In this document: positions 1-64,000 of the stretch, piece after piece
Layout: each line of letters begins with the position of its first letter
Numbering within the stretch: the stretch's first letter is position 1
Source: an uncultured Ruminiclostridium sp.
GTDB taxonomy: Bacteria > Bacillota > Clostridia > Oscillospirales > Ruminococcaceae
Assembly (NCBI GenBank): GCA_944388385.1
Contig: CALXIO010000013.1
Location: 1-64,000 of the forward strand
DNA length: 64,000 bases
Reading direction: 5' to 3'
Translations under genes and position numbers: made by a program
The notes under the pieces: model-generated
What the model was told of the DNA's origin: nothing
The model's input: only the letters and a program-made list of their open reading frames with translations
Database searches by the model: none

Positions 1-639
1 TGTTACTGTGTTATAATTAATACCTGAAATACCGCCACCGGCACGCTCACATGTAACTGCGCCTGTATTATAGGAATATGTTACTGTGTTATAATTAATA
101 CCTGAAATACCGCCGGCATAGTAACCTGTCACTGTGCAATTTTCAGCATAGCAGTTTGTAATATTGCCGTTATTAATAGCAGCTATTGAGCCTGCTTGCC
201 AAGTGCCAACGGTTCCAAAAGTTGAATTTTTAATACCCAGATTCTTTACTGTACCGCTTGAGCCGATATAATAAAACAAGCCAACTTCTCCTCCTGTGCA
301 GTTAAGTCCGCTTATTGTATGACCTTGGCCGTCAAAGGTGCCGGTAAATTGGTAATTTCCTCCAATAGGTGCCCATGCTCTTCCTGAAGCATCAATATCC
401 GCTGTAAGAACAGCGCTTACAGAGGTATTGCCGCCGGCAACTGCAATCTGAGCAAAGCCGTATAATTCCTCTGCTGTGCCTATCTGATAAACACCGTTAC
501 TATCCTGTTCCGGTGTTTTTGGTGTTCCGGAATATTCCGCAAAGCCTATTGACGCCCCTATAACTACAAAAAGGGTAGTTATAATTGCAATAAGCTGTGG
601 AAAATACCGGAAATTATTCTTTTTTGTCTTCTTTTTCAT
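1..639 (-). CDS. GLUG-repeat surface protein, N-terminal part (runs off window)
   Basis: The minus strand is open from an ATG at 639 to base 1, giving 213 codons with no stop, so the C-terminus lies outside the window. A GGAGG sits 7 bases before the ATG. Residues 1-35 are a lysine-rich start followed by a hydrophobic stretch (about 15-33), a signal peptide or membrane anchor. After it come the features of GLUG-motif proteins: a TAEELYGFAQ lead-in, GTFDGQGHTISGLN, then turns such as NNGNITNCYA and AGGISGINYNTVT with periodic Gly-Gly-Ile-Ser-Gly. Known: GLUG repeats build beta-solenoid stalks in secreted adhesins and IgA-protease-like proteins. Inferred: a surface adhesin or matrix protein. 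The DNA for GGISGINYNTVT occurs twice within bases 1-120, so the repeat array probably continues beyond the edge. Confidence 0.8.
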   Translation of the reverse strand, partial: MKKKTKKNNFRYFPQLIAIITTLFVVIGASIGFAEYSGTPKTPEQDSNGVYQIGTAEELYGFAQIAVAGGNTSVSAVLTADIDASGRAWAPIGGNYQFTGTFDGQGHTISGLNCTGGEVGLFYYIGSSGTVKNLGIKNSTFGTVGTWQAGSIAAINNGNITNCYAENCTVTGYYAGGISGINYNTVTYSYNTGAVTCERAGGGISGINYNTVT

Positions 640-719
640 GTTTTGCCCTCCGGTTTATAACCGTTCAAAAATATTATTATACGGTGTATAGTAATCAATT
701 ATACACCTATTCATTATAC

Positions 720-747
720 ATTATATCACTTTTATTTTAAATGTCAA
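720..747 (-). promoter_or_regulatory. Vegetative promoter of the GLUG protein
   Basis: On the minus strand TTGACA (742-747) is followed after 16 bases by TATAAT (720-725), about 80 bases before the ATG at 639. The -35 box abuts the terminator hairpin of the preceding gene. Confidence 0.75.
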
Positions 748-749
748 TA

Positions 750-778
750 AAAAACCCCCACCGAAGTGGGGTTTTATT
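750..778 (-). terminator. Rho-independent terminator of the stalked surface-protein gene
   Basis: A perfect CCCCAC/GTGGGG stem (756-761 with 766-771) has a TTCG tetraloop on the minus strand, flanked by A and T runs on both sides. It lies just after the stop at 783 and could also work on the plus strand. Confidence 0.85.
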
Positions 779-782
779 GCTT

Positions 783-1604
783 TTATTTCTTCATAAGAAC
801 GATAACTACTACCACAATAGCGCCTACTACAACTACACCGGCAACAATGGCGATTATAATACCGGTGTTGTCCTGGGGTGCTGAGGGAGCAACTACTGAT
901 GTTGCGGCTGAGTCGCTTGATGATGTAACAGATGAGGCATCATCAGCGGATTCTTCCTTGGATTCTTCCTTGGAATCTTCTACGCTTGATTCCTCTTCGC
1001 TGGATTCCTCCTCGCTTGATTCCTCGGGAGCAGATGTTTCTTCGGGGGCTTCTGTTTCTTCGGGAGCTTCTGTTTCTTCGGGAGCTTCTGTTTCTTCGGG
1101 AGCTTCTGTTTCTTCGGGGGCTTCTGTTTCTTCGGGGGCTTCTGTTTCTTCGGGAACTTCAGTATCAATTACAGGCTTATCACCCTTTGTAAAGAAGTAT
1201 GTAACATTTATATCGTGGTTGTACCACCAGCACTGAATTTCAATAATACCGCCCTGGGATACCTCGTTATTAAGATCAACCTGAAATACAAAGGTTGTGG
1301 TGCTGTCGCCGGCAAAATCCCATTTTTTCTGAGACCAGTTGCCGTCGGGGTCAGTAAAACCTACACAGCCGTTACCATAGTTGCCTGCTGTATCAGGATC
1401 GGCAGCTTCAAGAATAACTGTCATCCAGTCATTACCCTGCCATTCTGTATACTCTACTCTTGTGCTATTCTTTTCTGTAATAGTAAAGGTTTTTGCATCT
1501 GCGGGAATTTCATCGGCAAATGAGCTTACTGCCATTGTGCCTGCCGCTACTGTTGTGGCAACTGAAAGTGCCATAACGGAACATAAAATCTTCTTAAAAT
1601 TCAT
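783..1604 (-). CDS. Exported, membrane-anchored protein with possible carbohydrate-binding domain and EAPEET stalk
   Basis: Start taken at 1604, where a GGAGG precedes the ATG by 7 bases; an in-frame ATG at 1634 has no ribosome site. The 273-residue protein has a signal peptide (MNFKKILCSVMALSVA...) and then a globular domain of about 110 residues rich in Trp and Tyr (WQGNDWMTV, WWYNHDINVTYFF). That composition resembles carbohydrate-binding modules of rumen and gut clostridia; this is a resemblance only. A stalk of about seven EAPEET repeats follows, then a Ser/Glu/Asp-rich stretch, and finally a single Ile/Val-rich membrane segment ending MKK. Inferred: the domain is displayed outside the membrane on an acidic stalk, perhaps binding a glycan. 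No LPxTG sortase motif is visible. It has its own promoter and terminator. Confidence 0.8.
   Translation of the reverse strand: MNFKKILCSVMALSVATTVAAGTMAVSSFADEIPADAKTFTITEKNSTRVEYTEWQGNDWMTVILEAADPDTAGNYGNGCVGFTDPDGNWSQKKWDFAGDSTTTFVFQVDLNNEVSQGGIIEIQCWWYNHDINVTYFFTKGDKPVIDTEVPEETEAPEETEAPEETEAPEETEAPEETEAPEETEAPEETSAPEESSEEESSEEESSVEDSKEESKEESADDASSVTSSSDSAATSVVAPSAPQDNTGIIIAIVAGVVVVGAIVVVVIVLMKK
1033..1160 (-). repeat. 18-bp tandem repeat coding EAPEET
   Basis: About seven near-identical 18-base units (plus strand GCTTCTGTTTCTTCGGGR) encode the acidic stalk of the surface protein. Units differ mainly at single third-codon positions. Unit size divisible by three means copy-number change would keep the frame. 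Confidence 0.9.
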
Positions 1605-1656
1605 TTTTAATCCTCCATATATAAACCCAGCCATAGCATAGCTGAATGATATATAA

Positions 1657-1685
1657 ATTATATAGCAATTTCACGGCAAATTCAA
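1657..1685 (-). promoter_or_regulatory. Vegetative promoter of the stalked surface protein
   Basis: Minus strand TTGAAT (1680-1685), 17-base spacer, TATAAT (1657-1662), about 50 bases before the ATG at 1604. Confidence 0.75.
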
Positions 1686-1813
1686 TAGTAAAACTCTACA
1701 AATAAAATAAGTAATTGGGATATGTATGTATAAAAAACTTAATAACTAATACAATTTTTTGATATTTTAACCTAATTTAACTTAAATGTCTTTTATACAT
1801 AGGAAAATATTCA

Positions 1814-1845
1814 CCGCCCGTCTGCGTAAATTTGCGGACGGGCGG
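1814..1845 (-). terminator. Terminator after the small exported protein
   Basis: GC-rich hairpin with arms CCGCCCGTC and GACGGGCGG, just after the stop at 1852 on the minus strand. The U tract after it is short, so termination may rely on stem strength. Confidence 0.7.
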
Positions 1846-1851
1846 TATAAC

Positions 1852-2247
1852 TTACTTTTTGCGTCTTAATGATATAGCCATTGTGGTGGCAAGACCGCCG
1901 AATGCGGCGGCGCCTATGGTAGCAATTTCTGCTATGGGCACACCTGTGTTTGCGTTATCTGTTGTATTGCCGGGGGCGGTTGTCTGGGGAGTGGTTACTG
2001 TTGTTTCTGCGGGACTTTGGGTCGAAGGGGTTGATTCAGGTGTTGATACTGTACTGTCTGTGACTGAATCAGCAGGTCCGTCAGAATCCCCGGGAGTAAC
2101 TATATCCTCAACACCGCTTATGGCATCGTCCACAATACTTTCAGCACCACGAAGTGCATCACCTACTATATTGTCATTTGCGGATACCGATAAGGCAGAT
2201 AAGGAGCAAAGAGTAAGGGCGGCTATTATTGCTGCTGTTTTTTTCAT
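1852..2247 (-). CDS. Small exported protein with Thr/Ser/Pro-rich linker and C-terminal membrane segment
   Basis: 131 residues that I cannot assign to a family. It starts with a signal peptide (MKKTAAIIAALTLCSLSALSVSA), then a short acidic segment (residues 25-50) with alternating hydrophobic residues. A Ser/Thr/Pro-rich linker (about 51-95) follows, and the protein ends in NTGVP, a hydrophobic stretch and LRRKK. The order motif, membrane helix, positive tail imitates a sortase sorting signal, but LPxTG is absent, so simple membrane anchoring is the safer reading. It lies between two other envelope genes on the same strand, with its own terminator. Function unknown. Confidence 0.7.
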   Translation of the reverse strand: MKKTAAIIAALTLCSLSALSVSANDNIVGDALRGAESIVDDAISGVEDIVTPGDSDGPADSVTDSTVSTPESTPSTQSPAETTVTTPQTTAPGNTTDNANTGVPIAEIATIGAAAFGGLATTMAISLRRKK

Positions 2248-2349
2248 TTTATTTTATCCTTTCTTTTTGCTTGCAGAAATTCATTCTGCCCTATTATTAT
2301 TTCCTTTGCCTTATTTTATATCCAAGGATAAAATTTGAAATTAAAAAAT

Positions 2350-2371
2350 CCGGAAATCAAATGATTTCCGG
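2350..2371 (-). terminator. Terminator after the M23 peptidase gene
   Basis: Perfect 9-bp stem CCGGAAATC/GATTTCCGG with a 4-base loop, followed by ATTTTTT on the minus strand and preceded by A residues, so it could act in both directions. Confidence 0.85.
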
Positions 2372-2384
2372 AAATTTTTTTAAA

Positions 2385-4250
2385 TTACAGCGGCGGTAAT
2401 CCGCTTAAATAATATCTGGGGTTAAGTCTTTCTGAGCCGTTTCTTACCTCAAAATGACAATGGGGTCCGTAGGCTCTTCCTGTTTCGCCGATAGCACCGA
2501 TACATTGACCCTGTACTACCTGCTGTCCCTCAGTTACATAAAGCTGGCTGTTATGGGCATAGAGTGTTCTTAAATAGCCGTATTCCTCGCCGTGCTGAAT
2601 AATTACGCAGTAACCATAACCGCCGTTATCCCAGCCGGAGAATATTACGGTACCTGAAGCGCCTGCATAAACATCATCACCGTAGCTTGCCGAAATATCA
2701 ACACCTGTGTGACCGGTATAGCCGCCGTCCCACCAGCCCCATTCACACAGCTCACCTGTAGGTACAGGCCAGATAAACATCTTGCCTATATCAACAGAAT
2801 CGGTGGAAACATGGGAGGACTGGGGAGGTAATGTGCCCTCGGAAATTATTTCGTTTACGGGATTTTTAATTCGTCTTGTAGCTATTATTGTACGGCGTAC
2901 CTCTTTACCGTTTACATAATAAACCTTTGCGGTAATCTGGTTTACACCCGGCTCGCCCACCTGCACTGTGGTAAGTACCCCCTGGTAGGTGGTGTCGTTT
3001 GTGGTGTATTCGGTTTCGTAGGGAACCTCAACCTCATATACCTCTGTTCTTGATACGCTGACAGAAAGGAAAGGAACTTCCCTTGTGATAAGGATTTTTG
3101 CGCCTGTTCTGAAAACATAGTCATCATTTGCTATCTGGGGATTAAGCTCTGTCAGTTCCTTTGAGGAAAAGCCTGTTTTATCACTTATGGCAGGAAGAGA
3201 ATCCCCCTCCTGTACGGTGTAATAGGAGGCCTCGGTTTTATTTGAATTAAGCAGTTCGATTATTTCCTTTTCATCTACAATACTGTCGGAAATATAAAGA
3301 CCGGGCTCGTAGGATATTTCCTTTTCAAATGCCACATCCTCGCCGGAGGCATTTGTTGCGTACTTCTGAAGAAGCTGTTCAAGGGCTTTTTCCACATTGG
3401 CGGTATCAACAAGCGCCCCGTAGAATTTATCCCCTATGTACATACCATAGGCATATTCTATGGGAACATCGGATATTTCCATCATCTTGTTTACAAGCTG
3501 GAACTTGGTGGTGAAATCCTGGTCACCCAGCATCTCAATGGAAAACTCCGGCACCATCTCAATTACATCATGGTCATTATCCATATATGTAATACGCTCC
3601 TGCATAAGCATTTCAGCATCGGTGAATACCTGCTCACTTTGAATATAGCCTAAAAATTGTCCGTTTACAGTGAGCTTAATTCCGTAGCTTGTATTTGTGG
3701 CATAGGATACCACGCTGAATAAAAAGCAAATAGCTACTATAGGGGCGGCATAGTTAAAAAGGGATACAAGTATACCTCTTTTGCCGAAAATAGCCTCGCT
3801 TATTACCTTGAAATACATACTGAAGGCCTTGCCCTCTTTTTTAGCCTGCTGTAGCTTTGTTTTAGTAATGGAAAGTGCTCTTTTAGTGCGTAAAAAAGGT
3901 CCTGCCACATAAAGCCCGAAGGACTTAAGCAGTCTTTTCATGGTTTCACGGAAAATAATAGTATGCTTCCAGATAAACCTTGAAACAGCACCTAACAGCT
4001 TAAAGGGGAGCATTATTGCCTGTACTATTACATGGCTGAAAAATACTCCGGCGGCGCTGAAAAGCTCAAAAAGCTTCTCAAAGCCATTACCCTCAAAGGA
4101 AGGCTTTTGGGTGGGGGCTTGTTCGGTTGTATTTTTATTTTCTGTTTGTTCGGTTTTTGTAGTGGACATCTCCACAAGGACTGTTTCTTCTATCTTTTCT
4201 TCGTCCTCCATGAGATAAGCCTCATCTACACCCTTTATTCTTTCGCTCAT
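2385..4250 (-). CDS. Membrane-anchored M23 peptidoglycan endopeptidase with LysM and G5 domains
   Basis: Start set at 4250 (MSERIKG), which has AAGGATG upstream; the ATG at 4313 gives an unlikely 21-residue extension. The 621-residue protein begins with about 165 cytoplasmic residues, including an acidic then a basic stretch, and one membrane helix (YAAPIVAICFLFSVVSY). Outside the membrane come a region of about 130 residues, a LysM domain (YYTVQEGDSLPAISDKTG), a G5 domain (VSRTEVYEVEVPYETEY onward) and a C-terminal M23 domain. The M23 metal ligands are visible: HTGVD and HCHFE, with LYAHNS between them. Known: M23 enzymes cut peptidoglycan cross-bridges or stems; LysM and G5 bind GlcNAc-containing polymer. 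Inferred: wall remodelling or daughter-cell separation. The promoter carries WalR-like boxes, in keeping with this role. Confidence 0.92.
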   Translation of the reverse strand: MSERIKGVDEAYLMEDEEKIEETVLVEMSTTKTEQTENKNTTEQAPTQKPSFEGNGFEKLFELFSAAGVFFSHVIVQAIMLPFKLLGAVSRFIWKHTIIFRETMKRLLKSFGLYVAGPFLRTKRALSITKTKLQQAKKEGKAFSMYFKVISEAIFGKRGILVSLFNYAAPIVAICFLFSVVSYATNTSYGIKLTVNGQFLGYIQSEQVFTDAEMLMQERITYMDNDHDVIEMVPEFSIEMLGDQDFTTKFQLVNKMMEISDVPIEYAYGMYIGDKFYGALVDTANVEKALEQLLQKYATNASGEDVAFEKEISYEPGLYISDSIVDEKEIIELLNSNKTEASYYTVQEGDSLPAISDKTGFSSKELTELNPQIANDDYVFRTGAKILITREVPFLSVSVSRTEVYEVEVPYETEYTTNDTTYQGVLTTVQVGEPGVNQITAKVYYVNGKEVRRTIIATRRIKNPVNEIISEGTLPPQSSHVSTDSVDIGKMFIWPVPTGELCEWGWWDGGYTGHTGVDISASYGDDVYAGASGTVIFSGWDNGGYGYCVIIQHGEEYGYLRTLYAHNSQLYVTEGQQVVQGQCIGAIGETGRAYGPHCHFEVRNGSERLNPRYYLSGLPPL

Positions 4251-4340
4251 AAAATCATCCTTATAAATACCGGAGAGTTGTATACAGAATAATAATCCGG
4301 CTGTAAATTTCAAAGAATATACAACCCTATTGTAACTTTA

Positions 4341-4402
4341 ATTATAACAAAACGGTAACAATTAATCAACCGATCGCCGCTTTTTTGTTACCGTTTTGTA
4401 AC
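4341..4402 (-). promoter_or_regulatory. M23 gene promoter with two WalR-like boxes in a 15-bp inverted repeat
   Basis: Minus-strand promoter: TTGATT (4364-4369), 17 bases, TATAAT (4341-4346). Two sites match the Bacillus/Staphylococcus WalR consensus TGTWAH-N5-TGTWAH: TGTTAC-CGTTT-TGTTAT on the minus strand (4344-4360, inside the spacer) and TGTTAC-CGTTT-TGTAAC on the plus strand (4386-4402). They are arms of a perfect 15-bp inverted repeat (4347-4361 with 4385-4399). WalR control is an inference from the consensus and the kind of gene; no WalRK genes are in the window. Confidence 0.55.
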
Positions 4403-4472
4403 TATTTCGTCAAACTGTTGTAAAATCAGTAACAATTCTCTTTGGAATTTATTAAAAACATAAAATCTATTG

Positions 4473-5315
4473 CTAATTTAAGGAAAAATATTCTTCGATA
4501 CTCTCACAAACATAGGAATATTCGGGAAAATCCTGCCTTATTCTGTCCCGGCATTTTTTACAAAATCTGTCAAAGCTTTCCTTATCCTCCCGCATTTGCT
4601 GTTTTGCTCCCCACAAATGGGTAAAATAGCTCTGGGGTAAAAATAAGGTGCGATAGTCAAGTAATGTGCCGTAGGGCATACCGCATTTTTTACACAGCAT
4701 GGGAAGAAGTCTCTGCTCTGCAAAAACCATATAAGTAAGAAAATCATCACAGCTTTCCGCACACTTCATAAAGGCTATAGCCTGACTGGTGTAATACTGC
4801 TTGAAATCCTCATCCGGCATATATAAAAAGGCGGTGTTAAGGGCTTTTAGGGAAAAGTCCAGTCCTTCGGGAAAGGTATATCCCCTCATTGAAAAATGGG
4901 ATATATCCGGATATATTTCTGGATTTAATTCCTCCTCGTGGGCGGCTATTATTTTGTTTTCCAGCTTCAGACTTTCCCATACAATAAAGTCTGTATCTAT
5001 CATAACACAGGGAGCCGGGAAATTTCTCAGAGCAAGCAGCTTTGCCCCTGCCCAGAACATGGTGGTATCAAGCCCCTCTGCATTGTCTGACAGGCTGTCA
5101 TCAAGGCGGTTCCAGACCCCTTCTATTCCAAGGGCCTTGAAATATTCCGCCCCTTTTTTATCGGTTATCATGGTAATATCTCCGTTTTTTGCCCGCCAGG
5201 TAAGGGCTGACAATACGGTGCAATATACCTCTGATTTGTCTGTTATTAACTTCTGCCCCTTGTGCTTTACAAAGAAAGGGGCAGAGGAAAATATGTGAAA
5301 TCCGTTTACTCTCAT
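4473..5315 (-). CDS. Putative GT-A-like glycosyltransferase (DxD protein) coupled to the pentad-repeat protein
   Basis: 280 residues, cytoplasmic, with no signal peptide or membrane segment. An IDTDF motif (D107-x-D109) follows a hydrophobic strand (APCVMIDTDFIVW). This is the usual metal/nucleotide-sugar DxD setting of GT-A glycosyltransferases. The overall pattern (early strand, FWAGAKLLALRNF before the DxD, NTAFLYM after it) recalls capsule-type and DUF6734-like putative transferases. The ATG overlaps the stop of the upstream repeat protein by four bases, so translation is probably coupled and the two products are likely made in a fixed ratio. Inferred: it may modify the Ser/Tyr-rich repeat protein or share its substrate. 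No acceptor can be named. It could also be a nucleotidyltransferase or an inactive relative. No clear terminator follows. Confidence 0.6.
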   Translation of the reverse strand: MRVNGFHIFSSAPFFVKHKGQKLITDKSEVYCTVLSALTWRAKNGDITMITDKKGAEYFKALGIEGVWNRLDDSLSDNAEGLDTTMFWAGAKLLALRNFPAPCVMIDTDFIVWESLKLENKIIAAHEEELNPEIYPDISHFSMRGYTFPEGLDFSLKALNTAFLYMPDEDFKQYYTSQAIAFMKCAESCDDFLTYMVFAEQRLLPMLCKKCGMPYGTLLDYRTLFLPQSYFTHLWGAKQQMREDKESFDRFCKKCRDRIRQDFPEYSYVCESIEEYFSLN

Positions 5316-6154
5316 ATCAGGTGTATTCCGTATCCGAACCGGTTTAGAGGCTCAGACTCAAAGAAGTCAATAAGCGCCTTTTCGCTGTATTTAACAAGCC
5401 TGCTGCCGTAAAGGGTGTATGAGCCCACACGGTATGAGCCTATGCCGTATTCATATTCATACTCATATATATGACGATATGAGCCAAGATTATATGAGCC
5501 GAATCTGTATGAGCCAAAGCTATATGAGCCGAAGTTATAACCGAATCTGTATGAGCCTGAGTTATATGAGCCGAAGTTATAGCCGAATCTGTATGAGCCT
5601 GAGTTATATGATCCATAGTTATAGCCGAATCGGTATGAGCCTGAGTTATATGAGCCGAAATTATATCCGAAAAGATATGAGCCTAAGGCATAAGAGCCTA
5701 TATTATATGAGCCTATTTCGTATTCATATTCATGCTGATGATAATGGCTCGTAATTCTGTATGAGCCGACTTTAAAGGAAGTGGGCTTATAAGAAGTTGG
5801 CTTAAAGGAGGTTTTTCCAATTCTCATGGACCCTGTCCGAAAGGAAACCGGTTTATATGAGCCGTTTATAAAAGAACAGGGATTTTTTAAGGGGATAAGC
5901 TGATTTACGCCCTTGTGGTAGGAGGGCTTTTTATATTCCTTGCAGAATATATCAAAAAGCATTTTATCCGGGTTTATGCCCTTAGGGATAGCTTCGATTT
6001 TTCTTGCAAGCTCATCCTCTCCGGATTCATAAAGCCACCTTACAAGGCTTCCGCCTAAATAATAACCTCTTATGTCCGAGATGTTGAAATTTTCCTTTAT
6101 CTGCTCTGCGCTGTTTACTTTCTTGCCGTTTACCCATAGACACCAATTCGCCAT
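5312..6154 (-). CDS. Gly-Ser-Tyr pentad-repeat protein with RWL-type N-terminal module
   Basis: 280 residues, no signal peptide. Residues 1-72 form a globular module (WCLWVNGKKV, then YYLGGSLVRWL at 31-41 and an acidic helix). I recall similar segments at the start of many clostridial hypothetical proteins. Residues 98-252 are tandem pentads of the form [GTV]-S-[YF]-[RNK]-x. In the middle (158-213) they lock into a 14-residue unit, GSYRF-GYNF-GSYNS, repeated four times; each unit is three pentads less one residue. Matching Glu-Tyr runs (HEYEYE, YEYEYEYG) flank the core, and a short helical C-terminus (KYSEKALIDFFE) caps it. The five-residue period with one large residue at a fixed place suggests a pentapeptide-type beta-helix; this is an inference. 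It follows the ttcA-like gene by 45 bases and overlaps the glycosyltransferase gene. Confidence 0.75.
   Translation of the reverse strand: MANWCLWVNGKKVNSAEQIKENFNISDIRGYYLGGSLVRWLYESGEDELARKIEAIPKGINPDKMLFDIFCKEYKKPSYHKGVNQLIPLKNPCSFINGSYKPVSFRTGSMRIGKTSFKPTSYKPTSFKVGSYRITSHYHQHEYEYEIGSYNIGSYALGSYLFGYNFGSYNSGSYRFGYNYGSYNSGSYRFGYNFGSYNSGSYRFGYNFGSYSFGSYRFGSYNLGSYRHIYEYEYEYGIGSYRVGSYTLYGSRLVKYSEKALIDFFESEPLNRFGYGIHLI
5516..5683 (-). repeat. 42-bp tandem repeat in the pentad-repeat gene
   Basis: Four near-identical 42-base units encode GSYRF-GYNF-GSYNS. Conservation includes third codon positions (TATGAGCC and GAATCTGTATGAGCC recur on the plus strand), which points to recent unit duplication. 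Shorter 15-base pentad copies extend on both sides from about 5399 to 5863. Confidence 0.9.
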
Positions 6155-6172
6155 AACTCATCAACTTCCTTT

Positions 6173-6193
6173 CAGTCACGGTTTTACCGGGAC
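6173..6193 (-). other. Small hairpin between ttcA-like and pentad-repeat genes
   Basis: Arms AGTC-A-CGG and CCG-G-GACT with a five-base loop lie between the two genes. No U run follows, so it is not a standard terminator. It may be a processing or stability element, or chance. Confidence 0.3.
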
Positions 6194-6199
6194 TAAATT

Positions 6200-6937
6200 T
6201 TATTCTTGTGACACATCATCACGATAGCCCCAGCCGTTTACACCGCTTTTTCTGAGGGCGGTGAAAATTCTCAGCTTGAAGCCCTTGTCCTTTCTTTCCA
6301 TATCCGCCAGAAATTCTTTAGTCTGTTGTCTGACGGTGTTTTTATCCGCAGGACATATGGATTTTACCACTTCAAGATTGTTTCTCTTACAGCAGGACAT
6401 TACCTGTCCCTCAGGAGCAAAGACCATAGGTCTTATTACTGTAATATCCTTTCTTGAAAGGTAGGTTTTGGGGGCAAAGCACCCTATTCTGCCTTCCTTG
6501 AATAAATTCATTATAAAGGTTTCTATAACATCATCCTTGTGATGGCCAAGGGCTAACTTATTACAGCCGTGAGCCTTAGCCGCATCGTGAAGCGCTCCCC
6601 TTCTCATCTTTGCACAAAGGGAACAGGGGTTTGCCTCTTTTCGTACATCAAATACTATTTCTCCTATGTTAGTATGCACCAGCACAAAGGGTACATCCAG
6701 CTTTTCACAAAGCCTTGCCACCTCTTCATAGTTATTCTGCACACCGTTAAAGCCCGGGTCTAAGGTTATAGCCACCAGCTCATAGGAAAATTCCGCAAAC
6801 CTGCGCATACCTGCAAGTCCGCATAATAACGCAAGGCTGTCCTTTCCTCCGGATACACCTACGGCAATTTTATCCCCGTTTTGTATCAGGTCAAACTCCT
6901 GACAGGCCTTACGGATATATCCCATTATTTTCTGCAT
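6200..6937 (-). CDS. ttcA: TtcA-family tRNA 2-thiocytidine synthetase-like ATPase
   Basis: 245 residues of the PP-loop ATPase superfamily. The P-loop motif GVSGGKDSLALL is near residue 28, a CxxC pair (NPCSLCAKMRRG) is in the middle, and GHHKDDVIETFIMNLF follows. These are the hallmarks of the TtcA/TtuA group, which activates a tRNA base with ATP and adds sulfur through an iron-sulfur cluster; TtcA itself makes 2-thiocytidine at position 32. Whether this clostridial member acts on C32 or another site is not decidable here, since Firmicutes carry several TtcA-like paralogues. Its ATG comes two bases after the stop of the small membrane protein gene, so it is probably co-transcribed with the exporter genes upstream, an odd partnership. 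Confidence 0.8.
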   Translation of the reverse strand: MQKIMGYIRKACQEFDLIQNGDKIAVGVSGGKDSLALLCGLAGMRRFAEFSYELVAITLDPGFNGVQNNYEEVARLCEKLDVPFVLVHTNIGEIVFDVRKEANPCSLCAKMRRGALHDAAKAHGCNKLALGHHKDDVIETFIMNLFKEGRIGCFAPKTYLSRKDITVIRPMVFAPEGQVMSCCKRNNLEVVKSICPADKNTVRQQTKEFLADMERKDKGFKLRIFTALRKSGVNGWGYRDDVSQE

Positions 6938-6939
6938 AG

Positions 6940-7170
6940 TTACTTCCGTTTCTTGAATTTGTACATATTTTCATGGTATTTTACAGGTATGTTCAGCTTT
7001 CTGTGAAGCACAAGCACCACCACGTCCGCCACTAATGCAAGACCGATAAATACCATACACACAATATAGGCAGGGTCGCTGTTCATTGACATACCTATTG
7101 CCGCTGCTATAAGGGCTACTACTGCAAAGAAAACCCGGGATTTTTTCAGAATGTTAAATAGTGTCTCCAT
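6940..7170 (-). CDS. Small two-helix membrane protein
   Basis: 76 residues with two hydrophobic segments (VFFAVVALIAAAIGMSM and YIVCMVFIGLALVADVVVLVL) and a basic tail ending FKKRK. The tail is expected in the cytoplasm. GGAGG lies 7 bases before the ATG. It sits between the FtsX-like permease and the ttcA-like gene with very short gaps, so it may be an accessory subunit of the transporter. No family recognised. Confidence 0.65.
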   Translation of the reverse strand: METLFNILKKSRVFFAVVALIAAAIGMSMNSDPAYIVCMVFIGLALVADVVVLVLHRKLNIPVKYHENMYKFKKRK

Positions 7171-7185
7171 TTTGTCCTCCCTTTA

Positions 7186-9942
7186 TCAATCCTCGCCTAA
7201 CTTTAACGCCTTGTTTATATTTATCTTGCGTATCAAAGCACCGAGGATAGCAAATCCGCCTATAAGCATTATTGCTATAAGGATGTATATCTTTATATAG
7301 TCGCTCTGCATTGCCGCTACTCTGAAGGGGGGTATCTGATCGTTCACCGCATACATATTCTGGAACAGGGGTACAAAAAGATCACTTACAAATCCGCCTA
7401 TTACAAAGGCGCAGGCAATGGATACTCCCGATACCAAAAGCTGTTCATAGCCAAGTATTCCTATTATTTCCCTGAAGGAAATACCCATAGCCCTTAAAAT
7501 ACCGAATTGCAGAGTCCTTCCCTTAATAGACAGTATCCAGTAAATTAAAAAACCTATAATAGTCATTACCATGATTATGATAAAGCCTAAGGTCAATGCC
7601 CCGTTCATACCCTGTAATGAGGGGTCGGTCTTTTCCTCTATAAGCATCTGGGAGCTGTCCTTTATGCTTTCTAAAGGAAGACGGGATTTACTTATGCTGT
7701 CATATAACTGCTGACTTGTGGCGCCATCCTTCATCTTAAGCCATATCTGATAGGGCTCAGGGTCGGTGCGAAGTCTTACATAGTTATAATTCATTACCGC
7801 AAAGTTGCATTTGTTGGGGTTAAGTCCCGGCCAGTAGTCAATAATGGACATAACAGTAGCGTCCACCACATCATTACCGCCCCATTTAAGGGCAACCGCA
7901 TCTCCTATGGAAAGTCCGAACTGCTCTGCAAGTCCGGTGGAGATAAGCACACCGCTTCTGCCCTCCACTAAGGCATTACAATAATTCCACCAATGGATGG
8001 GAAGCAGGTCATTTCTGAACCAGGCGGTCTGTGCGAATTTATCCGGCTCTATTGCCATAAGGGTAAATTCCTGTCTTTCCCCCTTGAAGGTGACATTTTC
8101 ATTTACCAGTACCTTAGTGGCAATTTCCACGCCGTCAAGATTTTCATATCGCTCAAAGTCGGTTTCCACATAGTTTCTCTCCCCGTCCTCTGAGGAGGTC
8201 ATGGAATATTCCGTCAATACCACATCTGCGCCGTTTTCATAATAGATACGGTCGCTGATGTTGTTGTTTATCGCTCTTGCTGTATTTGCTGAAAATAAGC
8301 CAAAGGAGAAGGTCATTACAAGGAACATCATAAGAAATCTTTCCTTGCCTCCCTGTGAACGGCATACCGTGGTAATAGCCATATACTGGGAGGGACTCCA
8401 GAAGCGTCTGAAGGCATAGTACACCACTCTTAAAAGATAGGGGTAAACTCTTATAAATAAAAGTCCGAAGCCTAATATCATAAGGGTGGAGAATACAAAC
8501 AGCATGGGGTCAAGCTCTCCTGTGGGCTCAAAGGTACCCTCGGAAATCTGTGCTGTAAGATTTAAGGAATAGAAATATAAAAATCCGAATCCGCAAAGTA
8601 AAAGTATAATATCAACACCGCATTTTTCCCATAATGCCATTTTTACTACCTTTGTACGGCTTTGCTTATACTGTACAATGGTGAGCTTTGAGGCAGGAAT
8701 AATGGGTATCATGGTGGTAACAAAGAATACCACCACCGCAAGAAGTGCATAAAGCACACTTACAGAGGTTATTTTTGCCGCAATTCCCGTGCGGTTTACA
8801 AACTCTAAAAATCCGTTGGATACACCTAAAAACTGGCACAGGCACAGTCCTATAAAGGGGGCGGCGACTAAGGTTATAACACCTAAAATTCCCGCCTCTG
8901 CGGCATAAAGCCCGAATATCTGAAGTGAGCTTGAGCCACGGCTTTTAAGTACCGCTATTTCATTTCTTTCCCTGTCTACATTAAGCTGAGATACCATAAA
9001 GAGGTAAAATGCCAGCATAACCATGGCAGGAATTTGTAATATCCATAATATACGGGTGAGCTTTTCTGCTCTTTCGGTATAGGCATTAAGTATATCCGAT
9101 ACAGAGAACTGATAAGCATAGCCCTTGCTTTGATATATGCCCTGATCCGCTGAAAGCTCGGCTGTAATATTGCTTATCCTGTTCATGTCAATAGACTGAT
9201 AGTCAAGGGCATACTGCCTTGTAACGGAGGTTATATTAAATACTCCCCCCGGGATAAGGGTATTTACGGCAAGATCATAATCAATAAAGAAGGCATTATG
9301 ATAGCTGTCCATGGTTTCTGCCCAGTAGCTGTCATTGTCGGTAAGCTGTTCATATACACCGGTTATCTCAATGTAATAGGGCTCAGTGGTGGTTGATAAG
9401 GACTTTACCTTATACTTTGTACCTATGTTTATTTCAAGGGTTCTTAATGCCTCCTCACTTGCAAGGCCCTGGTAAACTCCGTCTACCGGGGTAGCTGAGG
9501 GCATTTCGCCTCTTACCAGCTTTATATGATCCGTAAAGCCCTTCATGGCAATAGTTTTCATACGAGTGGAACGTTCCTTGCCGTCCTTTTCTCCGTATAC
9601 AACATAGGTATTATTGTCAAGAATGGTTATCTTCTCCTGTGAGGGGGGTATACCGATAGCGGAAATTCTGCTGTCGGTATCGCTTATGATACCGTTTATG
9701 AAATTACTCTGATCCCCGGGGGCTGTGCCTAAGGCAAGCTCGCCGGTTACGGTATAAAGACCGGGGAATTTTCCGGTATCAAGCTGGTACTGCTCCATAT
9801 CCTTTATCAGCATACGCTGTAATGAAGCGTCCATATATATTGGTATGGTACTCATCATACCTGCCGCCATTAAAAAGCCGATAAGCAGGCATAATACCAT
9901 CCACTTTGTATTGCGCATCTTGCGCCATAACAATGTAAACAT
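7186..9942 (-). CDS. FtsX/MacB-type ABC permease, large duplicated form
   Basis: 918 residues. A first membrane helix (WMVLCLLIGFLMAAGMMS) is followed by a large extracytoplasmic domain of about 250 residues and three helices with the cytosolic motif NVDRERNEIAVLKSRGSS, typical of FtsX-like permeases. The half is then repeated: more helices, a second extracytoplasmic domain and a C-terminal three-helix FtsX bundle with GILRAMGISFREI. Known: such permeases move lipids, lipoproteins or peptides out of the membrane, or transmit force to outer proteins, driven by a separate ATPase. That ATPase gene is not next to it. The HlyD-like gene is 17 bases upstream. Substrate unknown. Confidence 0.85.
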   Translation of the reverse strand: MFTLLWRKMRNTKWMVLCLLIGFLMAAGMMSTIPIYMDASLQRMLIKDMEQYQLDTGKFPGLYTVTGELALGTAPGDQSNFINGIISDTDSRISAIGIPPSQEKITILDNNTYVVYGEKDGKERSTRMKTIAMKGFTDHIKLVRGEMPSATPVDGVYQGLASEEALRTLEINIGTKYKVKSLSTTTEPYYIEITGVYEQLTDNDSYWAETMDSYHNAFFIDYDLAVNTLIPGGVFNITSVTRQYALDYQSIDMNRISNITAELSADQGIYQSKGYAYQFSVSDILNAYTERAEKLTRILWILQIPAMVMLAFYLFMVSQLNVDRERNEIAVLKSRGSSSLQIFGLYAAEAGILGVITLVAAPFIGLCLCQFLGVSNGFLEFVNRTGIAAKITSVSVLYALLAVVVFFVTTMIPIIPASKLTIVQYKQSRTKVVKMALWEKCGVDIILLLCGFGFLYFYSLNLTAQISEGTFEPTGELDPMLFVFSTLMILGFGLLFIRVYPYLLRVVYYAFRRFWSPSQYMAITTVCRSQGGKERFLMMFLVMTFSFGLFSANTARAINNNISDRIYYENGADVVLTEYSMTSSEDGERNYVETDFERYENLDGVEIATKVLVNENVTFKGERQEFTLMAIEPDKFAQTAWFRNDLLPIHWWNYCNALVEGRSGVLISTGLAEQFGLSIGDAVALKWGGNDVVDATVMSIIDYWPGLNPNKCNFAVMNYNYVRLRTDPEPYQIWLKMKDGATSQQLYDSISKSRLPLESIKDSSQMLIEEKTDPSLQGMNGALTLGFIIIMVMTIIGFLIYWILSIKGRTLQFGILRAMGISFREIIGILGYEQLLVSGVSIACAFVIGGFVSDLFVPLFQNMYAVNDQIPPFRVAAMQSDYIKIYILIAIMLIGGFAILGALIRKININKALKLGED

Positions 9943-9959
9943 AACAATACCTCTTCAGC

Positions 9960-10940
9960 TTATTTTACAACGACCTCGTCGCCCTCATTAACTCCGGAAA
10001 GTATCTGTACCTCTGTGGCGTTGGTAATACCTATCTCAACCTCCACATCTATCTTTTCGCCGTCATGGTAAATCTGTACAAAGGTCTTTCCGTCAAGGGT
10101 ATTTACTATATACTTGGGTATAACAATAGCATCATCTGCCTTGTCTCTTATATAGGTAAGGTCAGCTACCTTGCCAACTTCCGCATAGGAAGGAACATCA
10201 CCCTTAAATTCCGCAAAAACGCTGGTGGTGTCCTCATTTCCCTCTGCCTTTGCATCAAGGGGGGTGTAGGTAATAACACCCTCATAGTCGGTTTCCCCTA
10301 TGGTGATAGTAACATCCTGCCCCTTAGTAAACTTTCTTTCCTCGTTTACAGATGCCTTTACAAATATCTTTGTGGGGTCTATTATGGTGGCTATAACTTC
10401 ATAAGCCTTTACCTCATCCCCGGGATTTATCCTTTCGGTGAAGCTGACAGTGCCGTCCACCGGAGCATATATCTTGGAATTGTCATATTCATTCTGATAC
10501 CGGTCCAGCTTATTCTGCTCTATCTCCACCTGAAGTCTGTCATTTTCACTGCCGGTAGCGGCATAGGTATTCTTAGCCTGCTGTAATTTAAGCTCCTGCT
10601 CGCGCATGGCATAATAAAGATCTCCTGTGTCATACTCCGCTATAAGATCTCCCTGCTTCACCACATCCCCTGCCTGAACATATATCTTCTTTAAGATACC
10701 GTCCTTGCCGGTAAACATACAGTTTTCCTGTACGGATGACATACAGTAGCCTGATGATGCCGCCTTGTCTACTATGGTCTTTTTTACTGCCTTATATGTG
10801 GAATAGGTAACATCCTCTACTTTAAGCACCGGTGGTTCAAGCAGCTTTTCCTCCTCAGGGAAAAAGTAGCAACCGGATAAGCTGCCTGCTGAAATAACAC
10901 AGGCAAGAATAAGCGCCGGAACTGAATATTTTCTTCTCAT
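9960..10940 (-). CDS. HlyD/MacA-like periplasmic-adaptor-type lipoprotein
   Basis: 326 residues with a lipoprotein signal peptide (ALILACVISAGSLSGC, cysteine at about residue 23). It then shows the adaptor plan: first half of a lipoyl-like fold (GILKKIYVQAGDVVKQGDLIAEYDTG), a short coiled coil (about 130-155, QEQELKLQQAK type), the second lipoyl half (IYAPVDGTVSFTERINPGDEV), a beta-barrel and a C-terminal SGVNEGDEVVVK. In Gram-positive bacteria these lipoproteins link an ABC permease to the outside. It is the first gene of the minus-strand run down to 4473. The upstream 245 bases are AT-rich; I find no convincing -35/-10 pair for this strand, only a weak TAAAAT near 11000. Confidence 0.85.
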   Translation of the reverse strand: MRRKYSVPALILACVISAGSLSGCYFFPEEEKLLEPPVLKVEDVTYSTYKAVKKTIVDKAASSGYCMSSVQENCMFTGKDGILKKIYVQAGDVVKQGDLIAEYDTGDLYYAMREQELKLQQAKNTYAATGSENDRLQVEIEQNKLDRYQNEYDNSKIYAPVDGTVSFTERINPGDEVKAYEVIATIIDPTKIFVKASVNEERKFTKGQDVTITIGETDYEGVITYTPLDAKAEGNEDTTSVFAEFKGDVPSYAEVGKVADLTYIRDKADDAIVIPKYIVNTLDGKTFVQIYHDGEKIDVEVEIGITNATEVQILSGVNEGDEVVVK

Positions 10941-11119
10941 GTTTCTTTTCCTTCCTTGCGGTTATAAAACCGTTACACTACTCTAATTTTATCATCTTTT
11001 TATGCGTTTTTCTACTCTTTTTTCAAAATAAACGAATTCCACAATTTTTGTTACAGTTTTTTGTGCATTTTTTACAGTATGTATTTTTTAAATTATAACT
11101 ATTTTTACTATAAAAGGAC

Positions 11120-11148
11120 TTGAATTTATAAGAAAATTTCTGTATAAT
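11120..11148 (+). promoter_or_regulatory. pyrG promoter
   Basis: TTGAAT (11120-11125), 17 bases, TATAAT (11143-11148). The early transcribed bases do not begin with the G run used for CTP-sensing reiterative initiation in Bacillus pyrG, and no attenuator hairpin is present in the short leader. Confidence 0.75.
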
Positions 11149-11167
11149 AAAGAGTAGAGTTTTTTAA

Positions 11168-12799
<1,632 letters not shown>

Positions 12800-12807
12800 A
12801 AATCCTT

Positions 12808-12828
12808 CCGCCTGTTTTATACAGGCGG
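12808..12828 (+). terminator. Hairpin after pyrG
   Basis: 7-bp stem CCGCCTG/CAGGCGG followed by CTTTTA. The U tract is short, so termination may be partial and allow read-through into ppk1. Confidence 0.65.
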
Positions 12829-12926
12829 CTTTTACCATAAATGATAATTACCTGAGTTTCTGTTTTCTTTCGCTTACAACTTGAAAACAGGCACAACAAA
12901 TGGCGGTAAACCCGCAAGAGGTATTT

Positions 12927-15053
12927 ATGACACAGGAAAATATTTATGACAACCGTGAGCTTTCTTGGCTCAAATTCAACCAGCGCGTACTTGAAGAGGC
13001 ACAGGACAATAATGTTCCCCTCTTTGAAAGACTGCGCTTCGTATCCATCTTCTGCAGTAACTTAGACGAATTTTTCATGGTTCGTGTAGGCTCTCTGTAT
13101 GACCAGATGCTTGTTGACCCCGGCAAAAAGGAAAACAAGACCGGACTTACCTCCGGTGAACAGCTTGAAAAAATAGCTGAAAGGGTAAGAGAATTACTGG
13201 TGGTAAAGGATTCAGCATTTGCTGATATTATGAAGAGCCTTTCCCCTTACGCACAGTACACAAAGCCCTCAGATCTTAACGGAGATGACAAGCTGTTTAT
13301 GCAGCTTTTCTTTGAGCGTGAGATAATGCCCCTTTTATCTCCCGGGGTAATTGATAAGACTCACCCCTTCCCCTTCCTTAAAAACAGGACGGTGTATATA
13401 GGTGCGTTGCTTCACTCAAAGAACAGTGACAGCAAGAAAAAATCCATCTTAGGTATAGTAAATGCCGAGGCAGGCAGAGATTTCCCCAGGGTTATTTTCC
13501 TTCCCGGCGAAAAGAAGAGATTTTTACTTTGTGAGGATGTTATTCTTTTCTTTGCGGATATGCTTTTCCCCAATTACTATATCGAAAACCGCTGTATATT
13601 CAGAGTTACAAGAAATGCGGATATTGACGCTAATGAGGCGCTTTATGACCATGACATGGATTTCAGAAATGTTATGGAGGAGCTTTGTAAGAAGAGAAAG
13701 AAATTAACTCCCGTAAGATGTGAGTTTTCCTATGACGCTTCCGCTGAGCTTGTAAAGAGAATGACCGGTGAATTAGAGCTTCACCAGAGATATACCTATC
13801 TTCAGAGCTGTCCACTTGATATGGACTTTTTAGGCTCTCTTGAGGATAAGCTGGAGGAAAACAAGGAGCTTTTCTATGAGCCTGTATCTCCCCAGAACTC
13901 AATTATGGTAAATCCCTATGAGTCTATGTTTACACAGCTTTCCCAGAAGGATATTTTACTTTCCTATCCATATAATAAGTTCAAGGGCTTTCTGACCCTG
14001 CTTAATGAGGCGGCGGATGATCCTTATGTTTCTTCTATCAAGATCACCCTTTACAGAGTGGCAAGAAACAGCGAGATCGTAAGCGCCCTTATAAGAGCCG
14101 CAGAAAACGGAAAGTCTGTACTTGCCTTAGTTGAATTAAGAGCAAGGTTTGACGAGGAAAACAATATCGGCTGGAGTAAGAAAATGGAGGAGGCAGGCGT
14201 TAAGATCATATACGGTCTTGATGCCCTGAAGGTACATTCTAAGCTGCTTCTTATTACAAGAAAGACAGGTAATTCAATTAAATACTTTACCCAGATAGGT
14301 ACAGGTAACTATAACGAAAAGACCTCAAAGCTTTATACCGACCTTACGCTTATGACCTCCGACAAGGATATAGGTGCTGATGCCAGCATGGTATTTAATG
14401 CCCTGTCCTTATCCTCCACGGTAGAAAGCACAAATCAGCTTTTGGTTGCCCCCAGATGCCTTAAATCCCGTATTGTTGAGATGATCGACACAGAGATTAC
14501 AAGAGGTGCTGACGGCTATATCGGTATCAAGATGAATTCCCTTACAGATAAGGACATTATTGATAAGCTGATTGAGGCAAGCTGCCAGGGTGTAAAGATA
14601 GAGCTTATTATTAGAGGTATCTGCTGTCTTATTGCAGGGGTAAAGGGCTATACAGAAAATATAACCGTTACTTCCATTGTAGGCAGATTTTTGGAGCACA
14701 GCAGAATATATATCTTCGGCAAGGACGAAAGAAGAAAGGTATATATCTCCTCTGCTGACTTTATGACAAGAAATACCGAAAGGCGTGTTGAGGTAGCAGT
14801 GCCCCTTAATGACAAGGCTATTGCAGACAGGGCTGTAGGTATATTCAATGATATGCTTAAGGATAATGTAAAGGCAAGAGTTCAGTGCAATGACGGTATT
14901 TACCGCCATAAGGAAAGAAAAGAGGGCGAGGAGCCCTTTGAGGTCCACAAGGAATTCTACAAGCAGGCCTATGAGGAGGCAGAACAGGCGGCAAGATTAT
15001 ATAAGCCTCCCAGACAGTCCTTCTTTACAAAGATCAAGAATTTATTTAAATAA
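12927..15053 (+). CDS. ppk1: Polyphosphate kinase 1
   Basis: Start set at 12927 (MTQENIYDNRELSW), which has AAGAGG upstream and matches the usual PPK1 beginning; the ATG at 12900 lacks a ribosome site. 708 residues. Family signatures are present: NRELSWLKFNQRVLEEA, ALVELRARFDEENN, KVHSKLLLITRK with the phosphorylated histidine of the first phospholipase-D-like domain, and LEHSRIYIFG in the second. It makes long-chain polyphosphate from ATP reversibly and is membrane associated in other bacteria. A C-terminal lysine/glutamate-rich tail follows. It sits between pyrG and polA. Confidence 0.95.
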   Translation: MTQENIYDNRELSWLKFNQRVLEEAQDNNVPLFERLRFVSIFCSNLDEFFMVRVGSLYDQMLVDPGKKENKTGLTSGEQLEKIAERVRELLVVKDSAFADIMKSLSPYAQYTKPSDLNGDDKLFMQLFFEREIMPLLSPGVIDKTHPFPFLKNRTVYIGALLHSKNSDSKKKSILGIVNAEAGRDFPRVIFLPGEKKRFLLCEDVILFFADMLFPNYYIENRCIFRVTRNADIDANEALYDHDMDFRNVMEELCKKRKKLTPVRCEFSYDASAELVKRMTGELELHQRYTYLQSCPLDMDFLGSLEDKLEENKELFYEPVSPQNSIMVNPYESMFTQLSQKDILLSYPYNKFKGFLTLLNEAADDPYVSSIKITLYRVARNSEIVSALIRAAENGKSVLALVELRARFDEENNIGWSKKMEEAGVKIIYGLDALKVHSKLLLITRKTGNSIKYFTQIGTGNYNEKTSKLYTDLTLMTSDKDIGADASMVFNALSLSSTVESTNQLLVAPRCLKSRIVEMIDTEITRGADGYIGIKMNSLTDKDIIDKLIEASCQGVKIELIIRGICCLIAGVKGYTENITVTSIVGRFLEHSRIYIFGKDERRKVYISSADFMTRNTERRVEVAVPLNDKAIADRAVGIFNDMLKDNVKARVQCNDGIYRHKERKEGEEPFEVHKEFYKQAYEEAEQAARLYKPPRQSFFTKIKNLFK

Positions 15054-15109
15054 GTAATGCTAAGGGGCGGCAGTTGTCGTCCCTGTTTTTCTATGAAAGG
15101 TGAGATATT

Positions 15110-17590
15110 ATGAAACTACTTGTAATTGACGGTAACAGTATATTAAACCGTGCCTTTTACGGTATCCGTGTGCTTACCAATACAAAGGGCTTTCCCACCA
15201 ATGCCATAACCGGATTTTTAAATATTCTGTTTAAGCTGGAAAATGACATTCAGCCTGACAGAATAGCTGTGGCATTTGACCTTAAGGCTCCCACCTTACG
15301 TCATAAGATGTATGACGGCTATAAGGCAACAAGAAAGGGTATGCCTGAGGAGCTTGCTTTGCAGCTTCCCAAGGTTAAGGAAATACTTGTGGCTATGGGT
15401 ATAAGCATTGTGGAATGTGAGGGCTATGAGGCGGATGATATACTGGGTACATTATCCTCTGTATGTGCAAAAGAGGGTGGCAAGTGTGTAATATCCACCG
15501 GTGACAGGGATTCATTCCAGCTTGTAAATGACAATGTTACAGTCCGTCTTGCAAAGACTAAGGAGGATATTCTCTACACCCCGGACAAGATAATGGAGGA
15601 ATACGGCGTTACCCCCTTACAAATGATAGAGGTTAAGGCTCTTATGGGGGATTCAAGCGATAATATTCCCGGTGTTGCAGGTATCGGTGAGAAAACCGCC
15701 CTGTCCCTTATACAGAATTTCGGCTCGGTGGACGGGGTATATGAGAATATAAATTCCGATAAGATAACAAAGGGAGTAAGGGCAAAATTAGAGGCAGGAA
15801 AGGATTCCTGCTATATGAGTAAGGAGCTTGCCATAATAAATCTTTCTGCCCCTGTTGATACCGACCTTTCCCACTATGTAAAAAAAGCCCCGGATAACAA
15901 TGCCTTAGCTGCCATAATGACCGACCTTGAAATGTTTACCACCCTTAAAAAATTAGGGGTAAAGCCTGCGGAAATAAAGGACGATACGGTAGCTACCAAG
16001 ACTGAGAGTGAAATTCCTAAAATGCCTGAGGGTATTCTTATTTATAAATACAGGGATGAATATTATGCCCTTGATGATAAGGCAAAAAGAATAGATAACA
16101 ATTCCCTTTTTGAAATATTACAAAATAACAGCCCTAAGTATACCTTTGATTTAAAGCAGGCTATTTCCGATTGCGGCTGTGATAAGCCCTGCAATATTAT
16201 TTCCGATATTACTTTAGCCTGCTATCTTGCAAACCCGGATATGGCGGATAATGACACAGAAAAGCTGTGCCTTATGTACGGGGTAAAATTACAGGATGAA
16301 AATGCAGAGGAATACGGAAACACCCTTAAAGCCCTTTGCGGTGTGCTTTATAACAGGCTTTGTGATGACAACAGCGTAAATGTGCTTAAGGATATAGAAA
16401 TCCCTCTTGCAAATGTGCTTGTTTCTATGGAGCGCCTTGGTATCAAGGTAAATAAGGAGGGCATTATTTCCTTTGGGGAAATGCTTAATGCTAAGATTGA
16501 GGAAACCGCCGGCAGGATATATGATATAGCCGGAGAAAAATTCAACATCGGCTCACCTAAACAGCTTGGTGTAATTCTCTTTGAAAAGTTAGGGCTACCC
16601 TCCGGGAAAAAGACAAAAACCGGATACTCCACCAATGCGGAAACCTTAGAGGCGCTTTATGATAAAAGCCCCATGATCCCCCTTATAATGGAATACCGCA
16701 GTATGACAAAGCTGTCAGGTACCTATGTGGAGGGACTTTTAAAGGTTATAGGGGAGGACGGCAGAATACATTCCACCTTTAAGCAGACTGAAACCAGAAC
16801 CGGAAGAATTTCCAGCGCTGAGCCTAATATTCAGAATATCCCGGTGAGAACTGAGCTTGGACGACAGATGAGAAAATTCTTTGTGGCAAAGGAGGGCTAC
16901 AGCTTTGTGGATGCGGACTATTCACAGATTGAGCTAAGGGTGCTTGCCCATATTTCCGATGATGAAATTATGAAGAAGGCATTTAAGGATAATGTGGATA
17001 TTCACACCATGACCGCCTCCCAGGTATTTAATCAGCCCATAGAATGGGTAACTAAGGATATGAGAAGAAAGGCAAAGGCGGTAAACTTCGGCATAGTATA
17101 CGGCATAGGACCCTTTTCTTTAGGTAAGGATATAGGGGTTTCAATGTATGAGGCTAAGAGGTACATTGAGGGGTATCTTCAAAAATACAGTAATGTTGAT
17201 AAGTACATGAAGGATATAGTAAGCTCCGCTACCGATACCGGATATGTTACCACCCTTTTCGGCAGAAGAAGATATATCAAGGAATTAGCCGCTAAGAATA
17301 AGGTATTACAGGCATTGGGAAAGCGTATTGCCATGAACACACCTATTCAGGGTACTGCGGCGGATATTATAAAGATCGCCATGGTAAAGGTTTATGACAG
17401 GCTTTTAAAGGAACAGCTTGATGCAAGGCTTGTTTTACAGGTACACGATGAGCTTATTATAGAGGCAAAGGACGAAATTGCAAATAAGGTAGCAGATATA
17501 TTAAAGGAAGAAATGGAGAATGCCGTAAAATTATCCGTGCCCTTAACGGTGGATGTAAGTATCGGCAAAACCTGGTATGACACTCATTGA
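15110..17590 (+). CDS. polA: DNA polymerase I
   Basis: 826 residues. The N-terminal 5'-3' nuclease is complete (LLVIDGNSILNRAFYG, EGYEADDILGT, ALMGDSSDNIPGVAGIG). The middle domain has lost the DxE catalytic residues of the 3'-5' proofreading exonuclease (residues about 300-420), as in most Firmicutes. The polymerase domain has motif A (DADYSQIELRVLAH), motif B (RRKAKAVNFGIVYGIG) and motif C (LQVHDELIIEA). Role: gap filling and primer removal in replication and repair. The end overlaps rimI by 14 bases, so the two are translated from one message. Confidence 0.97.
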   Translation: MKLLVIDGNSILNRAFYGIRVLTNTKGFPTNAITGFLNILFKLENDIQPDRIAVAFDLKAPTLRHKMYDGYKATRKGMPEELALQLPKVKEILVAMGISIVECEGYEADDILGTLSSVCAKEGGKCVISTGDRDSFQLVNDNVTVRLAKTKEDILYTPDKIMEEYGVTPLQMIEVKALMGDSSDNIPGVAGIGEKTALSLIQNFGSVDGVYENINSDKITKGVRAKLEAGKDSCYMSKELAIINLSAPVDTDLSHYVKKAPDNNALAAIMTDLEMFTTLKKLGVKPAEIKDDTVATKTESEIPKMPEGILIYKYRDEYYALDDKAKRIDNNSLFEILQNNSPKYTFDLKQAISDCGCDKPCNIISDITLACYLANPDMADNDTEKLCLMYGVKLQDENAEEYGNTLKALCGVLYNRLCDDNSVNVLKDIEIPLANVLVSMERLGIKVNKEGIISFGEMLNAKIEETAGRIYDIAGEKFNIGSPKQLGVILFEKLGLPSGKKTKTGYSTNAETLEALYDKSPMIPLIMEYRSMTKLSGTYVEGLLKVIGEDGRIHSTFKQTETRTGRISSAEPNIQNIPVRTELGRQMRKFFVAKEGYSFVDADYSQIELRVLAHISDDEIMKKAFKDNVDIHTMTASQVFNQPIEWVTKDMRRKAKAVNFGIVYGIGPFSLGKDIGVSMYEAKRYIEGYLQKYSNVDKYMKDIVSSATDTGYVTTLFGRRRYIKELAAKNKVLQALGKRIAMNTPIQGTAADIIKIAMVKVYDRLLKEQLDARLVLQVHDELIIEAKDEIANKVADILKEEMENAVKLSVPLTVDVSIGKTWYDTH

Positions 17591-18014
17591 TAAATCCGGC
17601 TTTAATGATAAAACAGCCTCTGATGTGGCGGAAATTGAAAAATCCTGCTTTGATGACAGCTGGAGCAAGGAAAGTATAATTTCCACGGTAAACAGCGAAT
17701 TTTCGGTATTTTTTGCCCTTTATGAAGATAACAACATAGCAGGCTATGTTATAGGGAATATTGCCGCTGATGAATGTGAGCTGTACAGAATAGCGGTTTT
17801 AAAGGAATATCGCCGCCGCGGTTACGGAGATGTGCTTATGAAGGCCTTTACAGACTGTGCTTATAAAAGGGGTGCAGGCTCTGTATTTTTAGAGGTGAGA
17901 AGTAAAAATACCCCTGCAAGAAGCCTGTATGAAAAATGGGGCTTTTCCCTTATAGCTACCCGAAAAAATTATTATAAAAACCCCACCGACAACGGTGAAA
18001 TTTACAGGAAATAA
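17577..18014 (+). CDS. rimI: GNAT acetyltransferase, RimI type
   Basis: 145 residues. The acetyl-CoA binding motif A (LYRIAVLKEYRRRGYGDVL) and the following NTPARSLYEKWGF are typical of RimI, which acetylates the N-terminal alanine of ribosomal protein S18. The family is broad, so the exact substrate is not certain. The ATG lies within the last codons of polA. A bidirectional hairpin follows. Confidence 0.85.
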   Translation: MTLIDKSGFNDKTASDVAEIEKSCFDDSWSKESIISTVNSEFSVFFALYEDNNIAGYVIGNIAADECELYRIAVLKEYRRRGYGDVLMKAFTDCAYKRGAGSVFLEVRSKNTPARSLYEKWGFSLIATRKNYYKNPTDNGEIYRK

Positions 18015-18021
18015 TAACAAG

Positions 18022-18040
18022 GCCTCCCATAAAGGGAGGC
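18022..18040. terminator. Shared hairpin between convergent rimI and comF
   Basis: 7-bp perfect stem GCCTCCC/GGGAGGC with a 5-base loop, directly after both stops. Moderately U-rich on either side (TTAATCTTTA to the right; TTGTTATTATTT on the minus strand). Confidence 0.75.
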
Positions 18041-18721
18041 TTAATCTTTATGTGTGGGGTGAGCAAAGGCAATACAGGTTATGCTTTTTGCTCCCTCATT
18101 TTTTATTATCTTATATATTTCCTTAAAGGTGGTACCTGTGGTGGAAACATCATCCACTATAAGTATTGACTTTCCTTTAAGGCTTGTGTTTTTCTTTAGG
18201 GCATAGCTGCCCTTAAGGTTTTCCTCCCTGCCCTTTTTACCAAGGGTCTTTTGCTGGGCGGTTTTTCTTGTCTTTATAAGGAAGTCATAACAGGGTATGC
18301 CGTATTCCTCACGGATAGTTTGGCATAGCTTTTCTGTCTGGTTATAGCCCCTTTTTGATTTATCCCCTTTATACATGGGTACAGGGATTGTAAGGTCATA
18401 TTCCCCATGTAAAAGGGCGGCCTTTCCTATCTCGGTTGCCATAAAGTCAATGGCTCTGCCGTCCCTGTTTCTTTTGGCGGAATATACCACCGGACTTATA
18501 AAGTCATCATAGTCAGCTACGGTAATTATCCGATAGCCCTCTTTTTCCCTTACTATTATATGGGGAATGTACTTGTCTGTGCAGTTTTCACATATATAGC
18601 CGTTTAATATCACTTCACCGCAAAAAACACAGCGTGGCGGAAAGAACATATCCGCTACGCTGTTTAAAATTCTTTTAAGAAGTGATTTATTACCACATTT
18701 CTCCAATGTCGAAATCCTCAT
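18041..18721 (-). CDS. comF: ComF-family phosphoribosyltransferase-like protein
   Basis: 226 residues. The N-terminal zinc-binding element CVFCG...CENC (about residues 31-47) and the C-terminal phosphoribosyltransferase loop ILIVDDVSTTGTTFKE are both intact, as is the RGYNQ motif. ComF helps single-stranded DNA entry during natural transformation in Bacillus and other species; homologues are common in non-competent bacteria too. Its ATG overlaps the end of the upstream membrane-protein gene by 32 bases, so they form one unit. Confidence 0.9.
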   Translation of the reverse strand: MRISTLEKCGNKSLLKRILNSVADMFFPPRCVFCGEVILNGYICENCTDKYIPHIIVREKEGYRIITVADYDDFISPVVYSAKRNRDGRAIDFMATEIGKAALLHGEYDLTIPVPMYKGDKSKRGYNQTEKLCQTIREEYGIPCYDFLIKTRKTAQQKTLGKKGREENLKGSYALKKNTSLKGKSILIVDDVSTTGTTFKEIYKIIKNEGAKSITCIAFAHPTHKD

Positions 18722-19457
18722 CTATTGCATTAAAATCATATTTTCTCTGTCTGCCGTCAATGTAGAGATCATTATCGTTCTTCCATTCAAGGGTGGCAGG
18801 GCGTAAATAGTTGGAGGTTATAAGGTGTATACAGCCTGTAACCTTCTTGCACTCCACAAATGGAAGAATTATATCGTCCTTTGATTCCTCAAGATAGAAG
18901 GAAACTGTTCTGTTGCTGTCCTTTTCCGGCTCTACATAGGTTACAATTCTGTACTGCTCGTCCGGGGAATATTTGTAGGTGGTGCTTCTGGTGGAAAGGT
19001 CCACCTCCATAAGGGATATATTTCCCATAAGCCTCTGGAATGTGAGATATACAAGCACACCCACCACATAAAGAATAAGATATATAGTGCCTATTACCAC
19101 CTTGTTTGTTTCACTGGTCTTAGTAATAAAGAAGGTAATAACGCAGATAATTATAGGGGGGATTACAAACTCCCAGTTTCTGCCGAAGCTAAGCATTAGT
19201 ATGGCAAATGCCAAAAGCGGATTTACAAGGGCGCAAAACCTGGTGAAAATCTGTTGCCTTGTATATATCATAATGCCAAGGAAAATTACGTTTATAAAGA
19301 TATATGTGGTGATGAGTGCAGGTCTGTTGGTAGGCTCGATAAAGTACCCCATCACGATCCATGCCACATAGAAAAGTCCTGCGGTATAGCCAAGACTGAG
19401 GATTGAAACACCAAGCCGCACATACTGATTGCCGATGATTTTTAAAAATTTATCCAT
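18690..19457 (-). CDS. Polytopic membrane protein with C-terminal soluble domain, unknown function
   Basis: 255 residues. About five hydrophobic segments fill residues 15-165. The C-terminal 90 residues (YSPDEQYRIVTYVEPE onward, with two Cys around VECKKVTGC) form a soluble beta-rich domain, on the outer face if there are five helices. Composition and order resemble DUF5412-like clostridial proteins, but I cannot confirm the family. It overlaps comF. A TATAAT is present near 19505 on the minus strand but without a good -35. Confidence 0.6.
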   Translation of the reverse strand: MDKFLKIIGNQYVRLGVSILSLGYTAGLFYVAWIVMGYFIEPTNRPALITTYIFINVIFLGIMIYTRQQIFTRFCALVNPLLAFAILMLSFGRNWEFVIPPIIICVITFFITKTSETNKVVIGTIYLILYVVGVLVYLTFQRLMGNISLMEVDLSTRSTTYKYSPDEQYRIVTYVEPEKDSNRTVSFYLEESKDDIILPFVECKKVTGCIHLITSNYLRPATLEWKNDNDLYIDGRQRKYDFNAIDEDFDIGEMW

Positions 19458-19585
19458 TTGGTTTCCTTTCCGGTGATAACCATTATTGAATATAAAGTGT
19501 CATATTATATTCTATACCAAAATCACAAAAAAAGCAAGTCTAAATTAAAATATTACCTGTATATTTGGTGAAATTTGCCGAAAAT

Positions 19586-19618
19586 AATAAGACTCCCATC
19601 ATAGACAGGAGCCTTATT
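19586..19618 (-). terminator. Terminator after ftsZ
   Basis: Minus-strand stem AATAAGGCTCC/GGGAGTCTTATT (one G-U pair) followed by ATTTTC, starting 29 bases after the ftsZ stop. Confidence 0.8.
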
Positions 19619-19646
19619 ACAAAATGTTTTTACGGAATAGGAAATA

Positions 19647-20795
19647 TCAATTTCTGTTTTTGAGCATATTTTCAAGCTCAAAGAATCTGTCATCATCCCC
19701 ACCTGTGCTGGGTGTGGAGGGATTTGCAGGATTGCTTGAAATGCTCGTGAGGGATTCGCCTATAAACATACCGCCCTCAAGGGATTGCTCTATTGCATAA
19801 TCTGTTGTGATCATGGGATTGCCTGCTTCATCTGTAAATGCTGTGGCAATAACCGTAATCATCATATCACAGTCAGAATCATCCTCAGTAAAGCTTACAC
19901 CGTGGATAACCTGTACACCGGGTGCTGCTGCTTCTGTAAGCATCTTCATTACCTTGTCAACATCTGCAAGAGGTGTTTCCTCGGATATGTTGAAGTTTAC
20001 AAGAAGTCTGCCGCAGTTTCTGATAGATGTTTCAAGTAAGGGGCTTTCTACTATCTCTCTGAATGCCTGTTCAGCACGGTTATCACCTGTACCATGACCG
20101 ATAGCCATGTGAGCATCGCCGGCATCCTCAAGTGTAGACTTAACGTCCTCAAAGTCAATATTAACAATACCGTCAACATTTACAAGGTCGGAAATGCCCT
20201 TTACAGCCTGGTAAAGCACATCGTCAACCATCGCATAAGCGGCCTTTACGGAAATGTTCTTTTCCTTTATGCCAAGCAGCTTCTCATTGGGGATAATAAC
20301 AAGAGCATCAACATACTGTCTTAACTCTGCAATACCCTGAAGCGCAAGATTCATCTTATATTCACGCTCAAAGTTAAAGGGCTTTGTAACTACACCTACA
20401 GTAAGTATGCCCTGCTCCTTTGCTATCTGTGCAATAACGGGAGCCGCACCTGTACCTGTACCGCCGCCCATACCGGCAGATACGAATACAAGGGATGAGC
20501 CCTTTATTACTTCAGCTATATCGTCCTTGTTTTCAAGAGCAGATTCCTTAGCTACGGGAGGCTTACCGCCTGCACCACGACCCTTAGTGGTCTTTCTGCC
20601 TATCTGAACACGCTCCATAAGATTGCCGTCCTTGTTCTTAAGTGCGGCAACATCGGTGTTTACTATTACAAATTCAACACCCTCAATATTTTTCTTGACC
20701 ATGTTTTCAACGGCATTTCCTCCACCGCCACCAACACCGACAACCTTTATCTTAACGTCACGCTCGAATTCTTCTTCATCAAAGGTGAAATTCAT
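19647..20795 (-). CDS. ftsZ: Cell division GTPase FtsZ, somewhat divergent
   Basis: 382 residues. The tubulin signature GGGTGTG (in SAGMGGGTGTGAAPVIA) and the N-terminal glycine loop KVVGVGGGGGNAVENM are intact. It polymerises into the septal ring at midcell. Two places depart from common FtsZ: the T3 region reads GRGAGGKPPVAKES instead of GLGAGANPE(V/I)GKKAAEES, and the tail ends DDRFFELENMLKNRN rather than in a clear DIPxFLR peptide for FtsA/SepF binding. It is transcribed from its own promoter after ftsQ. No ftsA or sepF is in the window, so a different membrane tether is possible. Confidence 0.95.
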   Translation of the reverse strand: MNFTFDEEEFERDVKIKVVGVGGGGGNAVENMVKKNIEGVEFVIVNTDVAALKNKDGNLMERVQIGRKTTKGRGAGGKPPVAKESALENKDDIAEVIKGSSLVFVSAGMGGGTGTGAAPVIAQIAKEQGILTVGVVTKPFNFEREYKMNLALQGIAELRQYVDALVIIPNEKLLGIKEKNISVKAAYAMVDDVLYQAVKGISDLVNVDGIVNIDFEDVKSTLEDAGDAHMAIGHGTGDNRAEQAFREIVESPLLETSIRNCGRLLVNFNISEETPLADVDKVMKMLTEAAAPGVQVIHGVSFTEDDSDCDMMITVIATAFTDEAGNPMITTDYAIEQSLEGGMFIGESLTSISSNPANPSTPSTGGDDDRFFELENMLKNRN

Positions 20796-20829
20796 TGCTA
20801 TTTCCTCCGTATTAAAATTCCTATTTTAT

Positions 20830-20858
20830 ATTGTAGCAGATTTAAATAATAATTGCAA
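20830..20858 (-). promoter_or_regulatory. ftsZ promoter
   Basis: Minus strand TTGCAA (20853-20858), 17 bases, TACAAT (20830-20835), about 35 bases before the ATG at 20795. ftsZ can therefore be expressed apart from the rest of the cluster. Confidence 0.65.
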
Positions 20859-20968
20859 GTGTTTTTCAGCAAAAAACATAAGAAAAATTGCACAAATTGA
20901 TAAGAATGAGCTTTTTTTCACAATATGTAGTATAATTCTTTGATTTTTTGGTTACACAAACAATCAAA

Positions 20969-22384
20969 TTACCACTCTTCGCTCTGTGCCTCGGTTTCCT
21001 CCTCATAGGAAGGCTCTGTTTCCTCAGCAGGAGCTTCAGTTTCCTCAGCAGGAGCTTCAGTTTCCTCAGCCGGAGCTTCTGTTTCTTCAGCAGGGGCTTC
21101 GGTTTCCTCAGCCGGAGCTTCTGTTTCTTCAGCAGGGGCTTCGGTTTCCTCAGCCGGGGCTTCTGTTTCTTCAGCAGGTGCTTCTGTTTCCTCGGCCGGG
21201 GGTTCTGTTTCCTCGTATGTTTCATCTGAGGGGGCGGGGTTTGGAGCAGGAGTTGTTGTGGTGGTGGTTTCGGGATTTTCAGTATTTGCCTCTCTTATGG
21301 GACGGAAGGTAACCTTTACCGCATCGGAAGCATCCTTTACCTGATTTAAGAAAAGTGTACCCTTTTCCCCTGTAAATTCACCGTTGTCTATTAGCTTTTT
21401 AGCTATCATCAGCTTTTGCTCAACCACTATATTTTCCCCTAACTCCAGCTTTATCTGATCCTCATAATTAAGGGATATTTTGTATATACTTGATATATCA
21501 AGGGAAATTATATTATCCTTAAGGCCGCAGGCATCTATAAGGCTCAACAGCTTAAAAAGTACCTCGTACTTTTCTACTGCGCCGTTATATTCATCCTCTA
21601 TGCCGTCATACTGCTTTACTATGCTAAGCAGCTTTACAAGGTTATTTCTTCCTCTTTCGCTGGCCGCCGAAAGAAAATCTCCCGACTGGGCATATTCCGG
21701 CTCAAAGCCCTCTACGATAATATAATTCTCATCCGGTTTTGTAAGCTCAGAATCCATTATACGGCCGTTCTGACTGATAAGATAATAATTGCTGTCGCAT
21801 ACCACATTGGCAACCGCCTGTGCCTTTGTCAGCTTTATTGTGATCGTATTTTTAAAGGGGGATTTTTCTATCTCCGCCTTATCTATATAGGGCAGCTTAT
21901 TAAGAAGGCTATCCTCTGCGGCGGCGGTATCCATAGTCCAGATATTCTGTCCCATTACTATACCGGAAGCGTCGATTACCTCCTTGTCACTGTAGCCTGC
22001 GTTATTTTCTACCACAATCTTTTCTGTATTAAAAAGCACGGTTACCGATAAGGCAACAAACAATGCCACCGCAAATACGGTCAGCAATACTATATGGTAG
22101 GTATAGCGCTTTATTGAGCCCTTTCTCTTAGGCTCGTCAGAACGCTTTTTATTCTTTAAGGCTCTGCTTTGTATATCCCTGCCCTTTACAGGTCTTTTTT
22201 CAGATCTGTCATAAACGGGAGTGGTGTTGCTTCTGCCTGAAGCAGGCTTTTTTGCAGGCTTTTTGCCCTTTGCCGGCTGATTTTTGCCCTTTTGGGATGT
22301 ATTTCCTTCCGGCTCAGGCTTTGGTGCCGGTGTTCGTTTTCTTGCCGGCGGCATTTCAAACTGCCTGCCAAAATTTTCAGCCAT
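20969..22384 (-). CDS. ftsQ: FtsQ/DivIB division protein with long acidic EETEAPA tail
   Basis: 471 residues. A basic, Pro/Lys-rich cytoplasmic segment (about 1-92) leads to one membrane helix (YHIVLLTVFAVALFVALSVTVLF). Next come a POTRA-type domain (NTEKIVVENNAGYSDKEVIDASG) and a beta domain (ANVVCDSNYYLISQNGRI). These are FtsQ/DivIB features; the protein links FtsL and FtsW/FtsI at the septum. Unusual: the last 95 or so residues are a Thr/Pro linker and about eight EETEAPA repeats outside the membrane, ending EAQSEEW. Family members normally stop after the beta domain or have only a short tail. It lies directly after murA with a 21-base gap. Confidence 0.9.
   Translation of the reverse strand: MAENFGRQFEMPPARKRTPAPKPEPEGNTSQKGKNQPAKGKKPAKKPASGRSNTTPVYDRSEKRPVKGRDIQSRALKNKKRSDEPKRKGSIKRYTYHIVLLTVFAVALFVALSVTVLFNTEKIVVENNAGYSDKEVIDASGIVMGQNIWTMDTAAAEDSLLNKLPYIDKAEIEKSPFKNTITIKLTKAQAVANVVCDSNYYLISQNGRIMDSELTKPDENYIIVEGFEPEYAQSGDFLSAASERGRNNLVKLLSIVKQYDGIEDEYNGAVEKYEVLFKLLSLIDACGLKDNIISLDISSIYKISLNYEDQIKLELGENIVVEQKLMIAKKLIDNGEFTGEKGTLFLNQVKDASDAVKVTFRPIREANTENPETTTTTTPAPNPAPSDETYEETEPPAEETEAPAEETEAPAEETEAPAEETEAPAEETEAPAEETEAPAEETEAPAEETEAPAEETEPSYEEETEAQSEEW
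21010..21195 (-). repeat. 21-bp tandem repeat coding EETEAPA in ftsQ
   Basis: About eight copies of a 21-base unit (plus strand GGAGCTTCNGTTTCYTCAGC) with a few synonymous changes. The coded heptad is related in composition to the EAPEET hexad at 1033-1160. Confidence 0.9.
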
Positions 22385-22405
22385 TTTACTCCCCTCGCTT
22401 TCAAC

Positions 22406-23680
22406 TTAAATTCTTTTAATATCCGCACCCACCTGTCTCAGGTTTTGCTCGATATTTTCATAGCCTCTGTCTATATGATGAAGGCCTCCTATGCGGCTCT
22501 CTCCGTTTGCACAAAGGGCTGCCACCACAAGGGCGGCTCCTCCCCGTAAATCGGTGGACATTACATCCGCACCGCAAAGGCTGTCTGTTCCTTCTACTAT
22601 TGCCACCTTGCCCTCCACCCTTATGGATGCACCCATGCGGCATAATTCCCCCACATGGCGGTAGCGGTTTTCAAATATATTTTCCACAAATATACCCGTA
22701 CCCCGGGAAACTGTGCTTAATGCCATAAGTATTGCCTGTGCATCGGTTGGAAAGCCGGGATAAGGCATTGTCCTTACGGTGCTTGGGGCATTAAGCCGTC
22801 TATGGGCAGTTATGTATATTTTATCCCTGCCAAAGCTGTATATGTTACAGCCCATATTTTTCATAATGCCGGTAACAGCGGTAATATGCCCTGCATCCGC
22901 CCCGGAAATAATAAGCTCTCCCCCGGTGACAGCCCCACAGCATAAATAGGTTACAGCCGCTATTCTGTCGGGCATTACCCTGTGAACACAGCCTGTAAGG
23001 GTCTTTACACCCTCTATTTCTATTACGTCGCTTCCTGCACCCTTTATTTTACCGCCGCAGGAAATAAGAAAGCCGGCAAGGTCATTTATTTCCGGCTCAC
23101 GGGCGCAGTTTCTTATTATTGTAGTTCCCTTTGCAAGTACCCCGGCAAGCATAATATTTTCAGTTGCTCCCACAGAGGGAAAGGAAAGGGTTATTTCTGT
23201 ACCGGTAAGACCCTTGGGACAGGAGCAGTCTAAGTATCCGTATTCCTCGTTTATCACCGCCCCCATCTGTCTTAAGGCGGACAGGTGTAAATCTATCGGC
23301 CGTGGGCCTAATTCACAGCCCCCGGGAAAGGAAAGCCGGCATCTTCCCGTTCTTGCTAAAATTGCCCCTAAAAACACTATTGAGGAACGCATTTCCCTCA
23401 TAAGGCTTGTGGGGACTTCATAGCTTGTAAGGGATGAGGCATCGGTTATAACGGTGCTTCCCTCCCGTCTGCATTTTACCCCCAAGGCTGAGGCTATGCG
23501 AAGCGCCGCATCCACATCAGATAATCTAGGGCAGTTATTTATCACACATTCACTGCTGCTGCAAAGCACAGTAGCACTTAAAATGGGAAGAGCGCTGTTT
23601 TTCGCACCGTGAAGGGCAATTTCGCCTTCAAGCCTGCGACCTCCTTTTATTATCAGCCTTTGCTTATCCAAAACTATCAC
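22406..23680 (-). CDS. murA: UDP-GlcNAc 1-carboxyvinyltransferase MurA
   Basis: 424 residues. The start LIIKGGRRLEGEIALHGAKNSA is the EPSP-synthase-fold opening of MurA. The loop GGCELGPRPIDLH keeps the cysteine that binds phosphoenolpyruvate and fosfomycin. It makes the first committed peptidoglycan precursor in the cytoplasm. Clostridia often have two MurA paralogues; this one lies inside the dcw cluster between murG and ftsQ, a placement seen in other Clostridia. Confidence 0.95.
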   Translation of the reverse strand: MIVLDKQRLIIKGGRRLEGEIALHGAKNSALPILSATVLCSSSECVINNCPRLSDVDAALRIASALGVKCRREGSTVITDASSLTSYEVPTSLMREMRSSIVFLGAILARTGRCRLSFPGGCELGPRPIDLHLSALRQMGAVINEEYGYLDCSCPKGLTGTEITLSFPSVGATENIMLAGVLAKGTTIIRNCAREPEINDLAGFLISCGGKIKGAGSDVIEIEGVKTLTGCVHRVMPDRIAAVTYLCCGAVTGGELIISGADAGHITAVTGIMKNMGCNIYSFGRDKIYITAHRRLNAPSTVRTMPYPGFPTDAQAILMALSTVSRGTGIFVENIFENRYRHVGELCRMGASIRVEGKVAIVEGTDSLCGADVMSTDLRGGAALVVAALCANGESRIGGLHHIDRGYENIEQNLRQVGADIKRI

Positions 23681-23736
23681 CCTTTCACAGTATAACTTCT
23701 CTTTATACTATGCCAAAGGTGGAATTTTTGACAGCG

Positions 23737-24861
23737 TCAGCCCTCTATTTCCAGTAAGTCTATTATTTCCTTTAAAATTACCCCTGCGCTGTCCTTTATT
23801 GACATACGGGCGGCATTTTCCTCCATAACGGTAATAAGCTCATAATTGTCATAAAGCTCATTTACCATATCAATAAGGGTCTGGGCATCAAGGTCCTTGT
23901 CATTTATAATTCTGCCGGCATTTACGTTCTTTAAGGTAAGAGCGTTATAATACTGGTGATTTTCCGCCGCATAGGGGTAGGGTACAAGTATACTTGCTCT
24001 GCCTATGGCGGTAAGCTCTGTTAGGGTCATAGCCCCGGCTCTGGTTATAATAAGATCACTTGCACACATACAGGTGTACATATTGTCTATATATTCCTTA
24101 ATTATAAAGTGGGGGTCATCCTTATTAACCCCGTTTTCCTCAAGGCTCTGAGGGAATGTATCCCGTCCGAATTTACCGTAGGCATGGATATGGTTTATAT
24201 CCCCCTTTTTTTGCTCCCAGGATAAAAGATGGGCTACTGCCTCGTTTATTCTTGCGGCACCCTGGCTTCCTCCTGCGGAAAGTACGGTAAAGCAATCCGG
24301 AAGGCCAAGTCTTTTTCTTGCATCACTTCTTGATTCTATGGGGATATTATTTCGCAAGGGATTTCCTGTTACAACACATCTCTTGCATTCCTTGAGATGC
24401 TTTTTTGCATCCTCACTTCCAAGCATAACAAGATCCATTTTCGGCGCAAGCACCTTTACAGATACACCCGGAAGGGAGTTACTTTCATGTACCGCTGTCT
24501 TAATGCCACATTTAAGTGCCGCCTTTAATACAGTTCCCGTAACATATCCGCCTGTGCCTATAACAAGATCCGGTTTATAGTCCTTCAGTATCTTCTTTAC
24601 CTTTACCTCTGCGGTTACATAATTAACGGTAGCCCCGATATTATGAGCAATAGCCGAGGGTGTGAGCTTTCTTTTAAGTCCGGACATCTTAACCCCGGTA
24701 AAGCTGTAGCCTGCATTGGTAACCAGCTTTGCCTCAAGGCCGTTTGGTGAGCCTATAAAAAGAATATCACAGGCAGGAAATACCTCTTTTACTTTATCGG
24801 CGATAGCAAGGGCGGGATTTATATGCCCACCTGTACCGCCTGCCGCAAATACTATCTTCAT
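23737..24861 (-). CDS. murG: MurG, lipid II GlcNAc transferase
   Basis: 374 residues. The N-terminal glycine loop FAAGGTGGHINPALA and the C-terminal UDP-GlcNAc site (AGAMTLTELTAIGRASILVPYP, then AAENHQ) are clear. It adds GlcNAc to lipid I at the inner face of the membrane. A 13-base gap separates it from the upstream ftsW. Confidence 0.97.
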   Translation of the reverse strand: MKIVFAAGGTGGHINPALAIADKVKEVFPACDILFIGSPNGLEAKLVTNAGYSFTGVKMSGLKRKLTPSAIAHNIGATVNYVTAEVKVKKILKDYKPDLVIGTGGYVTGTVLKAALKCGIKTAVHESNSLPGVSVKVLAPKMDLVMLGSEDAKKHLKECKRCVVTGNPLRNNIPIESRSDARKRLGLPDCFTVLSAGGSQGAARINEAVAHLLSWEQKKGDINHIHAYGKFGRDTFPQSLEENGVNKDDPHFIIKEYIDNMYTCMCASDLIITRAGAMTLTELTAIGRASILVPYPYAAENHQYYNALTLKNVNAGRIINDKDLDAQTLIDMVNELYDNYELITVMEENAARMSIKDSAGVILKEIIDLLEIEG

Positions 24862-24873
24862 TTTAAATCCTCT

Positions 24874-26286
24874 TTAGGTTTTAGAATCTCTTGATACGCT
24901 GAGCAAAATCCCTACCTCTGCTAATTGCAGGATAAGCGCCGTTCTGCCGTAGCTGAAAAACGGTAAAGATACACCGGTATTTGGTATCGCATTACAAGCA
25001 ACACCGATATTAAGCATGGCCTGTAAGCATAGATGTACCGTTATACCCACAGCCAGCATACAGCCGAATTTGTCCTTTGCGTTTCCGGCAATAGAAAAGC
25101 CTCTGATACCGAAAAGCACAAACAAAAGTATAACCACAATGCCGCCTATAAATCCAAGCTCCTCAACAATAATTGCAAAGATAAAGTCATTTGGGCTTTC
25201 GGGCAGGTAGTGGTATTTCTGGATGGAATTTCCCAGTCCCAGCCCCGTCCAGCCTCCTGAGCCTATGGTTATAAGGGATTGGGCGGTCTGATATGTGCCG
25301 TCTCCCACAGTAGCTTCATTGAAGGGATCCTTCCAGCTGTCTATTCGCACTGCTACATAATCCCATACATTTGCAATAACAATTATGCCCACAATACCAA
25401 GCAAAAGTATTCCCACAAGTCCCTTGCCGTTGCATTGTCCCACAAACATCATCAGATAAATAATAGCACAGATGATAATAAGGGCGGATAAGTGTCTTTG
25501 AACCACACAGAATGCGGCGGTGGGTGCAAAAAGGAATAATATATACTTTAAAAATCCGTGCCAGCCGTGTTGTCTTTTATCATAATTTCTCTGTATCATA
25601 TAGGCACAAAGAATTATTACCGCTATTTTATATATTTCCGAGGGCTGAAAACGAATACCTGCAATAGTTATCCATCTCTTAGCATCAGATACGCTTTCAC
25701 CCATAAAAAATACCAAAGCCATAAGTAGGCAGGCAAATAGGAAAAACAGGTGAGCCATGGTAATGCCGTTACCGTTTGAGGGTATGTATTTTTTAACACG
25801 CTTGCCGTTTTTCTTAACATTTTCAACAGTTGCGGTTTTCTTCCAGCCTGGTGTCTTTATAAGGGGATATGTAAGGAAATGATAATCCATCATGGATAAA
25901 AATATCATAGCACCAAGTCCCAAGACAGCGCCTACTATTTGCTGGAACATATACGAAAAGCTGTCGGAATCCTCATTTAAGGATATGGCATAGCTTGCTG
26001 AGCCCATCATTATAAGTCCGAACACCACAAGCACAAGAGTAACAAATAAAAGCGAAAGATCAAACTTTCCTCTGCCGAACACCTTTACCGGAGTATAGGG
26101 CGCATCCGGAGGAGTAAGCAGACAGGACATTATCCTGTCGAATAAGGGCTTTTTCTTAGGCTTTGGTTTTTTGCTGTAGTTGTTATTTTTCTTTTGTGAA
26201 CTGCGGTCGTTTATCTCCATTACATTGTCAAACAGATCCTGTCTTTGCTCTGCGCTGAGTCTGCCGCCGTTACCTGTATAACTCAA
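24874..26286 (-). CDS. ftsW: SEDS glycosyltransferase FtsW
   Basis: 470 residues with about ten membrane helices. SEDS motifs include AKRWITIAGIRFQPSE and, near the end, GVSLPFFSYGRTALI. Together with the class B transpeptidase it polymerises septal peptidoglycan. The N-terminus has an extra 75 or so cytoplasmic residues rich in Lys/Asn/Pro (KKPKPKKKP), and a basic insertion occurs in the loop after the third helix. These extensions are unusual in length and may bind partners. FtsW rather than RodA is inferred from the neighbours. Confidence 0.93.
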   Translation of the reverse strand: MSYTGNGGRLSAEQRQDLFDNVMEINDRSSQKKNNNYSKKPKPKKKPLFDRIMSCLLTPPDAPYTPVKVFGRGKFDLSLLFVTLVLVVFGLIMMGSASYAISLNEDSDSFSYMFQQIVGAVLGLGAMIFLSMMDYHFLTYPLIKTPGWKKTATVENVKKNGKRVKKYIPSNGNGITMAHLFFLFACLLMALVFFMGESVSDAKRWITIAGIRFQPSEIYKIAVIILCAYMIQRNYDKRQHGWHGFLKYILFLFAPTAAFCVVQRHLSALIIICAIIYLMMFVGQCNGKGLVGILLLGIVGIIVIANVWDYVAVRIDSWKDPFNEATVGDGTYQTAQSLITIGSGGWTGLGLGNSIQKYHYLPESPNDFIFAIIVEELGFIGGIVVILLFVLFGIRGFSIAGNAKDKFGCMLAVGITVHLCLQAMLNIGVACNAIPNTGVSLPFFSYGRTALILQLAEVGILLSVSRDSKT

Positions 26287-26321
26287 ATGCTCTACCCCCT
26301 TTGCCGAAATTTATTCTGTAA

Positions 26322-27341
26322 TTACATAATGCCGTAATAAAGTAATGCCACACCTGCAAGACAAGCACCAAGCTCTATAAGTGAAAATACCGTTACTATC
26401 TTGCCTTCCTTCCAGCCTCTTATTTCAAAGCTGTGGTGGATAGGTGTCATTTTGAAAAGTCGCTTGCCGTGGGTTATTTTAAAATAGGTCATCTGGATAA
26501 GAACGGATAATGCCTCCCAGATATATACCGCACTGCATACAACCATTATAAATTCAGTCTTTGTGCAGATACCAAGACAAGCAACCGCACCGCCTAAAAA
26601 CATACTGCCGGTATCTCCCATCATTACCTTTGCAGGGTGGAGATTCCATACCATAAAGCCAAGGCATCCTCCCCCTACTGCCGCACTGACTACGGATAAT
26701 TCGCTAAAGCCGAGAAGTGAGCAGATAACAAGGTATGCCGCCATAAATACAACGGTAACAGTAGAACAAAGCCCGTCTACACCGTCAGTAAGATTTACCG
26801 CATTTACTATATAGAGTATGCCAAGCCCCATGATAATATAATAAAAATACCACAGGTCAAGAGCACCCAAAAAGGGAAATGTTATTACTGTTGAGGTATC
26901 TCCCATAACTATACGGGAGGCAAAGAATGCGGCTATTACCATACATTGAAGTATTATCTTCTGTATCGGGGTAAGACCCTCGTTACGCTTTTTCTTTACC
27001 TTTATAAAATCGTCCACAAAGCCGATAAATCCGAAAAGTACCGCCATAATAACAGCGGATATGCCCTTGGCGAAGTTTTGTATTCCGGCTCCCTCAAAGG
27101 TGATTTCCTTATTAAACCACAATATTGCAAAGCCGCCTATTACCGCAATAAATACACCGCCTATAAACATTACACCTCCCATTGTGGGAGTGCCCTCCTT
27201 TGACTTATGCCATGCAGGGCCTATATCAAGTATGGTCTGACCGAATTTCAGCCTTTTAAGTGCCGGTATAACCGCAAAGCCAAGCAGGGCGGTTACACCA
27301 AAGCTGATTATTGCTGTAATAAGAGCAGCAGGAATTGTCAT
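26322..27341 (-). CDS. mraY: MraY, phospho-MurNAc-pentapeptide translocase
   Basis: 339 residues, about ten helices. Conserved loops are present: GTPTMGGVMF, GFVDDFIKV with the aspartate pair, NAVNLTDGVDGL and MGDTGSMFLGG, and the HHSFE-type motif PIHHSFEIRGWKE. It forms lipid I on undecaprenyl phosphate. It lies four bases after murE. Confidence 0.97.
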   Translation of the reverse strand: MTIPAALITAIISFGVTALLGFAVIPALKRLKFGQTILDIGPAWHKSKEGTPTMGGVMFIGGVFIAVIGGFAILWFNKEITFEGAGIQNFAKGISAVIMAVLFGFIGFVDDFIKVKKKRNEGLTPIQKIILQCMVIAAFFASRIVMGDTSTVITFPFLGALDLWYFYYIIMGLGILYIVNAVNLTDGVDGLCSTVTVVFMAAYLVICSLLGFSELSVVSAAVGGGCLGFMVWNLHPAKVMMGDTGSMFLGGAVACLGICTKTEFIMVVCSAVYIWEALSVLIQMTYFKITHGKRLFKMTPIHHSFEIRGWKEGKIVTVFSLIELGACLAGVALLYYGIM

Positions 27342-27345
27342 GGTT

Positions 27346-28812
27346 TTAGTTTTCCTTTCCCGATAAGATTGAATTTACTATATCCTCCTCGCAAAAGGGG
27401 ATATATTCGTCATTTATTATCTGATATTTCTCGTGTCCCTTACCGCATAGGGCAATAACATCCCCCTTGCCCGCTATTTTAAGGGCATAGGAAATTGCCT
27501 TTCTGCGGTCGGTTATTTTTTCATATCTCATAGCCCCGGTAAAGCCGGTACATACCTCATTTATTATATCCTCCGGGTTTTCGTGTGCCGGATTATCAGA
27601 GGTAACTATTGCTATATCCGCATATTTCTGCACAGCCCTTGCCATAAGGGGACGCTTTTTACTGTCCCTGTCACCTGCCGCACCGAAAAGACAGATAAGC
27701 CTTCCGGGGGTAACATCATTTATAGCCCCGAGTACCTTTGACAAGGCATCATCGGTATGGGCATAGTCTATTATAACGGTGAAATCCCCGTTATATATAA
27801 CATTCATTCTGCCCTCTACCCCCTTACAGGAAGCAAGGGCGGATATACATTCCTTTAAGTCATAGCCTGCGGTGTAAAGCATACCCAAAGCCACCAGTAT
27901 ATTCTGGATATTGTATAAGCCGGTAAGATAAGAGCTTACCTTGTAGGCGGTTTCATCCCTGTCGCACATAAGGATAAATTCGGTTTTTGCCGCTGTCATC
28001 CTTATAAACCGGGCATAAATATCCGCCTTTTTATTAACACTTACGGTAAGGCATCTGCCCTTGTACATTTCGGCAAGTCTGATACCGTATTCATCATCTA
28101 TGGAAATTACCCTGTTATCGGTCATTTCAAAAAGTCCTGCCTTGGCAAGGAAATAATTTTCCATACTGCCGTGATAATCAAGGTGATCCTGGGTGAGATT
28201 AGTAAAGCCTGCGGCGGTAAAGTGTTCATCCTTTATTCTGTGCTGGGCTAAGGCCTGGGAGCTTACCTCCATTACACAGCAATCCCCATTGTTTTTAACC
28301 ATGGTATCAAACCAGGAATAAAGCACCGGGGATGCAGGGGTGGTGGGTGTGCCATGAACTGAGCTTGTTACCCTGCCGTCGCAAAGGTCATTTCCTGCTG
28401 TGCCTATAATACCGCATTTTTTATTAAGTGCGGTGAGTATGTGCTTTATAAGGTGGGCTGTGGTGGTTTTTCCGTTTGTTCCGGTAACTCCGAAAAGCTG
28501 TAATTTTTGTGTGGGGTCGTTATAAAACATAGAGGACAATCTTGCAAGGGCAAGCCTTGTATCTGAGGTTATTATCTGCCTTGAAAGTCCCATATCGTGG
28601 TCAACGACTACCGCCGCCGCACCCTTATTTATGCACTCCTCTGCCGCTGTATGACCGTCAAAATGTGCACCCTTTATACATACAAATATACAGTCCTTGC
28701 AGACATTTTCAGTATTGTCTGTCACAAGGGATATAATGCAGTTTTCTATTCCCTTGTCCTTAGCAAGGGGTAAAATATCATATAAAGTCATATTATCAGC
28801 CTGTTTCATCAT
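27346..28812 (-). CDS. murE: MurE, UDP-MurNAc-tripeptide ligase
   Basis: 488 residues. The ATP site GVTGTNGKTTT, the substrate loop SSVHGTPTTP and the GKGHEKYQ motif mark a Mur ligase of the MurE branch, which adds the third stem residue. At residues 406-409 the amino-acid selectivity motif reads DNPA (in DNPAHENP), where meso-diaminopimelate enzymes have DNPR; GKGHE, as in diaminopimelate enzymes, is kept. The third residue is therefore uncertain. The first ATG overlaps the stop of the transpeptidase gene; a start at 28791 (MTLYDI) is also possible. Confidence 0.93.
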   Translation of the reverse strand: MMKQADNMTLYDILPLAKDKGIENCIISLVTDNTENVCKDCIFVCIKGAHFDGHTAAEECINKGAAAVVVDHDMGLSRQIITSDTRLALARLSSMFYNDPTQKLQLFGVTGTNGKTTTAHLIKHILTALNKKCGIIGTAGNDLCDGRVTSSVHGTPTTPASPVLYSWFDTMVKNNGDCCVMEVSSQALAQHRIKDEHFTAAGFTNLTQDHLDYHGSMENYFLAKAGLFEMTDNRVISIDDEYGIRLAEMYKGRCLTVSVNKKADIYARFIRMTAAKTEFILMCDRDETAYKVSSYLTGLYNIQNILVALGMLYTAGYDLKECISALASCKGVEGRMNVIYNGDFTVIIDYAHTDDALSKVLGAINDVTPGRLICLFGAAGDRDSKKRPLMARAVQKYADIAIVTSDNPAHENPEDIINEVCTGFTGAMRYEKITDRRKAISYALKIAGKGDVIALCGKGHEKYQIINDEYIPFCEEDIVNSILSGKEN

Positions 28813-31051
28813 TTACAAGGAAGTTTACCTCAATAATAGAGCCTCTGTATGCGCTCCAGCCTGCTGAAATACTCTGGCTTACCGCCTTTGCTTCGCTGTT
28901 GCCGGATGCACCTGTAATACGGATATTAAGACCCGCATCAGCAAGAGCCTTATTAGCCTCTGTTACTGTAAGGCCTATTACATTGGGTACCTTGGATATT
29001 TTATATTCGCTGAAGGGTACATCACCCATATAAAGCATAACTGTACCACCCTTGGGTATAACCTCACCCGAGGAGGGAACCTGGCCGGTTACATAGGTAC
29101 CGTCTGTGCTTCCGATAAATTCCGCATTAAGGCCTGCCGCATTAAGATTTGCCTCTGCACGGATACTGTTATAGCCTGCAACATAGGGAACTGCCACATC
29201 CTGCTGGGCTAATTCCTCTGCCGTATACTGGGGATAAATGTTAAGATATTCAAGGCCTTCCTTGAACACCTGGGAAACTACCGGTGCCGCTATTGCTGAG
29301 CCGTAAATAAATCCGCTGGTAGGCTCATCACAAATAACAAGCATTACATATTCCGGATCATTTGCAGGTACAGCCGCCGCAAAGGTAGCAACATAACGAA
29401 GCTCACTGTCTGCACCGCTGTTATAATCGTCGATTTTTTCCGAAGTACCACTCTTTCCGGCAATACGATAACCGCTTATATATGCGTTACTGCCGCCGTT
29501 CGTGGTAACTACCGATTCAAGAATACCCCTCATAAGCTCAGAGGTTTCCTCACTTATTACCTGTCTTCTTACCGTAGGCTCAGTAGCCTTTATAACATTA
29601 CCGTCGGGGTCGATTATCTTTTCAACAAGGTAAGGAGTAAGTAATTTACCGCCGTTTACCACCGCCGCAAAGGCTGTTATCATCTGGATGGGGGTTATCT
29701 TGTTTGTCTGGCCGAAGGCTGATGAGGATAACTCAACTATGCCCATATTATCCCTTGATACATAAAGGGAATCAACCTCGCCCGGAAGGTCTATGCCTGT
29801 CTTTTCGGTAAAGCCGAAGGCGGCGAAATACTTTGAGAATTTATCTGCGCCTAAAAGCTGGCCTATCTTTATAAATGCCGGGTTGCAGGAACGCTCCATA
29901 GCCTGGGTAAGTGTGGAAACACCGTGTCCCCCACTGCTCCAGCATCTTATCTTAGTGCCGGCTACATCCGCTATACCGGTACATTCAAAGGTGCTGTCAA
30001 GGGAAACTACCTTTTCCTCCAATGCCGCCGCACAGGTAACTGTCTTGAATACCGAACCGGGGATGTAAAGCTCACTTACCGCCTTATTTCTCCATTGTTG
30101 TTCACGAAGAACAGATTCCTTTTCGTCAATAAGCTCCTGGGCTACTCCGTCATCGGACATCTGGGCTAAAACCTTTCTGTCCTTTTCAAAGTATATATAG
30201 GACGGATTATTGGGGTCATAGGCAGGATAGGTCGCCATAGCTACAATAGCGCCTGTCTTACAGTTCATTATAATGCCTGTGGAACGATTCTCCAGCTTAT
30301 GCTGAGATACTGTTATTTCAAGATTTTTTTCAAGATAATACTGTAATGTTTCGTCTATGGTTGTAATAAGGCTGTTGCCGTCCTTTGCTTCGTACCGTTC
30401 CTCTTTATCATAGGGCAAGGGATTACCGAAGTTATCCGTAAGGGTGACAACTCTTCCGTCAACGCCTTTTAAATAGTCATTATAGTAATATTCAAGGCCG
30501 TAGCCCTCTTCATTGTCATTTACAAAGCCCAGTACACTTGATGAAAGTGCGCCGTTGGGATATGTACGCACGCTGCTTTCCTCGGTAAATATTGAGGTGC
30601 TGTAAAGGTCATTTTTTGCAATAAAAGTATTGAGCTGTTCTATTACTGTTCTGTCAACATCCCTTTTTACCCTGTGATATGGAGACTCGGTGTCCTTGCA
30701 GGCCTCAATAAGATCACTATAACTGACATCAAGTATATCCGCCAGTCCCTGGCAGATAAACTCCATGTTTTCAGGCTCGTTTTCATTTATATCATAGGGG
30801 GAAATAATAACATCCCAGGTGGTGGTGCTTTGGGCTAACACCTTATTGTTTCTGTCGTATATAGTACCTCTGTTTGACTTTATGGATGTGCTTTGCTGTT
30901 GCTGTTCATTTGCCATGGCGGTCATTTCCTTATGGTTTATGATAGCCGCATTAAACAAAACCGCACTTACATATCCTGTCAAAAGAACAAGGCAAAAAAT
31001 TATTACAAATATCAATCTGGTGCGCATACCCTTAGTAAGCTTGCTGTCCAT
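28796..31051 (-). CDS. ftsI: Class B penicillin-binding protein with two PASTA domains (FtsI/SpoVD type)
   Basis: Start set at 31051 (MDSKLTKG), with GGAGG five to six bases upstream; the ATG at 31108 adds 19 residues and lies in a hairpin-rich spacer. 751 residues: short cytoplasmic tail, one membrane helix (LIFVIIFCLVLLTGYVSAVL), dimerisation domain, transpeptidase with SxxK (GSVFKTV), SxN (SCN) and KSGTS motifs, then two PASTA domains (VPYVAGYNS..., VPNVIGLTV...). It cross-links septal or spore peptidoglycan. PASTA repeats occur in both PBP2B-like and SpoVD proteins, so vegetative and sporulation roles cannot be separated; the place next to ftsL supports division. Confidence 0.95.
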   Translation of the reverse strand: MDSKLTKGMRTRLIFVIIFCLVLLTGYVSAVLFNAAIINHKEMTAMANEQQQQSTSIKSNRGTIYDRNNKVLAQSTTTWDVIISPYDINENEPENMEFICQGLADILDVSYSDLIEACKDTESPYHRVKRDVDRTVIEQLNTFIAKNDLYSTSIFTEESSVRTYPNGALSSSVLGFVNDNEEGYGLEYYYNDYLKGVDGRVVTLTDNFGNPLPYDKEERYEAKDGNSLITTIDETLQYYLEKNLEITVSQHKLENRSTGIIMNCKTGAIVAMATYPAYDPNNPSYIYFEKDRKVLAQMSDDGVAQELIDEKESVLREQQWRNKAVSELYIPGSVFKTVTCAAALEEKVVSLDSTFECTGIADVAGTKIRCWSSGGHGVSTLTQAMERSCNPAFIKIGQLLGADKFSKYFAAFGFTEKTGIDLPGEVDSLYVSRDNMGIVELSSSAFGQTNKITPIQMITAFAAVVNGGKLLTPYLVEKIIDPDGNVIKATEPTVRRQVISEETSELMRGILESVVTTNGGSNAYISGYRIAGKSGTSEKIDDYNSGADSELRYVATFAAAVPANDPEYVMLVICDEPTSGFIYGSAIAAPVVSQVFKEGLEYLNIYPQYTAEELAQQDVAVPYVAGYNSIRAEANLNAAGLNAEFIGSTDGTYVTGQVPSSGEVIPKGGTVMLYMGDVPFSEYKISKVPNVIGLTVTEANKALADAGLNIRITGASGNSEAKAVSQSISAGWSAYRGSIIEVNFLVNDETG

Positions 31052-31080
31052 GTTTGCCTCCGTGTTTATAAAATAATACA

Positions 31081-31165
31081 GGCAACGTCGTGCATCAGGC
31101 GTTATCACCAGCGCTATGGCTTAGTCTATGCAGCGTTGCCTCTACGGTACAAGTACCTGCTTGTA
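31081..31165 (-). other. Two adjacent hairpins in the ftsL-ftsI spacer
   Basis: Bases 31081-31140 can fold with GGCAACG (31081-31087) pairing CGTTGCC (31134-31140) and TGCAT (31091-31095) pairing ATGCA (31128-31132), leaving a 32-base loop. A second inverted repeat TACAAG/CTTGTA lies at 31148-31165. No U run follows, so these are not ordinary terminators. They may set the message ratio or stability, or be a remnant of a small repeat element. Confidence 0.5.
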
Positions 31166-31179
31166 TATATTATATTTCT

Positions 31180-31674
31180 TTAAAAGCCCAGATATACCAA
31201 AACAGAATCAAACCAGTTTCGTATAGTCACAAAAATATCTCCGGAATCATCCTCAGCACATTCTGACATTGAGCCGAACTGCATTTCTACATATTTCTCC
31301 TGGGAGGGGTTGATTTTCTGCATACCAAGCTCCTGCTCAGCGTACTTTTCCACATTGTCAAGACTTACAGAGCCTGCAAGCTGTGTCTGAAGGGTCTGGT
31401 TTATTGCCTGTGCCTCTTCAAGCTGAGCATTAGCGGCATTTATTCTTTCATTAACCTCATTCATCTTGCCCATCGAGTATATATACATAAAAAATACCGC
31501 AAAAACAAGGGCAAATATTATTCCTATTATTATAGGCTTACCTGACTTTGCAGGGGAAGTAACCGCTACTTTAAGCTCCGGGGTGGCCTTTACTTCCTGC
31601 TCAGGTCTTACCTGTTCCTGTTCTTTTCTTGGGGATGTTTCAAATAAATCAAATCTGTATGCCGGTGCTGCCAT
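31180..31674 (-). CDS. ftsL: FtsL/DivIC-like septum protein
   Basis: 164 residues: a cytoplasmic N-terminus of about 45 residues, one membrane helix (PIIIGIIFALVFAVFFMYIY), then a coiled coil (about 75-100, NERINAANAQLEEAQAIN) and VEKYAEQELGMQKIN, the usual end of FtsL coiled coils. It bridges FtsQ/DivIB to FtsW-FtsI. Sequence identity in this family is low, so the name rests on topology and on the position between rsmH and the transpeptidase gene. Confidence 0.85.
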   Translation of the reverse strand: MAAPAYRFDLFETSPRKEQEQVRPEQEVKATPELKVAVTSPAKSGKPIIIGIIFALVFAVFFMYIYSMGKMNEVNERINAANAQLEEAQAINQTLQTQLAGSVSLDNVEKYAEQELGMQKINPSQEKYVEMQFGSMSECAEDDSGDIFVTIRNWFDSVLVYLGF

Positions 31675-31703
31675 TTATATCATCCTTTCATAAAGGTTAT
31701 CCT

Positions 31704-32642
31704 TTATTTTAATTTCTCGATTATTCTCAGCTTTGCACTTCTGGAACGGATATTTCTTTCCAGCTCCTCGTCCCCTGCCGTAACAGGCTTACGATTAACA
31801 AGACTGCCTCTTGGTGTCTTGTGACAAACGCAAACCGGAAATTCCGGGGGACAGGTACAGCCTGTACAAAGCTCTCTGAATTTGTTTTTTACTATTCTGT
31901 CCTCTATTGAGTGAAAGGTAATTATTGCAAGCCTGCCGCCAACCTTAAGTGCCTCAAAGGCACCCTCCATGCCGGTTTTAAGCTCGTCAAGCTCACCGTT
32001 CACTTCTATTCTTATTGCCTGAAAGGTCTTTTTGCAGGGGTTTTTCTCCTTGCGTACCTTTAAGGGAACATTTCTTTTTATTATCTCTGCAAGCTGAAGA
32101 GTTGTTTTTACGGGAGTTTCTTCCCTTGCTCTTATTATGCCTGATACAATGCCCTTGGCAAACTTTTCTTCGCCGTAGTTAAAGAGTATCTCCTCCAGCT
32201 TTTCCTTGGGGTATTCATTTACCACATCAAAGGCACTGAGGCCGGATTTACTCATTCTCATATCAAGGGGCGCATCCTCATGATAGGAAAAGCCTCTGTC
32301 GGCGGTATCAAGCTGATAGGAGGAAACCCCTAAATCCATCAGTATGCCGTCAACTCCCTTTATATCAAGCCTTTCAAGCTCCTGTGATATATGGGAGAAT
32401 TTTTCGTTTATAAGTATATGCTTATAGGGGGCAAGCTTTATTTCTGCCGCCACTATTGCATCCGGGTCACGGTCAAAGCCCACAAGAAGTCCGCCCTTTG
32501 TAAGGCGCTTTGCAATTTCACTTGAATGTCCTGCAAAGCCTGTGGTACAGTCAACATAAATGCCATCCGGCTTTATGTCAAGACCCTCTATTGTTTCATT
32601 AAGTAATACGGGAATATGTACTTCTTTTTCCATTACCATCAC
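31704..32642 (-). CDS. rsmH: 16S rRNA m4C1402 methyltransferase RsmH
   Basis: 312 residues. HIPVLLNETIEGL, the SAM loop YVDCTTGFAGHSSEIA, LMDLGVSSYQLD and the terminal ITFHSIEDRIVKN are RsmH signatures. It methylates N4 of C1402 in 16S rRNA. Three closely spaced starts are possible: GTG at 32642, ATG at 32639 and ATG at 32633; the last gives MEKEVHIPVLL, closest to the family. It follows mraZ by a few bases. Confidence 0.95.
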   Translation of the reverse strand: MMVMEKEVHIPVLLNETIEGLDIKPDGIYVDCTTGFAGHSSEIAKRLTKGGLLVGFDRDPDAIVAAEIKLAPYKHILINEKFSHISQELERLDIKGVDGILMDLGVSSYQLDTADRGFSYHEDAPLDMRMSKSGLSAFDVVNEYPKEKLEEILFNYGEEKFAKGIVSGIIRAREETPVKTTLQLAEIIKRNVPLKVRKEKNPCKKTFQAIRIEVNGELDELKTGMEGAFEALKVGGRLAIITFHSIEDRIVKNKFRELCTGCTCPPEFPVCVCHKTPRGSLVNRKPVTAGDEELERNIRSRSAKLRIIEKLK

Positions 32643-32645
32643 CGC

Positions 32646-33065
32646 TTATATATTAAGTACGGTGGCAAGCTCAGCAAGAGTTTCATTGTCACGCTGTTCA
32701 TTTTCAAGGGTCCATTCAGCCTTATCCCATATTTCGGCATATTTACCTACGCCTACTACCACCACATCAAGACTGAGCTTTGCATATTCTCTTAATGTGG
32801 GGGGTACTGATATTCTGCCCTGCTTGTCCGGTATAACCTCATAAGCACTACCTATAAGGTGTCTGCGTACCGGCTGCGCCTGTACTAAGGGCATATCGTC
32901 AATCTTTGATACAAGGGCCTGCCAATCCTCAACCTTATAAACCTTAATACATCGTGAGCCTATTGTCTTTGAGATGAAGAACCTTTCCCCGAATTCTTCT
33001 CTCAGCTTTATGGGTACATTCATTCTGCCCTTTGAATCAAGTGTTGATTTGAATTCGCCTGTCAA
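32646..33065 (-). CDS. mraZ: MraZ transcriptional regulator of the dcw cluster
   Basis: Start proposed at the TTG at 33065 (L/M-TGEFKSTLDSKGRM), which has a strong AGGGGGTGAGG just upstream and matches the normal MraZ beginning; the frame extends to a GTG at 33074 that would overlap that ribosome site. 139 residues with two AbrB/MraZ repeats, each carrying its DxKGR/DKQGR motif (STLDSKGRMNVP, VIPDKQGRISVP). MraZ forms a ring-shaped oligomer and represses its own promoter in other bacteria. Matching repeats lie in the 5' region. Confidence 0.93.
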   Translation of the reverse strand: MTGEFKSTLDSKGRMNVPIKLREEFGERFFISKTIGSRCIKVYKVEDWQALVSKIDDMPLVQAQPVRRHLIGSAYEVIPDKQGRISVPPTLREYAKLSLDVVVVGVGKYAEIWDKAEWTLENEQRDNETLAELATVLNI

Positions 33066-33095
33066 GTTCCTCACCCCCTGTACTCTGAATTATTA

Positions 33096-33180
33096 AAAGT
33101 GGCTAAAAGTGGCCAAAGTATCCCCTAAATACCACAAAAGTGTCTAATAATATTATACATCCCATAAAAATAAAATTCAA
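33096..33180 (-). promoter_or_regulatory. mraZ promoter with MraZ-box-like direct repeats
   Basis: Minus-strand promoter TTGAAT (33175-33180), 17 bases, TATAAT (33152-33157). Downstream of it, read on the plus strand, are AAAGTGG at 33096-33102 and 33106-33112, a weaker AAAGTAT at 33115-33121 and AAAGTGT at 33137-33143. The first steps are 10 and 9 bases, about one helical turn. The unit is like MraZ target repeats described in Mollicutes (AAAGTGK). Autoregulation of the cluster is inferred. Confidence 0.75.
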
Positions 33181-33253
33181 GGGCAAAATTAAAGTAAAAA
33201 ACGGAAATATTCTACAAAATCATTTCTTCATTTTTGTGAAAAAAGCACAAAAA

Positions 33254-33279
33254 AATAGCCTCCAAATTTGGAGGCTATT
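33254..33279 (-). terminator. Terminator after the GHKL ATPase gene
   Basis: Perfect 26-base palindrome with AATAGCCTCCAAA as its arm, followed on the minus strand by TTTTTG. It lies about 120 bases after the stop at 33401 and just upstream of the mraZ promoter. Bases 33280-33400 hold nothing else that I recognise. Confidence 0.85.
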
Positions 33280-33400
33280 ACAAATTTTATGAAATTTCGA
33301 CAAAAACATCTATATATAGTTGTTTTTGAAATTTTGGCGTCCATATCTTGTGTAAGTGGTATTTCTATCACTTTACCCTTGACATGGGGCTGATTTTGGG

Positions 33401-36400
33401 TTATCTGTGGTTATCCTCTATCCACTTTGCCGCCATAAGGGGTGAAAGTGTAATGTCCATTGTCTTCTGCTCGCCCTCGCTTACAGAATCAGAGGAAACA
33501 GTTTCGCCAAGCTCTCTTGTTTCGCTGCCTATAATATCATAGGTGATCTGATTTCTGTACTTGATTGTGCAGAGTAAGAACTCAGGTGGGATAACATCGC
33601 AGTTTACGATTTCTTCAAGCCATACAAAGGGATTCATACCGCCTATGCTTATATCCTCTATAATCCAGCCGCTGGCCTCAAAGGAGTCATTAGCGCACAT
33701 ATAAAGTGAGAAGCGAAATTTTTCCTCTGTTTCATCCTTGAACATACCAACCTCAAAGTCCTTGACAATGAAGTTATTTATAATAGTAGACTCATATCCA
33801 CAGCAGGAGCATATACCGCCGTAGCCGAACAGCTTGCTGTTTACGTCCTTTGCAAAGTAGTTACGGTAGATACGGTCATTGGTAAGATCCCCAAGCTTCT
33901 TATACTGATCTCTGAGGAACTTAAGCTCTGAGCCTGTGATATAGGGCAGAGGCTTATAATAGTAGGGTATCTGGTCAAGCACTACCTGGTTAGGCTCTTC
34001 GGTGCTTGAATAGAACTGAGCAAGTATATTGTTGTTCTCACCTACTAAAAGGTACTCTACATACTTTGCAAACTCCGGCTTAGAAAGATCGTCCTTTAAG
34101 ATAATATATCTTACAATGGTCTTACGCTCTTCCTCGGTTATAGGCTCGTTTAAGTCAACTATACGGATAATCTTATCCTTTTCGCCTAAAAGTGCAATTC
34201 TCGGAATTTTAAGGTCGCAGATATAAAGGTTAGGCACTACCGCCTGTACCTTTTCATCGGTCAGGTCAGCTGAACGAAGCATACTCATAAGGGATGCCTT
34301 TTCAAAGGAATAACCTGCCTTTGTGAAGGGGAAGTCAAATACACGGCCGTTAAACATACCGCAGTTGATAAGAGCGTAAACGTCGCCGATAATTTCAAGC
34401 AGATCGGCATTTGTGATACTGCTGGGAATCATAAACTGCTTGCCGTAGGCTGCAAATCTGAACTTCTTGTTTATATCAAGCTGTAATGTAATGTTACCGC
34501 CCTGCTCCTTGATCTCACGCAGGAAGGTCATGGTGTCCTTACCCTGTGTAAAGCTGTTAAGAAGCATATTGATAACTTCATTATAAACCTGGTGGCTTTC
34601 AAATACGTTCTTGTGGGCTACTATTGCACTGTAAGCCTTTTCAAGATTGGTTACATTCATTCTTGCAACATCAAAGTTGTGCTGAATGTCACGGTACTTA
34701 ACTATAAACTGATAGTATTTCATACCGATCTTGTATTCCTTACCGTACATGGTATCGAAAAGGTTTAAGGTATTGATAAGTGCCTCTTCATCCGCTACTG
34801 CGTCATTTACCACATATTTGCCCAGCTTCAGGCTTACTATACTTCTGAAGCCGAAGGAAATATCATAGTCACGGATAGCAGGATTTTTCTCGCTGTCAAG
34901 AACATAGGTCTTGCCGTCAATATTGAAGCGGTAGCAGAATTCTCTGCCCTCCTCCTCATTTTCCTCATCATGCCAGTTATATGCCGCCATAATGATGTTT
35001 TCCGGCATATCTGTAACATCCGCCGCCATTCTGTCAAGCTCCTGCTCAATGTATTCCTTATAGGCAGAGCCGTCAAGGTGCTTCTTTTTGGATACATTGT
35101 CGGTAACGGAGAAGTAACCCAGCTCCTTTAACTCAGGATAGGGTGTGGGAGCTTCCTTGCCGGGAAGCTGTACGGAAATACAGTTATGGAACTTGCCCTT
35201 CAGATTTTGTACCATAACGCTGGTGTCAAGATAGTTGCTGAAGAACTCAAATACATAGTGCTTGGGACGCATATAGTATTTGTCGGAATTTGTTCTCTGC
35301 ATAAGCTCCAGTACAAAAAGCCTTGAATACTTGTCTATCATGTATTCAATGTCACGCACAATAGCCGCAGAAACCTCCTCCTCACACTCGTGACGGATAC
35401 CGGTACGGTGTGTGGTAACATAGGAGTTAGGTACGCTTACAAAGAATGCAGAAAGCTTTTCCTTTATAAAGTCCTCACCGGTGGATTTAATAAGACCGGT
35501 AAGCTCGTATGTGGAGAAGTAGTTGTACTTGTCAAGAAGTACCTTTACAAGAGTATCTCTCTTAGCTGAGGATACCGCAAAGGGTATAAGATATACAAAG
35601 CCGTCATTTTCATACCAGATAAACTCGATAATACTCTTGCCGTTCTGTAAAAATCTGATTGTGGGGTCATCCTCGGGGGATTTCTGATGACGGATTATCT
35701 TATATACAGCAAGGGGCTTACCCTGATCCATAACCGCCACATTGAAGGTACGGTTAATGCTTTCTTCAGACTGTTCATCAAATCTGCCAAGCTGCTTTTT
35801 ACGGATAAATGCAAAGCAGAATTCCACAAGGTTTATATATTCGCCCTTGCAGTTAGCCACATTTACAAGGTCATCCTTAATCTTCTTGTGTACCTCATCA
35901 GATACCTTGAATACTATCTCAGTACCCTTAAATACAGGGGCTGTAAGCTCAAGGTCAAGTATCTTAATGGTGCCGTTGTCATTTACAAGGCGTACAATGA
36001 AGTTATTTGAACGGAGCTTAAACCACTCAACATTCATAAATACGCTCTTTGAACCTACACCGAAACGGCCTTCTCTGTTCTTATCCTTTTCGCTTCTGCC
36101 TATACTTAAATAGTACAAAATCTGCTCTAAGGTAAAGCCCTCTTCGTTATAGGTAAGGTGAATTTGTCCGTCAACGTCAAAGTTGAAAAGTACCTTTATG
36201 TCCTGCTCTGAATAGTAACAGCCGAAGGTATTCTGAAGTAATTCACGGATAATAGATTCCTTGGGATAATCGCTTACCGAAAGTGACGCATTATAGGGCA
36301 TACGTCCCGAAAATACGTTATTGAAATATTCCTTGAACGGCTTGCTGTCCGCTTCACCGGTATAAAGCAGGGTCTGCATCTTCATAAGAGCCTGATCCAT

Positions 36401-36481
36401 AACCTCACGGTTTCCCTGCTGGTTAGCTTCATAGAAGTCACCTAACAGACCTGCTATTTCATCGTTACGAAACGCTTCCAC
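33401..36481 (-). CDS. Large GHKL (sacsin/Hsp90-type) ATPase, function unknown
   Basis: 1026 residues, soluble. The Bergerat ATP site is complete near the N-terminus: N-box RELLQN with E80 and N84, the G1-like NEEGF at 112-116, and GRFGVGSKSVF at 138-148. GRFGVG(F/S)KSVF is the form found in sacsin- and MORC-like HATPases rather than in histidine kinases. No kinase, gyrase or HSP90 C-terminal domain follows. A long alpha/beta region is succeeded near residues 895-960 by a Cys cluster (CSCCGYES plus a later Cys), perhaps a zinc knuckle, and a Ser/Glu-rich tail. The start is GTG at 36481, directly after the TAA of the helicase-like gene, with GGGAG upstream. Inferred: the two proteins act together on DNA, RNA or protein folding. 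Defence and housekeeping roles are both open. Confidence 0.8.
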   Translation of the reverse strand: MEAFRNDEIAGLLGDFYEANQQGNREVMDQALMKMQTLLYTGEADSKPFKEYFNNVFSGRMPYNASLSVSDYPKESIIRELLQNTFGCYYSEQDIKVLFNFDVDGQIHLTYNEEGFTLEQILYYLSIGRSEKDKNREGRFGVGSKSVFMNVEWFKLRSNNFIVRLVNDNGTIKILDLELTAPVFKGTEIVFKVSDEVHKKIKDDLVNVANCKGEYINLVEFCFAFIRKKQLGRFDEQSEESINRTFNVAVMDQGKPLAVYKIIRHQKSPEDDPTIRFLQNGKSIIEFIWYENDGFVYLIPFAVSSAKRDTLVKVLLDKYNYFSTYELTGLIKSTGEDFIKEKLSAFFVSVPNSYVTTHRTGIRHECEEEVSAAIVRDIEYMIDKYSRLFVLELMQRTNSDKYYMRPKHYVFEFFSNYLDTSVMVQNLKGKFHNCISVQLPGKEAPTPYPELKELGYFSVTDNVSKKKHLDGSAYKEYIEQELDRMAADVTDMPENIIMAAYNWHDEENEEEGREFCYRFNIDGKTYVLDSEKNPAIRDYDISFGFRSIVSLKLGKYVVNDAVADEEALINTLNLFDTMYGKEYKIGMKYYQFIVKYRDIQHNFDVARMNVTNLEKAYSAIVAHKNVFESHQVYNEVINMLLNSFTQGKDTMTFLREIKEQGGNITLQLDINKKFRFAAYGKQFMIPSSITNADLLEIIGDVYALINCGMFNGRVFDFPFTKAGYSFEKASLMSMLRSADLTDEKVQAVVPNLYICDLKIPRIALLGEKDKIIRIVDLNEPITEEERKTIVRYIILKDDLSKPEFAKYVEYLLVGENNNILAQFYSSTEEPNQVVLDQIPYYYKPLPYITGSELKFLRDQYKKLGDLTNDRIYRNYFAKDVNSKLFGYGGICSCCGYESTIINNFIVKDFEVGMFKDETEEKFRFSLYMCANDSFEASGWIIEDISIGGMNPFVWLEEIVNCDVIPPEFLLCTIKYRNQITYDIIGSETRELGETVSSDSVSEGEQKTMDITLSPLMAAKWIEDNHR

Positions 36482-38467
36482 TTATATCACTCCCTCATTG
36501 AATTTTTTCATAAATACTCTTAAATCGTCGTCAACCTTAAGCTGATCCTTAAGGTATCTCCAGGAATGGAGAAGCACCGGCAATTTAAGTGAATCCGATA
36601 CAGAATCAACACATTCTCTTACAGGCATTATGCTCTTGTTTCCGTCGCAACGGTCAAGCTCATTTCTTGCCCCTTCAAGTCCCTTGAACATTTCGCTGTT
36701 CATAAGACCCTGCTCAAAGGCATTGTAGGCTGAATTGTACATTGATGCCTTTAACTCGCTATCACTTATCTCAATAATTCTCTGGTTCTCATCAAGATAA
36801 ACAAGACAGTTCTTATATCTGTCAAGAGCAGGCTTTATGAGTGAACGGAGTGTCTTTTCGTCTGTGTTCAGATCTCTTATACTGTTTTCTATACCGAAGG
36901 CGTGATAAATCTTATCAAGCTTTAAGGTGGTGTACTCGTTTGTTCTTGCCGCTGATGAAACGTCAACATCGGAAGCCAGGTTATAGTCGCTTTCAAACTT
37001 AACTATAACGTCACGGGCACTTGAAACCTCACCTGTATAGCCGCATACATACTGTATATCACGGATACAGTCCACTATATAGTCAACTGAATCGGGTATA
37101 TCGAATATAACATTTCTTCCCGGAAGACCGGATACAATGCTCTTGTAAACCTGTCCGAAAAGTACACGGGAAATCATTCTTCTGTCAAACAGTCCGTTGT
37201 CGTCGGTAAACAGAATAAACTCTCTGCCTGTACCCACATCCACGCTGTGTCTTGCGGCACGCTGTTCAAGTAATACCGGTGTGTCCGGAATTTCATAGTT
37301 GAACACATGGGTGGTTTTCTTCATGGCAGGATTTATTGAGCCTATACGGTCAACAGTAATTACTATCTTTACATCCTTCTTGCTTTCATAAAGCAGGTCA
37401 TTATACTCAGTATAGAATATATCGCCTCTGTCAATCTTCAAAAGATTGGGAACATTGGGATAGTATGCCTGGATAACCTTCTTAAGATAGCTTATTGTTG
37501 AACCGGTGGTGCAGTAGATGGCAACTCTTGCATTGTCATCCTCCATTACCTCGTCCAGCTTTGCAAGGAAGCAGTCCAGCTTCTTGTCCACCGCACGAAG
37601 GTCATTAACATCACCTAAGTTATAGGAAGGCTTTGTATATATCTTCTTTGCCTCAAGGCCGTATTCCTCAAAGATATTACCGCCGGAACGATAAAGGGGA
37701 AGTCCGGTCTTTATATCTATCAGTCTTCTTGAATGTGCAAGAAAATCATCATCAAACTTATATCTGAGCATTACCACATTTCTTGCAACATTTCCCTCAT
37801 AAACTGACTTGGGGAAATATCTCATCATGGGAATGTCTAAGTCAAAGGCGGCTGTGGACTTGTCAAACAGACAGCTGTCGATAATTCCTGCCTTTTCCTC
37901 ATCAGCCATAAGCTCCTTTACAAGTCGTCTTATGTTGTCATAGCTCTGCTGGTAACCGCAGGGTATGGGACTGAATACCACAAGTCTTTGTGTCTTAGCC
38001 TTGATATGCTCGATATAAAGATCAACATCAACACCGCCTGCCGCAAGACCGGCATCAAGTATGATAAGATCCCAGGCAGCGCCCTCAGAGGCAAACTGCT
38101 TTAACACGGCAGGATTGTTTGCAAGAGCCTTATCGGAAACTATGTAGGCATTTGCCATATCCTTGTCATAGTAGGTTATTGCTCTTGATGCACCGGAAAT
38201 CATCTTGAAGTCCACACCGGTAAGTGATACAAGTGAACGGTACCAGCTGTGCATAAGGTGTGCCGCACATATAACAAGTATGTTCGGCTTTTCGCAGGTC
38301 ATTACTGTATCAATGACCGCAAGCTCGGCCTTTGAATTCTTATCTCCGCCGTATTCATCCAGCACAAGACAAAAGCCGAATTTTTTTATCTTCTCGTAAA
38401 ATGACATATTAACGGCAGAAAGATCCTTACCGTAATAGGGTATCCATTTTATCTGTTCAGCTCCCAA
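36482..38467 (-). CDS. SNF2/SF2 helicase-like protein with degenerate Walker A
   Basis: Start proposed at the TTG at 38467, nine bases after GGGAGG; an ATG at 38530 would add a hydrophobic 21-residue extension without a ribosome site. 661 residues. The order of SF2/SNF2 motifs can be traced: motif I-like LDEYGGDKNSKAE (about 36-48), Ia NILVICAAHLMHSWY, II-like WDLIILDAGLA (about 132), III-like VVFSPIP, IV-like ARVAIYCTTGSTISYLKKV, and VI-like EQRAARHSVDVGTGRE. The Walker A lacks GK[TS] and motif II lacks DExH, so ATP hydrolysis is doubtful. A helical C-terminal region follows. It is the first gene of a two-gene unit with the GHKL ATPase. The helicase relationship is inferred from motif order only. 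Confidence 0.65.
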   Translation of the reverse strand: MGAEQIKWIPYYGKDLSAVNMSFYEKIKKFGFCLVLDEYGGDKNSKAELAVIDTVMTCEKPNILVICAAHLMHSWYRSLVSLTGVDFKMISGASRAITYYDKDMANAYIVSDKALANNPAVLKQFASEGAAWDLIILDAGLAAGGVDVDLYIEHIKAKTQRLVVFSPIPCGYQQSYDNIRRLVKELMADEEKAGIIDSCLFDKSTAAFDLDIPMMRYFPKSVYEGNVARNVVMLRYKFDDDFLAHSRRLIDIKTGLPLYRSGGNIFEEYGLEAKKIYTKPSYNLGDVNDLRAVDKKLDCFLAKLDEVMEDDNARVAIYCTTGSTISYLKKVIQAYYPNVPNLLKIDRGDIFYTEYNDLLYESKKDVKIVITVDRIGSINPAMKKTTHVFNYEIPDTPVLLEQRAARHSVDVGTGREFILFTDDNGLFDRRMISRVLFGQVYKSIVSGLPGRNVIFDIPDSVDYIVDCIRDIQYVCGYTGEVSSARDVIVKFESDYNLASDVDVSSAARTNEYTTLKLDKIYHAFGIENSIRDLNTDEKTLRSLIKPALDRYKNCLVYLDENQRIIEISDSELKASMYNSAYNAFEQGLMNSEMFKGLEGARNELDRCDGNKSIMPVRECVDSVSDSLKLPVLLHSWRYLKDQLKVDDDLRVFMKKFNEGVI

Positions 38468-38549
38468 AAAAATCAACCTCCCAAAACCCGTCAGAGTTAA
38501 GAAATATATAAAAGGGAAAAATGAGCGCACTCCTCCCCACTATTCTATT

Positions 38550-38578
38550 ATTATAATACATTTTATTCATTTTTACAA
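38550..38578 (-). promoter_or_regulatory. Promoter of the helicase-like/GHKL unit
   Basis: Minus strand TTGTAA (38573-38578), 17 bases, TATAAT (38550-38555), about 85 bases before the proposed start. The unit is thus transcribed on its own. Confidence 0.65.
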
Positions 38579-38701
38579 CTGCAAATCAAGAATTTATAAA
38601 AATATTATAAAAACAAAAGCTAAACTTAGTACAGTTTGCACAGTATACATGACAGTTACATAAGGAATATCCTTTTTATGGTACATAAAATACAGTCAAT
38701 A

Positions 38702-38730
38702 TTGACAAAAAAGGTTTTTCGTTGTACTAT
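38702..38730 (+). promoter_or_regulatory. Promoter of the HD hydrolase gene
   Basis: TTGACA (38702-38707), 17 bases, TACTAT (38725-38730), with a leader of about 80 bases. The divergent spacer 38579-38700 is AT-rich and holds nothing else that I recognise. Confidence 0.7.
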
Positions 38731-38815
38731 AGGAGTATAGTGTGCCCTATTATAATAGTGTATTTAATAAATATAACCTTAAAGGGCGGTAAATAAATCC
38801 GAAAGGGGAATAATT

Positions 38816-39433
38816 ATGTCAGAGAAACCATTAACCGCAGAGCAGGTACAGGAAAATAAGGAAAAGTTTATTTCCATTTTAAGGGAAAAGGTAAAAAGAC
38901 AGGGTATAAATAATCTTATAGAATTTCTTGAAAAGAAGTGCGACTTCTTTTATGCCCCTGCCAGCACCAGATTTCACGGTGCCTATGAGGGAGGACTGTG
39001 CGAGCACTCCCTTAATGTGTACGAATGTCTTAAGGACTACATGGAAAGGCAGCGTGTAAGAGAGGTTTACGGCCTTAATATAAGCGATGAAAGTATAGCT
39101 ATCTGTGCTTTGCTTCACGACTTATGCAAGACCGATGTGTATAAGGTAAGCACAAAAAACCAGAAAAACAAAACCACCGGAAAGTGGGAGGAGGTTCCCT
39201 TTTATACCTTCCAGGATGATCTTCCCTACGGTCACGGTGAAAAATCGGTATACATGATAAGCGGATTTATGAGGCTTAAGCGTGAGGAGGCATTTGCAAT
39301 AAGGTTTCACATGGGCTTTTCAAATACAGATGATAAGATGACCGTGGGCAGAGCCTTTGAGCTTTATCCCTTTGCCTTTGCTGTAAGTGTAGCGGATATG
39401 GAAGCAACCTACTTTATAGAGGGCAGTAATTAA
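38816..39433 (+). CDS. HD-domain phosphohydrolase, YhaM-like
   Basis: 205 residues. HD-domain metal ligands are in place: GLCEHSLNVYE (first His), LLHDLCK (HD pair) and YGHGEKSVYMI. The first 50 residues are helical (NLIEFLEKKCDFFYAPAS, ahead of RFHGAYEGG). The motif arrangement is close to the HD part of YhaM/3'-5' exoribonuclease relatives and to phage-type HD hydrolases acting on nucleotides. Substrate unknown. It precedes the rpmH cluster but has its own promoter. GAAAGGGG lies before the ATG. Confidence 0.8.
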   Translation: MSEKPLTAEQVQENKEKFISILREKVKRQGINNLIEFLEKKCDFFYAPASTRFHGAYEGGLCEHSLNVYECLKDYMERQRVREVYGLNISDESIAICALLHDLCKTDVYKVSTKNQKNKTTGKWEEVPFYTFQDDLPYGHGEKSVYMISGFMRLKREEAFAIRFHMGFSNTDDKMTVGRAFELYPFAFAVSVADMEATYFIEGSN

Positions 39434-39484
39434 GCTATCTTTTACAATTTTACATAAGGCAGCCCAAAAAAATGAAAAAATCTC

Positions 39485-39513
39485 TTGACATACGGGGATA
39501 GTTAGGGTATAAT
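39485..39513 (+). promoter_or_regulatory. rpmH promoter
   Basis: Near-consensus TTGACA (39485-39490), 17 bases, TATAAT (39508-39513), 53 bases before the rpmH ATG. It probably drives rpmH to jag. No DnaA boxes are seen around it. Confidence 0.85.
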
Positions 39514-39565
39514 ATTAAATTGCATAGGCGCAACTCGGCGCAAATATTGATAGGAGGAATCGAAA

Positions 39566-39700
39566 ATGAAGAGAACTTACCAGCCCAAGAAGCTCCAGAG
39601 ACAGAAAGAACACGGCTTCAGAAAAAGAATGGCTACAAGAAACGGCCGCAAGGTACTTGCAAGAAGACGTGCAAAGGGCAGAAAGCATTTAAGCTACTGA
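39566..39700 (+). CDS. rpmH: Ribosomal protein L34
   Basis: 44 residues, highly basic, beginning [18 protein letters not shown] and ending RKHLSY, the invariant L34 pattern at normal length. TAGGAGGAAT precedes the ATG. It lies 4 bases before rnpA, as in nearly all bacteria. Confidence 0.97.
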
Positions 39701-39704
39701 TTCA

Positions 39705-40070
39705 ATGAAGCTTTATGCAAAGAAATACGTAAGCATAAAGAGTGATAAGGACTTCCGCTTTCTTTTCAAGAGAGGGGAAAGTATAGTTACCTATGCTTTC
39801 GTATGCTATGTCAGGGAAAATAAAAGGCGGGTAAACCGCATGGGAATAGTTACCGGTAAAAAGGTCGGCAATGCTGTAAAGCGCAGCAGGGCAAGACGAG
39901 TTATACGAGAAGCGTTCCGCCTTATTGACCCCTGTCTTAAAAGTTCTACCGATAAAAGGTATGACTTTATTTTTGTAGCAAGGGCAAAGACACCCGAATT
40001 AAAATCTACAAAGCTGTACGAGCTGATGAAAAAGCAGATACTTGACAGGTACGGCAAAAGCGGAAATTGA
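39705..40070 (+). CDS. rnpA: Ribonuclease P protein component
   Basis: 121 residues, basic. The RNR-type signature is present as KVGNAVKRSRARRVIREAF, with the family's FKRG loop near the start. It binds the RNase P RNA and helps mature tRNA 5' ends. Its end overlaps the longest yidD frame by four bases. Confidence 0.95.
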   Translation: MKLYAKKYVSIKSDKDFRFLFKRGESIVTYAFVCYVRENKRRVNRMGIVTGKKVGNAVKRSRARRVIREAFRLIDPCLKSSTDKRYDFIFVARAKTPELKSTKLYELMKKQILDRYGKSGN

Positions 40071-40090
40071 TCCTATGTCAAAGTGATATT

Positions 40091-40345
40091 ATGAAGTACT
40101 TGATGTTGCTTATAATAAAAATATACAGACTTACATTTTCAAAGTGGCTGCCGCGCTGTTGCCGGTTTACACCAAGCTGCTCTGAGTATGCGATGACGGC
40201 TATTCAGCGTTTTGGTGCGGCAAAGGGCGGTTATTTGGCTATTAGAAGGATTATCCGCTGCAATCCATTTAATCCCGGCGGTTTTGACTATGTGCCGGAG
40301 GAATTTTATTTTTTTAAGAGAAACAGGAACAAAAGAGGCGGATGA
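40091..40345 (+). CDS. yidD: YidD membrane protein insertion factor
   Basis: About 84 residues from the ATG at 40091 (MKYLML); an earlier in-frame ATG at 40067 overlaps rnpA and would give 92. The Cys-rich signature CCRFTPSCSEYAMTAI and GGYLAIRRIIRCNPF are diagnostic. It has one amphipathic N-terminal segment and is associated with the membrane, where it supports YidC. It stands between rnpA and yidC, the usual place. Confidence 0.93.
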   Translation: MKYLMLLIIKIYRLTFSKWLPRCCRFTPSCSEYAMTAIQRFGAAKGGYLAIRRIIRCNPFNPGGFDYVPEEFYFFKRNRNKRGG

Positions 40346-40405
40346 CTCCGCATTTACGGAAGGTGATTTGTCATAGACTTCTTATACACCCTTATCGGTA
40401 CGCCC

Positions 40406-41734
40406 ATGGGCTACATTATGTGGCCGATATATCTTCTTTTACAGAATTTTGGTTGGGCAATTTTAATCTTTACAATTATAGTTAAGCTGGCTATGCTGCC
40501 GCTTACAATTAAACAACAGAAAAACATGGCATACTCTCAGCTTTTTATGCCTCAGGTAAATGAGATAAGAAGAAAGTATGCCAATAATCGTGATAAGCAG
40601 GCTGAGGAGCTTCAGAAGCTTCAGGCACAGGGCTATAACCCCACAGGCGGTTGCGGCCCCCTACTTCTTACAATGGTACTGCTTTTCGGTGTCATTGACG
40701 TAGTGTACAAGCCCATGACCCACATGGAGCATATGTCAGGCTCTGATATAAGCAGTGTAGTTCAGATAGCAACTGAAACCGAATATGCAAAGATATTCTT
40801 AAATGAATATAATGAGCAGGACAGATTGCTTATTGACAAGTACAAGAACGAATCCACAAAGAATGAGCTTTTCAAGGCCGAGGGCGAGGACAGAGCACAG
40901 CTTGTTCATCAGTTCAAGGACGATGAGGGCTACAAAAACGATTATTCCGCCAAGGACCCTGCTACTATAAGCAAGGAAGAGCGTGAAAAGTACGGCAGCT
41001 TCACACAGGAACAGTTAGCTGACCTTGTAAGCGATAATTCCCGTCTTACAAATGAAACAAAGAACAGATTAGCAGAGGTTGCAGGAAAGTTTGTAAGCCT
41101 TCGTAATGAGCTTACCGCCCTTCAGGTATATAATCAGTACCCTGCCTGCTTTGAAGAGTCCTCACTTATAGGGGATGGCGTAAAGGATCAGCTTGCCAAT
41201 CTTTCAAAGAATATGGTATTCTACGGACTTGACTTAGGTCAGACACCCAGATGGGCATTTGAGCCCCTTGTTATTATACCTATATTCTCATTCTTATTCT
41301 CTGTGGCACAGTTAGGTATTTCACAATATTTTAATAAGAAGAACAATCCGGATATGCCCGGCAACGGCTCAATGACAGCTATGCTTATCATTATGCCTAT
41401 ATTCTCACTGTGGATCTCCTTCACAGTTCCTGCCGGCGTAGGCTTCTACTGGGGTATCAGCTATCTGTTCGGCATCATCCAGTCATTTATCATGCAGAAG
41501 TTCTTCAATCCTGCAAAGCTGAGAGAAGAGGCTAAGGAGAAGATGAAGAAGAACAAGGCTAAGGTTGAGGTTACCGCTACTGCTGTTGTAACAGATGCCG
41601 AAACAGGTGAAGAAAAGGTTGTAACTAAGACAGAATCACTCTCACAGAAGGAAATAAACAGAAGAAAGCTCACCGCAGCAAGAAAGGCTGATGCCGAAAA
41701 GTACGGCGAGGAATATATTGAAGATGACGACTAA
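40406..41734 (+). CDS. yidC: YidC/Oxa1 membrane protein insertase with large insertion
   Basis: 442 residues from this ATG. YidC motifs: GWAILIFTIIVKLAMLPLT, QQKNMAYSQ, then the later helices PLVIIPIFSFLFSVAQLGIS and GVGFYWGISYLFGIIQS. Between the second and third helices is an insertion of about 150 polar residues (roughly 100-260), far longer than in Bacillus SpoIIIJ, and the tail is Lys/Glu-rich. Start doubt: family members begin about 11 residues earlier (here IDFLYTLIGTP), and this stretch is in frame back to a TGA at 40364-40366. The only well-spaced codon there is ATA at 40373, nine bases after GGAAGG. The true start may be that non-standard codon. Confidence 0.93.
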   Translation: MGYIMWPIYLLLQNFGWAILIFTIIVKLAMLPLTIKQQKNMAYSQLFMPQVNEIRRKYANNRDKQAEELQKLQAQGYNPTGGCGPLLLTMVLLFGVIDVVYKPMTHMEHMSGSDISSVVQIATETEYAKIFLNEYNEQDRLLIDKYKNESTKNELFKAEGEDRAQLVHQFKDDEGYKNDYSAKDPATISKEEREKYGSFTQEQLADLVSDNSRLTNETKNRLAEVAGKFVSLRNELTALQVYNQYPACFEESSLIGDGVKDQLANLSKNMVFYGLDLGQTPRWAFEPLVIIPIFSFLFSVAQLGISQYFNKKNNPDMPGNGSMTAMLIIMPIFSLWISFTVPAGVGFYWGISYLFGIIQSFIMQKFFNPAKLREEAKEKMKKNKAKVEVTATAVVTDAETGEEKVVTKTESLSQKEINRRKLTAARKADAEKYGEEYIEDDD

Positions 41735-41754
41735 TTGAAAGGAATCTGTTTAAT

Positions 41755-42717
41755 ATGGAAAAAACATACACAGGTAAATCTCTTGAAGAGCTTACAGAGC
41801 TTGCTATAAGTGAAATTACTGCACTTGGTGTAAATCAGTATGATATCAATATAACAATTATTGAAGAGCCGGTTAAGAAGTTTTTCGGCAAGAAGGGTGA
41901 CTACACAATAAAGGCTGAATATGAGCTTCCCTCAACTGCTTCAGCACCGGTTACAGCTGAGGCTGTAGCTGAGCCTGAGACTGAAGAAGCACCTGCTGAT
42001 TTTTCAGTAGATGAGGAGGTTTCAGCTACCCCCATTTCTCCCGAGGAACAGAGAGAAAAGGTTGCCCGTGCCAAGGCTTACCTTGAAAAGGTACTTACTG
42101 AGCTTGGGGCACAGGACTTCAGAATAGATGTAATCGAAAAGGACGATATTACGGTTCTTGATGTGGTTGGCGATAAGCTTGGTATTGTTATCGGCCGCAG
42201 AGGTGAAACTCTTGATGCTTTACAGTATCTTTCAATTCTTGCAAGTAACCGTCACAGCGAGCCCTACTGCCGTATTACGGTAGACTGCAACGGTTACAGA
42301 GATAAGAGAGTAGAAACCTTAAAGGCACTTGCTGAGCGTACTGCAAATAAGGTACTTCGTCAGGGCAGAAGAATTACTCTTGAGCCCATGAACCCCTATG
42401 AGAGAAGAATTATCCACAGCAAGGTAGCTGAAATTGAAGGCGTATACAGCAATTCTATCGGTGAAGAGCCCTACAGAAAGGTTGTTATCTCCTGCGCACA
42501 GCGTCACAATGACAACAGAAGAAACGATCGCAGAGGCTCACAGAGAAGAGGCGGTTATTCTAACCGTTCCTACAAGCAAAGCTCCGGCTTCTCCACCTCC
42601 TTTGAGCGTGAGTACAAGCGTAGCCAGCAGACAACTGATGCTGCTCCCTCTGAATTTTCAAAGGAAACCGTAGAAGCAGAAAAGAATGCTACATTATACG
42701 GCAAGATTGAATTATAA
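41755..42717 (+). CDS. jag: KhpB/Jag RNA-binding protein
   Basis: 320 residues. The Jag N-terminal domain (about 1-55, VKKFFGKKGDY), an acidic linker, a KH domain (DKLGIVIGRRGETLDALQYL) and an R3H domain (NPYERRIIHSKVAEI) are in the standard order. The C-terminal 65 residues are Arg/Gly/Ser-rich, which may add RNA binding. KhpB binds many transcripts and affects division in streptococci. It follows yidC by 20 bases; mnmE, the usual next gene, is absent. Confidence 0.93.
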   Translation: MEKTYTGKSLEELTELAISEITALGVNQYDINITIIEEPVKKFFGKKGDYTIKAEYELPSTASAPVTAEAVAEPETEEAPADFSVDEEVSATPISPEEQREKVARAKAYLEKVLTELGAQDFRIDVIEKDDITVLDVVGDKLGIVIGRRGETLDALQYLSILASNRHSEPYCRITVDCNGYRDKRVETLKALAERTANKVLRQGRRITLEPMNPYERRIIHSKVAEIEGVYSNSIGEEPYRKVVISCAQRHNDNRRNDRRGSQRRGGYSNRSYKQSSGFSTSFEREYKRSQQTTDAAPSEFSKETVEAEKNATLYGKIEL

Positions 42718-42733
42718 TTCTGAATATTCTTTC

Positions 42734-42770
42734 AAAAATCCGCGGTATTTGTCAAATATCGTGGATTTTT
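42734..42770 (+). terminator. Terminator after jag
   Basis: 17-bp stem with two G-U pairs (AAAAATCCGCGGTATTT against AAATATCGTGGATTTTT), 3-base loop, ending in TTTTTT. The A/T symmetry also permits termination in reverse. Confidence 0.85.
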
Positions 42771-42817
42771 TGCAATTTGCAAGGTTTCAACTTTCAAAAT
42801 TTGTGCATAATTTCCTA

Positions 42818-42846
42818 TTGACTTATAAGGGATAATGGTGTATTAT
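42818..42846 (+). promoter_or_regulatory. glnN promoter
   Basis: TTGACT (42818-42823), 17 bases, TATTAT (42841-42846); a TATAAT at 42844-42849 would need a 20-base spacer. A leader of about 95 bases follows. Confidence 0.65.
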
Positions 42847-42871
42847 AATAACTGTAATCAAGGATGAAACG

Positions 42872-42905
42872 AAGGCGTTTTGACAGGATCAAAGCGCCTT
42901 TTTTT
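42872..42905 (+). terminator. Terminator-like hairpin inside the glnN leader (candidate attenuator)
   Basis: Stem AAGGCGTTTTG (42872-42882) with CAAAGCGCCTT (42890-42900), loop ACAGGAT, followed by a T run. It sits between the promoter and the ATG at 42946, so glnN needs read-through. Nitrogen-related ANTAR antitermination is known for such genes in other Firmicutes, but the 7-base loop does not fit the usual six-base ANTAR loop exactly. Confidence 0.7.
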
Positions 42906-42945
42906 CATACCTAATAAATTGACATTTCACAGGAGGAAAAGGGAA

Positions 42946-45042
42946 ATGACAGAAAAAACTTATGATGTAACCGCATTATTCGGTTCAGACGTATTCAATG
43001 AAGCAGTTATGAAGGCTAAGCTTCCCAAGGCTACCTTCAAGGAGCTCATGAAGGTAATTCATGAGGATGCAGAGCTTACACTTCCCGTAGCTGAGGTAGT
43101 GGCAAGCGTTATGAAGGACTGGGCAGTAGAAAAGGGCGCAACACACTACACCCACTGGTTCCAGCCCATGACCGGTATCACAGCTGAAAAGCACGACAGC
43201 TTTATTTCACCTGTAGGTGACGGTACAGTTATTATGGAATTCTCAGGCAAGGAGCTCATCAAGGGCGAGCCTGACGCATCGAGCTTCCCCTCAGGCGGTC
43301 TTCGTGCTACATTTGAGGCAAGAGGCTATACAGCATGGGATCCCACATCTTATGCCTTTATCAAGGACAATACACTTTATATTCCTACAGCATTCTTCTC
43401 ATATTCCGGTGAAGCACTTGACAAGAAGACTCCTCTTCTTCGTTCAATGGAAGCTGTTTCAAAGCAGGCTATGAGAATCTTAAAGCTCTTCGGTAACACA
43501 ACAGCAAAGAAGGTTGTTGCTACTGTAGGTGCTGAACAGGAATACTTCTTAGTAGATAAGACACTTTATGACAAGAGAAAGGACCTTATCTTTACAGGCA
43601 GAACACTTTTCGGTGCTGCTCCCGTTAAGGGCCAGGAGCTTGAGGATCACTACTTCGGTGCTATAAAGCAGAGAGTAAGCAATTACATGAAGGATCTTGA
43701 CAAGCATCTGTGGGCACTGGGCGTTTCCTCTAAGACAAAGCACAATGAGGTTGCTCCTGCACAGCACGAATCTGCTCCTATCTTTGAATCTGCTAACCTT
43801 GCTACAGACCACAACCAGCTTACTATGGAAATCATGAAGAAGGTTGCTTTAGAGCATGGTATGGTTTGCTTACTTCACGAAAAGCCCTTCGCAGGCGTAA
43901 ACGGTTCAGGTAAGCACGACAACTGGGCAATTTCTACAGATGACGGTCTGAACCTTCTTAACCCCGGCGATTCTCCCATGGAGAATGCACAGTTCCTCAC
44001 ATTCCTTGTTGCTATTATCAAGGCTGTTGACGAACACGCTGATCTGTTAAGACTTTCAGTTGCTACAGCAGGTAACGACCACAGACTGGGTGCTAACGAG
44101 GCACCTCCGGCTATTATCTCTATCTTCCTTGGTGAGGAGCTTACAGAGGTAATTGAAGCTTTAGTTTCCGGCACTAACGTTGAGAGCAAGCACTCTCAGT
44201 TTGATATAGGTGTATCTTCTCTGCCTAAGTTCCCCAAGGATACAACAGACAGAAACAGAACATCTCCCTTCGCATTCACAGGTAACAAGTTTGAGTTCAG
44301 AAGTGTTGGTTCTTCACTTAACATTTCCGGTCCTAACATTGTACTTAACACAATCGTTGCAGAAGCTCTTGAGCAGTTTGCAGATGTTCTTGAAGCAGCA
44401 GATGACTTCAAGGCAGCTCTTAATACTCTTCTTGTTGACACAATCAAGAAGCACAAGAGAATTATCTTCAACGGTAACGGTTATGACGCATCCTGGGTTA
44501 AGGAAGCAGTTGAGGTTCGCGGTCTTCCCGAGCTTAAGTCTACAGTAGACGCACTTCCCCACTTCTGCGATGCTAAGAACGTTGAGTTATTCACAAAGCA
44601 CAAGGTATTCAGCGAGGTTGAAATTCACTCCAGAACCGATATCATGCTTGAAAACTACAGCAAGGCTCTTAACATTGAGGCTCTTACAACAGCTGAAATG
44701 GCTAAGAAGGAAATTCTCCCTGCAGTTATGATGTTTGAAAAGGACATTTGCGATGTTATCATCTCCAAGAAGAATGCAGGCATCGGTTATGCAGTTGAGG
44801 AAGCACTTGCTAACAAGGTTGACTCACTTCTGACCAGCATGAACAGCAAGATCACTGTTCTTGAAGAGGCTACAGTTAAGGCACAGAACATTACAGAGGT
44901 ACTTGATCAGGCTAAGTGCTATCATGATGAAGTATTTGAGGCTATGCAGAGCCTTCGTGCTGATGCTGACGTACTTGAAACAATCGTTGGTGAAAAGTAC
45001 TGGCCCTTCCCCACTTACGAAGAGTTACTCTTCAACGTATAA
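42946..45042 (+). CDS. glnN: Type III glutamine synthetase
   Basis: Start at 42946 (MTEKTYDVTALFG), where AGGAGG is well placed; an ATG at 42880 would lie within the leader hairpin. 698 residues, the normal length of GSIII, about 250 more than GSI. GSIII motifs: KGATHYTHWFQPMTG, VGAEQEYFLVD, KHNEVAPAQHESAP, NGSGKHDNWAIS. It makes glutamine from glutamate, ammonia and ATP as a dodecamer. With gdhA further on, it gives both ammonium assimilation routes. Codon use is strongly biased, as in highly expressed genes. Confidence 0.97.
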   Translation: MTEKTYDVTALFGSDVFNEAVMKAKLPKATFKELMKVIHEDAELTLPVAEVVASVMKDWAVEKGATHYTHWFQPMTGITAEKHDSFISPVGDGTVIMEFSGKELIKGEPDASSFPSGGLRATFEARGYTAWDPTSYAFIKDNTLYIPTAFFSYSGEALDKKTPLLRSMEAVSKQAMRILKLFGNTTAKKVVATVGAEQEYFLVDKTLYDKRKDLIFTGRTLFGAAPVKGQELEDHYFGAIKQRVSNYMKDLDKHLWALGVSSKTKHNEVAPAQHESAPIFESANLATDHNQLTMEIMKKVALEHGMVCLLHEKPFAGVNGSGKHDNWAISTDDGLNLLNPGDSPMENAQFLTFLVAIIKAVDEHADLLRLSVATAGNDHRLGANEAPPAIISIFLGEELTEVIEALVSGTNVESKHSQFDIGVSSLPKFPKDTTDRNRTSPFAFTGNKFEFRSVGSSLNISGPNIVLNTIVAEALEQFADVLEAADDFKAALNTLLVDTIKKHKRIIFNGNGYDASWVKEAVEVRGLPELKSTVDALPHFCDAKNVELFTKHKVFSEVEIHSRTDIMLENYSKALNIEALTTAEMAKKEILPAVMMFEKDICDVIISKKNAGIGYAVEEALANKVDSLLTSMNSKITVLEEATVKAQNITEVLDQAKCYHDEVFEAMQSLRADADVLETIVGEKYWPFPTYEELLFNV

Positions 45043-45047
45043 TAGAG

Positions 45048-45188
45048 ATCAGGACAGAAAATTGTCTTTAGCGGTGCTACCGCATATAAATTCAGCTTGA
45101 AGGGGGATTTCCCTTTAAGATAATCTGCACCCTTTTCCTATGGCTAAGCTTTGCAACAGTGGAGCTTAGCCGCTTTTTTTGTCCTGAT
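45048..45188 (+). other. Closed multi-hairpin RNA-like element after glnN
   Basis: The ends pair: ATCAGGACAGAAAA (45048-45061) with TTTTTGTCCTGAT-type bases (45175-45188), 14 pairs including one G-U. Inside are GCGGT-GCT-ACCGC (45071-45083), CTTGAAGGG with CCCTTTAAG (45096-45119) and the terminator stem. The closing stem uses the terminator's own U run, so the two structures compete. It may be a 3' UTR with regulatory folding or an independent small RNA. Matches no RNA family I can name. Confidence 0.5.
45142..45180 (+). terminator. Terminator after glnN
   Basis: 9-bp stem GGCTAAGCT (45142-45150) with AGCTTAGCC (45163-45171), then GCTTTTTTT. Confidence 0.85.
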
Positions 45189-45298
45189 ATAAATAATACC
45201 AAAAAACCGTGTAATGCAGCTATTTTCAGATTTTATCCGAAACTATATGATATATTACTAAATCCTGATTATAATATGTTTTATAATTTGTATAAAAC

Positions 45299-45453
45299 AA
45301 CAGTTGCATGACTAACTTTTGTGATACAATAACATCAGATTGATAATCCTCTATAATTTTTATGATATTCTTTTTGCTGATGAGTAGTGCGTTCGCATGT
45401 AAGTCCGATCGCACTGCTTATTTTTTTGATTATAGGTTAGTTATGACTAACTT
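45299..45453 (+). promoter_or_regulatory. Control region of the iron-siderophore operon: repeated operator-like sites and leader terminator
   Basis: TACAAT at 45325-45330 is the likely -10; the -35 (TTGCAT, 15-base spacer) is poor. The 11-mer ATGACTAACTT occurs at 45308-45318, at the promoter, and again at 45443-45453, over the start codon. The second copy is palindromic (AGGTTAG-N6-CTAACTT, 45434-45453), reminiscent of DtxR/IdeR operators. Between them, 45381-45420 forms an 11-bp stem (TGAGTAGTGCG with CGCACTGCTTA) followed by seven T: a leader terminator. The metal-responsive repressor is inferred. Bases 45189-45298 are AT-rich with nothing recognised. Confidence 0.5.
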
Positions 45454-46507
45454 TCTGAAGGGAGAGAGCTATATCAAGGCACATATTTCAACCATAATCT
45501 TAGGGGTATTGCTTGTGGTGTTGTCCTGCTGTTCGCTTTTTGTGGGGGTAATTGATGTTACCCCGGGAGAATTGTTTTCAGGGGATATTGAGGCCCTTGA
45601 AATTTTTATAATATCAAGACTTCCAAGACTTCTGGCCATATTGTGTACCGGCATAGGAATGAGCGGTGCAGGACTTATTATGCAGCAGCTTTGCAGTAAC
45701 AAATTCATATCCCCCACCACCGGGGCGACTATCTCATCCGCCCAGTTCGGCATATTGTTAGCCTTACTGTTTATTCCCGGATCCACCTTGTGGAGCAGAG
45801 CAATCTTTGCCTTTATAACCGCTGTCTTAGGCACATGGGTATTTGTATGGTTTATTCAGAGGATAAAGTTCAAGGATGTGGTTATGGTACCCCTTGTGGG
45901 AATTATGTTCGGTAATGTAATAGGCGGTATCACAAATTACCTTGCCTATAAGTATGAAATGACACAGGCATTATCATCCTGGCTTGTGGGACATTTTTCA
46001 ATGGTGCTGAAAGGCCGATATGAAATAGTCTGGATAACATTACCTCTTGTTATACTGGCGTTTATATTTGCAAACCACTTTAACATAGTGGGACTGGGCA
46101 AGGATTTTTCTAAGAATCTGGGTGTTCCTTATAACCTGGTGTTGTTTTCCGGACTTACTATTTCTGCTATGATAACCGCCGGAATTGTGGTGGTAGGCTC
46201 TATTTCCTACATTGGACTGATAGTTCCCAATATTGTGGCTATGTATAAGGGAGATAAGATAAGAGGTACTCTTGTGGATACTGCCCTTTTAGGCGCTGTA
46301 TTTGTGCTTGCCTGTGATATGATAGGCAGAGTGGCAATATTCCCCTACGAGCTTCCCATTGAGCTTATAGTGGGTATTTTAGGAAGCCTTATCTTTATTG
46401 CCCTGCTGTTTTACCGTCTGAAGCACGGAAGAAGGGCTATACGCTTAGGTAATGGCACAGGCTGTAACGGTGCTGTATCCAATATAGAGGGAGGGGTAAG
46501 CAAATGA
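45443..46507 (+). CDS. FecCD-type iron-siderophore ABC permease (YclN-like)
   Basis: Start set at 45443 (MTNFLKGESY); the frame runs back to an ATG at 45362, but that stretch overlaps the leader terminator and reads as junk. 354 residues with nine to ten helices. FecCD motifs: SRLPRLLAILCTGIGMSGAGLIMQ-type coupling region (RLPRLLA...GAGL), the PTTGATISSAQFG loop, and IVVVGSISYIGLIVPNIV. Partner of the next permease, overlapping it by four bases. The gene order permease-permease-ATPase-binding protein is that of Bacillus yclNOPQ, which imports petrobactin. Confidence 0.9.
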   Translation: MTNFLKGESYIKAHISTIILGVLLVVLSCCSLFVGVIDVTPGELFSGDIEALEIFIISRLPRLLAILCTGIGMSGAGLIMQQLCSNKFISPTTGATISSAQFGILLALLFIPGSTLWSRAIFAFITAVLGTWVFVWFIQRIKFKDVVMVPLVGIMFGNVIGGITNYLAYKYEMTQALSSWLVGHFSMVLKGRYEIVWITLPLVILAFIFANHFNIVGLGKDFSKNLGVPYNLVLFSGLTISAMITAGIVVVGSISYIGLIVPNIVAMYKGDKIRGTLVDTALLGAVFVLACDMIGRVAIFPYELPIELIVGILGSLIFIALLFYRLKHGRRAIRLGNGTGCNGAVSNIEGGVSK

Positions 46508-47481
46508 ACACAAAGACCGCCCTTTCCAACCGCCGCAAGCTGATTATTCTTGCTGTTATCGTGATTTTGTGCGGTATAGGTTATATGCTTATTGATGTTA
46601 ATTTTTCCAATCCTAAGCTGTTTGCCTATGCTATGAAGATAAGAGCGCCGAAGCTCATTGTTATGCTGATTACCGCCTTTTCAATAGGGGGAGCCTCCCT
46701 TGTGTTCCAGTCAATTATCAATAATACCATTGTAACCCCCTGTCTGCTTGGTATGAATTCCCTTTATACCCTTATTCATACAGCGGTGGTGTTCTTCTTC
46801 GGAACAGCAAGCGTAGTAGCATCCAATGCAAACCTTGCCTTTGCTGTGGATCTGGTGCTGATGGGAATTGTGGCTACTGTTATTTACAGCTGGATATTTA
46901 AAAAGACAAAGCACAATGTGCTTTATGTGCTTCTTGTGGGTACGGTGCTGACTTCGTTTTTCGGAAGCATCCAAACCACACTTACAAGGGTAATGGATCC
47001 TAACGAATATGACGATCTTTTAAATACCCTGGTGGCAGGCTTCAGCAATATAAATTCTGAGATAATAGTCTTTTCGATTATTTTGCTTGGGGTGATAATC
47101 ATAGCCTTACGAAAGGAGCTGGCAATTCTTGATGTGCTGACCTTAGGTAAGGAACAGGCAATAAACCTGGGTGTTGATTATGACCGCTGTATAAGAAGAC
47201 TTCTTCTCGGAGTTACCCTCTGTATTGCTGTTGCCACCGCCATGGTGGGACCTATCTCATTTTTAGGCCTTATTATAGCCAATCTGTCAAGGCAGCTGTT
47301 AAAGACCTACCGTCACACCCAGCTTATACTCGGCTCTGCTTTGTTTGGAATGATGGTACTTGTAGGCGGACAGCTTATTGTTGAGCACGTATATACCTAT
47401 TCTATACCGGTAAGCGTATTTATTACTGTGGGAGGCAGACTTTATTTTCTCTATCTGCTTCTTACAAGAAAGAAGGTGTAA
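46504..47481 (+). CDS. FecCD-type iron-siderophore ABC permease (YclO-like)
   Basis: 325 residues, about nine helices. Conserved elements: IRAPKLIVMLITAFSIGGASLVFQ-type start of the core (here KIRAPKLIVML, GGASLVFQ), NNTIVTPCLLGMNSLY and TAMVGPISFLGLIIANLS. Forms the heterodimeric channel with the preceding permease. Overlaps it by ATGA and is followed two bases later by the ATPase gene. Confidence 0.9.
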   Translation: MNTKTALSNRRKLIILAVIVILCGIGYMLIDVNFSNPKLFAYAMKIRAPKLIVMLITAFSIGGASLVFQSIINNTIVTPCLLGMNSLYTLIHTAVVFFFGTASVVASNANLAFAVDLVLMGIVATVIYSWIFKKTKHNVLYVLLVGTVLTSFFGSIQTTLTRVMDPNEYDDLLNTLVAGFSNINSEIIVFSIILLGVIIIALRKELAILDVLTLGKEQAINLGVDYDRCIRRLLLGVTLCIAVATAMVGPISFLGLIIANLSRQLLKTYRHTQLILGSALFGMMVLVGGQLIVEHVYTYSIPVSVFITVGGRLYFLYLLLTRKKV

Positions 47482-47483
47482 TT

Positions 47484-48236
47484 TTGCATATCAAGGAATT
47501 ATCAAAGCAATATGACGGAAAAACCGTAGTAGATAATGTAACCTTTGAAATTCCAAAGGGCAAGGTAATTTCCCTTATAGGCCCTAACGGTGCAGGAAAA
47601 TCCACGGTTATGGGTATGATTTCCCGGCTTATAGCCCATGACAGCGGAATAGTTGATTTTGAGGGCAAGGATATAGGCAAATGGAAAAGCAAGGAGCTTT
47701 CAAAATGGCTTGCCATACTTACCCAGACAAATAATATTCAGATGAAGCTGACAGTAAGGGAGCTTGTTACCTTCGGTCACTTTCCCTATTCGGGAAATCA
47801 TATTACCCCTAAGGATAAGGAAATAATAAACCGTGCAATAGAATATATGGAATTGCAGGAGTTTCAGGACAGGTTTATTGATGAATTGTCCGGCGGACAA
47901 AGACAGCGCGCTCTTATAGCTATGGTTATAGCCCAGGACACAGACTATGTGCTTCTTGATGAGCCTACAAATAATCTGGATATTTATCATGCCACAAATA
48001 TGATGAAGATTGTCCGCAGGCTTTGTGATGAGCTTGGAAAAACGGTTATACTGGTACTGCATGAGATAAATTATGCGGCATTTTATTCAGATTATATATG
48101 TGCCTTCAAGGATGGTAAAATCGCTAAGTTCGGCACAGTTGAGGAGGTGATGACAAAAGAAAACCTATCCCATATTTACGGGGTGGACTTTGAGATTTTA
48201 AATATAGAAGGAAAACCTCTGTCCATCTACTATTAA
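47484..48236 (+). CDS. ABC ATPase for iron-siderophore uptake (YclP-like)
   Basis: 250 residues from a TTG start (LHIKELSKQY), with AAGGTG upstream and overlapping the permease stop region; no better start exists. Walker A GPNGAGKST, signature LSGGQRQRA, Walker B DYVLLDEPTNNLD and the switch His (VLHEINYA) are all intact. It powers the two FecCD permeases from the cytoplasm. Confidence 0.93.
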   Translation: MHIKELSKQYDGKTVVDNVTFEIPKGKVISLIGPNGAGKSTVMGMISRLIAHDSGIVDFEGKDIGKWKSKELSKWLAILTQTNNIQMKLTVRELVTFGHFPYSGNHITPKDKEIINRAIEYMELQEFQDRFIDELSGGQRQRALIAMVIAQDTDYVLLDEPTNNLDIYHATNMMKIVRRLCDELGKTVILVLHEINYAAFYSDYICAFKDGKIAKFGTVEEVMTKENLSHIYGVDFEILNIEGKPLSIYY

Positions 48237-48281
48237 CGCACATCCCCATTAAATTATCTTAAAAAGAAAAGGAGTAACAAA

Positions 48282-49354
48282 ATGAACATGAAAAATTTAT
48301 TTCCCTGGCACTTGCAGGCGCTATGGCTTTAAGCCTTTCAGCCTGCTCCACACAAAGCAGTAATTCCTCTGCCGATATTTCTTCTGCTGATAATGCTGTA
48401 AGCAGTGCGGTAGAAAGCGCAGAAGAAACAAGCGCAGAAGAAACAAGTCTTGCTGAAAGCGAAGCAGAAAGCACAGTAAAGCCTGAAACAGTTACCATTA
48501 CCTGCCTTAACGGGGCTAAGGAGGAAGTACAGCTTACTATCCCCTATGACCCTCAGCGTATTGCAATTCTTGATATGGCATCCCTTGATATTCTTGATGC
48601 CCTGGGAGTCGGTGACAAGGTAGTAGGTACAGCAGGCACCTCCCTTGATTACTTACAGGAATACATTAATGATGATATTGTAAATCTTGGTACTATCAAG
48701 GAAGCTGACCTTGAAGCGGTTATGGCGTGTGAGCCTGATGTTATTTTCATCGGCGGTCGTTTAAGCAAGTCCTATGACGCTTTAAGCGAAATTGCTCCTG
48801 TTGTTTATCTTGCAACAGATTCTGAGCTGGGTGTTATTGAAAGTGTCCGCAAGAATGCCAATACTATCGCCTCTATCTTCGGTCTTGAGGATAAGGTTGA
48901 CGGACTTATGGCTGACTTTGACGCAAGAATTGCCGCTTTACAGCAGGCCGCAAAGGATCATACCGCCATTGTGGGTATGTGCACAAGCGGTAGCTTCAAC
49001 GTTCTCGGTAATGACGGCCGTTGCTCAATGATAGGCCGTGAGATCGGTTTTGAAAATATCGGTGTGGATGCAAATATAGATACCTCCACACACGGTAATG
49101 AGGCTAGCTTTGAGTTTGTTGTGGAAAAGGCGCCGGAATACATATTTGTAATGGATCGTGATGCGGCTATCGGCACAGAGGGTGCACAGCTTGCAAAGGA
49201 AATCATGGAAAATGAGCTTATAATGGGTACAGATGCCTATAAGAACGGAAACATAGTATATCTTGCTCATCCCAGTGTGTGGTATACAGCAGAAGGCGGT
49301 ATTACTGCCCTTGATGTTATGCTTACAGACCTTGAAAGCGAACTGCTTTCTTAA
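48282..49354 (+). CDS. Siderophore-binding lipoprotein (YclQ/CeuA-like), N-terminal frameshift
   Basis: The body (from 48323, about 343 residues) is a type III binding protein: IPYDPQRIAILDMASLDILDAL, EPDVIFIGGR, GSFNVLGNDGRCSMIGREIGF, VYLAHPSVWY, as in petrobactin/enterobactin binders. The only start with a ribosome site (AAAAGGAG) is the ATG at 48282, but its frame stops after 16 codons. One extra A in the five-A run at 48291-48295 would join the frames into MNMKKFISLALAG then AMALSLSACS, a textbook lipoprotein signal peptide. So the gene is broken by one base as given. It may be a sequencing or assembly slip, a real mutation, or slippage-based switching. Without repair, ATG 48323 would give a protein lacking half of its signal peptide. 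Confidence 0.85.
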
Positions 49355-49413
49355 AATTATGAGGTGTATCAAAAGCTGAGTATCAGATAACATTGTTTTC
49401 CTTCCGAAATAAT

Positions 49414-49440
49414 AAAACCCTTCCATATAGGAAGGATTTT
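49414..49440. terminator. Bidirectional terminator between binding protein and GH9 genes
   Basis: CCTTCC/GGAAGG stem with A and T runs outside (AAAAC...ATTTTATTTTATT), serving the convergent genes ending at 49354 and 49444. Confidence 0.8.
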
Positions 49441-49443
49441 ATT

Positions 49444-51078
49444 TTATTCATCACATAAAAATGCCAGCACAAATACCGCCGGGGAATTCCAGTAGATAGT
49501 TACCTCATTAAGGCTGTAACATCCCACATCATCCGCAAAGCATTTTGCCGGGGGTGTGCCCTTTGGTATAAGTATTTCTGCGTCCGGGTCGCAAGGGTAT
49601 CTGTTTGCCCCTCCGCTTACAAAGCCCGGCATACACTTATCTATGCCGTCCGCAAAGGCTGGCCGCAAATGGGGATTGTTTATGGAAAATTCCCCTATGC
49701 CGGTAACATAGCTGTACCCTGTGGCATTAAGTCCGAAAAGATAGTCTGCCTGATATTTTATATAGTCTGTGTATTGATTTTTTCCGGTTATCCTGTCGGA
49801 AATTATCATGGTCATGGCATTTTTTAAAAGATTCATGCTACTGCCCCAGCAATACTGATATTCAGTCATGGCTGTACGGTATCCGCTTTTGTCTGCATTC
49901 TTTCTTATCTCCTCTGCCCTTTTAATAAAGGCATTCCTGCAAGCATCAATAATTTCCTTGGGTGCGGAATTATCCAGTATAAGCCCTATTGCAGACAAAC
50001 CTGCCATATTAACATAACCAAGACCCGCAAGGTCAACCTTGTTATAATGCTGTTTTATATAGTCAAGGTATTTTTCTTCCTTTGTAAGAAGATACATTTC
50101 CGCCATGGCAAAAAAGCGGTTGTCCTTATCATCACGTTCCCCGTATACCCCTGTGTTACATCCCGGGGGATTATCAAAGCCGATAAACTCCGGGTGGGAA
50201 TTAAGCCATAAAAGGCTCTTTTCTGCGGCTTTAATTAAGGTATCGGTAAATTCCTTATCCTTATATATCCTTGCGGCAAGGGCGCAAATTGCCGCAAAAT
50301 CAGCGGTGGCTGAGGTGGAGGGTGCAAAGAGATACAGCCTTTCCTTATCCTCCTGGGGCATTACAAAGGGGGCATGGTGCATTGTGGTGCATTTATGCCA
50401 TACAGCCCCGTCAGACCTTTGCATTTTTAAAAGCCACAGTAATTCATGCTGTACTTCCCTTAAAATATCCGGCTGCGGCTTATCCCCGGGGATATTAAGC
50501 TGCTGTTTGTCAAACACATCCGGGAAAAGTATATAGGAATAAAGCAAATGCGCCGCCGCACATACCCCGGCGGTAACATATCTGCCATAGTCCCCTGCAT
50601 CATGCCAGCCGCCACTTACATCATACATTTTGTCCTCCTGCCCATACACATAGGCAAGGGAATTATGACAGGCAGGGTGGTGATATTCCCCGGCATATTT
50701 TTCAGTCAGTTCATCACAGCGAAGATAGTAAAATGCCTTACAAACAGCATCAAGGGGATATTTATATACACTGTCTGAAAGGGTAAATTCAGCAGAACGA
50801 TAATTTCCGGATATTACTCTGTATGTTCCGGGCGCTGAAAAATCCGAAAAATCAAGCTCCCATACATCATCCCCCGAAAGACTGTCAAAAAATAAATGCC
50901 GTCCCCTACCATTATAGCAAATATTCCCCTTTTTATCTGCAAGGCTGAAATTTTCCACCTCAAAGGGGGCTACTGCCCTTTTTTCACCCCTTAACTTATA
51001 GCCTGCCTGATTTACATATATATCAAAGGGGCAATTTTGCGTAGGTGGTTTTTCTCTTCTGAAGTATGTATTATCCAT
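49444..51078 (-). CDS. Cytoplasmic GH9 glycoside hydrolase (cellodextrinase-like)
   Basis: 544 residues. An Ig-like cellulase N-terminal domain (IYVNQAGYKLRGEKRA to about 105) precedes the (alpha/alpha)6 GH9 domain. Catalytic motifs: SGGWHDAGDYGRYV with the base aspartates and, near the C-terminus, YSLNEVTIYWNSP with the acid glutamate. The protein begins MDNTYFRREK with no signal peptide, dockerin or binding module. Known: GH9 members of this Ig-GH9 plan include endoglucanases and exo-acting cellodextrinases. Inferred: it degrades imported beta-glucan oligosaccharides inside the cell. No transporter is adjacent. Confidence 0.92.
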   Translation of the reverse strand: MDNTYFRREKPPTQNCPFDIYVNQAGYKLRGEKRAVAPFEVENFSLADKKGNICYNGRGRHLFFDSLSGDDVWELDFSDFSAPGTYRVISGNYRSAEFTLSDSVYKYPLDAVCKAFYYLRCDELTEKYAGEYHHPACHNSLAYVYGQEDKMYDVSGGWHDAGDYGRYVTAGVCAAAHLLYSYILFPDVFDKQQLNIPGDKPQPDILREVQHELLWLLKMQRSDGAVWHKCTTMHHAPFVMPQEDKERLYLFAPSTSATADFAAICALAARIYKDKEFTDTLIKAAEKSLLWLNSHPEFIGFDNPPGCNTGVYGERDDKDNRFFAMAEMYLLTKEEKYLDYIKQHYNKVDLAGLGYVNMAGLSAIGLILDNSAPKEIIDACRNAFIKRAEEIRKNADKSGYRTAMTEYQYCWGSSMNLLKNAMTMIISDRITGKNQYTDYIKYQADYLFGLNATGYSYVTGIGEFSINNPHLRPAFADGIDKCMPGFVSGGANRYPCDPDAEILIPKGTPPAKCFADDVGCYSLNEVTIYWNSPAVFVLAFLCDE

Positions 51079-51110
51079 AGAATTTCTCCGTAAGAAATTA
51101 GTATAATTTT

Positions 51111-51138
51111 AATATAGCAAATTATTTATATTTGTCAA
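51111..51138 (-). promoter_or_regulatory. Promoter of the GH9 gene
   Basis: Minus strand TTGACA (51133-51138), 16 bases, TATATT (51111-51116), about 30 bases before the ATG. Confidence 0.7.
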
Positions 51139-51195
51139 TAGCTAATTTAACTTTGTAGAGAAATATTCTATTTTCTGAAAGAATTGCACAATAAA

Positions 51196-51223
51196 AGGCG
51201 GCCAGGAAATTTCCTGTCCGCCT
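51196..51223 (-). terminator. Terminator after the gdhA-associated small gene
   Basis: Minus strand AGGCGG-A-CAGGAAATTTCCTG-G-CCGCCT: two stem blocks with one mismatch, followed by TTTATTG, eight bases after the small gene's stop. Confidence 0.85.
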
Positions 51224-51230
51224 GTCAGTC

Positions 51231-51395
51231 TTATTTACGGCTGTCTTCCATATCCTTGTGATTTAAGGGCTTGTGAAATTCAAGACCGCTGTTTGAAAGC
51301 TCATCTGTGCGCTTCGTAGTACGGTTTGTTTTCATGCCGCATTCACCGTTCTTAGGAACACTCTTCTTGCCGTGGGATAAAGAATCATTACGCAT
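51231..51395 (-). CDS. 54-residue basic small protein downstream of gdhA
   Basis: Short ORF with an excellent ribosome site (GAGGAGGG, seven bases before the ATG at 51395) and a terminator just after its stop. The product begins MRNDSLSHGKKSVPKNG, contains CGMKTNRTTKR and ends HKDMEDSRK: polar, rich in Lys/Arg/Asn, no hydrophobic segment, likely disordered or nucleic-acid binding. The 51-base gap after gdhA without a terminator suggests co-transcription. I do not recognise a family. Confidence 0.7.
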   Translation of the reverse strand: MRNDSLSHGKKSVPKNGECGMKTNRTTKRTDELSNSGLEFHKPLNHKDMEDSRK

Positions 51396-51446
51396 AATAT
51401 GCCCTCCTCGTTTTGTCGATGGGGGTTAGATACGAATAGTATTGGA

Positions 51447-52980
<1,534 letters not shown>

Positions 52981-53126
52981 TAGTTTTTTTAAAATTTTCA
53001 TCAAAATACGAAAAAAACTCAAATTTAGCCTTAATTTTTAGATTTTACCGCAAATTTACGAAAGATTTTTTTGTCAATGTTGCAAATGGTGTAAAATTTT
53101 TTGAAAAATTCATAATATTTCACCCC

Positions 53127-53155
53127 TTGATTTTATCATTATAATATAGTACAAT
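53127..53155 (+). promoter_or_regulatory. smpB promoter
   Basis: TTGATT (53127-53132), 17 bases, TACAAT (53150-53155), 24 bases before the ATG. Confidence 0.65.
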
Positions 53156-53179
53156 GTAAAGGTAAAAAGAGGTGATAAT

Positions 53180-53644
53180 ATGGAAAAGCAGGAAACAAAG
53201 ACAATAGCGGAAAATCGCAAGGCAAGGCATGACTATTTTATACTGGAAAGCTATGAGGCAGGAATTGAGCTTACCGGCACAGAGGTAAAGTCAATCCGTG
53301 AGGGCGGACTTAATTTAAAGGACAGCTGGATTGCAATAGAAAACGGTGAGGCTATTATAAAGCAGATGCACATTTCCCCCTATGAAAAGGGCAATATCTT
53401 CAATAAGGACCCTTTAAGAGAAAGGCGTCTTCTTTTGCATAAAAGGGAAATTATGAAGCTTTTAGGCCAGGTAAAGCAGGGCGGCCTTACACTTATTCCC
53501 ATTTCGGTATATTTTAAGGGAAGCAGAGTAAAGGTTCAGGTGGGACTTTGCAAGGGTAAGAAGCTCCACGACAAGAGGGATTCAATAGCTCAGCGTGACG
53601 CAAAGCGTACCATAGACAGAGCCTTAAAACAACGTAATCAATAA
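53180..53644 (+). CDS. smpB: SsrA-binding protein SmpB
   Basis: 154 residues. Signatures [29 protein letters not shown], here as ARHDYFILE and [13 protein letters not shown], then [17 protein letters not shown] near the C-terminus. It brings tmRNA to stalled ribosomes. AGAGGTGAT precedes the ATG. No tmRNA gene was seen nearby; the next transcript is a tRNA. Confidence 0.97.
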
Positions 53645-53671
53645 TTTTTTTAAAAAATTTTAAAAAAGGTA

Positions 53672-53700
53672 TTGACAAATCAGAAATGATTTGCTATAAT
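53672..53700 (+). promoter_or_regulatory. tRNA-Leu promoter
   Basis: Consensus TTGACA (53672-53677), 17 bases, TATAAT (53695-53700), ending 15 bases before the tRNA. Confidence 0.85.
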
Positions 53701-53715
53701 ATAATACGTTGATTA

Positions 53716-53802
53716 GCGGGGATGCTGGAATCGGCAGACAGGCAAGCTTGAGGTGCTTGTGTCAGTATTGGCGTGAGGGTTCAAGTCCCTTTCCCCGCAC
53801 CA
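53716..53802 (+). tRNA. tRNA-Leu (anticodon GAG)
   Basis: 87 bases including an encoded CCA. Acceptor GCGGGGA pairs with TCCCCGC. The anticodon arm CAAGC-TTGAGGT-GCTTG gives anticodon GAG, reading CUU/CUC leucine codons. The long variable arm of a class II tRNA and the T-loop GTTCAAGTC are visible. Confidence 0.96.
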
Positions 53803-53803
53803 C

Positions 53804-53834
53804 ACCGGAACGGTTTAAACCGTTCCGGTTTTTT
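53804..53834 (+). terminator. Terminator after tRNA-Leu
   Basis: Perfect palindrome with arm CCGGAACGGTTT, followed by TTTTTT, immediately after the tRNA CCA. Confidence 0.92.
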
Positions 53835-53861
53835 ATTATGTGAAATTTTAAAATAAACATA

Positions 53862-53889
53862 AAAAAAGCGGACAAATGTCCGCTTTTTT
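53862..53889 (-). terminator. Terminator after spoIIE
   Basis: Stem AAGCGGACA/TGTCCGCTT with A and T runs on both sides, touching the spoIIE stop codon. Confidence 0.88.
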
Positions 53890-56165
53890 CAGTCCCTCAC
53901 AAGCCTCAACCCAACAACCGAAATATCGTCCTCCTTGCCATCCCTTGAATAAAATCTTGCTGTATCTGCTATTACCTTTACCAGCTCTTCAAGGGGGGTG
54001 TCCTTATTTTCTATTTCTCTGAAAAGCCAGTTTTCGCTTACCTCTACCCCGTCGCTGATCATTATAACAACATCATTATCCTGTAGTCTTATTTCCCTTT
54101 GGGTATAGCTGCTGTCAGCCTCCACTCCCATCGGCATACCTGAGGGCGGGACTGTTATATGCCGCTTGCCGCTTTTTATATAGGTCTGGGCCGCACCTGC
54201 CTTATATATTTTTCCGTCGCCGCTGTAAAGGTCAACTGTGCAAATATCTAAAGTGGCAAAGCTCTCATCCTCGCTTTTTACCATAAGGGCGGTATTTATT
54301 ATTTCCAAGGCGGCGCATAATCCCATGCCGGATTTAAGCAGTCTTACAAGCATTCCCCCTGCAAAGGTGGAATCCACCCTTGCCCTGGCACCGCTTCCCA
54401 TACCGTCTGAAAGTATCAGATAGGCTGTGCCCTTGGTGTCTGTAAAGCTCTCAAAATAATCTCCGCAGGCCTTACCCTCATTCTTTGAAAGCTGGCATAT
54501 TGCCGTTTCTATATAATAGGGGGTCTTTGACAGCATAACCATTTTATATATACCTCCGCTGTGGCTTAATGTGGGAGGGTCAAACTGCCGTCTCAGTCCT
54601 ATTGAAAAGGCCTCGCATATATCCTTTGCCGGGGCAAAGCTGCCCTTTGTGGTATATGCCTCAACGGTAATATTCCCCCTTTGGCCTACCGTCACATTTA
54701 CCGTTTCTATCTTCTCACAGCCTGCCTTTGATAAAAGCTCTGCGGCGGTGGTATTGTAATCGGTCATGGTTTTACTGCCGTATTCCTCGTTATTTGCGAA
54801 TTCCTCCAGCATATTCTCCGTAGCGGCAAGCTGTACGGTAAGTATTCTTCTCATGTCATCTATTCTTCGCTTTTCCCTTGCGCTGTTGATAAAAGCATCA
54901 TAAAGGGAGGATATTTTATTATACAGCTTCTCGGTATTTTTGCACCGTTCCCTGCACCTTACTGCAAATAATTCCGGGTTATATGCCTCTCCCCGTCTTA
55001 CCGATTCGGTAACCGTCATAAAGCCCTTTATAGTATCGCTGTATTCATTCCCCCAGCAAAGCATACTGTACCGGCATTTTTTACAGATACTGTCACAGGC
55101 GGTATCATATACCCAGGATATATCATTTACCACCCCGGGCTTTAAGGCCTCTGCGGTAATATCAAGGGTATGCCTTAAATCCGCAAGGGCGTTTGAAGTA
55201 AACCTCATTCTTTTGGAAAATAACGCCCTGTGGGAATTATCCAGTTCCCGTAGCTTCGCTAAGGTACTGCCTGCCCTTTCCTGTGGCATTGGCATTATAA
55301 GGGCAATAGCGCCGCTTAAAAATATATTCGCCATAAGCTGCATACTGTCATTGTTCATGGTAAAAAGCATGGCGCATACTGTTGCTGTAAGGGCATAAGC
55401 CCCCACCGCAAAAAGCCGTTTATCCTTGTCTATGCTTCCGGCTATTGCACCTGCTATGCAAAGTACCGGGCATAATATGATATTTCCCCCGGACACCGCC
55501 ACCCCCACAGCACAGGCTGTACCGGATATTGCCGCTCCGCCGCTTTTGTATCTTAAAGCTGAGTAGCAGGAAACAATGCCGGAAAATATTACTCCCAGAT
55601 TAAATACCCCCACCCCAAAGCCGGAAAGCACAAAGGATGCTATTATAAGTACGGTTATTATGCTGAATATTCCCACCGGGGTTTTAGTTATGGTTATATC
55701 GGATATTTCCCGGTTTTTTATTATTCTTTGGGTGTTTATCATGGCATAGCTTCCTGCGGCGGCAAATATTCCGCAGGCTATGGCATTTATTACCCCGGTT
55801 ACCCCATGGCATAAAAGAAGATCAATTCCCAAAACTCCTACCCCGGCGGTTATTGAGCTTAATATATCGGATAATCTTCCACCCCTTCTTGAAAACATCA
55901 TTCTTACCGCCATTACCGATAAAAGTGCGGACATATATAACAGCTTGTCCTCAAAGCTGCCGGTAATAAGATAGCCTATAACCGTTCCTAAATATCCGCT
56001 TACACAGTCAATACCCGCAAGGGCGGATATAAATGAGGCGGAAAATGGAGAGGGATTTTCAAGCACGTCTCCTAATGATATTGCCGCCCCCATAAGGCCA
56101 ACGGCTATTGTTCTTAATATTCCCCCGGAGGTTACTCTTTGTGATGTATATACCTTTCCTGACAT
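53889..56165 (-). CDS. spoIIE: Stage II sporulation protein E, membrane PP2C phosphatase
   Basis: Start at the ATG 56165 (MSGKVYTSQR) with AAAGGG nine bases upstream; a TTG at 56183 is in frame but less likely. About 758 residues: ten or so hydrophobic segments in residues 20-310, a coiled/oligomerisation region with four Cys around CDSICKKCRYSMLC, and a C-terminal PP2C domain (LILSDGMGSGARARVDS, VVIMISDGVEVSEN). Known: SpoIIE dephosphorylates SpoIIAA and so releases sigma F in the forespore; it also associates with FtsZ. It marks the organism as a spore former or recent descendant of one. Confidence 0.95.
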   Translation of the reverse strand: MSGKVYTSQRVTSGGILRTIAVGLMGAAISLGDVLENPSPFSASFISALAGIDCVSGYLGTVIGYLITGSFEDKLLYMSALLSVMAVRMMFSRRGGRLSDILSSITAGVGVLGIDLLLCHGVTGVINAIACGIFAAAGSYAMINTQRIIKNREISDITITKTPVGIFSIITVLIIASFVLSGFGVGVFNLGVIFSGIVSCYSALRYKSGGAAISGTACAVGVAVSGGNIILCPVLCIAGAIAGSIDKDKRLFAVGAYALTATVCAMLFTMNNDSMQLMANIFLSGAIALIMPMPQERAGSTLAKLRELDNSHRALFSKRMRFTSNALADLRHTLDITAEALKPGVVNDISWVYDTACDSICKKCRYSMLCWGNEYSDTIKGFMTVTESVRRGEAYNPELFAVRCRERCKNTEKLYNKISSLYDAFINSAREKRRIDDMRRILTVQLAATENMLEEFANNEEYGSKTMTDYNTTAAELLSKAGCEKIETVNVTVGQRGNITVEAYTTKGSFAPAKDICEAFSIGLRRQFDPPTLSHSGGIYKMVMLSKTPYYIETAICQLSKNEGKACGDYFESFTDTKGTAYLILSDGMGSGARARVDSTFAGGMLVRLLKSGMGLCAALEIINTALMVKSEDESFATLDICTVDLYSGDGKIYKAGAAQTYIKSGKRHITVPPSGMPMGVEADSSYTQREIRLQDNDVVIMISDGVEVSENWLFREIENKDTPLEELVKVIADTARFYSRDGKEDDISVVGLRLVRD

Positions 56166-56191
56166 TTTAACATTCCCTTTCAAAATAATAA

Positions 56192-56218
56192 AAGCACAGA
56201 TTTAACTTATCTGTGCTT
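56192..56218 (-). terminator. Terminator after rsmA, upstream of spoIIE
   Basis: 10-bp perfect stem AAGCACAGAT/ATCTGTGCTT, then TTATTATTTTG on the minus strand. It separates the radA-rsmA transcript from spoIIE. Confidence 0.8.
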
Positions 56219-56285
56219 AATATAACATATTATTTAATTCAAGGGTTGTCGTATTATGGCAATCGTACTCCATTATTCGCCTGTA

Positions 56286-57143
56286 TCACTTTAACTGCTC
56301 TATAATATGATAAAGGGCTACAAGATCCTCCATTAAAAGATTTTCTGCGCGGGCGGTGGGGCTAATGCCCTTTTGTGTCATTTCCCTGCTTAAAATTTCC
56401 TTCGATATCTTGAAATTAGCGGAAAGTGGGTTTATTATCTGCTTTCTTCTTTGGGAAAAGGCACAGCGTACCACCTCAAAAAACAGCTTTTCGTTTTCCG
56501 CCTTATAGGGCTTTTCCTTATGTAGGGTAAGCCTTATAACTGCGCTGTCCACATTTGGGGAGGGCATAAATGAGCCTCTGTTTACCCTGAACAGCTTCTC
56601 GGCCTTGGCATAGTAATTTACCGCCACGGTAATAGCAGAGCTGTCACGGCTGCCCACTTTAGCGCATATTCTGTCTGCCGCCTCTAACTGAACCATTATG
56701 GTAAGGCTTTTTACCCTTGTATTTTCCTCTAACACCTTCATTATTACCGGGGAGGTTATATAATAGGGGAGATTAGCACAAAGGATAACATCCATATCCG
56801 GGAATTTTTCCTCAATGAGCTTGTTTAAGTCTATTTCCAGCACATCGGCAAAAATTACCTCTGTATTGTCAAATTCGGCTAAGGTTTCCTCTAAAATGGG
56901 GGCAAGTCCCTTATCTATCTCAATAGCCACCACCTTTTTACATCTTTTTGCAAGCTCGGTGGTTAAAACTCCCACTCCCGTCCCTATTTCGATAGCGCCT
57001 GTATTTTCATCAGCGCCGCCCATTTCCGCTATTTTAGGACACACAGAAGGGTTTACAAGGAAATTCTGCCCTAAGGATTTTGTAAAGGAAAATCCGTGAC
57101 GCTCAAATAGTGAGCGTATGGTGGAAATATCCGTAAGCCTCAT
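56286..57143 (-). CDS. rsmA: 16S rRNA dimethyladenosine transferase
   Basis: 285 residues. KSLGQNFLVNPSV, the SAM loop AIEIGTGVGVLTTELA, the catalytic CANLPYYITSPVIM and FSQRRKQI are typical of RsmA/KsgA, which dimethylates A1518 and A1519 of 16S rRNA. Its ATG overlaps the radA stop by one base (TAATG). Confidence 0.96.
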   Translation of the reverse strand: MRLTDISTIRSLFERHGFSFTKSLGQNFLVNPSVCPKIAEMGGADENTGAIEIGTGVGVLTTELAKRCKKVVAIEIDKGLAPILEETLAEFDNTEVIFADVLEIDLNKLIEEKFPDMDVILCANLPYYITSPVIMKVLEENTRVKSLTIMVQLEAADRICAKVGSRDSSAITVAVNYYAKAEKLFRVNRGSFMPSPNVDSAVIRLTLHKEKPYKAENEKLFFEVVRCAFSQRRKQIINPLSANFKISKEILSREMTQKGISPTARAENLLMEDLVALYHIIEQLK

Positions 57144-58525
57144 TATTTTTTCTCCTCTTTATTGTCTATGGTTTCCAGCACCTTAAATGCCTGCCTTAAA
57201 TTTGCCACACCATAGATGCTTATATTGTAATTCTCAGACTTGTCTAAGTCCTTTAAGGAGGCCTTTGGTACTATACACTTTGTAAAGCCCAGTCTTGCCG
57301 CCTCTCTTACCCTTTCCCTTATGTGGGATACGGCTCTTATTTCACCGCCTAAGCCCACCTCGCCGAATACCGCTAAGTCATCCCCGGTGGCCTTATCTGT
57401 AAGGCCCGAATAAAGGGCTATTGCAATAGCAAGGTCGCTTGCCGGCTCATCTATTCTGAGTCCGCCTATAATGTTTATATATACATCAAATGCCCCGAAT
57501 AAAAATCCGGCTCTTTTTTCAAGCACCGCAAGAAGCACACAAAGGCGGTTATAATCAAAGCCTGCGGATACCCTTCTCGGGGCAGTAAAGGCTGTTTTGC
57601 TGACTAAAGCCTGTACCTCAGCCAAAATAGGACGGGTGCCCTCCATGGTACAAAGTACGGTAATACCGCTTACCCCGGCAGGTCTGCCGGAAAGCAGCAT
57701 GGCTGAGGGGTTTTTAACCTCACAAAGTCCCTTATCCAGCATTTCAAATACGCCTATTTCATTAGTTGAGCCAAAACGATTCTTTGCGGCTCTGAGTATG
57801 CGGTAGCTGAGCTTATTATCCCCTTCAAAATAAAGCACGGTATCAACTATATGCTCAAGTACCTTAGGTCCTGCAATTCCTCCGTCCTTATTTACATGGC
57901 CTACCAAAAACACGGATATATCAAGGCTTTTTGCCATCTGCATAAAGCATTGGGTACATTCTCTTACCTGTACAAGACTACCCGGTACAGACTGTATGGA
58001 GCTTATCTGCATTGTCTGTATGGAGTCTATTATAACTACCTCAGGCTTTTCCTCTCTTATGCCCTCAATAATAGCATCACAATCGGTACAGGAGGAAATA
58101 TACAGCCCCTCACTGCAAACACCGAGGCGCTCTGCCCTCAGCTTTATCTGGCGCTCACTTTCCTCGCCGGAAATATATAATACCTTCTTATCATTTGCAA
58201 GGCTGTTACATATCTGTAAAAGCAGGGTGGATTTACCTATACCCGGGTCACCGCTGAGAAGCACAAGGGAGCCCTTTACAAGCCCTCCCCCCAAAACTCT
58301 GTCAAGCTCTGCCATGCCGGTATTGTATCTGGTTTCATCCTTGAAATCCACACCCTTAATGCTGTTTATATTAAGCCTTACACTACTGCTTTTTTGTGAT
58401 GATGTGCTTATCTGTACCTTTTCTTCAAGGGTGTTCCAGGAGCCGCAGGCATTACACCGGCCTTGCCATTTAGGGTATTCCTGACCACATTCATTACATA
58501 TATAAAGGGTTTTTGACTTAGCCAT
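57143..58525 (-). CDS. radA: DNA repair protein RadA
   Basis: 460 residues. N-terminal zinc finger CNECGQEYPKWQGRCNAC, Walker A GDPGIGKST, the RadA motif KNRFGSTNEIG and a C-terminal Lon-protease-like domain (ASDLAIAIALYSG) without a protease site. It is a RecA-like branch-migration helicase for recombination. It is first in a pair with rsmA and follows the amidase gene by 18 bases. Confidence 0.96.
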   Translation of the reverse strand: MAKSKTLYICNECGQEYPKWQGRCNACGSWNTLEEKVQISTSSQKSSSVRLNINSIKGVDFKDETRYNTGMAELDRVLGGGLVKGSLVLLSGDPGIGKSTLLLQICNSLANDKKVLYISGEESERQIKLRAERLGVCSEGLYISSCTDCDAIIEGIREEKPEVVIIDSIQTMQISSIQSVPGSLVQVRECTQCFMQMAKSLDISVFLVGHVNKDGGIAGPKVLEHIVDTVLYFEGDNKLSYRILRAAKNRFGSTNEIGVFEMLDKGLCEVKNPSAMLLSGRPAGVSGITVLCTMEGTRPILAEVQALVSKTAFTAPRRVSAGFDYNRLCVLLAVLEKRAGFLFGAFDVYINIIGGLRIDEPASDLAIAIALYSGLTDKATGDDLAVFGEVGLGGEIRAVSHIRERVREAARLGFTKCIVPKASLKDLDKSENYNISIYGVANLRQAFKVLETIDNKEEKK

Positions 58526-58543
58526 TAAACATCCTCATTTCTT

Positions 58544-59275
58544 TTACTTAGCTAAAAGATATTGTATTATTCCGTCATAAATAACAAAGGCTATCTTTTT
58601 CTGATACTGTTCATCATTTAACTGTACCGCTTCCTCGGGATTTGACAAAAATCCGCACTCAATAAGCACCGCCGGTACATAGGTAGACTTAAAAAGATAT
58701 AATTCATCCCCGGACTGCTTTATTTCACGATTGTTATAGGGCTGTATAAGGCGGAAATTATCCTGCATTATCTGTGCTATCTGCCTGTTGTCCGGGTTGT
58801 TGGTATTATAGAATATCTGTGCGCCCTTATACTGACTTTCGGTATACTTATTCTGATGCACCGATATAAAAATACATTCGTCGCTGTGCTGAATTATATC
58901 AAGGCGGTTTTTCATATCGGAAATCTTCTGCTCCCGTACCCCCTCAATTCCATCATCATGGATGGAAATGTCCGTTTCCCTTGTGAGTACCACATTAAAG
59001 CCGGAAAGCAAAAGTATATCCCGGAGATTTTTCACTATGGCAAGATTGATATTCTTTTCAAGCTCTCCGTTTACCCCCACAGCACCGCTGTCCATACCTC
59101 CGTGACCTGCATCAAGAACTATGGTTTTTCTTTCAATTACCGCATTACTTGTAACCGTAGTTACAAGGGGAGCATAATCAGCTGTCAGGGCTACCAGTAT
59201 AAAACAGCTGAGTAAAAGTATAACCGCCGGTATTTTGGATTTTTTAAAATCCGGCCTTATTTTAAACAGTTTCAT
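58544..59275 (-). CDS. cwlD: N-acetylmuramoyl-L-alanine amidase, CwlD-like
   Basis: Start set at 59275 (MKLFKIRP), ten bases after GGAGG; upstream in-frame ATGs are too close to or before that site. 243 residues: an N-terminal membrane anchor or signal (IPAVILLLSCFILVALTA) and an Amidase_3 domain with the zinc ligands in VLDAGHGGMDSGAVG, ETDISIHDDG and ISVHQNKY, and the catalytic Glu in VLIECGFLSNPEEA. CwlD removes stem peptides to make muramic delta-lactam in the spore cortex; the name is chosen for size, domain and neighbouring sporulation gene, but a vegetative amidase is possible. Confidence 0.85.
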   Translation of the reverse strand: MKLFKIRPDFKKSKIPAVILLLSCFILVALTADYAPLVTTVTSNAVIERKTIVLDAGHGGMDSGAVGVNGELEKNINLAIVKNLRDILLLSGFNVVLTRETDISIHDDGIEGVREQKISDMKNRLDIIQHSDECIFISVHQNKYTESQYKGAQIFYNTNNPDNRQIAQIMQDNFRLIQPYNNREIKQSGDELYLFKSTYVPAVLIECGFLSNPEEAVQLNDEQYQKKIAFVIYDGIIQYLLAK

Positions 59276-59355
59276 ATTTCGCATACCTCCATAGCATTTG
59301 TACATAATATGATACAAGCTATGAGAATATACGAATATTTACAGAGTAAAAAACA

Positions 59356-59383
59356 GCGAAAAAAGTGTTCCCACCTTTTTCGC
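59356..59383 (-). terminator. Terminator after the GGDEF gene
   Basis: Minus-strand stem GCGAAAAAGGTG with CACTTTTTTCGC around a short loop, followed by TGTTTTTTAC, 17 bases after the stop. Confidence 0.8.
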
Positions 59384-59400
59384 TTATTTTTTATTAAGAA

Positions 59401-61533
59401 TTAAGCATCGAGATTTTCGTTTTCGTCCTTTTCAGCCTCAGGCTCATCAGACTCAGCAACGATAGGCTCAGGCTCAATTGCCTCAGGCTCGGGCTTAGGA
59501 GCAGGAGTCTTTCTAACATTCTCACGGTTAAGAATACCGTAGTTTGACTTACCGTTCTTCTTGATCTTGTACATGGCGTCATCTGCCATACCGATAATCT
59601 CATCAACTCGCATTGAGGAATCTCTGATTATTGAAATACCGATACTTGTATTTACTGAAAGCTTTTCGCCGTTGTCGGATACAAAGCCTTCCTGAAGATC
59701 CGTAAGTATCTTCTTTGCAACCTCTGAGGGGTCGTTTACCTCAATATTTCTTACGCAGGCTACAAATTCGTCGCCGCCGTAACGACCTGCTGTACCAAAT
59801 CCGTCTATTGTCTTGTTGATCGTATTGGCAACAAACTTAAGTACCTGGTCACCGGTTGCGTGGCTGTATTTATCATTGAATATCTTAAAGTCGTCAACGT
59901 CAATAAAGAGAATAGCAAATTCCTGCTTTCTTGCATTGATAAGCTCGATTTCGTTATCAATAGTACGCTCAATGGATTCACGGTTGTAAAGACCTGTAAG
60001 TGAGTCAAAGCTTGCTCTTTCAACCAGCATCTGTTCACTCTTCTTAGCACGGTCAATATCCACGATAACGCCTACGATCTTAGCTATATTGCCCTCTCTG
60101 TCACGGATAATGGCTGTACGTACAAGTACCCAAATATAGTCGCCGTAGATGTTCTTCCAGCGGTATTCGTTACCTGTGAAGTTTTCACCCTTTGAAAGGC
60201 GTTCCAGATCCTTATGGTATCTGTCTGAATCATCGGGATGAACCTTAACCTTAAGTAAGAAGCTGTCACCGAAGTGATCGCTGGGGGCACGATAGCTGAA
60301 CTTCTTGTTGAAGTTGTTGGAGAAGATAACCTCATTCTTCTTGAATTTCCATTCAAAGATGATGTTATCTGACATATCAATGATTGTACGATATCTGCCT
60401 TCACTTACGATAATATCATCAATAAGGTCGTTGAAGGCTCTTGCAATTTCACCGTATTCGTTGTTACCGATAAGGTTGATACGTGCGTCATAGTCGCCTC
60501 TGCGAACCCTGATAAGTGTTTCTTCTATGTTCTTTATGGGCTTTGTGATAATAATTACAAGTACAACTGCCGCTGCAATAAGTACGATGGATGAAAGCAC
60601 TATTGTAGTGATCATAGTACCCTCAGCCGCACCGGATGCTGAATAAGCCTTCTGCTCTTCAGCAACAAGGGCAACTGTCCAGCCCATGTCTGTATCGTTT
60701 GCGTTGTTTACCTTCATGGTAAAGCCTACTGTAGGAAGGTTGTTGGCATCGTTACCCTGGAAGCTGTCCTTTCTTGTGGCTGTACCTGACTGAGCAGCCT
60801 CTACAAGTGTACCGTAGGGCTTGTTCTTATCTGTGCTTACATTACCCACATAAGCGCCGTCGATGATAGCACCGGTGGAATCAATGAGGATAAGACGGCT
60901 GTTGTTGGAGAACTGTGCATTTACACGGAAGTTCTTTAATCTGTCGCCGTTAAAGAATACAAGTACATTACGGTCGCCGCTCTTAGCCTTTATCATAAGC
61001 TTTGCAGTTGTGTCTGTTGCATTCTTTGAGGGGAATATGGGGTCAACTGACTCTCTCTCATTTTCGCCTGCGGATGCTGTAATATCTGATGAATAGCAGT
61101 ATACCACATTGTCATCTCTCTGGGAGATAATGTTGCTTACTGCATTTTCCATAGCTTCGTTGATCTCAATACCGCCTGTTACATACTGGGGCTTGCCGTT
61201 CTTATCGGTAATGATGATTCTTGTAATACCTAAGGGAGAATTTTTGCCCTCCTCAGGAATTATTGCATCATAAGCACTGATAAGATTCTTGAAATCTTCG
61301 TCGCTGTTTGACTTGAATGCAGGGTCAGCGGCAATCTTTTCAGCCTCATCTGCAAGAGTGGTAAAATACTCTGCAATATTGTTAGCCTGATGCTCTGTGA
61401 TACTCTTTGTAGCGTTTACAAAGTTATCAAAGGCAACGCTTTTCATCTGGATATTTGCAACAACTGCAAACACTATTGCCGGTAAAAGAATAAAGCACGA
61501 CAATATTAAAATAAGTGAACTTCTAATCTTCAT
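59401..61533 (-). CDS. Membrane sensor diguanylate cyclase (extracellular sensor-HAMP-PAS-GGDEF)
   Basis: Start set at 61533 (MKIRSSLIL); the longer frame to 61587 has no ribosome site. 710 residues: first helix (LILSCFILLPAIVFAVVA), an extracytoplasmic dCACHE-like domain of about 270 residues, a second helix (TTIVLSSIVLIAAAVVLVIII), HAMP (ITKPIKNIEETLIRVRRGDY), a PAS/PAC domain (DMSDNIIFEWKFKKNEV to VGVIVDIDRAK) and GGDEF with an intact GRYGGDEF loop and SFDSLTGLYNRES start. It should make c-di-GMP. No RxxD inhibitory site is visible five residues before the motif. A Pro/Glu-rich tail ends the protein. Confidence 0.9.
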   Translation of the reverse strand: MKIRSSLILILSCFILLPAIVFAVVANIQMKSVAFDNFVNATKSITEHQANNIAEYFTTLADEAEKIAADPAFKSNSDEDFKNLISAYDAIIPEEGKNSPLGITRIIITDKNGKPQYVTGGIEINEAMENAVSNIISQRDDNVVYCYSSDITASAGENERESVDPIFPSKNATDTTAKLMIKAKSGDRNVLVFFNGDRLKNFRVNAQFSNNSRLILIDSTGAIIDGAYVGNVSTDKNKPYGTLVEAAQSGTATRKDSFQGNDANNLPTVGFTMKVNNANDTDMGWTVALVAEEQKAYSASGAAEGTMITTIVLSSIVLIAAAVVLVIIITKPIKNIEETLIRVRRGDYDARINLIGNNEYGEIARAFNDLIDDIIVSEGRYRTIIDMSDNIIFEWKFKKNEVIFSNNFNKKFSYRAPSDHFGDSFLLKVKVHPDDSDRYHKDLERLSKGENFTGNEYRWKNIYGDYIWVLVRTAIIRDREGNIAKIVGVIVDIDRAKKSEQMLVERASFDSLTGLYNRESIERTIDNEIELINARKQEFAILFIDVDDFKIFNDKYSHATGDQVLKFVANTINKTIDGFGTAGRYGGDEFVACVRNIEVNDPSEVAKKILTDLQEGFVSDNGEKLSVNTSIGISIIRDSSMRVDEIIGMADDAMYKIKKNGKSNYGILNRENVRKTPAPKPEPEAIEPEPIVAESDEPEAEKDENENLDA

Positions 61534-61680
61534 GATCAGACCTACCCTTCCCATACCAATGGAATTTATAGTTGCGATAAATCGCATAAAGCAAGGCTAT
61601 TTCTGCCTTGAAAAATAACACGCCGAAACACACCTTGCAGGCGTTAGATATAGTATAACACATTTTTTTCAATTAGTAAA
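61534..61680 (-). promoter_or_regulatory. Promoter and structured leader of the GGDEF gene
   Basis: Minus strand TTTACT (61675-61680), 17 bases, TATACT (61652-61657). The leader of about 115 bases has two hairpins: AACGCC with GGCGTGTT followed by ATTTTT, and CAAGGC with GCCTTG. The first resembles a terminator. I do not find the conserved core of c-di-GMP riboswitches. Confidence 0.5.
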
Positions 61681-61782
61681 TCCATTTGTGGTGAATTTAT
61701 TAAAAATAACTAATATCGGCCTTGTTATTTTATATATTTGCACAAAATATTATGTAACTTTTTTCTTTTTATAGTATTCGTC

Positions 61783-61811
61783 TTGCCCAAAAATTCCGGC
61801 TATGCTATAAT
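61783..61811 (+). promoter_or_regulatory. Promoter of the MFS transporter gene
   Basis: TTGCCC (61783-61788), 17 bases, TATAAT (61806-61811). The -35 is weak, so an activator is possible. The divergent spacer 61681-61782 is AT-rich with nothing else seen. Confidence 0.6.
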
Positions 61812-61844
61812 TACGCTGTTTTCAGTTAAAGAGAGGTATCATTT

Positions 61845-63068
61845 GTGAAGGCTAAACTTAATTTTAAGCATACAACCATCGCCTGCTATGCAGGATATAT
61901 AACCCAGGCGGTGGTAAATAATCTGGCACCTATTTTATTTATAGTGTTTCAGCAGAAATTTCATCTGTCCTATGACTATATAAGTATGCTTATTGCCATA
62001 AATTTCATAACTCAGCTTATAGTGGATGTGCTGTCGGTAAAGCTGTGCAGGGTATTTTCCCCAAGAACCCTTACCATAGTCGCCCATATATGCAGTGCCA
62101 CAGGACTTATCTGCATGGGTATTCTTCCTATGCTGTGTCCCTATACCTTTTTGGTGCTTGCCCTGTCCATTGTGCTTTATGCCATAGGGGGCGGACTTAT
62201 TGAGGTAATGATAAGCCCCATAGTGGAGGCTATCCCGGAGGACGAAAACACAAACCGTGCCGCCGCCATGAGCCTGCTTCATTCCTTTTACTGCTGGGGT
62301 CAGATGGGTGTAGTGCTTATCTCCACCATATTTATTGCCCTTACCGGATATGAGCTTTGGTTTATTCTGCCGGTGGTATGGTCCTTGATACCTGCTTTCA
62401 ATGCAATAGCATTTTTCTTTGTTCCCATAAGCCTAACTTCAGACGAGGGTCATGAGGGAATTTCCCATATGAAGGAGCTTTTTAAAAAGGGCTTTGGCTT
62501 TATACTTATTATAATGCTTTGTGCAGGGGCAAGTGAGCTTGCCATGTCCCAATGGTCCTCACTTTTTGCCCAAAGGGGTCTACTTGTATCAAAGTCGGTG
62601 GGAGATCTTTTAGGACCCTGTCTGTTTGCGGCTCTTATGGGTACAGGAAGAGTGTTATACAGTAAGCTTGCATCAAGGCTTAATATTATAAATGTGCTTT
62701 GTGCCTGCTCGGGACTTTGTATTATATGCTATGTTACCGCCGCATTATCCGACAATGCAATATTTTCCCTTATTGCCTGCGGTATCTGTGGCTTTTCCGT
62801 TGCGGTAATGTGGCCGGGTACCTATTCCCTTTCTACCGCCACAATTCCGGGAGGCGGTACGGGAATGTTCGGAATAATGGCTCTTGCAGGGGATCTCGGC
62901 TGTTGTTCAGGCCCCTTTGTTGCCGGCATGGTATGTAACGGAATTATTTCCGGCGGCGGCAGTGAGGGTATTGGTATGAAAGCAGGTTTCGGCGTTGCTG
63001 TAATATTCCCTGTTATGCTTATTGCAGGTGCGCTTTTGTTAAGGGCGCTGCATAAGAAAAAATCATAA
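61845..63068 (+). CDS. Major facilitator superfamily transporter
   Basis: 407 residues from a GTG start with GAGAGG upstream. Twelve hydrophobic segments in two halves. The pattern (YAIGGGLIEVMISPIVEAIP, SLLHSFYCWGQMG) recalls the FucP/FHS branch, where sugar porters keep a GxG helix and a His-Ser-Phe-Tyr-x-x-Gly segment. Likely a solute uptake permease; substrate unknown. It stands alone with promoter and terminator. Confidence 0.8.
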   Translation: MKAKLNFKHTTIACYAGYITQAVVNNLAPILFIVFQQKFHLSYDYISMLIAINFITQLIVDVLSVKLCRVFSPRTLTIVAHICSATGLICMGILPMLCPYTFLVLALSIVLYAIGGGLIEVMISPIVEAIPEDENTNRAAAMSLLHSFYCWGQMGVVLISTIFIALTGYELWFILPVVWSLIPAFNAIAFFFVPISLTSDEGHEGISHMKELFKKGFGFILIIMLCAGASELAMSQWSSLFAQRGLLVSKSVGDLLGPCLFAALMGTGRVLYSKLASRLNIINVLCACSGLCIICYVTAALSDNAIFSLIACGICGFSVAVMWPGTYSLSTATIPGGGTGMFGIMALAGDLGCCSGPFVAGMVCNGIISGGGSEGIGMKAGFGVAVIFPVMLIAGALLLRALHKKKS

Positions 63069-63072
63069 TGTC

Positions 63073-63099
63073 AAAAAAGGAGGTATTACCTCCTTTTTT
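63073..63099 (+). terminator. Terminator after the MFS gene
   Basis: 12-bp perfect stem AAAAAAGGAGGT/ACCTCCTTTTTT, 3-base loop, directly after the stop. Confidence 0.9.
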
Positions 63100-63141
63100 C
63101 TTTATATTCAGTTGATGTTTTTGTATCACAATAATATTTGC

Positions 63142-63170
63142 TTTACATTTAAGGGAAATTGTGGTATACT
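63142..63170 (+). promoter_or_regulatory. Promoter of the flippase gene
   Basis: TTTACA (63142-63147), 17 bases, TATACT (63165-63170). Confidence 0.65.
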
Positions 63171-63203
63171 ATCAGTATGTATGCAATATAACAAAGAGGA
63201 ATA

Positions 63204-64000
63204 ATGCGGATGAAGATAAATCAGATCAAGGCAGGCTCTCTCCTATCATATCTGTCCCTTATCTTAGGTACAGTGGTGTCACTTGTATATACACCTATTA
63301 TGATAGAGCGTCTGGGTCAGAGTGAATACGGTGTGTACTCCATAGTTTTGCCTATGGTGTCCTACTTAAACCTGTTCAGCTTCGGCCTTGGCAGTGCCTA
63401 TACACGATATTACACAAGATATAAAGAGGCAAACGACCGGTTCAGCATGGCAAAGCTGAATGGTATGTTTATGATAATCTATACCATTATAGGCTTTGTG
63501 GTATTGGCGGTTGGATGTACAATAGCGGCAAACCCCCGTCTTGCCTTCGGCGAAAAGCTCACCGACTCGGAAATTGAGCTTGCGGTAAGGCTGATGTATA
63601 TTATGACAGTCACCGCCGCTTTGAGCTTTCCTTTAAGTGTCTTTGAATCAAATACCATGGTAAATGAACGGTATGTATTTTTAAAGGCTCTTGGCTTTGT
63701 TAAATCCGTTATAAATCCTCTCCTTATTATACCCCTTCTTATGATAGGGCTTCGCTCTGAGGCTATTGCCTATATGAGTCTTGCCTTTACCCTGTTTTCC
63801 GGTATCCTTAATATATGGTACTGCTTTAAAAAGCTGGATATACGGTTTTACTTCAAGAAATTTGACTTTAAGCTGCTTTTCTCCATGTTCCGCTTTACCG
63901 GGTGGGTATTCCTCGGTATTGTGGTTGACCAGCTTAACTGGTCGGTGGATAAAATCCTTCTTGCCTGGATGAGAGGCTCTGAGCACGTGGCTATCTATAA
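63204..64000 (+). CDS. Wzx-type polysaccharide flippase, N-terminal part (runs off window)
   Basis: 265 codons are open to the window end. Start at ATG 63204 or, better spaced from AGAGGA, ATG 63210. It begins INQIKAGSLLSYLSLILGT, VSLVYTPIMIERLGQSEYG, the standard opening of Wzx/MurJ-like MOP-superfamily exporters, and shows seven or more hydrophobic segments with FSFGLGSAYTRYY. Such proteins flip undecaprenyl-linked sugar repeats across the membrane. It may open a capsule or surface polysaccharide locus beyond the edge. Confidence 0.85.
   Translation, partial: MRMKINQIKAGSLLSYLSLILGTVVSLVYTPIMIERLGQSEYGVYSIVLPMVSYLNLFSFGLGSAYTRYYTRYKEANDRFSMAKLNGMFMIIYTIIGFVVLAVGCTIAANPRLAFGEKLTDSEIELAVRLMYIMTVTAALSFPLSVFESNTMVNERYVFLKALGFVKSVINPLLIIPLLMIGLRSEAIAYMSLAFTLFSGILNIWYCFKKLDIRFYFKKFDFKLLFSMFRFTGWVFLGIVVDQLNWSVDKILLAWMRGSEHVAIY

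Follow-up and report, generated by a model that had tools for sequence, protein, structure and literature searches.

The locus described here consists of two minus-strand genes, designated REP and GT, within a window of 64,000 nucleotides (the whole stretch of DNA analysed) from an uncultured Ruminiclostridium sp. ORF calling assigns 280 codons to each gene and places REP (5312-6154) upstream of GT (4473-5315) with a 4-base overlap (ATGA, 5312-5315), bearing out the description of two equal-length, overlapping genes in the first-pass annotation. REP, the putative acceptor protein of the pair as defined from its ORF, repeat count, structural model, and homologs, is composed of a predicted helical, folded N-terminal domain (residues 1-75, 5930-6154; pLDDT about 95 over residues 11-70), a low-complexity tract rich in Ser and aromatic residues (residues 98-246, 5417-5863), and a C-terminal segment following the tract that ends ...SEPLNRFGYGIHLI. 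The last seven residues form a tail, GYGIHLI (residues 274-280, 5315-5335; stop codon 5312-5314), that is conserved in the partner proteins of related loci, and two blocks of alternating glutamate and tyrosine, HEYEYE (residues 141-146, 5717-5734) and YEYEYEY (residues 230-236, 5447-5467), lie within the tract; neither the tail nor the two EYEYE blocks figured in the earlier annotation. GT, assigned by profile (PF20508) and predicted fold as a DUF6734 protein and GT8-like glycosyltransferase, carries a DxD motif (DTD, residues 107-109, 4989-4997), the sequence NTAF (residues 160-163, 4827-4838) at the site of the GT8 N[SA]G motif, and an HxxGxxK-like motif, THLWGAK (residues 232-238, 4602-4622).

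Upstream of the pair on the same strand are genes for an HlyD-like adaptor (9960-10940) and a large ABC-type permease (7186-9942), families also present near 17 loci in a comparison of 30, perhaps as mere shared gene order. A 764-residue protein judged by eye to be SpoIIE-like (53889-56183, minus strand) suggests that the organism sporulates. Acidic tandem repeats of the EAPEET/EAPAEET type occur in two window proteins, both encoded on the minus strand: one (20969-22384) is FtsQ/DivIB-like and adjoins FtsZ, both names assigned by eye, and the other (783-1634), near the window start, appears secreted.

The structural model of REP reaches high confidence only over roughly residues 1-72, and residues 115-228 are predicted to be disordered (pLDDT <50; the 36-sequence alignment behind the model is gappy). 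The N-terminal domain is without a Pfam or NCBIfam match and without a PDB fold match at E<=1. The repeats reported in the first-pass annotation are real, in that residues 86-280 contain 21 [GTV]S[YF] units, whereas 5000 shuffles that preserved composition averaged 1.5 and never exceeded 7, but their number had been put too high at about 30 pentads: only 17 conform to the strict pattern [GTV]S[YF][RNK]x. Nor is the regular pentad structure proposed at that time supported, since units are irregularly spaced, the tract is predicted to be disordered, and the period varies among relatives.

GT matches the Pfam family DUF6734 (PF20508) with an E-value of 7.7e-10 and 39.1 bits against a cut-off of 27. 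Its transferase fold, which had been offered as a point to check by structure prediction, is predicted with high confidence (pLDDT 95.3, pTM 0.92; alignment of 60 window and database relatives), and glycogenin is its nearest structural neighbor. Foldseek searches of the PDB with the model returned glycogenins as best matches (E 1.3e-5, TM about 0.37-0.4), and in VIA glycogenin filled the top 25 rows, with Z from 13.2 down to 12.0, ahead of UGGT and LgtC (11.8); the best glycogenin match there (Z 13.2) aligned 218 residues at an rmsd of 4.2. GT8 enzymes carry N[SA]G and HxxGxxK(PW) motifs. Residues of the catalytic type are strictly kept in GT: D107, D109, K92, N160, H233, G236, and K238 are invariant in 60/60 aligned relatives, as are T161 and F163 of NTAF and T232 and W235 of THLWGAK. 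The IDTDF motif originally noted in the second protein is thus confirmed, and both of its aspartates are invariant. Relative to the GT8 HxxGxxKPW motif, however, HLWGAKQ of GT is one residue shorter and lacks PW, with H, G, and K retained. Neither GT nor five subfamily relatives scanned matched PF01501 (GT8) at E<=1, and searches of the GT sequence against PDB chains gave chance-level matches only. The modelled fold is GT8-like, yet by profile the protein lies outside GT8. We found no DUF6734 protein whose activity has been tested. Additionally, the proteins of L171 and L187, from another family, score fully as DUF6734 (204 bits) and are without a tail-bearing partner, which indicates that the pairing described below marks a subfamily of DUF6734 to which GT belongs.

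To what extent do the two genes travel together? Rare adjacency of homologs had been named as a refuting outcome, and the pair passed this test. Among loci selected by GT, 154 hold 135 distinct GTs (L171 and L187 being left out of this count, and L001-L060, mostly found through REP, lying outside it), and a tail-bearing protein is encoded within 3 kb of 130 of the 135. In 97 of these 130 cases the genes abut or overlap, in 6 they are separated by 31-100 nt, in 26 they lie further apart, and in 1 the partner is on the 3' side. The remaining five GTs all belong to the genus g507 and have a tail protein at an unlinked site in the same genome; the coupling, which holds here in trans, therefore outlives the loss of linkage. 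The g507 GT follows an O-methyltransferase gene, and the unlinked partners, in the four longer stretches read (L243, L244, L245, and L246), adjoin a peptidase U32-like gene, these gene names being assigned by eye. Peptidase U32-like and O-methyltransferase genes are often neighbors elsewhere, and the arrangement in g507 suggests a split ancestral cluster. In the far class, the three loci read (L113:4573-5998, L120:4690-6004, and L142:2161-2820; one clade) have one or two membrane proteins, one of them DUF6709, between partner and GT; a gene for a LolD-like ABC ATPase follows GT in this clade. Across the neighbor families of 30 loci, no constant third gene stands beside the pair. All loci together comprise 142 distinct GTs, with partial GTs at L050 and L051, a partial partner at L239, and partner fragments at L073 and L108; one further genome, G398, has GT at a contig start and is not among the loci.

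Searches from the REP side give a concordant picture. Of 60 genomes, 30 were found to carry the REP N-terminal domain, and every one of these belongs to the genus (36 genomes); GT is the next gene in 29/29 other loci that carry the domain, two being cut by contig ends. Six members of the genus are without the domain, and four of these have GT beside a GSF/GSY-repeat partner with a GYG tail (in G015 only part of the partner is on the contig); the other two, G001 and G003 (86 and 82% complete), are without GT and also without the exact tail pattern. More widely, GT-based surveys, whose genomes overlap, were positive in 45/394 genomes of the order, 20/391 of the class, and 3/398 of the phylum. 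Named relatives, among the 80 retained of 119, are metagenome-assembled genomes from gut and termite gut ("termite" being taken from isolate names), labelled mostly as Ruminiclostridium, Eubacterium, Oscillospiraceae, and Clostridia. This predicted two-gene system is carried by many gut Clostridia. An origin in phages or mobile elements was rejected on the basis of searches of phages (no match to REP), viral contigs (29 pattern matches to GT relatives, 0 confirmed), and plasmids (no match to GT).

Judged from the sequences, no part of the system is better conserved than the tail GYGIHLI. Over all loci, the tail occurs in partners encoded within 3 kb of 137 of the 142 distinct GTs, with 5 more partners unlinked. 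The tails of the 137 linked partners begin with GYG in 136 and GFG in 1 (L089), a single variant that weakens the candidacy of the GYG tyrosine as acceptor. In 135 of the 137 the tail is the exact end of the protein, one of the others extending 3 residues beyond it and one 34. As a control, complete ORFs reaching 80 aa were collected from all loci; of these 1280 distinct ORFs, 121 end in the tail, and all 121 are partners, copies of partners, or unlinked partners. In the source genome, the pattern matches solely at REP. A DNA pattern for the GYG tail plus stop codon was found in 22 of 26 GT-positive genomes, the remaining four carrying tail variants, and in 4 of 43 GT-negative genomes; these GT-positive (26; 25 for the gene comparison below) and GT-negative (43; 41) sets are hand-picked subsets of the surveyed genomes. 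Of the four GT-negative matches, three are interrupted by a stop codon that lies in frame within the pattern, the last is a frame of eight residues, and no tail-bearing Ser-rich protein with the exact tail pattern was found in the 43 genomes. One distant partner, 350 aa long and from another class of the phylum (L188:5188-6240, minus strand), ends SGSGFGGYGLELIDAR; the GT at this locus is 248 aa long with a C-terminus that looks truncated, and a transposase-like gene abuts it.

In marked contrast to the tail, the N-terminal domain changes or is absent across clades while the Ser-rich tract and the GYG[IL]xx[IV] tail stay. Residues 1-72 of REP, proposed in the first-pass annotation as the handle for a survey, turn out not to be the defining part, since other clades carry unrelated N-terminal domains or none. 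The N-terminal regions of partners fall into four classes without mutual BLAST similarity (classes 0 to 3, with 88, 28, 7, and 6 of the 142), the rest being singletons and one group of three. The GT tree, built on 140 of the 142 distinct GTs, follows these partner classes. Within it, seven class-0 GTs and the GTs of five partners that lack an N-terminal domain group together (support 0.95), a nesting that indicates probable loss of the domain there with retention of tract and tail.

In the tracts of the four classes, taken in order, the commonest spacing of the Ser motif is 5; 4 (then 2); 4; and 2, indicating that composition rather than period is kept. Ser is followed mainly by F; G/Y; F/G; and G in these classes. 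Class-3 tracts are GS repeats nearly free of aromatics. Alternating blocks of glutamate and an aromatic residue, in the forms EYEYE or EWEWE, occur in 53/88 class-0, 2/28 class-1, 4/7 class-2, and 0/6 class-3 partners (partners at some loci between L123 and L135 entering these data as counts rather than sequences read by eye). In comparisons of close class-0 pairs, the fraction of positions kept was 0.76 for Ser, 0.75 for aromatics, and 0.74 for Gly, compared with 0.52 for linker residues; in class 1 the corresponding values were 0.92 for Ser, 0.77 for aromatics, and 0.54 for linker residues. Tyr and Phe exchange freely, such swaps making up 75 of the 196 changes at class-0 aromatic positions, and exchange of Ser for Thr is uncommon, at 19 of 182 Ser changes in this class. 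Many O-glycosyltransferases accept Ser as well as Thr. The conservation patterns of Ser and aromatic residues favor Ser over Tyr as the putative acceptor.

The first-pass annotation had raised the idea that the second protein modifies the first, and both the coupling of the genes and the predicted fold of GT lend support to this idea. In the reading that we favor and regard as reasonably probable, taken as a whole, the pair would constitute a dedicated cytoplasmic protein-glycosylation module. GT, a GT8-like enzyme of a DUF6734 subfamily, would recognize its partner by docking on the GYG[IL]xx[IV] C-terminal tail and would then move sugar onto the hydroxyls of the many tract serines that precede the tail. 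The product would be a densely O-glycosylated protein in which the sugared tract is attached to an interchangeable N-terminal domain. Tail-directed O-glycosylation of REP-type serines by a GT8-like enzyme is, in our judgment, the best reading at the same level of confidence: given a glycogenin-type enzyme, a dedicated partner, and a disordered, hydroxyl-rich tract whose period is free and whose tail is fixed, docking and Ser glycosylation provide the simplest explanation. Several observations weigh against it, however. In class 0, Ser is no better conserved than the aromatic residues and Gly, a pattern that a structural role would equally account for; the TM scores to glycogenin are low; a GT8 sequence match is absent; and Ser-to-Thr exchange is uncommon.

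A related proposal is that the pair is a split counterpart of glycogenin, in which GT would start short glucans on Ser or Tyr of its partner and so prime glycogen or another intracellular polysaccharide. The fold comparison agrees with this proposal, and a review describes bacterial genomes as revealing no glycogenin homologs (PMC11046441); yet the same review states that bacterial glycogen synthase can self-prime (PMC11046441). A gene for GT5 glycogen/starch synthase is indeed present in 25/25 GT-positive genomes, but also in 37/41 GT-negative genomes, a difference that is not significant and leaves the synthase link uninformative. Moreover, the neighbor families read at 30 loci included no glycogen gene next to the pair, and acceptor sites by the dozen exceed the need of a primer. 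We consider this proposal unlikely.

The partner might instead be a self-assembling or condensate-forming low-complexity protein, with GT as a structural or regulatory companion or as an enzyme acting elsewhere for which REP serves as adaptor. Sticker-spacer sequences resemble Gly/Ser-aromatic tracts of this kind, class-0 aromatics are as conserved as Ser, and the alternating EYEYE or EWEWE blocks fit the same picture. Against it, class-3 tracts are nearly devoid of aromatics, and the invariance of the catalytic-type residues of GT points to an enzyme and not to a structural companion; we find such a role rather unlikely. Less probable still is a RiPP-like system, in which the partner would be the precursor of a small modified peptide, its C-terminal part being glycosylated by GT, cut off, and exported. 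Very small partners do exist (60, 73, 81, and 84 aa), the conserved part is C-terminal, and an HlyD-like and permease pair is found near the window genes and near 17 loci. However, no constant protease or dedicated exporter adjoins the pair at 30 loci, and the near-invariant part is the tail and not the tract. Most RiPP precursors also show the reverse of the arrangement seen here, in which a conserved C-terminus follows variable N-terminal domains. Among the neighbors read, no enzyme of a known RiPP class was noticed. Finally, it is very improbable that REP forms a right-handed quadrilateral beta-helix of the pentapeptide-repeat type and that its neighbor is incidental, for although the Pentapeptide_2 profile (PF01469) gives 36.7 bits (cut-off 26.4), no single stretch passes alone, the tract is predicted to be disordered (pLDDT <50), the period is unconserved (5, 4, and 2 among relatives), and coupling to GT is near-absolute.

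Returning to tail-directed glycosylation of the tract serines, we can place the proposed module among characterized systems. Glycogenin (GT8) offers the closest fold, a DxD with a downstream HxxGxK-like motif, and, as proposed here, a protein acceptor; the present system differs in that acceptor and enzyme are encoded by separate genes, in having neither a PF01501 nor a PDB sequence match, in a likely Ser acceptor instead of one Tyr, and in a synthase link that is not significant. Streptococcal serine-rich repeat proteins have acceptors much longer than the partners described here. Partners are also without an LPxTG cell-wall anchor, 135 of the 137 linked ones ending exactly in the GYG tail, and no SecA2, SecY2, or Asp genes were noticed among the neighbor families at 30 loci, of which the first residues were viewed. 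In the streptococcal system, the transferases GtfA/GtfB, encoded alongside the repeat protein, O-glycosylate its Ser-rich tract in the cytoplasm (PMC7661464); here a single GT8-like enzyme would replace GtfA/GtfB. Similarly, FlmG of Caulobacter is a cytoplasmic O-glycosyltransferase dedicated to a set substrate that it recognizes by itself (PMC7591256), but FlmG has a modular build and modifies flagellins, whereas in the present case the substrate bears a portable C-terminal tail. Our literature search found no paper on the pair, DUF6734, PF20508, DUF6709, or the tail, in agreement with the first-pass statement that no described system with this pair is known. We rate dedicated cytoplasmic O-glycosylation as a known kind of system whose enzyme family, substrate, and recognition tail are, in this instance, undescribed.

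These results give an uncharacterized Pfam family a predicted fold together with a motif whose role in recognition can be tested, and they point to a probable substrate. They also reveal a two-gene system that is conserved on the chromosomes of gut and ruminant Clostridia. If tail-directed glycosylation by one enzyme is correct, the pair would offer a simple model of how such enzymes locate a substrate that is disordered, and it might also serve as a glycosylation tag. In its boldest form, which we hold to be unlikely though worth stating, the Ser-rich tract and GYG[IL]xx[IV] tail would be a portable acceptor tag new to bacteria, appended to unrelated domains and guiding a glycogenin-fold enzyme to build glucans at multiple sites, and the pair would be a two-gene bacterial glycogenin, a protein-primed starter of polysaccharide. 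Were the sugars extended into glucans in this way, the finding would reopen the question of how bacteria start polysaccharide chains, glycogenin homologs being absent from bacteria according to the review (PMC11046441).

Follow-up and report, generated by a model that had tools for sequence, protein, structure and literature searches.

A conserved gene pair encoding a sacsin/HSP90-like GHKL ATPase and an SNF2-fold protein with degraded motifs in a Ruminiclostridium lineage

What do two large, abutting genes do in a Ruminiclostridium chromosome when one encodes a GHKL ATPase and the other a helicase-like protein, and do they belong to phage defence or to the core functions of the cell? The window analysed here, a 64,000-nucleotide stretch of DNA from an uncultured Ruminiclostridium sp., carries the pair at the positions given in Table 1; we refer to the helicase-like gene as HEL and to the ATPase gene as GHKL. 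The original prediction, made from the sequence, had offered either a new defence module or an unnoticed nucleic-acid or protein-folding machine of Ruminococcaceae. Based on the structural, phyletic, and evolutionary comparisons described below, the pair probably belongs to the housekeeping machinery of this lineage, where it has gone unrecognised, and not to a mobile system of phage defence.

A coupled gene pair and its ATPase

That HEL and GHKL are real genes follows from their orthologs, which share 31-80% identity, and from dN/dS far below 1. The HEL reading frame called mechanically spans 682 aa, and 661 aa when read from the TTG. The abutment of the HEL stop codon and the GHKL start is common to all 25 orthologous pairs printed, one of them from another genus, which bears out the proposed two-gene unit, as do the two minus-strand reading frames, in which a 1026-residue Bergerat-site protein directly follows a 661-residue SNF2-like one, stop codon to GTG. 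The pair had also been credited with its own promoter and terminator; sites of both kinds exist, but regional totals of such sites are not above those of shuffled sequence, and their assignment to the pair is plausible.

Table 1. Features of the HEL-GHKL locus, in window coordinates
Feature	Position	Strand	Basis or conservation
GHKL, sacsin/HSP90-like ATPase, 1026 aa, GTG start	33401..36481	(-)	ORF and AlphaFold model
HEL, SNF2-fold protein, 661 aa, TTG start, probable pseudo-ATPase	36482..38467	(-)	ORF and AlphaFold model
GGGAGG before HEL TTG start	38482-38477	(-)	sequence; TTG nine bases after
HEL stop TAA, abutting GHKL GTG at 36481	36484-36482	(-)	sequence
Shine-Dalgarno-like GAGGGAG for GHKL, within HEL 3' end	36490..36496	(-)	sequence
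Promoter-like TTGTAA-17-TATAAT upstream of HEL	38550..38578	(-)	sequence pattern
Terminator-like hairpin, 11-bp stem then T run, between GHKL and mraZ	33254..33279	(-)	sequence pattern
GHKL N box RELLQN, residues 79-84	36230..36247	(-)	R79, E80, L81, Q83, N84 invariant, n=37 orthologs
GHKL G1 box YNEEGF, residues 111-116, sacsin-type without DxGxG	36134..36151	(-)	Y111, N112, E113, F116 invariant, n=37 orthologs
GHKL G2 box GRFGVGSKSVF, residues 138-148	36038..36070	(-)	G138, F140, G141, G143, K145, S146 invariant, n=37
GHKL CxxC motif YGGICSCC near C-terminus, residues 887-894	33800..33823	(-)	C891 invariant, C894 nearly so
GHKL third cysteine, C929	33695-33697	(-)	invariant
HEL degenerate Walker A region CLVLDEYGGDKNSKAE, residues 33-48	38324..38371	(-)	GK[TS] 8/55 orthologs; Lys43 50/55
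HEL degenerate DExx box WDLIILDAGL, residues 132-141	38045..38074	(-)	Asp138 56/56; following Glu 14/55
HEL motif VI region LEQRAARH, residues 400-407	37247..37270	(-)	Arg403 56/56; Arg406 47/56

All three GHKL boxes are kept in 37/37 orthologs, in agreement with the complete Bergerat ATP site originally read in the 1026-residue protein. The AlphaFold model of GHKL (mean pLDDT 83; pTM 0.55, which leaves domain placement uncertain) matches HSP90 (Z 14.1), topoisomerase VI, GyrB, and MORC2 (Z 12.2) over residues 55-435, the matches to the GHKL and transducer domains lying at Z 12-14; this comparison barely probed the C-terminal half. Together, the N, G1, and G2 boxes and the fold place GHKL among the Bergerat-fold ATPases, with ATPase activity predicted. 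The sacsin ATP-binding-like model NF047352 is matched by 37/37 GHKL members at E<0.01; the window protein scores 29.6 of the 50 bits of its curated cut-off, 16 of 32.8 for PF25794, and 12.6 of 25 for PF13589, and so stays outside formal membership of the sacsin N-terminal ATP-binding-like families (NF047352 / PF25794). With sacsin/HSP90-like proteins GHKL shares the box order, the sacsin-type G1 box, and the HSP90-like fold; it differs from them in its subthreshold scores, its single ATPase module, and a C-terminal half with a CxxC motif, where C891, C894, and C929 could form a putative metal site. A PDB sequence search with the GHKL profile gave no match. The earlier label "sacsin/MORC-like" therefore holds for the sacsin-type ATP site, and MORC2 is one among several structural matches. 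Human MORC2 is an ATPase that compacts DNA (PMC12216690). GHKL resembles it in the GHKL-plus-transducer fold, as it does many other GHKL proteins, but has no sequence-level match to it, no CW finger or coiled coil was identified, and its partner is SNF2-like.

An SNF2 fold without the canonical motor motifs

The AlphaFold model of HEL (pLDDT 89) adopts an SNF2 fold across residues 6-473 (Z 18.2), with the two lobes typical of it, and matches INO80, ISW1, and Snf2h at Z 15-18. RapA is the closest solved sequence relative of HEL by sequence profile (E 8e-8). RapA is an RNA-polymerase-associated SNF2 protein. HEL thus shares the two-lobe fold with RapA and the SNF2 ATPases (INO80, ISWI, Chd1; Z up to 18), but its motifs I, II, III, and V are degraded, its C-terminal helical part of about 190 residues lies outside the matches, and it is partnered by GHKL.

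The loss of catalytic motifs runs through the family. GK[TS] and DE occur together in 0/55 orthologs readable at motif I, and neither the motif III TATP nor a canonical motif V is present in any of the 56 orthologs, so that HEL lacks the SNF2 catalytic set (GKT in motif I, DExH in motif II, and motifs III and V). The earlier reading overlooked that the SNF2 protein does not carry the residues on which canonical ATP hydrolysis depends; its "helicase-like" label is right only as regards the fold. From its motifs, HEL is probably a pseudo-helicase, for which canonical hydrolysis and translocation are unlikely. Residual nucleotide binding, or an unusual hydrolysis, is possible, because Lys43 is kept in most orthologs and Asp138 and Arg403 in all of them.

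Distribution, genomic context, and selection

Within the window's genus, GHKL is found in 69/71 species genomes, including 41/41 of high quality, and HEL in 67/71 (39/41 of high quality). Of the two GHKL-negative genomes, one has a contig edge running through HEL, and the other reaches 86% completeness. Beyond the genus the pair becomes scarce: it occurs in 5/148 family genomes sampled, the window's own genome included, where only two further genera, both sister to the window's, carry it, and a weak GHKL match in genome G096 belongs to a different type, described below. Samples of 295 genomes from the order and 299 from the phylum yielded no GHKL orthologs outside this three-genus clade. In a scan covering 84,980 species, 104 relatives were found, and among the 80 listed nearly all are Clostridia, Oscillospiraceae, or Ruminiclostridium records. 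The few other titles among the listed relatives (Roseburia, Bacteroides, Eubacterium) are MAG labels. The window itself probably falls within the [Eubacterium] siraeum / Ruminiclostridium-type group. Plasmid and viral collections gave no relatives of the pair except MT835670.1, and IMG/VR none of either GHKL type. We considered MT835670.1 (UNVERIFIED Bacteriophage sp.) as a phage copy and rejected it; its HD-HEL-GHKL order is that of genome G132, and it is probably a chromosomal fragment.

The pair is decaying in a few species. In G159 all that is left of GHKL is its C-terminal half, and HEL is not detected; G189 retains GHKL but not HEL; HEL is shortened to 437-438 aa in G190 and G153; and G152 is also among the species in which one of the two genes is lost or shortened. 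The machine is therefore not indispensable.

GHKL most commonly lies directly 5' of mraZ, with the order HEL-GHKL-mraZ-rsmH-ftsL-pbpB in 23/38 fetched loci from two genera, and pgk/tpi/gpmI precede the pair in many of the mraZ-linked genomes. This agrees with the core-chromosome position next to mraZ that had been noted for the window. The mraZ site may be ancestral, because it is common to two genera. In other subclades the pair occupies different positions in the core chromosome, adjacent to rnfC-type genes or close to thrS, and across these contexts HEL and GHKL have relocated jointly. No constant third gene accompanies them in the contexts compared. The earlier reading is correct that the arrangement has neither methylase nor nuclease. 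The original prediction had named strict conservation at this locus, with a known housekeeping role, as the finding that would count against it; half of this applies, since relatives do conserve the pair strictly, yet its position varies over several loci and no housekeeping role for it is known.

Pairwise Nei-Gojobori comparisons between close orthologs gave dN/dS of about 0.02-0.16 for GHKL and about 0.04-0.22 for HEL, which falls among the values for rsmH, pbpB, murE, and mraY in the comparisons available for those genes; of the pair, HEL is the faster to evolve. The protein distances of the two partners correlate at rho 0.74, compared with rho 0.40-0.55 for either protein against rsmH or pbpB, and 0.65 for rsmH against pbpB. 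Presence/absence and distance correlation support vertical descent of the pair.

Related pairs and candidate roles

Searches of Pfam, PHROGs, NCBIfam, and PADLOC with the window proteins returned only weak domain-level matches, and PDB sequence searches with the single proteins only chance matches. PADLOC 2.0 contains no full-length component match; the window proteins match TmtA, HmaA, and DrmD only in part, and share with them SNF2 or sacsin-type domains found in candidate defence systems, but the matches are weak and limited to the common domain. Unlike the window pair, Hma and DISARM systems include methylases or additional components. MORC-associated Z1 systems differ as well, since the partner here is an SNF2-fold protein, not Z1, and there is no third conserved neighbour. 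Hence no described system matches the pair at full length in the libraries searched, and we found no description of an SNF2+GHKL/sacsin pair in the literature, nor the origin of the PADLOC name TmtA.

A two-gene SNF2+GHKL pair with intact helicase motifs does occur, in genome G096 (L083) and on the Lysinibacillus capsici plasmid pFN9B (L168). It has the gene order, sizes, and adjacency of the window pair, and its SNF2 core and ATPase domain can be aligned with those of HEL and GHKL; it differs in keeping DEVGTGK[TS], DEAH/DEGH, TATP, and GRxDR, and in being rare, the intact-type GHKL occurring in 1/248 family genomes and 0/398 of a phylum sample, with weak matches from members of the window's genus set aside. 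HEL aligns with the intact-pair helicase over 448 columns (prob 99.5), as any SNF2 protein might, and the alignment of the two types of GHKL is confined to the ATPase domain, at 154 columns (prob 89). From these alignments a common ancestor of the two pairs is plausible. The plasmid copy, unlike the window pair, lies among nuclease and restriction genes, adjoining a PD-(D/E)XK protein, a UvrD helicase, and an Eco57I-type methylase, which suggests a possible defence ancestry, and descent of the window pair from an intact SNF2+GHKL pair of conflict type is likewise possible. G165, of the window's genus, carries a further, larger pair, in which a DrmD-like SNF2 protein is accompanied by a sacsin-like protein of two modules with matches to TmtA models.

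We propose that a clade-specific, vertically inherited core machine is built from HEL and GHKL as translationally coupled subunits, with GHKL as the motor and HEL as an adaptor or sensor, a reading to which we give a probability of about 0.45. A constitutive cellular role is suggested because the pair is near-universal in the genus, lies in core contexts, and is under purifying selection. We infer that the two proteins would form a complex, that GHKL would work as a dimeric clamp of the Hsp90/MutL/MORC type, closed by ATP binding and reopened by hydrolysis, that nucleic acid may be the client, with a nucleoprotein or a protein as the other candidates, and that the role would be one of housekeeping. 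HEL, which keeps the SNF2 fold with its two lobes and part of the residues that contact nucleotide, would most likely be a non-translocating adaptor or sensor, a role suggested by its loss of the canonical motifs of hydrolysis and translocation; it would bind a nucleic-acid or nucleoprotein partner and couple it to the GHKL clamp. Nucleic-acid binding by HEL is putative, judged from the fold of the model.

The evidence that favours a constitutive role also bears on the proposal of a new defence module, which is weakened by near-universality in the genus, absence outside the three-genus clade in the genomes sampled, core-like purifying selection, and a location in core contexts instead of the patchy distribution and defence islands that would point to defence. 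An anti-phage or anti-plasmid system that became fixed in the clade, in which HEL would detect nucleic acid that is foreign or abnormal, for the GHKL clamp to block without any nuclease, nevertheless draws on several observations: the rarity of the intact relatives, one of which has nuclease/UvrD and restriction genes as its neighbours on a plasmid; the second GHKL+SNF2 pair in the same genus, DrmD-like and TmtA-like; the faster evolution of HEL; and PADLOC TmtA, which matches about 22/37 GHKL members (the window protein over the ATPase domain only). On the other hand, the pair is nearly always present in one copy at chromosomal core sites, its dN/dS is like that of core genes, and the one relative from the plasmid and viral collections is probably mislabelled; we consider this reading unlikely.

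A protein-folding machine, in which GHKL is an Hsp90/sacsin-like chaperone, HEL its client adaptor, and nucleic acid is not involved, would accord with an ATPase region closest to the sacsin and HSP90 families and with a HEL that lacks canonical motor motifs. Yet GyrB, TopoVI, and MORC2 match this region nearly as well as HSP90, an SNF2 fold normally contacts nucleic acid, and HtpG is also encoded in the genome (L001), so that a general chaperone is not replaced; such a machine is distinctly unlikely. Replacement of MutL by GHKL was rejected too, a MutL-type GHKL match (L002) lying directly after a mutS-like gene. Distinctly unlikely as well is a bacterial chromosome- or transcription-associated clamp like eukaryotic MORC/SMCHD1, with GHKL directed by an obligate SNF2-fold pseudo-remodeller, that would have arisen from a conflict system and become fixed as core machinery in one gut clade. 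Finally, an active, divergent SNF2 translocase, making the pair an ordinary remodeller-like motor, could appeal to the SNF2 fold, to the mostly or fully kept Lys43, Asp138, and Arg403, and to the GK[TS] of a minority of members, but is highly improbable given that no member combines GK[TS] with DE, with TATP and a canonical motif V missing throughout.

The core machine proposed here fits the suggestion of an unnoticed machine of Ruminococcaceae better than that of a defence module, with the correction that it belongs to one clade and not to the whole family. These data reveal a pair of large proteins that a common gut-bacterial genus keeps in practically all its species, under selection comparable to that on cell-wall genes, and that is unnamed in all libraries searched. 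If confirmed, the pair would place an SNF2 protein without canonical motor motifs beside a GHKL partner whose ATP site is kept, and might represent a conflict-type module turned core machinery.

Reduced forms of HEL and GHKL

HEL (the SNF2-fold protein) is shortened to 437-438 aa in two loci (L075 and L070), where the C-terminal part is missing and portions of both RecA-like lobes are apparently kept. At the G159 locus, no HEL is detectable and GHKL (the sacsin/HSP90-like ATPase) survives as a remnant that still adjoins mraZ without its ATPase domain, which suggests that the C-terminal half is possibly useful by itself or that decay is under way. The order HD-HEL-GHKL, as in genome G132, recurs in MT835670.1 (L169), titled 'Bacteriophage sp.' but probably a mislabelled bacterial chromosomal fragment.

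Intact and larger pairs

Pairs with preserved helicase motifs are rare (G096 and pFN9B copies). In G165, the SNF2 protein is DrmD-like and its N-terminus weakly matches Swt1-type HEPN; the neighbouring protein contains two ATPase modules of the sacsin type and matches PADLOC TmtA through them. Genes for a PD-(D/E)XK nuclease, a UvrD helicase and an Eco57I-type methylase flank the pFN9B copy; the intact pair is a candidate two-gene defence system.

Reduced, intact and larger forms (locus-specific coordinates)
Feature	Location	Source
Shortened HEL	L075:5739-7052	
Shortened HEL	L070:6948-8264	
GHKL remnant, 496 aa, C-terminal half only	L074:3162-4652	G159
Intact SNF2+GHKL pair	L083:945-6764	G096
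Intact SNF2+GHKL pair	L168:6398-12081	Lysinibacillus capsici plasmid pFN9B
Adjacent SNF2 (1193 aa) and sacsin-type (1593 aa) proteins	L084:5786-14150	G165
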